Shown piece by piece: positions 1 through 40,763 of a stretch of 40,763 nt of DNA. The translations under genes and the position numbers were made by a program. The notes under the pieces were generated by a model that saw only the letters and a list, made by a program, of their open reading frames with translations, made no database searches and was not told the origin of the DNA. The first letter of the stretch is position 1; each line of letters starts with the position of its first letter. This stretch comes from a bacterium (GTDB taxonomy: Bacteria > Patescibacteriota > Microgenomatia > UBA1406 > GWC2-37-13): the NCBI GenBank assembly GCA_021787635.1, contig JAJYLO010000003.1:1-40763 (forward strand), given 5' to 3'.

Positions 1-290
1 TCGTGAGACAGTTCGGACTCTATCCTGTGCAAGCGATTGGATTTTTGCGGAGACACTCCTACAGTACGAGAGGACCTAGGATGTAAAGATCCCTGGTGTA
101 CCGGTTGTCCTAAAAGGGCATTGCCGGGTAGCTATATCTTTAGTCGATAAGCACTGAATGCATCTCAAGTGCGAAGCGCACTCCAAGATTAGAAATCCCG
201 ATAAGCTTACCGGAAGAAGACCGGTTAATAGGCGTCAGGTGTAAGCCTTGTAAAAGGTTTAGCCGAGACGTACTAAGTAGCGACTCTCCC
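1..290 (+). rRNA. rrl: 23S ribosomal RNA, 3' end (partial)
   Basis: Highly conserved 23S domain VI sequence: CGTGAGACAGTTCGG, AGTACGAGAGGACC and TTGCCGGGTAGCTA ... TAAGCACTGAATGCATCTCAAGTGCGAAGC. The 3' boundary is approximate. Confidence 0.96.
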
Positions 291-315
291 ATCAATTTTG
301 CTAGTTAAATAAGAA

Positions 316-783
316 GTGACAATACTATCAATCGATTCTGGAATTGAACGAACCGGTTACGCCGTTTTTAGGAACGGCCATTATCTGACTTCCGGTTTGA
401 TAAAAACTTCCAAAGCACAAATAAAAGAAAAGCGGCTTGAACAAATCTACAATGCCATAAAAGAATTGGTGAAAAAAAATAAACCGGAAAAAATAGTGCT
501 TGAGCGGTTATTTTTCTTTAGTAACCAAAAAACCGTTATTACGGTTAGTCAAACGCAGGGAGTTGTCTTATTGTTGGCGGCCCAAAACAATATTCCGGTC
601 GAATTCCTTACCCCGCTACAAATTAAGTCGATCATTACGGGCTATGGCAAGGCGGATAAAAAAGCCGTCCAGAAAATGATTGCCCTGACATTAAGTATTC
701 CCGGCATCACCCAAGATGATGAAGCGGATGCGGTAGCCTGCGGATTAGCCTATTGCTACCTCAATAAAAATCTATTAAAATGA
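316..783 (+). CDS. ruvC: Crossover junction endodeoxyribonuclease RuvC (GTG start)
   Basis: 155 aa, MTILSIDSGIERTGYAVF N-terminus, LERLFFFSNQKTVITVSQTQGV, C-terminal DDEADAVACGLAYCY; typical RuvC. Confidence 0.93.
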   Translation: MTILSIDSGIERTGYAVFRNGHYLTSGLIKTSKAQIKEKRLEQIYNAIKELVKKNKPEKIVLERLFFFSNQKTVITVSQTQGVVLLLAAQNNIPVEFLTPLQIKSIITGYGKADKKAVQKMIALTLSIPGITQDDEADAVACGLAYCYLNKNLLK

Positions 784-787
784 ACAA

Positions 788-2428
788 ATGAAATCAGTAG
801 TATTGATCATTCTTGATGGATTCGGATTGGCACCGCCCGGGCCGGGCAATGCCATTCAATTAGCCAATCCCACTAATATTAACTCATATTTATATTCTTA
901 TCCCAATACCACATTACGCGCTTCCGGTCAAGCGGTCGGTCTACCGCCGGAGGAAGCCGGCAATACCGAAGTCGGTCACATTAATCTTGGCGCCGGTCGC
1001 GTCGTTTATCAGGATCTGCCGCGGATCAATATGTCGATTGCCGACGGCAGTTTTTATAAAACCGAGGCATTTTTGAAAGCGGTTGACCATGTATACAAAA
1101 CCGGCGGCCAGCTTCATTTTCTTGGTTTGATCGGCGGCGAAAATAGCGTCCATGTTCATTCTGATATCGAGCATTTATATGCCTTGCTTTATTTTGCCAA
1201 AGAAAAGAAGGTTCAAAACGTTTATATACATGCCATTACCGATGGCCGGGATTCACCGCCAAAATCGGCCGAAACAATCATCGGTCAGTTTGAGGAAAAA
1301 ATAAAAGAAATGGGGATTGGTCGGATTGCCACCGTCATGGGTCGCTATTTTGCCATGGACCGTGATCATCGCTGGGAACGGACGGCCAAAGCTTATTTTT
1401 GTCTGACCCAGGGTCAGGGCAATCAAGCCACCTCCGCCAAGGAAGCGATTCTCAATTCATACAATAAAGACGTTACCGACGAATTTATTCCGCCAACCAA
1501 TATCGTCGAGGATAATAAACCGATTGCGTTAATTAAGGAAGGCGACGCTGTCATTTTTTTTAATTTCCGAATTGACCGGCCGAGACAATTAACAAAGGCC
1601 TTCGTCCTTGACGAATTCGAGAATCAGGCCAATATACCGGCTTCTTTTGATCCTTATGCCGTCAAATATCATAAAACCCATTTCCCTGAATTGGAAAATC
1701 TTACTGCCCCTTTTAAAAGAGGAGATAAAATCAAAAATCTTTTTTTCGTGACGATAACGGAATACGAAAAAAACCTGCCGGTCGCCGTTGCTTTTCCGCC
1801 GGTTATCGTCCAATTACCTCTAGGCCGTATCCTATCCGAAGCCAGATTACCCCAGTTGCGAATCACCGAGTCGGAAAAAGAGCGGTTCGTCACTTTTTAT
1901 TTCAACGGACAGCGGGAAGCGGCTTTTCCGCTTGAGGACCGACTAATTATTCCATCACCTAAAGTGCCGACATACGATCTTAAACCGGAAATGTCCGCTT
2001 ATGAATTAACCAATTCCATCCTGGCCAAAATGCGGGAAAGCAAGTATAAACTGATTGTCGTCAATTTTCCCAATCCAGATATGGTCGGCCATACCGGCAA
2101 TATCCAGGCAACTATTACGGCAATTAAAACAGTGGATAATTGCATCGGTAAAATCGTTCAGGAAGCCATGATCCTCGAATATTCAGTCATCATTACCGCT
2201 GACCACGGCAACGCCGAGCAAAAAATCGATTTGAAAACCGGCGAGATATCGACCGAACACACCACCAATCCGGTCCCGTTTATTTTTATCGACGAAGCAT
2301 ATCAAGGCCGGTTTACCAAACTGCAGACTGGTATTTTAGGTGATGTTGCGCCGACAATCCTTTCCGTCATGGGACTGCAGAAACCGGACACGATGACGGG
2401 AAGAAATTTACTAGAGGAACTGAAGTAA
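788..2428 (+). CDS. gpmI: 2,3-bisphosphoglycerate-independent phosphoglycerate mutase
   Basis: 546 aa; LIILDGFGLAPPGPGNAIQLA, GNTEVGHINLGAGRVVYQDLPRI, HAITDGRDSPPKSA, FNFRIDRPRQLT, NFPNPDMVGHTGN, ITADHGNAE. Confidence 0.95.
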   Translation: MKSVVLIILDGFGLAPPGPGNAIQLANPTNINSYLYSYPNTTLRASGQAVGLPPEEAGNTEVGHINLGAGRVVYQDLPRINMSIADGSFYKTEAFLKAVDHVYKTGGQLHFLGLIGGENSVHVHSDIEHLYALLYFAKEKKVQNVYIHAITDGRDSPPKSAETIIGQFEEKIKEMGIGRIATVMGRYFAMDRDHRWERTAKAYFCLTQGQGNQATSAKEAILNSYNKDVTDEFIPPTNIVEDNKPIALIKEGDAVIFFNFRIDRPRQLTKAFVLDEFENQANIPASFDPYAVKYHKTHFPELENLTAPFKRGDKIKNLFFVTITEYEKNLPVAVAFPPVIVQLPLGRILSEARLPQLRITESEKERFVTFYFNGQREAAFPLEDRLIIPSPKVPTYDLKPEMSAYELTNSILAKMRESKYKLIVVNFPNPDMVGHTGNIQATITAIKTVDNCIGKIVQEAMILEYSVIITADHGNAEQKIDLKTGEISTEHTTNPVPFIFIDEAYQGRFTKLQTGILGDVAPTILSVMGLQKPDTMTGRNLLEELK

Positions 2429-3340
2429 TCAATTTGCTCCAATTTTTGCTAATATTTTCGCCGCATATTTAGCTCCTTTTTCCATCGAAGCGGCAATATT
2501 ACCCGATTGAAGATAGCCGGCAATGAAGCCGGCGCAATAGCCGTCGCCGGTACCGGTGGTGTCGACGATCCTCTCCGGCCTGATGGCGATCTGATGATAA
2601 ATTTTTCCGTTGTAATAGGTATAGCTGCCCTTCGCTCCTTCGGTGACGACGATAATCTGATCGTTTAAATATGGAATATACCATTGAATAACATTTTCCC
2701 GAAAATGAATATCCTTATACGGCGCTTTGACAATCTCGGCGAACTCATGGCCGTTGACAATAATGATATCGGCCGCATTGAGAAGAGAGAACAATTGGTC
2801 CTTTGGCCGACGACAATCCTTGATACCGATATTCAGTACCGTCATTACTTTTCGGTGCTTGAAAAATCGCAAAAGCGCTATTCGTTCATGCAACGATACA
2901 TCAGGCAAATTACCCAGATATGCCATTTTGGTTTTGAAAATATCGGTCAACTCGTTTCTTTCACTGACCAGATGCTGATGCGGCGTATTGTAGTTGATGA
3001 TCGACCGTTCACCGTTATCGGCAAGAAGTATCGTGGAAATATTCCAGTAATCGTCTTCGATATCACACAATCGGTGGGAGATGGAATGGCTATCCAGCTG
3101 GTCAATAATGATTTTTTTAAATTGATTATTGCCGATTTTACCCATCACCGCCGTTTTCATTCCAAGATGGCTGCCGCCGATCGCCACATTGGCCCCGCCA
3201 CCGCCAATGCTGGTATGGAAATAGTCGGGGACATATTTGCCGCCGATCGCCAGCTGGAAACGACCGTCACGAAAGGTAAGCGACTCACCCTTAAAAAAAA
3301 GGTCGACGCTTATGCCACCGATAGAAATCAGGTCATACAT
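2429..3340 (-). CDS. PfkB-family (ribokinase-like) carbohydrate kinase; start at MYDLISIGGISVDL rather than the longer ORF start
   Basis: GGGGANVAIGGSHLGMKTAVMGKIGNN and C-terminal DTTGTGDGYCAGFIAGYL signature. An extended -10 TGTTATAAT lies just upstream of the 3340 ATG. Confidence 0.9.
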   Translation of the reverse strand: MYDLISIGGISVDLFFKGESLTFRDGRFQLAIGGKYVPDYFHTSIGGGGANVAIGGSHLGMKTAVMGKIGNNQFKKIIIDQLDSHSISHRLCDIEDDYWNISTILLADNGERSIINYNTPHQHLVSERNELTDIFKTKMAYLGNLPDVSLHERIALLRFFKHRKVMTVLNIGIKDCRRPKDQLFSLLNAADIIIVNGHEFAEIVKAPYKDIHFRENVIQWYIPYLNDQIIVVTEGAKGSYTYYNGKIYHQIAIRPERIVDTTGTGDGYCAGFIAGYLQSGNIAASMEKGAKYAAKILAKIGAN

Positions 3341-3358
3341 GCTATAATTATTATAACA
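3340..3358. promoter_or_regulatory. Overlapping divergent extended -10 elements (bidirectional promoter pfkB-like / holA)
   Basis: TGCTATAATTATTATAACA: TGCTATAAT on + (3340-3348) and TGTTATAAT on - (3358-3350). Confidence 0.6.
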
Positions 3359-3368
3359 GCAATAAATT

Positions 3369-4031
3369 ATGTTAACTATCATCTGCGGCGAGGATAATGT
3401 CGAATCCCGCAACTATTTTCTCGATCTCAAACAAGCCTACGAGAAAAAAGACTATGAAGTCCAAAATGTCAATTCGCTGGAAATCGATGATGTCCCGTCT
3501 TTATTTGCCCAAAAACGGGTTTATTTTATCGAAAATTTAAACCGGAAAATCAATAAAAAAAATTTAAGAATAATGAGGGAAGTAAAAAGAATTACTGAAA
3601 ATAAAAAAATAGAAGTAGTTGATTGGGAAGATCAGGTTTCCGCGCGAGAACTGAAAATCAACGGCGCGACCGTCAAAGAATTCAAACCATCACAAAACAT
3701 TTTTAAACTACTTGATTCCTGTTATCCTGGGAATATGAGTAATTTTCTGAAAATCCTTCACGATATGCCGCCGAAAATTGAGGAAGGCTTCATTTATATC
3801 ATGCTCGCCAGACACATCAGAAACCTGCTGCTGCTCAAAACCGGGGATGGAAACACCAAGCTTAGCCCCTGGCAGGCGGCCAAACTGCGCAACCTGGCAA
3901 AATTCTGGACTATGAAACAGTTAATCGCCTTTTACGACGGCCTTTTCCGCATTGACGTTTCCTCGAAAACAGGCAATAATCCATTTTCCTACGCGAAATC
4001 GCTTGACATCCTTACCAATTATTTCTTATGA
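3369..4031 (+). CDS. holA: DNA polymerase III subunit delta, reduced form
   Basis: 220 aa; MLTIICGEDNVESRNYF, central VVDWEDQ, LLDSCYPGNMSNFLKILHDM, C-terminal helical LARHIRNLLLLKTG ... RIDVSSKTG; HolA-like layout. Confidence 0.72.
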   Translation: MLTIICGEDNVESRNYFLDLKQAYEKKDYEVQNVNSLEIDDVPSLFAQKRVYFIENLNRKINKKNLRIMREVKRITENKKIEVVDWEDQVSARELKINGATVKEFKPSQNIFKLLDSCYPGNMSNFLKILHDMPPKIEEGFIYIMLARHIRNLLLLKTGDGNTKLSPWQAAKLRNLAKFWTMKQLIAFYDGLFRIDVSSKTGNNPFSYAKSLDILTNYFL

Positions 4032-4032
4032 T
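4003..4032 (+). promoter_or_regulatory. Sigma70-like promoter for phosphomannomutase gene, inside holA 3' end
   Basis: TTGACA (4003-4008), 18-nt spacer, TATGAT (4027-4032); ATG at 4041. Confidence 0.6.
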
Positions 4033-4040
4033 GGCACCAT

Positions 4041-5441
4041 ATGGATATTAATCCGGAGATTTTCAAAGCCTATGACATCCGCGGCATTTATCCGGCGGAC
4101 ATTAATAAAGAAAATTTCCCCGATATTATTAAGGCAATTTATTCTTTTTTCGTCAAGAAAACCGGCAGGAAGAATTTATCAATCGTCCTTGGTCGGGACA
4201 CCCGGATTTCCGGTCAGCCGCTGATGGAAATCTCGCAGAAAACGCTCGTCGAATATGGAGCAGCCGTTTATAACATCGATCTAACCTCCACGCCGACTAT
4301 GTATTATGCCGTTTTTAAAACCCAGGCTGATGCCGGTATTCAAATCACCGCCAGTCATAATCCCAAGGAGTGGACCGGCATTAAATTCCTTATCCGCGAC
4401 GGCGATAAGGCATTCAAAGTATCTAAAGATACCGGCATGGATGAGGTTAAGGATTTGGCGATCAGTAAACAGTTTGTCAAACCGGAACCGGGCGGAAAAG
4501 TGATTGACAAAAAAAATATTTTAGTTGACGAGGTAAAGGATGCTCTGGCGGAAATAAATCCACCAAACAAAAGACGGTTGAAAATCGTGTCCGATACCGC
4601 CAATGGCATGGGTGCCCTATACCTTGATGAAATATTCAAAAATTATCCGGTCGATTGGGTAAAGATGAATTTCGAACTCGACGGCAATTTTCCTGTCCAC
4701 CAACCAGATCCACTGCAGTTTAATCTCTATAAAGACCTGCAGAAGAAAGTTATTGACGAAAAAGCCGATCTGGGAATCGCTCCCGATGGCGACGGGGACC
4801 GGGTGTACTTCGTCAATGAAAAAGGAGAAATAATTATTGCGACAATGATCACTTCGCTTATCGCCGAAGAAATTTTGACCAAAAATCCCGGCGAAACGAT
4901 TGTCGTCGATATCCGCTATACCCGCAACGTCGCCAATGTCATCAGAAAATTTGGTGGAAAAATGTCGGTATCGCCAGTCGGCCATGCATTGATTACCAAA
5001 CAGTTAAACGATGCCAAGGGTGTTTTTGCCGGCGAATCTTCGGGCCATTTCTACTTTCGAGCGACCGGCGGAGCGGAAAGCTCAATCCGCGTCATTCTCT
5101 ATGTCCTAAAGGCGATCCAGGAAGAAAATAAGCCGATTTCCGAAATTCTGGCCGGATTTAAAACGATTGTTGAATCGGGCGAACGTAATTTTATTTTGCC
5201 CGACGGAACCGATGTCAAGAAACTGCTGCAGAATATTGCTGACATTTACAAAGATGGTAATGTATCCTGGCTCGACGGCGTGGCCGTCGATTATCGCGAC
5301 TGGCGTTTCGGCATCCGGACATCGAATACCGAGCCGCTTATGCGCCTGAACGTCGAAGGCAACTCTAATCCGCTTGTCAGCGCCAAATTCCAGGAACTGA
5401 CCGATCGGATTCTCCAGGCCGGAGCTAAAATAAAGGGATAA
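4041..5441 (+). CDS. Phosphomannomutase/phosphoglucomutase
   Basis: FKAYDIRGIYPADIN, ITASHNPKEWTGIKF, metal site PDGDGDRVYFV, GESSGHFYF, RTSNTEPLMRLNVEG. Confidence 0.95.
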   Translation: MDINPEIFKAYDIRGIYPADINKENFPDIIKAIYSFFVKKTGRKNLSIVLGRDTRISGQPLMEISQKTLVEYGAAVYNIDLTSTPTMYYAVFKTQADAGIQITASHNPKEWTGIKFLIRDGDKAFKVSKDTGMDEVKDLAISKQFVKPEPGGKVIDKKNILVDEVKDALAEINPPNKRRLKIVSDTANGMGALYLDEIFKNYPVDWVKMNFELDGNFPVHQPDPLQFNLYKDLQKKVIDEKADLGIAPDGDGDRVYFVNEKGEIIIATMITSLIAEEILTKNPGETIVVDIRYTRNVANVIRKFGGKMSVSPVGHALITKQLNDAKGVFAGESSGHFYFRATGGAESSIRVILYVLKAIQEENKPISEILAGFKTIVESGERNFILPDGTDVKKLLQNIADIYKDGNVSWLDGVAVDYRDWRFGIRTSNTEPLMRLNVEGNSNPLVSAKFQELTDRILQAGAKIKG

Positions 5442-5446
5442 AAATC

Positions 5447-5455
5447 TGCTATAAT
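5447..5455 (+). promoter_or_regulatory. Extended -10 element
   Basis: TGCTATAAT, 8 nt before ATG 5464. Confidence 0.55.
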
Positions 5456-5463
5456 TAAGCCAT

Positions 5464-7071
5464 ATGCCCGACAATCAACCGGTGAAGCTTTCACAGTATA
5501 CCGACGCGTTAATTAATGCTTTACGATCCATTAAGCCCCGGCCCCGACCCGATGATTTTTCCCAGCTCATGGTGTCACAAACGGTTTCTTTTTTCGCTTT
5601 AGTTTATGAGAAAATTCGCAATGCGGTCGAATTCCGGGAAGACCATTTGATCTTGCGGGCAGCGATTGAGCGAATACTTAAACGACGGTTGTCGCTTAAC
5701 CCGGCCGGTCGGGGAGAGGGAGAAAATCTTTTACGTGAGCTTTTGTGGGCGCGTTATTTCGATAATGGCTCCTTAGGCGGCGAAGATGTCATAAAAATCC
5801 AGGCGATTATCGACCGCTATATCGAACTGCGGAAACAGATTGTCGTCGGCCGCAATGCCGACAGGCAGCAATATCTTAATCAGTTTCTACTTGATATTGC
5901 CACGTGCGAAATCGAAGAAGCGCTTAAACCGGCGCTAGCCGCTAAACACGCCAGCTATACGTTTTTTATCTATCAGGTCCTTCGCGGCAAAATTAAAATC
6001 GAAGGCCTGACTGACGAACAAAAAGATGCTTTTTTCCTGGTGGCGATCGAGCGCGCCTACGGCAAAAGCGACAAACCCTACCAACGATACCATTTATTCA
6101 CTACCTTGTATAAACCGTTAAGCCGCTATAATCAAACGGAAATTACCGAGCTGGGGCCACAACTGCCGGCCATCTTTTCCAAAGTGGACCAAATGATCAC
6201 CAACCCCTATGTCGATAACCTGGCGAAATTTACCCGAAAACAGCTGCCGCCGTTTCTTGTCCTTTTTGATATCTTTGACCAAAAATTGAATGAAGTCGAA
6301 AGCATCCTATCCGACAAACAGAAATTATGGAATGAAGTCGATCTAACCTGCCGTGAGAAATATCAAGCGCTTGGCGGACGCATCCGCAACTTAGCCATCA
6401 AAAGCTTTATTTATATTCTGGCGACAAAAATGATTTTCGCCCTGATTTTAGAATACCCGCTTTCACTGTATGTATACGGCGAAGTCAATATGGTTTCGAT
6501 CGCCATAAACAGCTTTTTCCCGCCGATTCTCATGCTTATTATTTTAGCTTTTTTCCGCGTTCCCGGGGAAGACAATACCCGCAAAATTTACCAGCGGATT
6601 GTCGAAATTATCGATGCCGACCGCAGCTTTGAGACACAGGTCGCGTTTATGCCTAAGAAAGCCCGGGTAAGAAGGCCGACGCTCGTTTTCGGCTTCACCA
6701 TTTTTTATTCCCTGACTTTCATCATTACTTTGTGGCTTATTTACGAACTATTGTCTTTTTTGCATTTTAACCTCATCAGCCAGTTTATTTTCGTTTTTTT
6801 CGTCAGCGTCGTCACCTTCTTTTCTTATCGTATCCGTCAGATCGTCAAAGAACTTCAACTCAAGGAAAAAGAAGGGATTTTTACTCCGCTTATCGACTTT
6901 TTCTTTATGCCGATACTGTCTCTTGGCAAGTTTTTCAGCGAGGAAGTCGCTCGACTAAGTTTTTTCGTTTTCATCTTCGATTTCCTGATTGAGGCGCCTT
7001 TTAAGCTGGTATTTGAAATTGTTGAAGAATGGATATCGTTCGTCCGGAAGCGAAAAGAAGAAATCATATGA
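5464..7071 (+). CDS. Uncharacterised multi-pass membrane protein
   Basis: 535 aa ORF with hydrophobic segments (MIFALILEYPLSLYVYG, SFFPPILMLIILAFF, LVFGFTIFYSLTFIITLWLIYELLSF, LISQFIFVFFVSVVTFF). Confidence 0.8.
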   Translation: MPDNQPVKLSQYTDALINALRSIKPRPRPDDFSQLMVSQTVSFFALVYEKIRNAVEFREDHLILRAAIERILKRRLSLNPAGRGEGENLLRELLWARYFDNGSLGGEDVIKIQAIIDRYIELRKQIVVGRNADRQQYLNQFLLDIATCEIEEALKPALAAKHASYTFFIYQVLRGKIKIEGLTDEQKDAFFLVAIERAYGKSDKPYQRYHLFTTLYKPLSRYNQTEITELGPQLPAIFSKVDQMITNPYVDNLAKFTRKQLPPFLVLFDIFDQKLNEVESILSDKQKLWNEVDLTCREKYQALGGRIRNLAIKSFIYILATKMIFALILEYPLSLYVYGEVNMVSIAINSFFPPILMLIILAFFRVPGEDNTRKIYQRIVEIIDADRSFETQVAFMPKKARVRRPTLVFGFTIFYSLTFIITLWLIYELLSFLHFNLISQFIFVFFVSVVTFFSYRIRQIVKELQLKEKEGIFTPLIDFFFMPILSLGKFFSEEVARLSFFVFIFDFLIEAPFKLVFEIVEEWISFVRKRKEEII

Positions 7072-8291
7072 GAATTGCGATGATCTCCTACCACGCCTGT
7101 CCCCTTGCTTATCAGGAAGGTAAAGAAACCGGCGGTATGCAGGTATATGTTCTCGAACTAACCAAAGCCCTGGTGAAAATGGGGCACCGGGTCGATATTT
7201 ACACCCGGATCCAGGATACGGTCAGCCCGGAAATCGTTGATTTCCTACCAGGTATGCGCGTCATCCATTTGCCGGCCGGACCGCGACACGGATTGGACAA
7301 GAAATTGCTCGTTAAGCACATTCCGGCTTTCGTCAAGAATCTTCACCGCTATATTCGTCGGAATAAGCTATCCTACGACATCATCCATGCCCATTATTAC
7401 CAGTCAGGGTTAATCGCTATGCAATTAAAAAGCCAGCACGGTATTCGTACACCGCTTGTCACCAGTTTTCATACACTCGCTCTCATAAAAAATATGGTCG
7501 CTCGGACACCGGCGGAAGCGGCGGCGCCCGAACGGGTAGCGATCGAATTCGATTTGGTCAAAAAATCGGCGGCGATTGTCGCGGCCAGCGTACTTGACCG
7601 GGAGTATCTTATCAGTTTATACAATTGCCCGACGGAGGTTATCAGCGTCATTAACCCCGGCGTCGATACGGCTGTTTTCAAACCCATTCCTAAAAAAGAG
7701 GCGCTTGATTATATTGCCTCGGCGACCCGCGATAAAATCATTTTATTCGTTGGCCGGATCGAACCGCTAAAAGGCATCGATGTCCTGATGCATGCGATCA
7801 AAATCCTGCAGTCGAAGAAACCGTCACTGGACGCCTGCTTGCTAATTGTCGGCGGCCAAAGGGGTGAAGGCAGGCCGGAGGAACTCCTGCGATTAAAGAA
7901 ACTGGAGAAAACACTCGGAATTTCGCCAATCGTTGGCTATATCACCCAACGGCACCAGCATGAATTGCCTTATTATTACAATGCGGCCGAAGTAATGGTC
8001 TTACCTTCGTATTATGAATCTTTCGGCATGACCGCTCTTGAGGCGATGGCTTGCGAAGTGCCGGTTATTATCACCAATACTTCCGGCATATCTAGTCTGT
8101 TTGGCCATGAACTCAGCCAGCTTATCGTTTCCGCCAATAATCCGCTGGAATTAGCCAGCCAAATTGACAACGCAATTAACAACCAGCAGTTTCGCCGTGA
8201 ATATCAACAGAAAGTTCGACAGCTTATACGCCACTTTACCTGGGAAGAAACAGCGCGGAAAACGACCGCCGTCTACAAACGGATTTCTTAA
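7068..8291 (+). CDS. Glycosyltransferase family 4-like (GT-B)
   Basis: MRIAMISYHACPLAYQEGKETGGMQVYVLELTKALVKMGH; FVGRIEPLKGIDVLMHAI; LPSYYESFGMTALEAMACEVPVI. ATGA overlap with preceding stop supports start at 7068. Confidence 0.92.
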   Translation: MRIAMISYHACPLAYQEGKETGGMQVYVLELTKALVKMGHRVDIYTRIQDTVSPEIVDFLPGMRVIHLPAGPRHGLDKKLLVKHIPAFVKNLHRYIRRNKLSYDIIHAHYYQSGLIAMQLKSQHGIRTPLVTSFHTLALIKNMVARTPAEAAAPERVAIEFDLVKKSAAIVAASVLDREYLISLYNCPTEVISVINPGVDTAVFKPIPKKEALDYIASATRDKIILFVGRIEPLKGIDVLMHAIKILQSKKPSLDACLLIVGGQRGEGRPEELLRLKKLEKTLGISPIVGYITQRHQHELPYYYNAAEVMVLPSYYESFGMTALEAMACEVPVIITNTSGISSLFGHELSQLIVSANNPLELASQIDNAINNQQFRREYQQKVRQLIRHFTWEETARKTTAVYKRIS

Positions 8292-8334
8292 TCAACTTTA
8301 ACTTGATTATTGCCACCTTGTATAATTTCTATAT

Positions 8335-9423
8335 ATGGACAGCAACAGTCTTCTGACTCACTATTATGATGAAGGGGATTCGGCCTATATTTATTCGGTC
8401 CTATCCAGCTTGTCCCGCTCACGACGCCAAAAACAAGTTTTTCGCGAATTGCAGGAAAAAGAGTTGGAACACCAGCAAATTTTTGTCCGTTTACTGAATA
8501 AAAATAAAATTAAATATGCTCCTTATCGTCCCTCACTGAAAATAAAATTGATGGCTTGGCTGGCCCGCTCCGGTTTTGCCGCTTCGATTTTGAAAATCCG
8601 CATCTTTGATGAGAGTCGGGAAGTGGGAACATATCTGCTTGAAGCCAATCAAAAAAACATTCCCGGCACCGTAGCCCGCGACGAAGCATCTCATTCGCAG
8701 ATCCTGCAGAAAATGACGATCGGACGGGCCAGCGAAACCTGGCATCATCACGAGACCGGCGGTATGCTGCGCAACATCATTTACGGTTTTAATGACGGTC
8801 TGACGGCCAATTTTGGCCTAATCATGGGCGTTATCGGTTCGGCGGCTAATCATCAGGCAGTTCTTATTTCCGGACTGGCCGGCTTGATCGCCGACACCTT
8901 ATCGATGGGTTCATCCTCTTTTTTGGCAGCGACGTCGGAGCAGGAAGTTCAGCACCATGAAATCGCCCTCGAAAAAGAAGAGATGGAACTGATGCCCAAA
9001 GCCGAACAAAAAGAATTATCTTTAATTTATCAATCCAAAGGCTACTCCACCAAATTAGCCGACAAAATCGCCAAGGACATTATGGCCGGCGGCCAAAAAC
9101 TGGCCCTGGCGGAAATGACCACACAGGAATTGGGGATTGCGGCGGAAAACATTCCTCCCTTAAAAGAAGGTGTCGTCACCGGTTTATCCACAATGTTTGG
9201 CGCCGTAATTCCCTTACTGCCTTTATTTTTCGGCCATTCCCTATTTTATATCATTTTGGCGTTTGCCATCAGCATGCTCACTCATTTTGCCGTCGGCGCT
9301 CTACGCAGCATATTTACTGGCCGAGGCATAATCCGATCAGGATTCGATATGTTTATCGTCGGTCTAGGCGTCGCTGCCATTGCCTATTTTATCGGCGATT
9401 TCATCGTCACCCGAATATTCTAA
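8335..9423 (+). CDS. Ferritin-like (rubrerythrin) + VIT1/CCC1 transporter fusion (MbfA-like)
   Basis: N-terminal helical ferritin-like region (LQEKELEHQQIF; RDEASHSQIL) and VIT1 region (YGFNDGLTANFGLIMGV, GLIADTLSMGSSSFLA, SEQEVQ). Confidence 0.88.
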   Translation: MDSNSLLTHYYDEGDSAYIYSVLSSLSRSRRQKQVFRELQEKELEHQQIFVRLLNKNKIKYAPYRPSLKIKLMAWLARSGFAASILKIRIFDESREVGTYLLEANQKNIPGTVARDEASHSQILQKMTIGRASETWHHHETGGMLRNIIYGFNDGLTANFGLIMGVIGSAANHQAVLISGLAGLIADTLSMGSSSFLAATSEQEVQHHEIALEKEEMELMPKAEQKELSLIYQSKGYSTKLADKIAKDIMAGGQKLALAEMTTQELGIAAENIPPLKEGVVTGLSTMFGAVIPLLPLFFGHSLFYIILAFAISMLTHFAVGALRSIFTGRGIIRSGFDMFIVGLGVAAIAYFIGDFIVTRIF

Positions 9424-10332
9424 TATCTTTTTTACATCATCCAAACATTCCGTTTTCATTAACCGGTTTTTCAAATCGGCGGCATGCGGCAGCGATTTAA
9501 CATACCAGACAAAATGCTTTCTTAAAGATCGGAAATCCCCATTGGGAAAATATTGATTAAACAATTGACAATGCCGGTAAAGAATTTGAATTCTTTCCGC
9601 AAAAGACGGGGAATGGCCGCCGAACATCCAGGGGTTGCCAAAAGCCGCCCGGCCGATCAATACGCCGTCAATTTGGTAATCCTTAATCTTCTTTTTCGCT
9701 TCGTCCAAACTCTTGATGTCGCCGTTGCCGAAGAATTTCGTCTTTGTTCCCCGGACGATGGCCCCCGCTTTAGCGATCTCCTCCCAATGGGCATGACCGG
9801 AGTAACGTTCACTGTACGATCGAGCATGGAGCGTTATGATATCCAGCTCGGTTTCCAAAAGTGAACCAATCCATTCTTTAATTATCGGCTTGTTGAAACC
9901 GATCCGCGTTTTGACAGAAACGAATGCTTTCTTTTTACCCCAATCAGCAACGGCTTTTTTAACGGTTTTTATAATTGCCTGCGCCAATTTCGGCTGCAAT
10001 ATCAATGCGGCGCCGCTACCTCTTTTAACGATATTGTTATCCGGACAACCCATATTGATATCAATACCGTCGAAACCGGCTTCCAAAGCAATTATTGTTG
10101 CTTTATAAAAATTATCCGGTTCGTTTCCCAGAAGTTGGGCAAAGATTGGTGTTTTTGTCTGATGCCGCAGAAGCATTTTGGTAATCACCGGTTTGCCTAA
10201 AATCAAACCGTTCACCGGGACAAATTCCGTATACAAAATATCGGGCCGGCTGCATTCGTCAACAATTTGGCGAAACACAACATCCGTCACGCCGTCAATC
10301 GGCGCCAGACCGATTATCGGAAAATTTAACAT
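9364..10332 (-). CDS. dus: tRNA-dihydrouridine synthase
   Basis: IGLAPIDGVTDVVFRQI, GFDGIDINMGCPDNNIVKRGSGAAL, VSVKTRIGFN, ITLHARS, FFGNGDI, DGVLIGRAAFGNPWMF. Confidence 0.95.
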   Translation of the reverse strand: MLNFPIIGLAPIDGVTDVVFRQIVDECSRPDILYTEFVPVNGLILGKPVITKMLLRHQTKTPIFAQLLGNEPDNFYKATIIALEAGFDGIDINMGCPDNNIVKRGSGAALILQPKLAQAIIKTVKKAVADWGKKKAFVSVKTRIGFNKPIIKEWIGSLLETELDIITLHARSYSERYSGHAHWEEIAKAGAIVRGTKTKFFGNGDIKSLDEAKKKIKDYQIDGVLIGRAAFGNPWMFGGHSPSFAERIQILYRHCQLFNQYFPNGDFRSLRKHFVWYVKSLPHAADLKNRLMKTECLDDVKKILEYSGDDEIADKIGNGSDA

Positions 10333-10374
10333 ATTAAATTTTAAAATCAGACGAAAATAGTATATATTATATTA

Positions 10375-10761
10375 GTGGACCAAACCTTAATAAATCAAGG
10401 CGCTTGCGCCAGTAATAATTGTGAAGAGTTTAGAAAATATATTGAGGTTGAGGTTTTAAAAATCATTAAAGATTTATCGGAAAAGGGGACGGTGACACAA
10501 GAAAGGATCCAGGAAATGGCCAAACTGACGCTTGAGTTAATTAAGCCCGGAATGACTTTGGAATCATTGTATGAAAACGCCGTCAAGCTGGATGACCGCT
10601 ATTTGGAACTGGCTCCGGTCGTTTATCACGTCATGAAGCAATATGAGGAAAAATATGAAAAAAAAGCGCTTGGTGTCGTTTCGCAGATGATTAAGCAGGG
10701 GAATTATGACCAGGCGCAGGCAATGGTCAAAAAGGTGTTACAATTTAAGATCGCTAACTAA
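10375..10761 (+). CDS. Hypothetical helical protein (GTG start)
   Basis: 128 aa ORF, -10-like TATATT 6 nt upstream of GTG; no recognised family. Confidence 0.6.
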   Translation: MDQTLINQGACASNNCEEFRKYIEVEVLKIIKDLSEKGTVTQERIQEMAKLTLELIKPGMTLESLYENAVKLDDRYLELAPVVYHVMKQYEEKYEKKALGVVSQMIKQGNYDQAQAMVKKVLQFKIAN

Positions 10762-10762
10762 T

Positions 10763-11623
10763 ATGGTAGCATCTTCCGAATCGGTTGTCGTTGGTGCACC
10801 GATGCTAGAAAGAACGGTACAATCTTCAAATTCAGAAAACGCTTCAGAAGCCGATTTGGCCATGGACAAAGCCACCCAAAAGTCAGCCGGCGAAGGCATA
10901 AATAATCCCGACAAAGCCCGTAACGCTTTGGAAATGATTGTTAAAGGTTTTAAAAAATCCACTCCAGAAGGCAGCACCCAAGTCAGATTAAATCTGGCAA
11001 TCGGTGATCAGGATTTGGAAGGTCTGAGAAAAAGTGAAAATCCGCAAGAAAAAGCTTTATCTTGTGATTTTGGCATCGCCATGTACCAGAAACAAATTAC
11101 GGATTTAGATGCGCGTGATCCCTGGCACGGAAAAAATCCAGATCCGGATTATGAAGGAAATAAATTGAAAGCCGCTTATCAGGCAAAAATTGTCGCCTTA
11201 AGAGCAGAAAGAGGTGGACTTAAAGATAAAGACGGCCATCCCCTTCCGGCCGAATCGCAAATCAATGCCCTGGCCAAAAAATTCGCCCAAGGGGATAAAG
11301 AAAACAAACAGGCGGAAAATGACCCCATCAGTCTGCTAACGGATAAATTTAACGCCGCCGCCCGCAGTAAAGAAGGAAAGGCACAGCTCGATAAGGTGAT
11401 CCAATCTCTAAAGCAGGGCTTGCCGCCGGAAGAACAGGAAGCGATTGATACGATCGCCGGCGCCATCGAAGAACAGCAAAAAGACGTGACTAAAGAAACA
11501 AAAAGTAATACTATTAAAAGCGCCGAAAAAAAAATTTTAAAGATCGGCGGTAGCGCCGCGGCCCTAATGCTTCTTATGATGTGGATGGCGTCCAGGGAAA
11601 GGCAAGGACCGGCAATGGAATAG
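10763..11623 (+). CDS. Hypothetical protein with C-terminal transmembrane anchor
   Basis: ORF from ATG 10763 directly after the preceding stop; C-terminal IGGSAAALMLLMMWMASRERQ. Confidence 0.6.
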   Translation: MVASSESVVVGAPMLERTVQSSNSENASEADLAMDKATQKSAGEGINNPDKARNALEMIVKGFKKSTPEGSTQVRLNLAIGDQDLEGLRKSENPQEKALSCDFGIAMYQKQITDLDARDPWHGKNPDPDYEGNKLKAAYQAKIVALRAERGGLKDKDGHPLPAESQINALAKKFAQGDKENKQAENDPISLLTDKFNAAARSKEGKAQLDKVIQSLKQGLPPEEQEAIDTIAGAIEEQQKDVTKETKSNTIKSAEKKILKIGGSAAALMLLMMWMASRERQGPAME

Positions 11624-11684
11624 GCCTTGATTTTCCGTCAGATATTCGTCATTATTATTGCAACCATTATATTTTATTTAATAA

Positions 11685-14600
11685 ATGACCTTCGTTCCTG
11701 CCATCACTGAAAATCCTAGTCAAACTCTCGTTCCACCTTCGGAAGAAGAATCGCGAAATCTCGGTCGGAAAATAAAGGACGCTTATACCGGCTTTCTAAA
11801 CAAAGTGACTTTCCCGATAACCAAAAAAGAAATTCAGGTTCTGAATTTGGTGAATAAAGTCGTCTCCACTCTTCCCAATATCCCGATTGCTCCCAATGTT
11901 GTAAAGGCTTATATACCTGCAATGGAGGCACAATTGGCGCTCGCCGGTTTTGATCCGCAAACCGGAGACTACAATAAGCTTCCTTTTAAAAATCGGGCAT
12001 TAAAAGCCGCCCAATTAGCCGGTGAATCTTTGGGTAGGGGATTGCTGGTGGCAGCCGACGCTTTAGCCGGAAATACGGCCGAAACAGCCCTATATGAAGG
12101 TTTAAAAAAAGTAACTTCCGCGACAACACCGGCAGAGTTGGCAAAATTGTGGCCGAAAATTTTAAAAAACATTGCGACTAAAGTAAATAACGACCAGTTT
12201 ACAGCATTAGTAAATTCTATAAGTAGCGCCCAAGAGTTTACCAGCAATCATCTTGTCCTTCAAAATACACTGGAAACAGCGATAAAAAATGCCAACATTG
12301 CTCAAAAAATTGAAGAAAGACTGAAGGCTTTAGAAAATAAACCGGAAGTGCAAAATGTTTCGGAAAAAAAGCAGCAACGCGGAGAAGTCGCTTCACAGGT
12401 GGTAAAAATGTCTGACGCGGTTTGCGATGGGCAAAACGTCAAATTGGGCTACATCGAAAAAGACGAAGACGGAAACGATTTGAATGAAGCAGCGAAAAAA
12501 CAGCAAGCAGCCACTTTAGCCGATAAATTATCAAGTAGTGCCGCTTTCGGCAAAAAAATAACCGGCGATGAAATTTTGGCACTTAGTCAAGATGTAAATG
12601 AGCTGACCGGAGAAAATGGTCCCTTTGCCGGTATTTATCTTGTTTGTTTGAATCGGCCGGATAATCCGCTGGCGAGCGCTGTCGCCAGCGTAGTTTTTCT
12701 CCAGATTTTACGAGATCTTGTTAAATCAAATCCTGATATTTCGCATGAAGAAATAATAAATTCCGGAGTGGCTAATGTTGATGCTGTCATAAAGCAGCTT
12801 TATGCTGGTAAGCTCGACCAGTCTTCAAGTGTAGATTTAGCAGTATCTTTGGTCGACAAATCGGGATATATGACTTCAATGTCAAAAAATAACGCCAAAA
12901 TTGCCGTATTCGGACGATCTGGCAATGTTAAAAACAATATTGCCGGCGGTTTAATCGTAGAAACAAAATTAACTTTTACCGACAAGGTTGTCCTATCCAG
13001 CGGAGACAAAATAAGTGCTTTAACCAATCAACTGATTCAGAAAAAAATAAATCCAAAGGTGAAGGAAATGGTCGATTTTATCGCCTCATCGGGCCAGTCC
13101 GCTGCCGCCGTCGAAGTAACAGAGGCTCAAGCCGCTCAAAACGTTCCGTCGCCAGCACCTGTTGTCAATGGAGAACAAGCAACCAATGGAGAGCAATCCG
13201 AAAGAGTTTACGACGAAAATTATCCTTACTATGCCGATCTGCCTGAAGGATATAGCCTGGATGAAGTCGCTAAACATTTGGTGAGGACAAAAACAGTGGT
13301 TGAGCCCGATGGCAGCCGACGGCAGGTAGAAATTAATTACTTGACTGAAGTTGACGGACTTTTAGAAAAAGCCAAAAATTTATTTGTCCGAAAACCGGAC
13401 GAGTCAGATTATGATTACCACCGCCGTTTGTTGGGCGAACTCGAGCACAGGGTGCGTTTTCCCAACAAATGGAAAAACCCGGCCAAACAGGATGAACTTT
13501 ACCGCGAGACGAAAATCAAAACCGATCAGGAAGTGCTATTAATGGCAATCGAAGCCAAAAGGGCGTTTGCCGACCGGGAAGCCTTACAAGGTACATGGGG
13601 TTTTAATGACGACCTTCATCGCCGGGAAGTACATACGGAAGTTTCTCACAATACCGCCATTGCTAAAGTCAACGATCGTCTGCAAAAGTATTTTAGGGAA
13701 AAAGGGGAGCCGGCCGAACTACCGGAAGATGATTTAGTTTCGTTTACTTTAATTGCCGATATCCTAATGGATGTCAAAGATCCGGCGTTAGGAAATGCGG
13801 GTGCAACATACCGGGAAGCTTTTAAAAAACTGGAAGCCGCTGTCGAAACTAATCCAGCTAGCAACCGAGAATTATTAGAATTAAGGCGTTATTTTTATCG
13901 TAATGCCATTGATGCCCTAGCTTCAAAAGAATTGACGATACCCTTATCACCGGCAGCGACGCCGCAAGAACAAGTGCTGCAGGACATGAGAAGCCTGATC
14001 CAAAATTTGGAATACCGGCTTTCACAAGGCACATCGGCCGACCTTTTAATCGGTGCTTATAAAGGTGTCGTTGGCGGCCTTCAGGAAGGTAAAGGTAGAG
14101 AAAAAAGGAAAACTACTACTGACAAAGTCAAATCTTTACTAGAAAAACATCCGCAGGTAATTGTCGATATGGCATTGAAAGGCGGAGAGTTAATGCAAAG
14201 AAGAGCTCGTTATGAGGGGCCGAAGCAAAAAGGAATTCCTGATAAAATCTACCGTAAAAAGTTTGTTCAAGGACCGGAGGAAGAAGCGCAAGAGACGCAA
14301 AAAATTTCGCCAAAAGGACAACCTTCAACTAAAAAACAGGCTCCGCCTCCCGCACCGGCTGGCGAACAACCACAGGAAGGTAGCTCGGAACCAACAATAC
14401 CTTCAGAAAAACGCAGGATGCCGCCGGCTCCTAGCAGCGGAACCACACAGCCGCCTTCAACACCCGGCCAGCCGCCACAACCGACGCCAGAACCGTTGCC
14501 AACCGAATTACGGGCCGCCGTCGTCTCCGCCCAACAGCGCGTTGACCGTTTTAACGCCCAGGGTGAACTGACGCAAGAGGGAATGCAAGTATTGGAAGAG

Positions 14601-17600
14601 AGGCGCCGTGAAATGGGACGCCTCATTATGAATGAAGACCGGAAAAAATGGGAGGGCCGATTTTCTTTCCTGAAACAATGGATACCTCGTTTTTGGAAAT
14701 ATACTTTGGGAGATACGGCTACCTACTCCAAAGAATCTTCCCACGGTTTGAAATTACTGGCGGTCGCCGGAATCAATGTCACCACTTTACCTTACGATGT
14801 TTTCCAAGAAGTCGATAAGATGGCAAGAGTTAGAGTTGCCGCTAATCGGGCAACGCGTGGTCAACGTTTTACCGGCCGGTTGCGGGATATTGGACATGAA
14901 CTGACTTTTACTACACGCGATTTGCATCGGGAAAGGGTAAAAATCGTTGAAGGCTTGAGGATGGCGGCGGAGGACCCGACTTCACCCCTCAGCCAATCTT
15001 TCATTAATGAATTGCAACAAGCTAATCAACAAAATTTGCTTACACGATTTAATGAAGTTTTAGCCAATGATGTCCGCGCCGGTGAAGCTTTGGCTAGAAG
15101 GATTAATACCAAATTCGGTGACGAATTGATCCATAAAGTTGTCGGAGAAAAGGTGGAGTTGAATGTTAATTTAAATACACCCGAAGGACAAACGGTAACC
15201 AACTTTTTAAAATATCGGGTAATTGAAAAATTATTGGTGGAGGGTATTAGAAATAATGGGCAAATTCCCGATGCCATCTATCTGCAAGTTAACCGTGACT
15301 TGCAGAATTTCTTTTTGAGTAAAGATTTCATATTATGGTTGGATAAATTGTTACCGGCACAACGGCAAATGTTCGAGGAATCACTCTCCACGGTTTCCGA
15401 TATTACGGCTTTGACAAGAGAAACATTGTTACCCCAGGTTACTCAGGCTTGGAAAAGCAGCGAGCGCAATATTGCGCTGGAAGATTATATTCATAACAAT
15501 TTACTATCCAATTTTAATTTATCACTTAACCTAGGGACGCTTGAAGCCGGACAAAAGGGAGTCATCGGCGAGGGAGTCTTAGAAAGGCTGACAGCCCGGG
15601 CCGTGACCAACGAACGCGTGCACAATCTGTATCAGCAGGTTAGAACTTCCACTGCACCGGTATATACCCCACCGGCCCAGCCAGCTCCTGTCCAAACTTT
15701 GGCTCAGCAGCAATACCAAAATTACATGAACGCAGCCGTAAATAGAAGTGCCGTCATCTCAACCATCGCTAATTTGGGAACAAGCAACGTTACATTGGGG
15801 TTGGCTACCGGAATCGGTTTGTATGCCGCTAAAGCGACTTTGGGGAGTGCCGGGTGCTTGGCCGTACCGATTCTCGGCGGATCGATTGTTTCCGGAGCTT
15901 TCCGGGCAGCACAGGAACACCGTCTATTTACCCGCGAATGGGAAGAGCACAATGTCGAACGCGAATTGAACTACAGCTTTCCCCAGGAAGGCCGCCGACG
16001 CCGGGAGATGCAGGGCTTGGAGCTGCATCACCGACGGATGGAGGCAGACCTTACCAGTCCGATGCGCACATTGCTCACTAGAGTGGATAACGGACAAATT
16101 ACTGATCCGGAAATTTTGCAGCTAATGGGCTTGGTAGCCGATACGGAGGCGCGGATGGACTTCAGCGACAACCGTGGCGAAAAAGGACTTTTCAGCGCTA
16201 CCCAACCTCAAACCTATCAGGTGGAAAAAACCAATTTGGAATTCACCAAAGCCCAGGCTAAAGTCGCCTTACGCAATCTTCTGACAAGCAATCCGACGAA
16301 ATTGACCGCTTTGGCCAATCAACTGGGAATTAATTTCCCGACCACCGGCCCGAATGTCGATTTCATTTTAAGCACTCTAAGAGATACTCAAATTGCCAAT
16401 ATCCAGAACGGTACGGCAGCGACAGCCAGCCAGCAATTGGCTTTTGGAAATTTGTCGCTGACCCAAGCCCAATCGGTTGATCATCGGGAAAATGCCTTTC
16501 GCTTTGTCCGGGCAAGAAGGGATGTCGGCGCGTTTGCGACGACGGTGGCGGCCGGCGGCGTCAGTTATCTTTTGAGTGAAGCGGCTTCCGACCTTGCCCA
16601 ACAAGCCGTTACTGCCGCTTCTTCCTGGAATGTTCCGGCTTTAAATTCGGCATTTCAGGCATTGGGCTTGATCCATCAAGAAATCCCAACCGGTAACAAT
16701 ATCGTCCAAATCGACAATCATCTGAAGGTCAATCTTCCCGATAAATGGCATCTGGTCGGACCCGTCGACTTCAAGAATCATCAATTTACGGTCGAGGACG
16801 CGGCCGGCAATCGGTCGATTTTTGGTTTTACGGATGATGCCCAGGGAGGCCACATCCAAAATCTAGTGGGGGGAAATGCGCCGGTAAATTGGATCGAACA
16901 CTCGGGAGCGCAGGGAGTGACGCAACAGCTTAGTAAGACCCCTACCCCTCTTGCTGTACCGACTGGTACACCCTACCAGGAAGTCGCCGGGATCAAGTTC
17001 AGTCTTCCCGCAACTTATCACGTCACCCAGACTGCCGCCGGGGTTGATATAAGTGACGCCAACGGCGCTATTCATCATTTCAACTTATCTTTCGACGCCA
17101 ATCATCATGCCATTCTGACACCCACAGATCAGAATCTTATTCCTCATATTACGGAAACACCCGGTTCTCCCGGATCCACGATAACGAATTCAAATCAAAT
17201 CGAGGCGATTTGGAAAGACCAGGGCCTGGAACAGAAATATCCGGGAGTGAAATTCTGGAATAATCTTACACCCAAATCCGATTATCAGGAACTCCAGGGA
17301 TATGATTTCGTTTTCAAAAATTCCCACGGTCAATATGGCATCGTTTTTGACAGTAGTATAATGGATAAAACTTTGGATCCGACCACTCACCAGTGGATGA
17401 ACGTCAATAATCTTCTGGAACATAGCAAGACCGGCCAGGCCCAGTTTTCTTTTCAGCTCGGCGGCCATCACGACAGCCTGAAAATCGATGCCAATTTCCA
17501 GACTAATAAACTGTCAATCGATCCGTCAAGCGACTCCCCGCTGACAAGAGACGGCGCGGCAATCATGTGGGCCGGTCCGGACGGTACAATGGCCGCCCAT

Positions 17601-20501
17601 GCCTTGACCCAAAAGGAATTTGCCGGCATGCTTCTCAACCAGGGGGAGCTGCAAAGAATTGTCAATGATCCGGCTCTAAATATCCATCCCGGTACCAGCC
17701 CAGACAATGCCGGTTCCTTGGCCAGTGAATGGCTGGAGAATTACCGGCCAAGCTCACACGGCGCCTCGATTTTCAATCTGGCGGATAACGGGAAAAACGG
17801 CAATATTTCTTTCGGATTCACCGACCAAAACGGGCGTTTCAATTATCTCGCCAACATGTCGGCCAAGCATGCGGTGGAAATTGCCACTCCGGCAGGACCA
17901 AACGAAACTATCGCTAACGTCGGCATTAAATCAATTGTCAAAGTAAAGACGGTCCCCACTAACCAGGTCTATATGTCCGAATTGGCGACAGGCGAAGTAT
18001 TTATACCGGTTCTTATTCCTTTATCCCGCCGGCCCCTCGAAGCGCCGAAAGGCAAATTCGACCCCGTCCCACCGCTTCGCGTACCGCCGGGGATTCCCGA
18101 ACCAATAACCTCTTTCCCACCATATATTTCCGGCCCACTTCCGGCAGAAAGAATGCAGCTCTTTGATAAAAACCGGTCAAATACATTAAAGGAAAATCCG
18201 TCGGCAATACTAGATCCAGTTCATGAAGGACAGGAATATTTAAAAAAACAGAATCCCTATTATCGTCAGGAAATTAAACAATTAGCCGCACAGTTTGAAA
18301 GTCCACCATCACCTAATTTAAAAGCCATAGTTTGTATTCCAGTCGCTGGTCACCAGGAAGGTGATAATATTTATAATACTCTTTTAAATTTTACTAATCA
18401 GGATGCACCAAAAGATCAGTACGAAGTCTTCTTATTCGTCAACTATCCAACGACTAATCGTGATGGTAGCCCGGTTACGCCCGATAAAACAATTACGGAA
18501 ATAGAAAGATTTAAAAAAGCCCATCCCGATATGCCCATCAGAATGGTTGTTAAGCAATTACCAAACGATCAGACAAAAATTGGGTTTATTAGAAAATATG
18601 GCGCCGATTTGGCTCTATACAGGAACTTACAAAGAGGAAACCAAGCTAACGATGTTATCCTGATAAGTAATGACGCCGATCAAAAAGGGATAGCGCCAAC
18701 TTATATCAGTAATTTTATCAGCAAATTCGATGTTGAGCCCGAAGTTGACGGATTATTAGGACAATTGGATTGGGATCCGGAAGCGTACGCTCATTATCCG
18801 CTAGTTCATCTTGGAACACGACTTTTCCAGTATTTGGGAATTATCGGTCGGAACAGATCCGGAAGAATGCCATCGAGTGGAGCTAATTTTGCCTACAGGA
18901 GTAGTATTTACGCAGCTATTGGAGGCTATTTGCCACAGTTGGAGGGTGGGGAAGACGTGGCTGTCGGTCAAGCAATTATTGCGGGCAGGCAAAATGTTGA
19001 CAGAATAAAATTTGCCGGAGCAAAAGTATCGCGATTATACACTTCAGCAAGAAGAGCGATTAAATCGCTACGAGAAGGCCTAGCACCTGTTGAACAATGG
19101 AATAAAGGCTTCAGCGCTTTTGATGATGAAGTCCGACGATCACAGCAAGGACAAGTAAAGGATATTAATTTTGATGATCCTAGTCAATTAACGAATTTTA
19201 AAACAGACTTGGAATATATTTTAAACAGAACAATTGATTCATATGAAGCTGGAGAAAAATTAGGTAGAAATGGCAATTACTACAAAACAGCGCTTCGTTG
19301 GCTGGGAATTGAATATCGGGTACAGAATGACAAAATTGTAATCGTTAAAATGGATAGTTTGATACGCGACCTAAAACATTATCAAAAAACAGGTCTTCTG
19401 ATGCGGGAAATCAAATCACACAAAGGAACACCACAGGAATTAGCTCACATGAAGCAGGAGCTGGAAACGCTCGATAAGGATTATCAACAGCAATTAAAAG
19501 AAGATGAGGTAAGAACTAGTGAAGAATTAAAAAAACAGGATAATGAAACGGATAATTTATTACAAAATTTCCGCCAGGAACAACTCAAGCTGGAAGGTGT
19601 ATCATCATTTAAATATACTTTAGCTGAATTGCAGGCCAGTGAAGTTAAAGTTGAAGAAGGCGACTATGTTATTTGTCGGGATAAAATTTTAGGTTCCGGC
19701 CAGAGAGGTCAGATGGTTGCCGGATATAATAAAAAAACAGGGCAGATATGTTCGTTCAAAACTATTCAAAAAGTCAATCAGGAATTTATTGCCAAAGCCA
19801 ATGAATATCCAACAGGTATTCTAGATTTGGAAACATATATTAAAGCAAATTCGACAAATCCGACATTGGGAGTCAACGAAACCATGATCGATAAAGGCAA
19901 TAGCTATATTAAAGTTTATCCTGTTTCCGAATCCGACTTAGATAGATATCTGGAGCAGCAAAAAAACTTATCCCCCGAAAATTCATTAGCGATTATGATT
20001 CATTTGCTTGACGGAGTGAGAGATTTACATAAGATGGGTATAGTTCATCTTGATTTATCTCCAACCAACATTCTTGTTAATGAAAACGGAGTAAAACTTA
20101 TTGATTTTGATGCTGCCAGTATTAAAAATAAAGTTACTAATAAATACAAAAGAGGTTTTGTCGGCGGTTTTAAACATATGCTGCCGCCGGAACTATTTGA
20201 TGAAAATCCGTACATTAACGAAAACGCCGATACTTATGAAGCCGGAATACTTTTTTATAAAATGGTAACTGGAGATTATCCATATCATACTAATAGCGGC
20301 ACAGATCAAGAAAGAGCGGCGCAGCTGAAAGCGGCTCATGAATCAGGAAACTTCACGATTCCTAAAAATTTACCAGATAGCATTAAAAATATCTTAAGAA
20401 AAAGTATTCAACCAGATCAAGGTAAACGATATCAAAATGTTGATGAAATGCTAAAAGATATTATTGAGGCATATTCCGAGATTAAATCAGTTAGAATATA
20501 A
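11685..20501 (+). CDS. Giant multidomain protein (2938 aa): N-terminal region of unknown function, Pro-rich linkers, hydrophobic segments, GT2-like glycosyltransferase domain (~18318-19060) and C-terminal Ser/Thr protein kinase domain (~19663-20500)
   Basis: Single uninterrupted ORF. GT2: AIVCIPVAGHQEGDNIYNTLLNF ... VILISNDADQKG ... GYLPQLEGGEDVAVGQAI. Kinase: ILGSGQRGQMVAGYNKKTGQICSFKTI, HLDLSPTNILVNENGVKLIDFDAAS, PPELF, YEAGILFYKMVTGDYPY, KRYQNVDEML. Hydrophobic segments ~15753-15903 and ~16530-16590. Confidence 0.9.
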   Translation: MTFVPAITENPSQTLVPPSEEESRNLGRKIKDAYTGFLNKVTFPITKKEIQVLNLVNKVVSTLPNIPIAPNVVKAYIPAMEAQLALAGFDPQTGDYNKLPFKNRALKAAQLAGESLGRGLLVAADALAGNTAETALYEGLKKVTSATTPAELAKLWPKILKNIATKVNNDQFTALVNSISSAQEFTSNHLVLQNTLETAIKNANIAQKIEERLKALENKPEVQNVSEKKQQRGEVASQVVKMSDAVCDGQNVKLGYIEKDEDGNDLNEAAKKQQAATLADKLSSSAAFGKKITGDEILALSQDVNELTGENGPFAGIYLVCLNRPDNPLASAVASVVFLQILRDLVKSNPDISHEEIINSGVANVDAVIKQLYAGKLDQSSSVDLAVSLVDKSGYMTSMSKNNAKIAVFGRSGNVKNNIAGGLIVETKLTFTDKVVLSSGDKISALTNQLIQKKINPKVKEMVDFIASSGQSAAAVEVTEAQAAQNVPSPAPVVNGEQATNGEQSERVYDENYPYYADLPEGYSLDEVAKHLVRTKTVVEPDGSRRQVEINYLTEVDGLLEKAKNLFVRKPDESDYDYHRRLLGELEHRVRFPNKWKNPAKQDELYRETKIKTDQEVLLMAIEAKRAFADREALQGTWGFNDDLHRREVHTEVSHNTAIAKVNDRLQKYFREKGEPAELPEDDLVSFTLIADILMDVKDPALGNAGATYREAFKKLEAAVETNPASNRELLELRRYFYRNAIDALASKELTIPLSPAATPQEQVLQDMRSLIQNLEYRLSQGTSADLLIGAYKGVVGGLQEGKGREKRKTTTDKVKSLLEKHPQVIVDMALKGGELMQRRARYEGPKQKGIPDKIYRKKFVQGPEEEAQETQKISPKGQPSTKKQAPPPAPAGEQPQEGSSEPTIPSEKRRMPPAPSSGTTQPPSTPGQPPQPTPEPLPTELRAAVVSAQQRVDRFNAQGELTQEGMQVLEERRREMGRLIMNEDRKKWEGRFSFLKQWIPRFWKYTLGDTATYSKESSHGLKLLAVAGINVTTLPYDVFQEVDKMARVRVAANRATRGQRFTGRLRDIGHELTFTTRDLHRERVKIVEGLRMAAEDPTSPLSQSFINELQQANQQNLLTRFNEVLANDVRAGEALARRINTKFGDELIHKVVGEKVELNVNLNTPEGQTVTNFLKYRVIEKLLVEGIRNNGQIPDAIYLQVNRDLQNFFLSKDFILWLDKLLPAQRQMFEESLSTVSDITALTRETLLPQVTQAWKSSERNIALEDYIHNNLLSNFNLSLNLGTLEAGQKGVIGEGVLERLTARAVTNERVHNLYQQVRTSTAPVYTPPAQPAPVQTLAQQQYQNYMNAAVNRSAVISTIANLGTSNVTLGLATGIGLYAAKATLGSAGCLAVPILGGSIVSGAFRAAQEHRLFTREWEEHNVERELNYSFPQEGRRRREMQGLELHHRRMEADLTSPMRTLLTRVDNGQITDPEILQLMGLVADTEARMDFSDNRGEKGLFSATQPQTYQVEKTNLEFTKAQAKVALRNLLTSNPTKLTALANQLGINFPTTGPNVDFILSTLRDTQIANIQNGTAATASQQLAFGNLSLTQAQSVDHRENAFRFVRARRDVGAFATTVAAGGVSYLLSEAASDLAQQAVTAASSWNVPALNSAFQALGLIHQEIPTGNNIVQIDNHLKVNLPDKWHLVGPVDFKNHQFTVEDAAGNRSIFGFTDDAQGGHIQNLVGGNAPVNWIEHSGAQGVTQQLSKTPTPLAVPTGTPYQEVAGIKFSLPATYHVTQTAAGVDISDANGAIHHFNLSFDANHHAILTPTDQNLIPHITETPGSPGSTITNSNQIEAIWKDQGLEQKYPGVKFWNNLTPKSDYQELQGYDFVFKNSHGQYGIVFDSSIMDKTLDPTTHQWMNVNNLLEHSKTGQAQFSFQLGGHHDSLKIDANFQTNKLSIDPSSDSPLTRDGAAIMWAGPDGTMAAHALTQKEFAGMLLNQGELQRIVNDPALNIHPGTSPDNAGSLASEWLENYRPSSHGASIFNLADNGKNGNISFGFTDQNGRFNYLANMSAKHAVEIATPAGPNETIANVGIKSIVKVKTVPTNQVYMSELATGEVFIPVLIPLSRRPLEAPKGKFDPVPPLRVPPGIPEPITSFPPYISGPLPAERMQLFDKNRSNTLKENPSAILDPVHEGQEYLKKQNPYYRQEIKQLAAQFESPPSPNLKAIVCIPVAGHQEGDNIYNTLLNFTNQDAPKDQYEVFLFVNYPTTNRDGSPVTPDKTITEIERFKKAHPDMPIRMVVKQLPNDQTKIGFIRKYGADLALYRNLQRGNQANDVILISNDADQKGIAPTYISNFISKFDVEPEVDGLLGQLDWDPEAYAHYPLVHLGTRLFQYLGIIGRNRSGRMPSSGANFAYRSSIYAAIGGYLPQLEGGEDVAVGQAIIAGRQNVDRIKFAGAKVSRLYTSARRAIKSLREGLAPVEQWNKGFSAFDDEVRRSQQGQVKDINFDDPSQLTNFKTDLEYILNRTIDSYEAGEKLGRNGNYYKTALRWLGIEYRVQNDKIVIVKMDSLIRDLKHYQKTGLLMREIKSHKGTPQELAHMKQELETLDKDYQQQLKEDEVRTSEELKKQDNETDNLLQNFRQEQLKLEGVSSFKYTLAELQASEVKVEEGDYVICRDKILGSGQRGQMVAGYNKKTGQICSFKTIQKVNQEFIAKANEYPTGILDLETYIKANSTNPTLGVNETMIDKGNSYIKVYPVSESDLDRYLEQQKNLSPENSLAIMIHLLDGVRDLHKMGIVHLDLSPTNILVNENGVKLIDFDAASIKNKVTNKYKRGFVGGFKHMLPPELFDENPYINENADTYEAGILFYKMVTGDYPYHTNSGTDQERAAQLKAAHESGNFTIPKNLPDSIKNILRKSIQPDQGKRYQNVDEMLKDIIEAYSEIKSVRI
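14300..14510 (+). other. Proline-rich low-complexity linker within giant protein
   Basis: KKQAPPPAPAGEQPQEGSSEPTIPSEKRRMPPAPSSGTTQPPSTPGQPPQPTPEPLPTE. Confidence 0.85.
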
Positions 20502-20559
20502 AATCGGATTACATGTAACGTGATATAATTATCTAATTATTAATTAGTGAAAAATAACC

Positions 20560-21186
20560 ATGGGTAAAGAACAACCTTCAGAAGTATTAAAATTCCAGAA
20601 AATATTAACCGAAATGACTGCGGCACTTAAAGCGGGCAAACCATTTAATGCGTATTTAACTGCCGATGATTTTAAAACATTGGTTTTAGGCGGATTAGTA
20701 ACGCAAGCTGAAGAAATTGAAGCATTAGGAATTAAATTGTCGCTTAATCACGGTAATCTATCAGTCGTAATTAAGAAAAATACTGATGTAACAGTTCAAG
20801 CTAAAGGTTTGGTACAAAGGCGAATAGAAAAAGAGGTTTTAGGAAAAAAAATTAGTGCTTGGAGTCCAGGGTTAGGTGTGAATTTAGCCGTCAAGGCTAG
20901 AAATAGCACTTCTCAACCTAATAGAATCACTGTTGATAAGGGAAATGTGCATATTAATTTCGATAAACCGCTAGGATTTGATGCAGAAAACCATTTTAAC
21001 GTAGATACTTCCCATCTTGAAAACTCATTAGAGGGATTTGGACTTTTTAGATTGATTAGAACTGGATTAAAAAAAGAAATGGCCAAGCATGATGTCGATA
21101 TAACTTCACTCGGACTGAGAATAAGGTTTTCACAAGATATGATACATATGAATGTTGGCGGTAAAACCATTAAAAAACTAAGTTGA
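20560..21186 (+). CDS. Hypothetical protein, shares a domain-like pattern with C-terminus of the 945-aa protein
   Basis: 208 aa ORF; C-terminal LGLRIRFSQDMIHMNVGGKTIKK resembles LKIQFTPDNKTLISVKGKKK of the 21709-24546 protein. Confidence 0.65.
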   Translation: MGKEQPSEVLKFQKILTEMTAALKAGKPFNAYLTADDFKTLVLGGLVTQAEEIEALGIKLSLNHGNLSVVIKKNTDVTVQAKGLVQRRIEKEVLGKKISAWSPGLGVNLAVKARNSTSQPNRITVDKGNVHINFDKPLGFDAENHFNVDTSHLENSLEGFGLFRLIRTGLKKEMAKHDVDITSLGLRIRFSQDMIHMNVGGKTIKKLS

Positions 21187-21211
21187 CGTCTAATTAAATC
21201 AGGTTTATCAT
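21183..21211 (+). promoter_or_regulatory. Sigma70-like promoter, start-proximal
   Basis: TTGACG (21183-21188), 17-nt spacer, TATCAT (21206-21211), then 6 nt to ATG 21218; the -35 overlaps the TGA of the preceding gene. Confidence 0.6.
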
Positions 21212-21217
21212 TAAACT

Positions 21218-21706
21218 ATGGCAGATCAAGATTTGACGGATGTGATGAATAGGATTAAGTCGGTAGCGCAAATCGGTGCCATTAGCAGTGATACGGAAGA
21301 GCACAAACAGTCTTACGAAGCATTCATCGATAAATTAATAGAGGAACGGGGCTTCCCCGATCTGACGCCTGAAGTCAAAGAGGAGCTGAAAAAAGATCTG
21401 GTCACCCGGCTGGACAGCTTTATCGCGGCCAAAGTTATTGCCGCCTTATCCGATGCCGATGTTTTGGCTTTCGAAAAAATGCTCAAGGACAATAAGCCGT
21501 CTGCCGAATTGCAGCAATTTTCCATCGACCACATCGCCAACTTTACCGATTTTCTGACTAATACGCTTCTCGAATTCCGGGGAGTTTATTTGGGGCTAAT
21601 AAGCGTCCCGGTTTCTTTGGACGTCAATCTCACTGAGACTTTGAACCGGTCAAAAATCACCCGCGCCATGCCACCCGCACCAGTCTCTCCTGCAAAAAGT
21701 AATTAA
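21218..21706 (+). CDS. Hypothetical helical protein (DUF5663-like, tentative)
   Basis: 162 aa; FIDKLIEERGFPDLTPEVKEELKKDLVTRLDSFIAAKVIAALSDADVLAFEKML pattern. Confidence 0.6.
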   Translation: MADQDLTDVMNRIKSVAQIGAISSDTEEHKQSYEAFIDKLIEERGFPDLTPEVKEELKKDLVTRLDSFIAAKVIAALSDADVLAFEKMLKDNKPSAELQQFSIDHIANFTDFLTNTLLEFRGVYLGLISVPVSLDVNLTETLNRSKITRAMPPAPVSPAKSN

Positions 21707-21708
21707 TA

Positions 21709-24546
21709 TCATTTTTTCTTCCCTTTAACGCTAATGAGTGTTTTGTTGTCGGGAGTGAATTGGATCTTCAAATCCTCAATCACCAAGCCGGATTTCTTCT
21801 TACTAAGTTCCTGGCTTATATATTGCGCCAAAGCTTCGTTGATCGGTAAAGCAGCCATGGTATTACTGGCACTTTCCTGGACATTTATACCGCCGACAAC
21901 CGGCGGCTCGATTTTCACACTGTTGAAAACCGTATTGCCGGTTGGGGAGTTAGCGGCGACAAAATCAATCGTTAATTTCGGTTGAAAAGGAATCCCGATA
22001 TCGACGACGACATGACCTTTAGCTCGTGATGAAGCGATTTCCAATGTAGGATTACCGGCTGCTTTCAAATGTAAAAAGTTAAGAAGCATGTTGCTACCTT
22101 TTTCTTTGATTTTCTTTTCCAAGATGGGTAAAAAGGCGGGGATAATGACAGCTGATTCGTCACTTTTCAAGACCATATTTGTCGTCTCCGCTTTGGCTAA
22201 ACCGGCCGATGATTGGCTGATGATTTCATCCAGGCTATGGACTTCGGTCGCCGCCGGCGGCGTCTCCGGTTTGGCCGGTTCGGGTTTGGAGGGCGTCTGG
22301 TTACTGGACGCTTCGCCGACTATCCGCGGATCCTTGGTCCGCAAGTAATCCCGTATTCCCTGTGGAAGCGACAAATAGGTCAAGTGAGCTGGATTTTCGC
22401 CCGTCTTGGTCGTACCTTCGGCGCTTTCCACTGTTGTCAATAAGTTCAGGATTTCCTGTTTTTGTGCTTCGGTTAAATTATTATGAATATAAGAACGGGT
22501 CAATGAATAGGTAAGTCCCCGGCCTCCATGCGCGGCTTCATGCGATTCATATTCCATCAATGCATCAACGATTGATAGATAATGCGGACGGAAAGTTTTT
22601 GCAATTGCTTTACCATTCGGTTCCTGCTCGGTATGGCGTCCGGCTAAATCTGAGGCCAAATGGCCGAACCCTGTCCTAGTAAAATAGGCATTAACAAATT
22701 TGGTAAAGGCTGTATCAAAGCTAATATTTTGTTCTTCCATCATTTGGGTAATCAAATCATGAAGTACGGCTCTTTCTGCGCGATAAGCATCGACATCTAG
22801 TTTTGAATTCATACTCTGCGCCCATTGCTTAGTCAATTCAACAGTAGTGGCTTCCATTAAACCTCTACCGCGTTCTTTGATTATTATCTGCCCTTCATCC
22901 GTAAGCCCGACCGGTTTGGTCATCCAAGGCCCTAATTTTCCCATCTGGACTTTTTCTTTTTTGCCTGAAGGTTGTTCCTGCGCGTACCAAAATGCCAAAT
23001 CGGCAGATAAATGAGTTGTTTCATGTGGTCTGATTTCTTCAAAAACCCTGATCATTAAATTTCTAAAACCTTCGGGAGTAAGGTCCTCCCAATTTTGAGC
23101 TAAACTTTTGGCGTGATCTCTTATTACTCCCATATCCATAAATATTGCCGGAATTGTAGGAATTACAAAAGCTAAAGCGCCCCGATTAGGATCATAATAT
23201 TCGGCAGTTTTTCCCCAAATAGGCAAAATAGTAATATGACCAATATCGGGCATTTTAATATGGTATTTATTTTCGACGAAAGTCCGGTATCCTGCCATCG
23301 CTGAATTTAACACACCGATTAACCGCTCGTTATCCAGCCCAATTTTAGCCAACTGATTTTTTAGCTGGTTATTTTCTGACTGTATTTGTCCGGCTAAATC
23401 AATTTCACTTATAGATGCATATTGATTATGACCGGTTCTGGCATCACGCAGTTTTAATTTATGAGCTATTGCCGCGGGATTTACCATTTCCTCAACCAGA
23501 TTGGCTTCTGGAAATTGTCTGACTTCGCTGGGATTCTCCGGGTTGGGTTTGGCCTTTTCGTATGACCATTCGTGCCCGGTCGGCAGCGGTTTGGATTTTT
23601 CCGGCTCGGGCCACTCGCGCGGTTCCGGCCATTCCTCGGGATTATCGCCGTTATCACCGTCCGGAGGTTGCGGACCGGGAGCGGACGAAGTCGCTTCTTT
23701 ATATTTTCCGGCACCATTTAGCGCTTCCAGAAGTTCGACTTCCCTTGATCTTAGATTATTGCCCCGGATTTTTTCTTCCGCCCCGACTTTCTCTTTCGCG
23801 ACGACCGAATCCAATAGTTCTTGGCGTTTATGCGGGTCAAAATCCTTGATCTCCACATCCATTAACTGAGCAAGGATTTCGTCGGAATAATTATTGCCGA
23901 AAATTGAGCTAAAATTCTGAATTACGCTCAAATCTTTTTGCAGTTTGGTATGTTTGAAAGAAACCGTTTCCTTACCGTCCGCGCCTTGGGTGACTACGGC
24001 GTAATCTGCCACCAAGTCGCTAATATATTTGACGACGGAAGAAGGAAGGTAGGTCGTCTTGCCGTCCCGCGTGATCGGTGTCAACGAACTGTCGAGAAAA
24101 TACCGCTGATAAAGCTTTTCCGCTTCGGCCGCATCGAAATTTTTCCAGTTTATCGCCCCCTGGCAGATATTGGATTGGGAAAAAAGATCGCGGTAACTCG
24201 TATCATTTTTGTCGTTGTAGATTTCGACTACCTCTTTGAGCCAGGTGGCTTTTTGGGCGGTAGCGGTTTTCAAACTGTCATCCTTGGCCGCTCGTGCTTC
24301 CCAGTGTTTTATTCTTTCATCCGTGGACAATTTTGCCAACAGTTCGTAAGTTGGTTTGCACTTTCTGTCGGGATCGGTGATTAGTTTCTCGATTTCGGAT
24401 TTTGCGTCAGGAAGAGAATAGGTATGATCAAGAACTTGATTTCCGGCTAAAAGTCTGACCTGCAAGCCAACTTGCTCCGGATTGTAAGTTAATTTTTCCT
24501 TGGCCGGCAAATTTTCCCTTATCGGATTTATGACAGTTTCCGCCAT
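21709..24546 (-). CDS. Large protein with gluzincin-like HExxH motifs (putative metallopeptidase)
   Basis: 945 aa; RPHETTHLSADLAFWY (HETTH at 23011-23025) followed by RGLMEATTVELTKQWA (candidate third ligand Glu); second HEAAH (22528-22542). Acidic/Pro-rich linker PGPQPPDGDNGDNPEEWPEPREWPEPEKSKPLP. Confidence 0.7.
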   Translation of the reverse strand: MAETVINPIRENLPAKEKLTYNPEQVGLQVRLLAGNQVLDHTYSLPDAKSEIEKLITDPDRKCKPTYELLAKLSTDERIKHWEARAAKDDSLKTATAQKATWLKEVVEIYNDKNDTSYRDLFSQSNICQGAINWKNFDAAEAEKLYQRYFLDSSLTPITRDGKTTYLPSSVVKYISDLVADYAVVTQGADGKETVSFKHTKLQKDLSVIQNFSSIFGNNYSDEILAQLMDVEIKDFDPHKRQELLDSVVAKEKVGAEEKIRGNNLRSREVELLEALNGAGKYKEATSSAPGPQPPDGDNGDNPEEWPEPREWPEPEKSKPLPTGHEWSYEKAKPNPENPSEVRQFPEANLVEEMVNPAAIAHKLKLRDARTGHNQYASISEIDLAGQIQSENNQLKNQLAKIGLDNERLIGVLNSAMAGYRTFVENKYHIKMPDIGHITILPIWGKTAEYYDPNRGALAFVIPTIPAIFMDMGVIRDHAKSLAQNWEDLTPEGFRNLMIRVFEEIRPHETTHLSADLAFWYAQEQPSGKKEKVQMGKLGPWMTKPVGLTDEGQIIIKERGRGLMEATTVELTKQWAQSMNSKLDVDAYRAERAVLHDLITQMMEEQNISFDTAFTKFVNAYFTRTGFGHLASDLAGRHTEQEPNGKAIAKTFRPHYLSIVDALMEYESHEAAHGGRGLTYSLTRSYIHNNLTEAQKQEILNLLTTVESAEGTTKTGENPAHLTYLSLPQGIRDYLRTKDPRIVGEASSNQTPSKPEPAKPETPPAATEVHSLDEIISQSSAGLAKAETTNMVLKSDESAVIIPAFLPILEKKIKEKGSNMLLNFLHLKAAGNPTLEIASSRAKGHVVVDIGIPFQPKLTIDFVAANSPTGNTVFNSVKIEPPVVGGINVQESASNTMAALPINEALAQYISQELSKKKSGLVIEDLKIQFTPDNKTLISVKGKKK

Positions 24547-24567
24547 ACCTAATAATGTACATTATTT

Positions 24568-25434
24568 TTAATTCCTCCACCAATCTTTTTTCGACCGGGG
24601 ATCCATCAAGCTGCCGGTATCGCGGATGGCCACCCTTATCCAGTTGCCGGCGGCCGTACCCAACAGTTCGCCGCCTTTTAACGCGGGTAATGATGTTCGC
24701 CCCTGATTATTAAGCTGATCGTAAAGGCGGACCAAGTTAGGATTAATATTGAGGTTTTCGATGTAAATTGCATAACCGGAAATAACATCGTCTTCCCGCG
24801 TATACTTCAACGTCACCTTGTTGTCGGCCGCGTAAAGAACCATCACCTGGAAACCACTACCGATATCGTAGCCGGAGTTGGGGACGACGATATTTTCTCC
24901 AGGAGTAGTTTGCAGGTCAATCAGAGTCACGGCCGGGCTCTGGTTCAGGGCACCATTCTCATTGTAATTTTCATAAGTAGCAATGATCGCTGCGTCTCGC
25001 GGCGGTGAAAACAGCGAGGAAAACTGGGGTGCTTTCGGATCGCTATCGCCGCTATAGGAAACGAGCTGCTTGGATTGATCAACCAACCGGTAACCGCGAA
25101 TATCCATATCCAGATCAACGCGGTTTTGCATTGTTTCCGTATTGGCGCGGATGACAGAAATTGATGAGTATTGATGATTGGGTGGAAGCGGCAAGGGAGT
25201 TGGCGTCCCCGTTGGGATTGGTTTGGGAGTAAAAATCGGTACAGGTATCGGTGTATTGGCCGGCCGGGATGTCGGAACTGGTGTTGACGTCGGTGTGACA
25301 GCAATCCGGGCAGTCGGTTGAGGTGATTTGGCGGTGAGATTTAAAATTTCCTCGGGTAAAGTACTGCTCAAAAAAACTACCAGGACAAAAGAAAGCACGA
25401 GCGAGGCAACGATTCGGAAGCGTATGTTTACCAT
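24568..25434 (-). CDS. Membrane-anchored extracytoplasmic protein with Pro/Thr-rich stalk
   Basis: N-terminal TM ASLVLSFVLVVFLSS, stalk TPTSTPVPTSRPANTPIPVPIFTPKPIPTGTPTPLPLPP, globular domain following. Confidence 0.75.
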   Translation of the reverse strand: MVNIRFRIVASLVLSFVLVVFLSSTLPEEILNLTAKSPQPTARIAVTPTSTPVPTSRPANTPIPVPIFTPKPIPTGTPTPLPLPPNHQYSSISVIRANTETMQNRVDLDMDIRGYRLVDQSKQLVSYSGDSDPKAPQFSSLFSPPRDAAIIATYENYNENGALNQSPAVTLIDLQTTPGENIVVPNSGYDIGSGFQVMVLYAADNKVTLKYTREDDVISGYAIYIENLNINPNLVRLYDQLNNQGRTSLPALKGGELLGTAAGNWIRVAIRDTGSLMDPRSKKDWWRN

Positions 25435-25471
25435 TATAAATTATTATATATTAATGAGATTTTGCTTCAGG

Positions 25472-25500
25472 TTGACTTTTATAAAAAAGATGATTATTAT
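25472..25500 (+). promoter_or_regulatory. Sigma70-like promoter
   Basis: TTGACT (25472-25477), 17-nt spacer, TATTAT (25495-25500); favours ATG 25521 over TTG 25500 as start. Confidence 0.6.
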
Positions 25501-25520
25501 TGAAGATAAACAGCTACGAC

Positions 25521-27404
25521 ATGAAAAAAAATAAGCGGGGTGAAATTGCCACCATCATTACTCTTGGTGCCATAATTGTTTTAGGCCTGGTTTCTTTTAT
25601 CTCCGCCAAATTCCTGTCCAAAAATCAGCTTACGACCAAATCCAATGCCGAAGGAGTATCCTGTACCGCCAATACCGTCCCCCCCAATGCGCCGCCTTTT
25701 CCGGCTAATTGCGATTCGGTTACCACAATCGGGAAGTGCGTTAAAGATACTCTTCACAACAACCTTTATCCTTTTCCTGACCCCTGGATTAAATGCGGGA
25801 CGGATAAACGCTGGTATGGCCCCTGCCAGGATAAGCAAACTTGTCTAAGCGGCGGAGTCAATAGTCAAACTAATACCGGCAGTCAACAATCCGCCCAGCC
25901 GGCAGGACAAACCTCTCAATCAAATTCTCAACCTTCAACAGGAGCATGCGGCGGCACAAAGACCGGCTATGGCAACTGTTCGGCCGTTTCCCCGGCCGGA
26001 AGCTGTGTCTATCGAAGCTATGCGGCTGCCGATCCGCATTATTTTAACCAGTGGATTTATTGTTGCGGCGCGGACAACTTCTGGTATGCCAAAGACACCA
26101 ACAGCCAGGATCCGGCCAAGGGTTGGCAATCGAAAGACGAATGCACGCAAGCCGGCGGCACAACGCCAGCTTCATCTTCATCCACTTCATCTTCGTCACA
26201 ACAACCTGCTAATCCGCCAGGTCCGGATGCTGTCTATACACAAACAAACTGTCAAGAAGCAGGAGTAGGAGAAAACACTGACCTTCCTTTATATGAAAAA
26301 GACGGTCTGTACTATAAGGATCAGAACGGAACGAACGGATCTCAAGTGAGCCTATCAACATACTGTCCTTCTTCTACTGCAGCTGCCGTCCAATGCAATT
26401 GCCCAACCGGTCAGGTCTGTGATGCCTGCGTTGGTGGTGCCTGTTATAGTGGTTGTCGACTACCGACTGTCACCTCATCCAATTGTGAACATTTATCTTG
26501 CAAGACACTTACATATTCCAATGGTACCAAAGGCACAAAAAATATAAATTACTCCCATGATACTTCCACTAATCTTTATTATCCATCTGAATCGGATTGT
26601 ACCGGTGATAAATCCTATCAGACAGCCGATGAAATGAAAAATTACTGCGGGGCCCGTCATTGCTCGGAACTAGTACATGCAAATGAAGAAGCATTTTGCG
26701 ACAATGGACAAAGCATATATGTGGAGGAAAACAGAGCTGATTACTTATTTTATGCAACTCCATCGGATTGTGTTAATGGGACGGGTGGTTTTAATTATAG
26801 TCAGAATGCCTGTAAAAAAGCGGCGGAATTGAAAAATCACGGTCCTTCGGATTGTCAAGAAACGTATCAATGTTCTTCCATAAATAAAAATTATACAGAT
26901 GTTTCGTTTGGTACAAAAACTGATAACGGCACTACAAATTATTATTATTGGGATAAATCCAGCAATAGCTGTGCGGGGAATCCTCTTTTTTCCGTTGATT
27001 TATCCTCTCAAAAATATTTACAAAATTACATAGAGTTAAATTGTGAGGGTCTTCATAAAAAAATTCCTCCTCAGTTAGTAATAACAAATCAATGCGAAAA
27101 TAATGCAGTTGTCCATTTGGTCGCTTGGCATCCGTATCTAATTTTTAATTGGTTTGGACCACGATATATTTCTTTCATAGGGGTATCAAGCACCACTTTA
27201 TCAACTTTATCAAAAACAAATACTGTCAATAATTATCAGACTGATATGACAGTTGGTGGTACTCCTTGCGGCAATGGTTTTCTGGATTACACCTTAAATT
27301 CGGACGACAGTCAGCACCGATCTATTGAATTGTCAAATGTCGACTGTAACTATGATGGACATATTAACAATATTGTTCTTGAGGGAGACCAATACTGCAA
27401 CTAA
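25521..27404 (+). CDS. Cys-rich surface protein with N-terminal TM and degenerate Cys repeats
   Basis: TM IATIITLGAIIVLGLVSFISAKFL; duplicated GKCVKDTLHNNLYPFPDPWIKCGTDKRWYG / GSCVYRSYAAADPHYFNQWIYCCGADNFWYA; later C-x-n repeats. Start chosen from promoter position. Confidence 0.75.
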   Translation: MKKNKRGEIATIITLGAIIVLGLVSFISAKFLSKNQLTTKSNAEGVSCTANTVPPNAPPFPANCDSVTTIGKCVKDTLHNNLYPFPDPWIKCGTDKRWYGPCQDKQTCLSGGVNSQTNTGSQQSAQPAGQTSQSNSQPSTGACGGTKTGYGNCSAVSPAGSCVYRSYAAADPHYFNQWIYCCGADNFWYAKDTNSQDPAKGWQSKDECTQAGGTTPASSSSTSSSSQQPANPPGPDAVYTQTNCQEAGVGENTDLPLYEKDGLYYKDQNGTNGSQVSLSTYCPSSTAAAVQCNCPTGQVCDACVGGACYSGCRLPTVTSSNCEHLSCKTLTYSNGTKGTKNINYSHDTSTNLYYPSESDCTGDKSYQTADEMKNYCGARHCSELVHANEEAFCDNGQSIYVEENRADYLFYATPSDCVNGTGGFNYSQNACKKAAELKNHGPSDCQETYQCSSINKNYTDVSFGTKTDNGTTNYYYWDKSSNSCAGNPLFSVDLSSQKYLQNYIELNCEGLHKKIPPQLVITNQCENNAVVHLVAWHPYLIFNWFGPRYISFIGVSSTTLSTLSKTNTVNNYQTDMTVGGTPCGNGFLDYTLNSDDSQHRSIELSNVDCNYDGHINNIVLEGDQYCN

Positions 27405-27413
27405 TAAAATAAT

Positions 27414-27854
27414 ATGCATATTTTCAATAATTATATAAAGAGCAAGCTTAAAATAGGATTCGCGATAGTTTTATCTTTTATACTTGTTAAGTTGGTAGCG
27501 AATGAAATTTTTGTTTCCGGTTCTCCGCTTGTACGCCAAAATCTCGGGGCTTATCTGACTTCGCGTATCAGCTCTATTTTTTCTTCAAATAACAACAATA
27601 AACAGCCAGTTTTAGCTAACTACTATGACCAAACAGTCAAGGAGTTAAGCAATATTCCCTTTACCCAAGTCTCAAAAGGAGTTTATGCCAAATCAAATGG
27701 CAATAAATCGATCACAGTCACTTATGTCGATCAAGTACCAACAACAACCTATACCTTTGTGATAAGGGGCAAAACATATAAAATATACGTACCAGTTGAT
27801 TCCAAATTAACAAAGGATCAGGTTAAACAAGCGGTGGAACAATGGCAGCAATAA
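27414..27854 (+). CDS. Single-pass membrane protein, unknown
   Basis: 146 aa; TM IGFAIVLSFILVKLVANEIF, extracytoplasmic domain. Confidence 0.65.
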   Translation: MHIFNNYIKSKLKIGFAIVLSFILVKLVANEIFVSGSPLVRQNLGAYLTSRISSIFSSNNNNKQPVLANYYDQTVKELSNIPFTQVSKGVYAKSNGNKSITVTYVDQVPTTTYTFVIRGKTYKIYVPVDSKLTKDQVKQAVEQWQQ

Positions 27855-27862
27855 TTATCTCG

Positions 27863-27891
27863 TTGACGCCGATTTTAAAAGTTGTTACGAT
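27863..27891 (+). promoter_or_regulatory. Sigma70-like promoter
   Basis: TTGACG (27863-27868), 17-nt spacer, TACGAT (27886-27891). Confidence 0.45.
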
Positions 27892-27919
27892 GAATCAGGA
27901 ATAACAACAAAGAAGAAAG

Positions 27920-28108
27920 ATGAATCAAAAACAGAAAGAAGTTTTAGCCCAGTTTTACAGCAATGCCGCATTAGCTTGGGTAACGTTTGGCGTTATAGCA
28001 CCGTTTTTCAGTAAAGTGGAAAATCCGCTGAGAACAGCTGTAGGCATTATTACTTCCTTTGTCATCGGGATAACATTACTTGGTTATTCGTTGAAATTTG
28101 TCAAATAG
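27920..28108 (+). CDS. Small two-TM membrane protein
   Basis: 62 aa; FYSNAALAWVTFGVIAPFFSKVENPLRTAVGIITSFVIGITLLGYSLKF. Confidence 0.6.
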   Translation: MNQKQKEVLAQFYSNAALAWVTFGVIAPFFSKVENPLRTAVGIITSFVIGITLLGYSLKFVK

Positions 28109-28126
28109 ATATATATATATATATAT
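28109..28126. repeat. (AT)9 dinucleotide microsatellite
   Basis: Uninterrupted atatatatatatatatat between two small ORFs. Confidence 0.9.
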
Positions 28127-28133
28127 TAAAAAT

Positions 28134-28235
28134 ATGCAAACATTTGGAGGCACATATTTCTATATTGCGGCAATAATAACAATATTATTCGCTTTATTCA
28201 TTTATTATCTTTACGGTCCAAAGAAAAAGAAATAA
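28134..28235 (+). CDS. Micro-ORF, 33-aa membrane peptide (not in supplied ORF track)
   Basis: MQTFGGTYFYIAAIITILFALFIYYLYGPKKKK*; TM plus cytoplasmic Lys tail; TATATT 6 nt upstream of ATG. Confidence 0.5.
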   Translation: MQTFGGTYFYIAAIITILFALFIYYLYGPKKKK

Positions 28236-28239
28236 CTCT

Positions 28240-28320
28240 ATGAGTACAGTCGATATTGTCTTAATAATTATTTTTATTATTTTAATCGCTCTTAGTTATT
28301 ATATTATCTCAAGAAAATAA
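28240..28320 (+). CDS. Micro-ORF, 26-aa membrane peptide (not in supplied ORF track)
   Basis: MSTVDIVLIIIFIILIALSYYIISRK*; 4 nt after previous ORF, 1 nt before next. Confidence 0.42.
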   Translation: MSTVDIVLIIIFIILIALSYYIISRK

Positions 28321-28321
28321 T

Positions 28322-28618
28322 ATGTACCTCGGACCGTTTTACTTTGATACCAAGGAACTTTTTTTGATTTTGGCGGCAATATTGATTGCCGTTGCTATGT
28401 TTTTCGGCTGGAGCCTGTGGTGGTTTGATAAAAGAGCGCTTTTGACGCTTGTTATTCTCATACTTCTCACCAAAGGGCTTTTGCCGGCCATCCACAACGA
28501 AGCCTTTTTTATCCTGGCTGTTGTCTCGGTTTTCCTCACTTTATATTTGCCAATATTTCAGGTCGTATTATTTTATTTTATCAGTTTCCTGTTTTTCCGG
28601 TTATTTAAAGTAATCTGA
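28322..28618 (+). CDS. Small multi-TM membrane protein
   Basis: 98 aa strongly hydrophobic ORF (LILAAILIAVAMFFGWSLWW, LLTLVILILLTKGLLPA, FFILAVVSVFLTLYLPIFQVVLFYFISFLFF). Confidence 0.65.
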   Translation: MYLGPFYFDTKELFLILAAILIAVAMFFGWSLWWFDKRALLTLVILILLTKGLLPAIHNEAFFILAVVSVFLTLYLPIFQVVLFYFISFLFFRLFKVI

Positions 28619-28647
28619 TTGACAACTATTTGTTTGACTATTATTAT
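28619..28647 (+). promoter_or_regulatory. Near-consensus sigma70 promoter
   Basis: TTGACA (28619-28624), 17-nt spacer, TATTAT (28642-28647), upstream of ATG 28672. Confidence 0.65.
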
Positions 28648-28671
28648 TAAAAATAAATAATTATAGCGTCC

Positions 28672-30201
28672 ATGAAAATCAACCTGCCTGTCAAATTATT
28701 TCTTAGCTTTATTTTATTGTTCTGGGTTTTGCTATTCGCCAAGCAGGTATCTGCAGGATGTTCGGGATCAATCAGTTGTAATCGTCAGGTTTTAACTTGT
28801 AGTGTAAGTGGAGGCTCTTGTGCCGGTAAGGGTAACACTGATAATTGTACTGGATCTAATGGTGTGATTGGTATGTGCACCTATCAAACGAGCACTTATC
28901 AAGGCACCTGTGGCGGTAGCTATAATAATTGTTCAGTTAGTTGTCCTAATGGTGGAACAGCTTCAGGTACTTGTTCCTGGCAAGGGTGCATACCTGGCGA
29001 ATGGAGCTCGTCGATCTGCGGTTGCGGATCGGGATCAGGTCTGGGAACAGAACAATGCAATTCCAGTGGTGGTTGGGATTGCAAACCTGATCCTGCTAAA
29101 TGTAATCCACCGTCGTGTAATGCGCCGTCGGCACCAACGATTACCGCGCCCACCGGTAGCATCAATGCCGGGACGGTTAATATCACTTGGAATGCTGTCA
29201 GCGGCGCCGGTAAGTATGCTTTAAGGATTGACGATACCGCCAATCCCTGGACCGGTACTTGTGCCCAAGTCAACCCGGGCGATGTCTGTAATGATAGTGT
29301 GGCTACCAATTCCTATTCATATAATTTTGTCGCCGGTCATACTTATGCTATCTGGGTCCATGCCCTGGCCAGTTGTGATAGTTCGAAATGGAGTAATCCG
29401 TCGACCACGGATACGGTTAAGGTCAATGCTGGGGCTGTCATTCCCAACTGTACCAATCTCACCGGTCCGACAACCATCGTCCTTGGTCAAAGCGGGACAT
29501 ATACGGCGACCCATACGTCACCGGCTGGCAATCTGGCCGGCGATATCGATGCCGGACAAAACGGCGCTTTTAAATGGACCCATTGGCCACCCACTTATTT
29601 GTCGGGCAATAGCGGGACAACAAGCTACACCTGGACGCCAACGGCTGTTGGTACCTATGATGTCTATTGCCGCTCGTGGAATGACTCAACGGCTGAATGT
29701 CGGGGCAACCAGACATATGTCGATGGCCCGCCAAGATATTTATGTGCCGGACCAGCCTCAAGTATGACCGTCAATGTAATAGCAGCATCTGGTCCTACTA
29801 TCAATCCCAACTGTACCTGCTCCAATAATGTTTGTTCCCCTCAATGTACTTTTGGTAAATATAGCGATGTGACATATGGCAATCCGGTTAGTTGTCAAAG
29901 AGAAGCCGCTATTGCTGGAACAGCGCCATCCGATTCTGACAAAACCAGTTATTGTCAAAGAGGTAATCGCCTGTATGGCGATACCAATGGCGATGGCAAA
30001 GTCGATAACACCGATTACTATTATTATATAGCCGCCTTTTACGGAGGAACTGTTCCGGCCGGTGTTAATCCCGACGTCGATGGGGATGGCAAAGTTTCCG
30101 CCAATGATCAGGCAATAATCGTTCGAACGATTAATTCGGGGATACCAGTAATGCCAACGGCGACTCCGACTCCTATACCGCTTTCGACACCAGCGCCTTA
30201 A
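28672..30201 (+). CDS. Secreted Cys-rich protein with fibronectin-III-like region and C-terminal dockerin-like repeat
   Basis: Signal peptide FLSFILLFWVLLFAKQVSAG; FN3-like NITWNAVSGAGKYALRIDD; dockerin YGDTNGDGKVDNTDYYYYIAAFYGG ... NPDVDGDGKVSANDQAIIVRTI (~29970-30140); PTATPTPIPLSTPAP tail. Confidence 0.8.
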   Translation: MKINLPVKLFLSFILLFWVLLFAKQVSAGCSGSISCNRQVLTCSVSGGSCAGKGNTDNCTGSNGVIGMCTYQTSTYQGTCGGSYNNCSVSCPNGGTASGTCSWQGCIPGEWSSSICGCGSGSGLGTEQCNSSGGWDCKPDPAKCNPPSCNAPSAPTITAPTGSINAGTVNITWNAVSGAGKYALRIDDTANPWTGTCAQVNPGDVCNDSVATNSYSYNFVAGHTYAIWVHALASCDSSKWSNPSTTDTVKVNAGAVIPNCTNLTGPTTIVLGQSGTYTATHTSPAGNLAGDIDAGQNGAFKWTHWPPTYLSGNSGTTSYTWTPTAVGTYDVYCRSWNDSTAECRGNQTYVDGPPRYLCAGPASSMTVNVIAASGPTINPNCTCSNNVCSPQCTFGKYSDVTYGNPVSCQREAAIAGTAPSDSDKTSYCQRGNRLYGDTNGDGKVDNTDYYYYIAAFYGGTVPAGVNPDVDGDGKVSANDQAIIVRTINSGIPVMPTATPTPIPLSTPAP

Positions 30202-30206
30202 ATCGG

Positions 30207-30778
30207 CCCTTCCCAGGATCGCTTTCCCTTTGTTAGAGCAAAGAGGTTATTCGATAAACCCAGTCCTTATGAGCTATATGGCCAAAAAGTAGTCAGCGCG
30301 GCCAACTTTCGGGCTATTATCAAAATGACGAAGTTTTAGGAAGACCGCTCGCTTATAAAGTTCTCAAATATCTCTTGAAAACGAAGGGGTTTTTCGCATC
30401 GAATATTCCTTAAGAATAGGGATCGATCCGCCAACTAAAGAACAATGGTCGGCTCTCAAAGCTAACGCCACCAGAAACAGAGTTTTAGAAATTAACGATT
30501 TAACGGTAAATGCGACGGCAAAAATCGGCATCGGCAGTGAGACCGCAAATAACATCAACAATGAGTTGATGCTCCGAATGCTTCAGTCGGAATCCGAATT
30601 TATCGACGCGGGTTTACCAATTAGTAACACTAATCTGATAAACGATTTTAAAAATGATTTTAAACGTGCCGGTGTGATAGCAAAAGCGATCAGTTCAATC
30701 AAACTGGCTCTCCCTGATCCGGTCAATATCGCCATCGGCTATAACACTTTTAGTAATTTTTGTTATAAACTAATATAA
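30207..30778 (+). pseudogene. Frameshifted coding remnant of unknown family
   Basis: Three frames read in series: DRFPFVRAKRLFDKPSPYELYGQKVVSAANFR / GYYQNDEVLGRPLAYKVLKYLL / ENEGVFRIEYSLRIGIDPPTKEQWSALKANATRNRVLEINDLTVNATAKIGIGSE...; breaks near 30311 and 30374, no clear start. Confidence 0.5.
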
Positions 30779-30779
30779 T
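30774..30779 (+). promoter_or_regulatory. -10 element
   Basis: TATAAT 6 nt before ATG 30786. Confidence 0.45.
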
Positions 30780-30785
30780 AAATTT

Positions 30786-31892
30786 ATGTTCACTACTTCT
30801 GAAAAGATTATCCCATTAACGTTTGAAAAAACTGATATTTCCACTTTTAAAGAGAACCCTTATTTAGGAAACAACATTCCTCTTATCTTGCAGCTTAAGG
30901 GCTTTAACCGCCGGGAGAGAATCAAAAGAAGAAACGATCAGCAGGTTAAAGGTGAAAGCGGCAGTCCGACAGAAAGAAAAATTGCCGAAGGTGCTTTGTA
31001 TGTTGTTGACAATCTTCAAGCCCGTGACTTCCTTTCCGCTAAAAATACTATATTTGAGCTGGCGCTGCCGGATCCGCGGGGGATGGCCGTTTCGGATACC
31101 GATTTATTCATCGGTTCTGTTAATCAAATATTACACTTACAAGAAAACGGCAGTATTTCCGTCATTAAATATCCGTGGTTTGCATTTATCCATTCACTAC
31201 AATTAAGTAATGATGGTCAAACAATACTGATTACTTCGCCTGGTTTTGACCGTATCATCGAAATGAAGACAAATACAGCGATTCCGGTTTGGGAATGGTC
31301 GGCCTGGGATCACGGTTATGACAAAACTCATTCGTCCGGTAAAAAAATAGTTTCCGAATTTATTTCTCCTAAAGATTTTCCCAGCGGTTTAGGTTTGCCA
31401 CCAGGAGACAGGACTGCTTTTCCCAATAGTGCCGCTTATTTGAATAACAAAACTATTTTGGCGAGTTTATTTTATGACGGTGTTATCAAAATTGATAAAG
31501 AAACCGGTCGAGCCACCCCTGTTTTGGAAAATCTGACCCATCCTCACGGAATCAGAAAATATAAAGACGGATTTATTGTCACCAACAGCGCTGGGGGAGT
31601 TTGTCTTGTAATGGATGATCAGCTTCACGTGATTCAGGAATTATCTTTTAATAACCTGCCATATAAATCAAAAGAGGCCGGGTCGACTGAATGGCTTCAG
31701 AATGTCGTCCCTCTTAACTCCAATTTATTGGCGGCAATCGATTCCAATCGCGCCAGTATTTTTATCGTTGATTTAGACAATAAATCGATGCGAAGGATCC
31801 CATACGATCCAAATTGGGTAATTCAAGAAGTTGCTCCCATATCATCGAAGACGCAATTTTTCCAGAACGCCAATAGTTTTCACAATTCTTGA
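30786..31892 (+). CDS. Beta-propeller-like protein (arylsulfotransferase/SMP-30-like, tentative)
   Basis: Repeated blade-like segments; IIEMKTNTAIPVWEWSAWDHGYDKTH, LTHPHGIRKYKDGFIVTNSAGG. Confidence 0.65.
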   Translation: MFTTSEKIIPLTFEKTDISTFKENPYLGNNIPLILQLKGFNRRERIKRRNDQQVKGESGSPTERKIAEGALYVVDNLQARDFLSAKNTIFELALPDPRGMAVSDTDLFIGSVNQILHLQENGSISVIKYPWFAFIHSLQLSNDGQTILITSPGFDRIIEMKTNTAIPVWEWSAWDHGYDKTHSSGKKIVSEFISPKDFPSGLGLPPGDRTAFPNSAAYLNNKTILASLFYDGVIKIDKETGRATPVLENLTHPHGIRKYKDGFIVTNSAGGVCLVMDDQLHVIQELSFNNLPYKSKEAGSTEWLQNVVPLNSNLLAAIDSNRASIFIVDLDNKSMRRIPYDPNWVIQEVAPISSKTQFFQNANSFHNS

Positions 31893-32098
31893 TTGGGAAA
31901 TGCTATCTTGTTCGTATTTTGAATCAGAACCGGCCTGTTTGGATAACTCCTGCTAGAAACCCGGGTGATTGGCTCACCATTTTTTCGGAATCGTTTCCGG
32001 ATAAAGAGGAACCCATGATGCACCACTCTATTTTTATCACGCAGCTCTTTTTTCAAATCGGATACGAATGGCAATTCTTGAAATAATCCTTCAGGCAT
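31880..32098 (-). CDS. Small hypothetical protein downstream of glucan phosphorylase (uncertain)
   Basis: 72 aa, starts 8 nt after the glgP stop on the same strand; competing + ORF on the opposite strand. Confidence 0.3.
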   Translation of the reverse strand: MPEGLFQELPFVSDLKKELRDKNRVVHHGFLFIRKRFRKNGEPITRVSSRSYPNRPVLIQNTNKIAFPNQEL

Positions 32099-32105
32099 AT
32101 CTTTA

Positions 32106-34202
32106 TTAAAGTACCATTACTTTTTCATCTTCTTCTTCATCTTCCTTGGTGTTTAACACCGATGTAAACTGCTTATAAAGCATCATGTAGTCTTTAAGCA
32201 TACGGCTGCCGCTCGCGATACGGATTTCGCCGCCCTTCCAGAGTTTTTTAACGCTGTCCGCCCATTGCAGCGGGTGGTTGTGCGCCTCCTCAATTGCCTT
32301 TTTCATCTGCGAGTAGTAACTGTTAACTTCCTCAATATGCGAATTGCCCTTGATTTCATAAAAAGCTCCCTCTTCCATTTCGCGATAAAAACCGTCGCGG
32401 GTGGAGACCTGGGTCGCCAGCATGCCCGTCTTCATACCGGAAGTACCGCAGGCTTCAAGGCCGACGACCGGCGTATTCATCCAGACATGGACAGCCGGAT
32501 CAAGGTAACGGGCCAGTTCAACATCATAGTCAACAATGAAATGGATACGCTCTCTAAAAAGCGGATCGTCTTTTATCTGATTCAATACATATGCCAGATC
32601 GTCCTTGGCTGGACCGTCATCCGGGTGGGCTTTGCCGGCAATGATAATGTGCGCATTAGGATTGCCGCGAAGCATCTGCCGCAACCGGTCTTTATCCTCA
32701 AACATCATTGTTCGGCGTTTATATCCGGCAAATCGCCTGGCGTCGCCGATAAGAACGGCGTCTTCGGGCAAATCAACAATCTCGCCGAACTGGTCCAACT
32801 TATTACCTTCAAGCAAATATTTTCTAAACTGCTGTACGGCTTCATGTTTTATCCAGATCATTTCTTCCTGGTCAATCGCCTCAATTCTTTCATCAAACCG
32901 CCGCTTCTCCTCTTTGTTTATATAAAGCGGTATGCCGAATCCATCAATAAGGCCATGTTTCTGCCAGAGATCAAAAACCGGCCGGTTCCAGTTGCGCATG
33001 AATATACCATTAGTCGCGTTCTTAAATTCCACTAATTTATGGTAGTACTCATTATGCTCATCACCGTATTCAGCCCTAAATGATTTAGTTGCTTCCTGCG
33101 AATGAAATGCGCTGACGCCATTAACCGTACCGGCAAACCGCATGGCCAAATCCAAAAGGTTCAACCTACGTTTGCTTGGGTTCGGTTCGTTCTGGTTTCT
33201 CTGATAAATAAATTCATCTAACCATTGTTTTGTCACGTCGGATTTAAGGTTGTTTTTGATGTACCGTTCTACCTGGTCTGCCGTAAAGCTGCCGTTAGCG
33301 GCTGGAATGAGCGTATGATTGGTCAAGTATGACACGCTCATCACGTCAGGCAGAGCATTATTAATTGCTTCTTGCGGGTTAAATCCTTCGGAAATATAGT
33401 AACCGATCCGGCTGTCAAGAAATGCCAAAGCGCTTATGGCCGTCGCCGATTCGTTCAGATGATAGGGTGGCGCCCCCTCCACCAGACCCAATTCTCGTTC
33501 CTTTTCGATGATCTGCTGGCTGCCGAAACCTAAGATAGTAAGATGCTCTAGGCGTGCATCACTATTAGGATCGTCAGGGTATACTTCGCGGTCCACTTTT
33601 ATGCCGTGAAGACGCGTTACCTCATTTCCGATCGGATAGCGATAGACGGTTCTCTTTTTGCCATGGACATAGACATCAAATTCCATTTCTTCTTTACTGC
33701 CAATCGATTCCGGTATCGGTAGCGGCTCGGTGACAGTATCCTGCCACATCTGGCTATCATTCGATCTAATCACTTGATGGACGCGCTGGCTATATATAAG
33801 ACCAATAAAATCACCGGGCTGGTGCAGGGCCACTGCTTCCAAAAAATGATCACGATCCAATGCTCCCAAACCGCCGTTATAGTCCATACCGGGAAGGGCA
33901 AATTCGGTGGAAATTTCAAAAACCGGTTGTTTTGGCCCGATAATTTCCGTTATTTTTCGGCCGCCGAACATATCGACGCGATCTCCCCAGGCTTGCCATT
34001 TTGTTGGGCTCCATGGTTCATTCAACGCGCTAAGTTCCGCCAGATCATTAACTGTATGTTTTAGCTGCCTGGCCAAGAAACGCTCCATCAAAGGGTGTTG
34101 AAGCTCTTGCGGGATGCGGGGATCGGTGATCATTAATAGAGGATCGACGTCTAGCGAAATTGCTTGAGGCAAGAGTGTTGGTTGAAACGCTCTTTCTCTC
34201 AT
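32106..34202 (-). CDS. glgP: Alpha-glucan (glycogen/starch) phosphorylase family, short type (GT35)
   Basis: FEISTEFALPGMDYNGGLGALDRDHFLEA, ALPDVMSVSYLTNHTLIPA, IGDARRFAGYKRR, IIIAGKAHPDDGPAKD, FIVDYDVELARYLDPAVHVWMNTPVVGLEACGTSGMKTGML. Confidence 0.9.
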   Translation of the reverse strand: MRERAFQPTLLPQAISLDVDPLLMITDPRIPQELQHPLMERFLARQLKHTVNDLAELSALNEPWSPTKWQAWGDRVDMFGGRKITEIIGPKQPVFEISTEFALPGMDYNGGLGALDRDHFLEAVALHQPGDFIGLIYSQRVHQVIRSNDSQMWQDTVTEPLPIPESIGSKEEMEFDVYVHGKKRTVYRYPIGNEVTRLHGIKVDREVYPDDPNSDARLEHLTILGFGSQQIIEKERELGLVEGAPPYHLNESATAISALAFLDSRIGYYISEGFNPQEAINNALPDVMSVSYLTNHTLIPAANGSFTADQVERYIKNNLKSDVTKQWLDEFIYQRNQNEPNPSKRRLNLLDLAMRFAGTVNGVSAFHSQEATKSFRAEYGDEHNEYYHKLVEFKNATNGIFMRNWNRPVFDLWQKHGLIDGFGIPLYINKEEKRRFDERIEAIDQEEMIWIKHEAVQQFRKYLLEGNKLDQFGEIVDLPEDAVLIGDARRFAGYKRRTMMFEDKDRLRQMLRGNPNAHIIIAGKAHPDDGPAKDDLAYVLNQIKDDPLFRERIHFIVDYDVELARYLDPAVHVWMNTPVVGLEACGTSGMKTGMLATQVSTRDGFYREMEEGAFYEIKGNSHIEEVNSYYSQMKKAIEEAHNHPLQWADSVKKLWKGGEIRIASGSRMLKDYMMLYKQFTSVLNTKEDEEEDEKVMVL

Positions 34203-34285
34203 AATTTTTTATGATTATGTGTATTATAAACATAAAAATTTAAATAATAAATAAGATTATATGTATAGAAGTGAATCAATATATT

Positions 34286-35056
34286 CTATCGCGAGTGTTT
34301 AATTGATTGCTTGAAGATTTTGAAGCGATCGGGGATATCGAGCAACCCAACACTTTGCGCCATACCTTCAAATACCCGGAAAAGGGTGGGAATGACATTA
34401 TCCATATCGTCTGCCATCAGTTTCATCTTCGCTTTCGGCGGAGTCGTCTCACTGTACTGCCACCCTCCCAGCGTTTTGTGACCATACGTGGCAAAATGGA
34501 CGCCTAACCCATGCATATTATCTACATCCAGTACTAATTTGAGAGCGTGGTTTATCAATTCTGATTCTTCATGGTGGCGACCGTTGTCCGCTGCTGTAAA
34601 CGGAAAATATGCCTGGCCGTCTGTTTTCCAATCAAGGACGGCGGCGGGTGTTGTATCACTGGCCGCGCTCATCGTCCAGAGAACCCTGACAGGTACGCCG
34701 TCAGCGTCGGTTCTCACCACCATTGATCGAGTGCCTTCTCGATCTTTACCCATACCGGTAATCACTCCCTCTCTGTCAAGAAAGTTCATATAAGATAACC
34801 GATGAAGAGAGCGGAGGTCGGCATACATTGCCATCGCCGTCGAACTGCTGGTCGGGTCGGTCGCCGGCCTGGCCCCTGCTGAAGTCGTCCGATAACCGCG
34901 GTCGATCAGATTAAAAGCGACCTGGCTCATTATCGTACCCAAGGGAAAACGATACCGGTCAATTGCATCTTGGGCGTTCTGTATTCGCCTGGGCAGCGCG
35001 GCAATTTTAGCCGAGAAGTCAATTCCTTGATTGTCTACCGATTGAATTCTTTCCAT
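34286..35056 (-). CDS. Hypothetical protein
   Basis: 256 aa ORF; extended -10 TGTTATAAT (- strand, hexamer 35069-35064) 7 nt upstream. Confidence 0.65.
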   Translation of the reverse strand: MERIQSVDNQGIDFSAKIAALPRRIQNAQDAIDRYRFPLGTIMSQVAFNLIDRGYRTTSAGARPATDPTSSSTAMAMYADLRSLHRLSYMNFLDREGVITGMGKDREGTRSMVVRTDADGVPVRVLWTMSAASDTTPAAVLDWKTDGQAYFPFTAADNGRHHEESELINHALKLVLDVDNMHGLGVHFATYGHKTLGGWQYSETTPPKAKMKLMADDMDNVIPTLFRVFEGMAQSVGLLDIPDRFKIFKQSIKHSR

Positions 35057-35094
35057 AGCCGCTATTATAACATAATAAGGCTTCCCTTTTTTTT

Positions 35095-35134
35095 AAATCA
35101 AAAAAACAACCCATCGGTTTTTTAGTTCCGATGG
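35095..35134 (-). terminator. Intrinsic terminator of the 35159-35767 gene
   Basis: On - strand CCATCGG-AACTAAAAAA-CCGATGG hairpin followed by GTTGTTTTTTTGA. Confidence 0.75.
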
Positions 35135-35158
35135 ATTGCTTAAGTTTAAGTGGGTAAC

Positions 35159-35767
35159 TCAATTTCCAGTTATATCTCCAAGATTCACTGTTGATGCATT
35201 TACCCAAGTGCCATTATTACCGCCATGGTAGGTCCATGACCAGTACGGTTGAGCAAACGTAGTGTCAGCAGTCGGCCCAAAATAAGCAGCTACCCAATCA
35301 TATGCTCCGGGACATGTATAAGTTCCGTTACATTTATAGTCAAAAGTGCCAATATTTCCATTTGTCTTTAAGCCAGACTGCAATACTCCTTTAAACGTGG
35401 CTTGGTAACCTCCTTCAAAGGCTCCCTTCACACCAGCTCCTACTGTACCGGAAGTAGTAACAGCTTGGGGACTGGGCCCTTTATACGTTACAAACTGGCC
35501 TGCATATTTAACAGTTGCGCAATAGTTACCACTTCCCTGATCCCATACCTGGACATGTTTGTTGTAATTATCATTGGCCCAAACATTGCCTAGCGTTCCT
35601 GAATCAGAGTCATTCGTTACTTTAAAAGTAATATCAACTACTGGTGCGCTGTTCGTATTACACTGACTTGCGTTAAGGTTTTGACCTTGTGGCGCAGCCA
35701 AGATAGTGGTGGCAAAGAGTGTTAGTCCTGCCACTACAGAAGTAACTCCGATTAATAATTTTTTCAT
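35159..35767 (-). CDS. Secreted protein of unknown function
   Basis: 202 aa, signal peptide MKKLLIGVTSVVAGLTLFATTILAAPQ; strong SD AGAAAGGGGTGAG upstream of ATG; own terminator. Confidence 0.78.
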   Translation of the reverse strand: MKKLLIGVTSVVAGLTLFATTILAAPQGQNLNASQCNTNSAPVVDITFKVTNDSDSGTLGNVWANDNYNKHVQVWDQGSGNYCATVKYAGQFVTYKGPSPQAVTTSGTVGAGVKGAFEGGYQATFKGVLQSGLKTNGNIGTFDYKCNGTYTCPGAYDWVAAYFGPTADTTFAQPYWSWTYHGGNNGTWVNASTVNLGDITGN

Positions 35768-35797
35768 TTATTTTCTCACCCCTTTCTTTTTTTTAAA

Positions 35798-35831
35798 TAT
35801 ATAACAAAAAACCAACCGGCTGGGGTTGGTT
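35798..35831 (-). terminator. Hairpin plus U-tract upstream of the secreted-protein gene
   Basis: On - strand AACCAACC-CCAGCC-GGTTGGTT followed by TTTTTGTTATAT. Confidence 0.6.
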
Positions 35832-35955
35832 CTATCCACTATAAATAACAGCGTTTGACTTCATGGTATTAATATAATCCCTTATATCGGTTATTTTCAA
35901 GACATATTAAGTGATTCAATCCGGGTTAAAATAGATCGGAGTAAAATTTAGGGTT

Positions 35956-36807
35956 TTATTTTTTAATGATGATCGGTCGAAAGCCGACTAGCTCATCGTG
36001 AGTGTTCGAAGCCCCTGTATAAACACCCATAATGCCACGATTATATTCATTTCCGCCGGCAAGAAATTTGCCGCTCGTATCTCGATCGGCGAACCATTCA
36101 GCGCACTCAGGAACCAAAGTTGGTATTTTTTTTTGGAATCTCGACGTTAATAAGCTGTACTCTATCGTTTTAGGCAATCTTATCGTCCAAAGAGACTTAT
36201 CTACTCCTAACCGCTGCAAAATTTCCGGTAAAACGATTTTATCAATTTCATCTGGAGATAATGCAAAACGCGATTTTTTAGGCATATTGTCAAAAAATGG
36301 TGAAAAAGCAATTAGCCCAGTCTTAGAACCTCGAAGGGCTGCCAGCAATCTACCAAATGGATCATTTCCCAATAAATCCGCTTTATACATTTGCCTTCCT
36401 CGACCAAACAAAGGAACATCTGGTTTAGTGGTGACATCATAAACAGCCCAATAGCCGCCAAATTGGACAGACTCATTTCCGATTTGGCCTTCTTCAACCA
36501 TTTGCCAAAAGTTGTGATCGGGTTTTAACCACCAACCGGGATAGGTCGCTTTCGGATCAAAGGCTTTCGGATCGTCGTAACCTATCAGTGGAATATAAAC
36601 GGGCTCTACAGTTGGCCATTTTAAGCCATAGGCAGCATACATTATTTCTCGCATTTCTCTTGGTGGCAACGGCACGTCTATTTCCTTTCCAAAAAAGTCT
36701 TGCCAAGTTTTTTGCTCACGCTTCCACCAGTCCTTATCCGTCAATAATACATAATCGGCTCTTTTGTGTAATATATCTGCTATATGTATCGGTAGCTCAG
36801 ATATCAT
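35956..36807 (-). CDS. Hypothetical protein (C-terminal WFADRDTSG...GFRPIII type)
   Basis: 283 aa ORF; extended -10 TGATATAAT just upstream on the - strand. Confidence 0.7.
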   Translation of the reverse strand: MISELPIHIADILHKRADYVLLTDKDWWKREQKTWQDFFGKEIDVPLPPREMREIMYAAYGLKWPTVEPVYIPLIGYDDPKAFDPKATYPGWWLKPDHNFWQMVEEGQIGNESVQFGGYWAVYDVTTKPDVPLFGRGRQMYKADLLGNDPFGRLLAALRGSKTGLIAFSPFFDNMPKKSRFALSPDEIDKIVLPEILQRLGVDKSLWTIRLPKTIEYSLLTSRFQKKIPTLVPECAEWFADRDTSGKFLAGGNEYNRGIMGVYTGASNTHDELVGFRPIIIKK

Positions 36808-37019
36808 ACTAGGGAAATTATATCACGAATTAGAGCCTAAAAACACTATTTAGTCGTTTCATCACTGTCCCGCATTTGCAGCCACCTATTCGAAAGTAAA
36901 TTGTTTGGAGTTTATTACTTCAATTTGCTACAATTTATTCTAATCTCTCATATTGTTGATTTTAATAAGATATCGATGGTTGGTTAGAATCTTCTCCGGT
37001 CGCAAAAGCGCTGGCGGGT

Positions 37020-37422
37020 TTGCGTGCCAATGAAGCCCGTTACTTTAAAAATAAATATAATCATGAATTTACGGTTGTACCCACGAGCGAAAACCAGAAA
37101 GCTATTGATTATGTAAACCGGATTTTGAAAGAGGAACGCGGCATCGTAATTGCCGCCAAACCATTAGAGACTTCCAGCTTGCAAGTGAAAACTGACAGAT
37201 GGGGCAATCTCAAATAGATCTATTTATTTTACGAAAATGGTTTGTCGATCAATGTTTTGTATGCAACTAATGATCCTAAGGGGTGGGCCGTCGGCTTTAA
37301 GCTTTCCGATGGGACGGCCGTACCGAAAGAACTTGTCGATAAATTCAAGTTTGCCCGCCAGAAGTCCAAACTTGCCGGTACAATCCGCGGCTCTTTCTTT
37401 GTAATTAAGGGGAAATATTAAA
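37020..37422 (+). pseudogene. Coding remnant interrupted by in-frame TAG
   Basis: LRANEARYFKNKYNHEFTVVPTSENQKAIDYVNRILKEERGIVIAAKPLETSSLQVKTDRWGNLK-TAG(37215-37217)-IYLFYENGLSINVLYATNDPKGWAVGFKLSDGTAVPKELVDKFKFARQKSKLAGTIRGSFFVIKGKY*, one frame throughout. Confidence 0.5.
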
Positions 37423-37440
37423 GCGCAGTGGACTGCGCTT
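37421..37440. other. Perfect 8-bp-stem hairpin
   Basis: AAGCGCAG-TGGA-CTGCGCTT right at the end of the coding remnant, no good U-tract. Confidence 0.7.
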
Positions 37441-37453
37441 ACTTACAAGCGGG

Positions 37454-37482
37454 TTGTTGGGGAAAGGTTTTATTAGTATAAT
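37454..37482 (+). promoter_or_regulatory. Promoter of tRNA-Arg/tRNA-Lys unit
   Basis: TTGTTG (37454-37459), 17-nt spacer, TATAAT (37477-37482). Confidence 0.6.
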
Positions 37483-37495
37483 ATACATTACAATA

Positions 37496-37567
37496 GTCCC
37501 CATAGCTTAACGGATAAAGTACTGGTCTTCGGAACCAGTGATGGAAGTCCGATTCTTCCTGGGGACA
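37496..37567 (+). tRNA. tRNA-Arg (anticodon TCG)
   Basis: Acceptor GTCCCCA/TGGGGAC, anticodon arm CTGGT-CTTCGGA-ACCAG, T arm GGAAG-TCCGATT-CTTCC; no encoded CCA. Confidence 0.9.
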
Positions 37568-37640
37568 GGGCCTGTAGCTCAACTGGTAGAGCAGTTCCCT
37601 CTTAAGGAATTGGTTCAGGGTTCGAGTCCCTGCAGGCTCA
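37568..37640 (+). tRNA. tRNA-Lys (anticodon CTT)
   Basis: Acceptor GGGCCTG/CAGGCTC, anticodon arm GTTCC-CTCTTAA-GGAAT, T arm with GGTTCGAGTCC; no encoded CCA. Confidence 0.9.
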
Positions 37641-37643
37641 CTA

Positions 37644-38195
37644 ATGTTAACATTAGTGGCTTACCTCGCTCTGATTTTTGCTTTATTGTTGTTCCTTATT
37701 TCAATAAGCATCTATACCTTATTCCTCATCTATTCTTCACTGATGGGCTCGCCGTATGTACCGACCAGGCAGAAGGAAGCGGAGCTAATTCTGGCAGAAG
37801 CCGGTTTGAAAAAGGGAAAACATCTAATTGAGCTGGGCTGTGGGGATGGACGGATACTGCGGACGGCCGCCAAGAAATACCAACTGCAGGGATTGGGAAT
37901 CGATGTCAATCTGTTTCTTATTCTCATTGCCCGAACAAAGGCCCGTTGGCAGAAATTAAAAACGATCAAATTTCAGACAAAAAATATTTTCGCTACCGAC
38001 ATCCGCCAGGCGGATTATGTTTATTTGTTTTTAATGCCTGCGCTGATCGCCAAACTAAAACCAAAGTTGGAAAAAGAACTTAAACCGAAAACAATCGTTA
38101 TTTCCCACGGTTTTGCGATCAAGGGCTGGAAAAACAAGCAATACAAGTTACTTGACCGCCGTCCGTTTTCAACATATTACTACCGGTTAACCTGA
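37644..38195 (+). CDS. Membrane-anchored class I SAM-dependent methyltransferase
   Basis: N-terminal TM LALIFALLLFLISISIYTLFLIY, SAM motif HLIELGCGDGRILRTAAKKY, GLGIDVN. Confidence 0.85.
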   Translation: MLTLVAYLALIFALLLFLISISIYTLFLIYSSLMGSPYVPTRQKEAELILAEAGLKKGKHLIELGCGDGRILRTAAKKYQLQGLGIDVNLFLILIARTKARWQKLKTIKFQTKNIFATDIRQADYVYLFLMPALIAKLKPKLEKELKPKTIVISHGFAIKGWKNKQYKLLDRRPFSTYYYRLT

Positions 38196-38197
38196 AT

Positions 38198-38395
38198 TTA
38201 CTCTCGACCGCCGCGTCGGCCGACTTCTCTTGCTCTTTCCGGATTATTTCGGAAATTACCGCCGCTATGCGAACCGCCGCGGCTTCTTTCTTTCCACGTC
38301 AACTGATGGGCGCGACCGCTAGTCTGGGCTGCTTTGCCGCCTTTGCGGCCGGCTTGTTTATGTTGTTCCGGGTTGCCAAAATTTCCTCTGGCCAT
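38198..38395 (-). CDS. KGG-repeat stress-induced-like small basic protein
   Basis: NPEQHKQAGRKGGKAAQ and NPERAREVGRRGGRE repeats; SD-like GAAAGGCGGTGA 5 nt before ATG 38395. Confidence 0.85.
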   Translation of the reverse strand: MARGNFGNPEQHKQAGRKGGKAAQTSGRAHQLTWKERSRGGSHSGGNFRNNPERAREVGRRGGRE

Positions 38396-38486
38396 AATTT
38401 TCACCGCCTTTCCACCCGCTACTATAGAAGAAAAACATCAGACACGATCATAAAAGAGGTAATAAGTCGGTAAGAGCGGATTGTTG

Positions 38487-38492
38487 TATAAT
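38487..38492 (+). promoter_or_regulatory. -10 element
   Basis: TATAAT 7 nt before ATG 38500. Confidence 0.5.
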
Positions 38493-38499
38493 AAATTAT

Positions 38500-39096
38500 A
38501 TGGTCGGTAAAAGTTTAAAATATGTGGCGTTGTTTGGTTTGCTGCTCGCAATTAATTTGTTAATTATTAACAAATTTTATCGCAACAACCAGAAACAGGC
38601 GCATGCCCAAAAAATCCTCAATGAAATTGCCGAAGCGACCAACCTGCAAAACCAGTTTCAGTATTCCGGGAATCCGTATGTTCTTGGAGTATATGAAACG
38701 AATGCATCCTTCGGCGACAGCCGGGTAGCCAACCTGAAAAGCTTTTTTCGCAAATACAATTCGCCTCTTTACGATTATGCTGATCTGATTGTCCAGGTTT
38801 CCGACCAAAACGGTTTTGATTACCGCCTGCTGCCGGCCATCGCCATGCAGGAATCCAATGTCTGCAAATACATTCCCGATGATTCGCACAATTGTTGGGG
38901 TTGGGGAATATATGGCAGTACGGTAACGAAGTTTAACAGCTATGATGATGCCATTAAAACGATTGCCGCCGGCATCAAAAAAGACTACATCGATAAAGGG
39001 TTGGTGACGGCTTCTGCCATCATGGAGAAATATACACCATCCTCAACCGGCAGTTGGGCGCATGGGGTAAATACTTTTTTGAGAGCGCTGGAATAA
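38500..39096 (+). CDS. Membrane-anchored lysozyme-like / glucosaminidase-type domain protein
   Basis: N-terminal TM; LLPAIAMQESNVCKYIPDDSHNCWGWGIYG ... SWAHGVNTFLRALE. Confidence 0.72.
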   Translation: MVGKSLKYVALFGLLLAINLLIINKFYRNNQKQAHAQKILNEIAEATNLQNQFQYSGNPYVLGVYETNASFGDSRVANLKSFFRKYNSPLYDYADLIVQVSDQNGFDYRLLPAIAMQESNVCKYIPDDSHNCWGWGIYGSTVTKFNSYDDAIKTIAAGIKKDYIDKGLVTASAIMEKYTPSSTGSWAHGVNTFLRALE

Positions 39097-39651
39097 TTAT
39101 TGTACGCTTCTTGCCGATTGCAGTTCCTGCGACAATGAATACTGCGTTCCCTGTTTTTTGGAACGGGCGGCGAAAAGCGATCCGCGCTTCTTTTTTTTGG
39201 AAGCCAAAGCAGCCAACCAGGTGCGTGATTCGCCGATTTTGGCGCGAAGCGTCCGTAAAATGGAAAGAGCCAATTCCATGAAACGGACATGGTATATTCC
39301 CGGCTTGACCGGCAGGCTTTCGACGGAAATCTTTTCAATATCTCTTACTTCATTAATAAGCGCCTTATCCGCTTTCTTGATGAGTTCGATTTCTCGTTTT
39401 ATTTGTTCGGTCAGATCCCTAATCTCTTTTTTAATCAGAGTATTTTCGTAGTGCTCTTGAAAATTAAACAGCGTGAATTCTTTCTTTTGCGTTTTTGCTT
39501 TACCCGGTTTTTCCCAATTATAATCCGGATTCTCTGTCTGACCGAAGAACTGGTCGAGGAAGCCGCTCCCCATACGATCACTTAATGTTTCTAAAGTATC
39601 TTTCTGGGGGTTGTTTCGCGTCTTGGCATCGCCAGACGAATTACTCGCCAT
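39097..39651 (-). CDS. Hypothetical protein (conserved CPR-type coiled protein; possibly DUF5660-like)
   Basis: 184 aa ORF; helical FQEHYENTLIKKEIRDLTEQIKREIELIKKADKALINEVRDIEK. Confidence 0.6.
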   Translation of the reverse strand: MASNSSGDAKTRNNPQKDTLETLSDRMGSGFLDQFFGQTENPDYNWEKPGKAKTQKKEFTLFNFQEHYENTLIKKEIRDLTEQIKREIELIKKADKALINEVRDIEKISVESLPVKPGIYHVRFMELALSILRTLRAKIGESRTWLAALASKKKKRGSLFAARSKKQGTQYSLSQELQSARSVQ

Positions 39652-39663
39652 GCGCCAATTTTA

Positions 39664-40527
39664 CTATAGGGCCAAAAGGAAATCAAGTGTTTTTTGCTTG
39701 CGAAGAATTGTTGCATAATAATAGCTGTTTTGCTTGGCCGTTTCCCGTTCTTTTTCATTAGTAATATTGCCTAAAAGTTTGTTTATCTCTTCCGGTTCGA
39801 CGGTAATTTTTTCCTTCTCGGCAACCTCCGATAAGACAAATTCCAGTTTGTAAGTATCTTCTATTTCTTGGCGATACCGTTTTTTGAGATCATCGATGGT
39901 AATATTTTTTGATTTCAAATAGGCATCCATCGTCAAACCGATCTTTTGTACGTCATCGACCAATCGGCTCAGGCGCTGATTTAGCTCTTCCTCGACGACC
40001 AGATCGGAAATTTCAAATTTTGTTTCTTTGAGGACGGCCGCCAAAATTTCGTTGAGCAGTTTTTCTTTGTTTTCCGTTTCTTTTTTCGGCTCTTCGCCTT
40101 TACCCGGCACCCAGATATCTTTTTTCTTATTTTCTGCCTTTACATTTTTAATCTCTTCTTTATAATTGCCTAAATCAACGAGCGGCTTTTCAGCGATTGT
40201 GAATTTAATCTCCCAATCCTGGCCTTCTTTGGCCGAAGTCAGATCAACGCGGGGAGCAATAATCGGCTGGAGATTTTCCTTTTTGACGATTTCCTCATAT
40301 ATGTGGGGAAGAAAATCATTGAGCATTTCCTTAAGAATACCTTCCTTGGAAATATGCTTTTTGGCAATGTCCGCCGGCGCTTTTCCCTTGCGGAAACCTT
40401 CGACGGTCAACTGCGACTGCAGGTGAATGAAAGCCTTTTTCCGTTCTTCCTCAATGTCTTTAAGCGGGACCGTAACAATAATTTCGGTTGTTTTTTTTGC
40501 GGCCGCCGTTTTTTTGTAGGTGTACAT
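39664..40527 (-). CDS. tig: Trigger factor-like chaperone lacking a recognisable PPIase domain
   Basis: TTEIIVTVPLKDIEEERKKAF, GFRKGKAPADIAKKHISKEGILKEMLNDFLPHIYEE (ribosome-binding domain) and C-terminal SurA-like helical region. Confidence 0.85.
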   Translation of the reverse strand: MYTYKKTAAAKKTTEIIVTVPLKDIEEERKKAFIHLQSQLTVEGFRKGKAPADIAKKHISKEGILKEMLNDFLPHIYEEIVKKENLQPIIAPRVDLTSAKEGQDWEIKFTIAEKPLVDLGNYKEEIKNVKAENKKKDIWVPGKGEEPKKETENKEKLLNEILAAVLKETKFEISDLVVEEELNQRLSRLVDDVQKIGLTMDAYLKSKNITIDDLKKRYRQEIEDTYKLEFVLSEVAEKEKITVEPEEINKLLGNITNEKERETAKQNSYYYATILRKQKTLDFLLAL

Positions 40528-40533
40528 ACAGAA

Positions 40534-40763
40534 TTATAATTCTACTTTATTTTCACCCAAAAACAACGGCAATTTATCTTCTTCCTGCCTAAACTGGTTA
40601 ATAAAATTCTGTACCCGAATTGCCCAAGTTGGACTCTCCGAATAAATCCGGCCGATTGCCGGCACACTGGTAGCACCGCGATTGATATAATTTAAGCGCA
40701 GACCTTGAGCGACGGTATCGATGCTTTGGCTCCAGTTATCAAATTTTATATAGCCACCACCCC
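40534..40763 (-). CDS. Lysozyme-like domain protein, 3' end (partial, continues beyond window)
   Basis: GGYIKFDNWSQSIDTVAQGLRLNYINRGATSVPAIGRIYSESPTWAIRVQNFINQF...; resembles the C-terminus of the 38500-39096 product. Confidence 0.6.
   Translation of the reverse strand, partial: GGGYIKFDNWSQSIDTVAQGLRLNYINRGATSVPAIGRIYSESPTWAIRVQNFINQFRQEEDKLPLFLGENKVEL

Follow-up and report, generated by a model that had tools for sequence, protein, structure and literature searches.

A giant patescibacterial protein in which a GT2-like glycosyltransferase and a Hanks-type kinase form an apparently exchangeable head on a conserved scaffold

The giant gene and its neighbourhood

The window analysed here is one whole contig (C14) of 40,763 nucleotides, from an 890-kb CPR/Patescibacteria genome in 71 contigs. 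It contains an ORF on the forward strand which starts with ATG, has no internal stop and encodes 2938 aa (Table 1); this single frame is exactly as a previous sequence-only reading had delimited it. In Pfam the kinase is the sole confident match on the protein. The large N-terminal region, which had been read as belonging to no recognised family, indeed has none in Pfam or NCBIfam, and in spite of this is homologous to giant proteins of related genomes. The giants of these relatives are ORFs from six-frame translation of metagenome-derived contigs, and several of these contigs stop within the gene. A viral origin of the giant was rejected, no relative being found in the IMG/VR contigs.

Table 1. 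Features of the giant gene and of the adjacent ORFs, in positions of the window
Feature	Residues	Coordinates	Strand	Basis or remark
128-aa ORF		10375..10761	+	kept close to the giant gene at 8 loci
305-aa ORF, C-terminal hydrophobic segment		10706..11623	+	weak homologue in G025
Giant gene: scaffold, hinge, GT2-like domain, kinase	2938 aa	11685..20501	+	
N-terminal domain	241-493	12405..13163	+	common to giants of G015, G004, G071
Scaffold region	511-888	13215..14348	+	conserved in G007, G015, G004
Pro-rich linker	~860-945	14262..14519	+	sequence
Scaffold core, containing the borderline hairpin	945-1640	14517..16604	+	conserved in G007, G015
Hydrophobic hairpin, borderline	1356-1402	15750..15890	+	hydrophobicity
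Third hydrophobic segment, weak	1614-1632	16524..16580	+	hydrophobicity
Pre-hinge region, strand-rich look by sequence	~1660-2100	16662..17984	+	AlphaFold pLDDT 51
Pro-rich hinge PVLIPLSRRPLE, proposed exchange point	2108-2119	18006..18041	+	same pattern precedes GT2 and GT9 heads
GT2-like GT-A domain	2165-2470	18177..19094	+	alignment, AlphaFold, Foldseek
NDAD, DxD metal/nucleotide motif	2329-2332	18669..18680	+	alignment
ED, candidate catalytic base motif	2423-2424	18951..18956	+	alignment
GT-kinase linker, charged and coiled-coil-like	~2575-2645	19407..19619	+	sequence; helix ends AlphaFold model
Hanks-type kinase	2660-2931	19662..20477	+	Pfam, PDB sequence matches, alignment
K2692	2692	19758..19760	+	alignment; invariant in 8 related kinases
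D2790 of HxD	2790	20052..20054	+	alignment; invariant in 8 related kinases
N2795	2795	20067..20069	+	alignment; invariant in 8 related kinases
D2807 of DFD (DFG position)	2807	20103..20105	+	alignment; invariant in 8 related kinases
208-aa ORF, seems to travel with the head		20560..21186	+	low GC3; in G025 a homologue immediately follows the GT2-APH gene
DUF5663-like gene		21218..21706	+	about 24 distinct loci have a homologue next to the giant gene

One ORF separates the giant gene from the DUF5663-like gene in the window. The latter matches DUF5663 (PF18908) weakly (E=0.003), and its homologue in genome G219 scores above the cut-off. The Pfam model is insensitive (3 of 113 genomes) and prevalence was taken instead from a purpose-built alignment, by which 20 of 141 class genomes have the gene. 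Among open-licence PMC papers there was no mention of DUF5663. A small membrane-protein-like ORF adjoins the DUF5663-like gene at four other loci (L082 14921-15688, L101 4954-5763, L102 3060-3923 and L138 8189-8908); those of L101, L102 and L138, which were read, have a HELAH motif, and that of L082 has no Pfam match. In the window, a 945-aa ORF (21709-24546, reverse strand) has an HETTH metallopeptidase-like motif and no Pfam match. The stretch RPHETTHLSSDLAFW is common to this ORF and to a 1477-aa ORF near the DUF5663-like gene of G007; the 1477-aa ORF may also have a C-terminal domain in common with the 208-aa ORF.

In G110 and G125 a LytR-CpsA-Psr gene comes immediately after the scaffold/head gene, and in Daviesbacteria one is the third gene downstream. 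The window itself contains no capsule or teichoic-acid operon, and the LytR-CpsA-Psr gene of the giant's own genome is on another contig. The Daviesbacteria locus (L101 12331-19330) carries downstream of its GT2-kinase giant a row of paralogous ORFs, including a second GT2-like protein besides the LytR-CpsA-Psr gene.

The GT2-like and kinase domains

The motifs quoted for the GT2-like domain in the sequence-only reading are all present, with CIPVAGHQEG at residues 2217-2226, SNDADQKG at 2328-2335 and GGEDVAVG at 2421-2428. Both Asp residues of NDAD, which corresponds to the DxD motif, are invariant across the 14 related rows of the alignment, as is the Asp of the ED-type motif GGED (2421-2424). 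The domain is named GT2-like because the giant itself does not reach the curated cut-off of the Pfam GT2 models; the best matches among its relatives in the alignment were PF13641 (9e-6) and PF13632 (6e-5), and a profile built from five relatives also matched ordinary GT2-sized enzymes, with weak E-values. An AlphaFold2 model of the GT region, made with the 14-row alignment, had a pLDDT of 87 and a pTM of 0.83. The Foldseek matches listed against the PDB were GT2/GT-A enzymes at a probability of 1.00, namely an archaeal mannosyltransferase, hyaluronan synthases, RmlT, TarS, TarP and a chondroitin polymerase. The TM scores, taken over the entire 437-residue query, are modest (0.3-0.4), and the claim is therefore restricted to a GT-A fold and extends to no particular GT2 subfamily; as a prediction from the model, this GT2-like GT-A fold is well supported. 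The same genome encodes one further relative of the GT domain, as a stand-alone protein (G000:C70 5061-6602, reverse strand, L008, 514 aa).

PF00069 matches residues 2666-2922 (E=1.2e-31, 110.5 bits against a cut-off of 31.7), which makes the Hanks-type family assignment well supported, and the 890-kb genome has no other Pkinase match. The kinases of PknB/StkP type are the closest by sequence and include the nearest solved structures. In distinction to them the giant reads HLDLSPTN and DFD instead of HRDLKxxN and DFG and is devoid of PASTA domains, scoring 93 bits, from the kinase part only, against the PknB_PASTA cut-off of 450. The catalytic Lys, the Asp of HxD, the Asn and the Asp at the DFG position are all present, and the full kinase domain previously read at this place appears intact. 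The Gly-rich loop is kept in the giant, in Daviesbacteria and in Levyibacteriota, and decayed in others. To judge from its residues, the kinase is probably an active variant.

Conservation of the fusion

A search for proteins with both GT2 and Pkinase domains in CPR genomes, proposed in the sequence-only reading, yielded full-length relatives in several candidate phyla. In one scan of GTDB species genomes these were found in Daviesbacteria (56% identity to the giant over 770 aa), Levyibacteriota (54%), Peribacteria, Uhrbacteria, Magasanikbacteria and the unclassified bacterium SKS1.bin72. In Nomurabacteria the kinase has its own gene, which follows that of a 1580-aa GT2 giant. Fused or as adjacent genes, the pairing occurs in seven further lineages, and the fusion is well supported.

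A misassembly at 19.06-19.66 kb, the GT-kinase junction, had been raised as a possible origin of the combination. An assembly artefact joining unrelated genes would fit the abrupt change of composition within the ORF described below, but the order GT2-linker-kinase is collinear in independent assemblies of several candidate phyla, which are at most 56% identical to the giant over 770 aa and have the same kind of hinge. As these relatives span the junction, misassembly at this point was rejected, and an artefact is improbable in the extreme.

Other giants carry the GT2 domain and no kinase. In a sample of the class, 26 of 382 genomes matched the GT profile at 1e-9, the strong matches being mostly in ORFs of 1300-2900 aa, and 11 of 381 genomes in a sample of the phylum matched a stricter GT profile. 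The well-supported branches of the GT tree require two or more changes by gain or loss of the kinase.

Because one polypeptide joins both domains and their pairing is conserved, the GT and kinase activities are probably coupled. The earlier proposal of a membrane-linked enzyme coupling glycan transfer and phosphorylation stands as far as a GT-A domain and a kinase in one conserved polypeptide are concerned; its membrane linkage is left at a suggestion. The best 19-residue window of the giant reaches 1.64 on the Kyte-Doolittle scale, which is borderline, and such segments suggest that the protein may be attached to a membrane.

The scaffold and its interchangeable heads

The first ~2100 residues, here called the scaffold, have homologues in giants from the genome family to which the organism belongs. 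Identity is 48% to G007 over residues 503-2016, where the G007 contig stops, and 30% to G015 over residues 272-2154. Remoter giants have core stretches and the Pro-rich hinge in common with the scaffold. The AlphaFold model of the pre-hinge region was unusable at its low pLDDT. The idea, formed by eye, that the N-terminal domain is a degenerate PP2C in a kinase-phosphatase pair was dropped after a profile comparison with hhalign against nine PP2C-like proteins of the class (probability 0.5%, E=0.12).

The heads found after the Pro-rich hinge are GT2 with Hanks kinase, GT2 with APH kinase, GT2 alone, degenerate GT2, and GT9. The string PPIIPIPFAPRHPLE of the hinge is identical in L102 (GT2 and kinase), L083 (GT2; the same locus as L113) and L138 (GT9 head). 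The APH kinase of G025 lies behind GT2, in the same position as the Hanks kinase (PF01636, E=2.5e-31), and GT9 heads are carried on the scaffolds of G066 (PF01075, 1.6e-5) and G110 (PF01075, 2.3e-8). The degenerate GT2 is present in five related genomes, with ENSTG replacing NDAD in three. Since GT is kept in giants without kinase and one group is devoid of the GT catalytic motifs, catalysis is not always needed. By sequence comparison the enzymes thus appear as a detachable head, and the other ~2100 residues as a scaffold that bears different heads in relatives.

Additional domains and genes were noted around these heads. In five related giants (L087 and L089-L092) both DxD and ED of the GT2-like domain are degraded, and a pseudo-enzyme or structural role is possible. 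An extra C-terminal domain follows the GT2 or kinase heads at L102 10469-11125, L086 7661-8197 and L141 8890-9591; it is 47-51% identical among them, contains WQEVxYGP, DFKWLL, RRPGTN and PGYSEDEA, and had no match in the PDB. Its identity as a lyase (HopA1/SpvC), suggested by motifs seen by eye, had no database support, and a methyltransferase seen by eye at the end of the G025 protein, with neither Pfam nor PDB support, is not claimed. The G066 cluster (L099 448-15794) encodes the GT9-headed giant, a second GT9-like ORF, an ORF which by motif resembles an HldE nucleotidyltransferase, and a detached GT2 relative; a HipA/Fam20-like kinase and the HldE-like nucleotidyltransferase were set aside in this cluster, as both were motif readings with no family match. 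In G114 (L142 9283-17498) the giant adjoins an ORF with YheC/D-type ATP-grasp (1e-29) and GNAT domains, possibly another head chemistry.

Module exchange is well supported in these proteins, and the head of the giant looks horizontally exchanged because the nearest relatives of head and scaffold conflict and because third-position GC breaks at the start of the GT. The head (residues 2078-2934) is 51.5% identical to Daviesbacteria L101, whereas BLAST of residues 1-2077 against the L101 scaffold gave no match; the GT of G015 is only 32% identical to that of the giant, though the G015 scaffold is clearly related. In the GT tree the giant clusters with Daviesbacteria and Levyibacteriota (support 99/99). 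GC3 falls from 0.457 to 0.293 within the giant. A single change point fits best at codon 2164, immediately ahead of the start of GT homology; a scan restricted to codons 1401-2938 placed it at 2138 (interval 2128-2174), and of 500 block shuffles none gave a likelihood gain as large as the one observed. A shift in composition by itself might arise in some other way; the case for exchange rests on its agreement with homology. The exchange probably took in the stretch from about 18.1 to 21.2 kb, because the 208-aa ORF also has a low GC3 (0.24, against 0.54 in the DUF5663-like gene) and has a homologue behind the GT2-APH gene of G025.

Comparison with known systems

The combination of GT and kinase had been thought to be without standard precedent, a view that two described proteins contradict. 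ORF6 of Klebsiella pneumoniae O7 combines GT2 modules, a coiled coil, a methyltransferase and an APH-like kinase in one chain, and its kinase phosphorylates the glycan end (PMC11231755). WbdD of E. coli O9a has a eukaryote-like glycan kinase, a methyltransferase and a coiled coil, and recruits its polymerase (PMC3482155). The giant resembles O7 ORF6 in carrying GT2 and a kinase-fold phosphotransferase in the same polypeptide, and its G025 relative likewise pairs GT2 with an APH kinase. It differs in that its kinase is of Hanks type and lies behind the GT, in its huge unrelated scaffold and in the methyltransferase, for which Pfam and NCBIfam gave no match in the giant; the two are likened by parts. 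With WbdD it has in common a eukaryote-like kinase domain in a putative glycan-assembly protein with a coiled coil and a tie to a polymerase, but WbdD has a methyltransferase, recruits a separate GT and is absent among the sequence matches listed for the giant. By analogy the giant may work like these two proteins in logic; membership in their kind is not claimed. The GT2 wall-teichoic-acid glycosyltransferases TarS, TarP and RmlT share its GT-A fold and are among the top structural matches, but are 12-17% identical to its GT and themselves lack both kinase and scaffold.

Possible function of the giant

The explanation which we tentatively prefer, at not quite an even chance, is that the giant is an envelope-glycan enzyme on a scaffold, whose kinase phosphorylates the glycan as in O7 ORF6 and WbdD. 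The ~2100-residue scaffold would present the two-enzyme head behind the Pro-rich hinge. With a nucleotide sugar as donor, the GT-A domain would add a sugar to an envelope glycan that is probably lipid-linked and at the cytoplasmic face; the kinase would phosphorylate the same glycan, and the phosphate would serve either as a decoration or as a terminal cap that halts elongation. A LytR-CpsA-Psr enzyme would next attach the completed polymer to the cell wall, and by trading heads at the hinge lineages could alter the surface glycan and leave the scaffold unaltered. We infer the substrates, the order of action, the membrane location and the link to cell-wall attachment. Phosphorylation of a glycan is suggested because GT2 pairs convergently with Hanks and APH kinases at the same position of the chain, together with the two literature precedents; a glycopolymer is suggested by the wall-teichoic-acid transferases among the PDB matches, and a cell-wall glycan by the LytR-CpsA-Psr genes downstream in G110, G125 and Daviesbacteria. 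The explanation is weakened by the closeness of the kinase to protein kinases of StkP/PknB type and to no known glycan kinase, by the missing methyltransferase, by the genomic setting in the window described above, and by those relatives which lack the kinase or the GT catalytic motifs.

Its main and serious rival, though itself doubtful, is a regulatory Ser/Thr protein kinase that would switch glycan synthesis on or off by phosphorylating the GT to which it is fused, the scaffold, or a neighbouring product, for instance the DUF5663-like protein. Such a role agrees with the nearest solved structures, with the invariance of the catalytic K, D, N and D in eight relatives, with the separate adjacent kinase gene of Nomurabacteria and with the control of capsule synthesis by protein kinases in Staphylococcus aureus (PMC6441080). 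On the other hand, the Lys of HRDLKxxN and the Gly of DFG are both lost, and no canonical PP2C partner was found in the giant's genome. The usual substrates of APH enzymes are small molecules or glycans, and an APH-type phosphotransferase in the same position in G025 argues against regulation of proteins.

The target could also be protein for both enzymes, the GT glycosylating surface or secreted proteins and the kinase phosphorylating the sugar or the same proteins. Some heptosyltransferases glycosylate proteins, and GT9 heads do occur in relatives; the LytR-CpsA-Psr neighbours and the structural likeness to teichoic-acid and polysaccharide enzymes favour glycopolymers instead, and we consider protein modification improbable. 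Slightly more so is an effector role, in which the giant would be delivered or exposed at the surface and its variable heads would work on, or inside, the cell of a host or competitor, in the style of polymorphic C-terminal effectors. Swappable C-terminal enzyme heads on a long conserved scaffold would be expected of it, and a role in host attachment has been proposed for giant surface proteins of a CPR predator (PMC8080830). GT and kinase require nucleotide donors, however, neither a delivery domain nor an immunity gene was recognised, and the relatives adjoin genes of cell-wall assembly rather than of delivery.

CPR/Patescibacteria are mostly epibionts whose surface chemistry is largely unknown. 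It is conceivable, if rather doubtful, that they vary a surface glycan by head swaps at a fixed Pro-rich hinge on one giant scaffold, that is by domain exchange inside one gene and not by exchange of whole gene clusters, and that a Hanks-type kinase here acts on sugar and not on protein. If the proposal is true, a conserved scaffold with swappable glycan-enzyme heads would explain one class of CPR giant proteins, would allow a direct test of glycan kinase activity in a Hanks-type kinase, would give DUF5663 a context, and would provide a sequence handle on surface variation among host-attached lineages.
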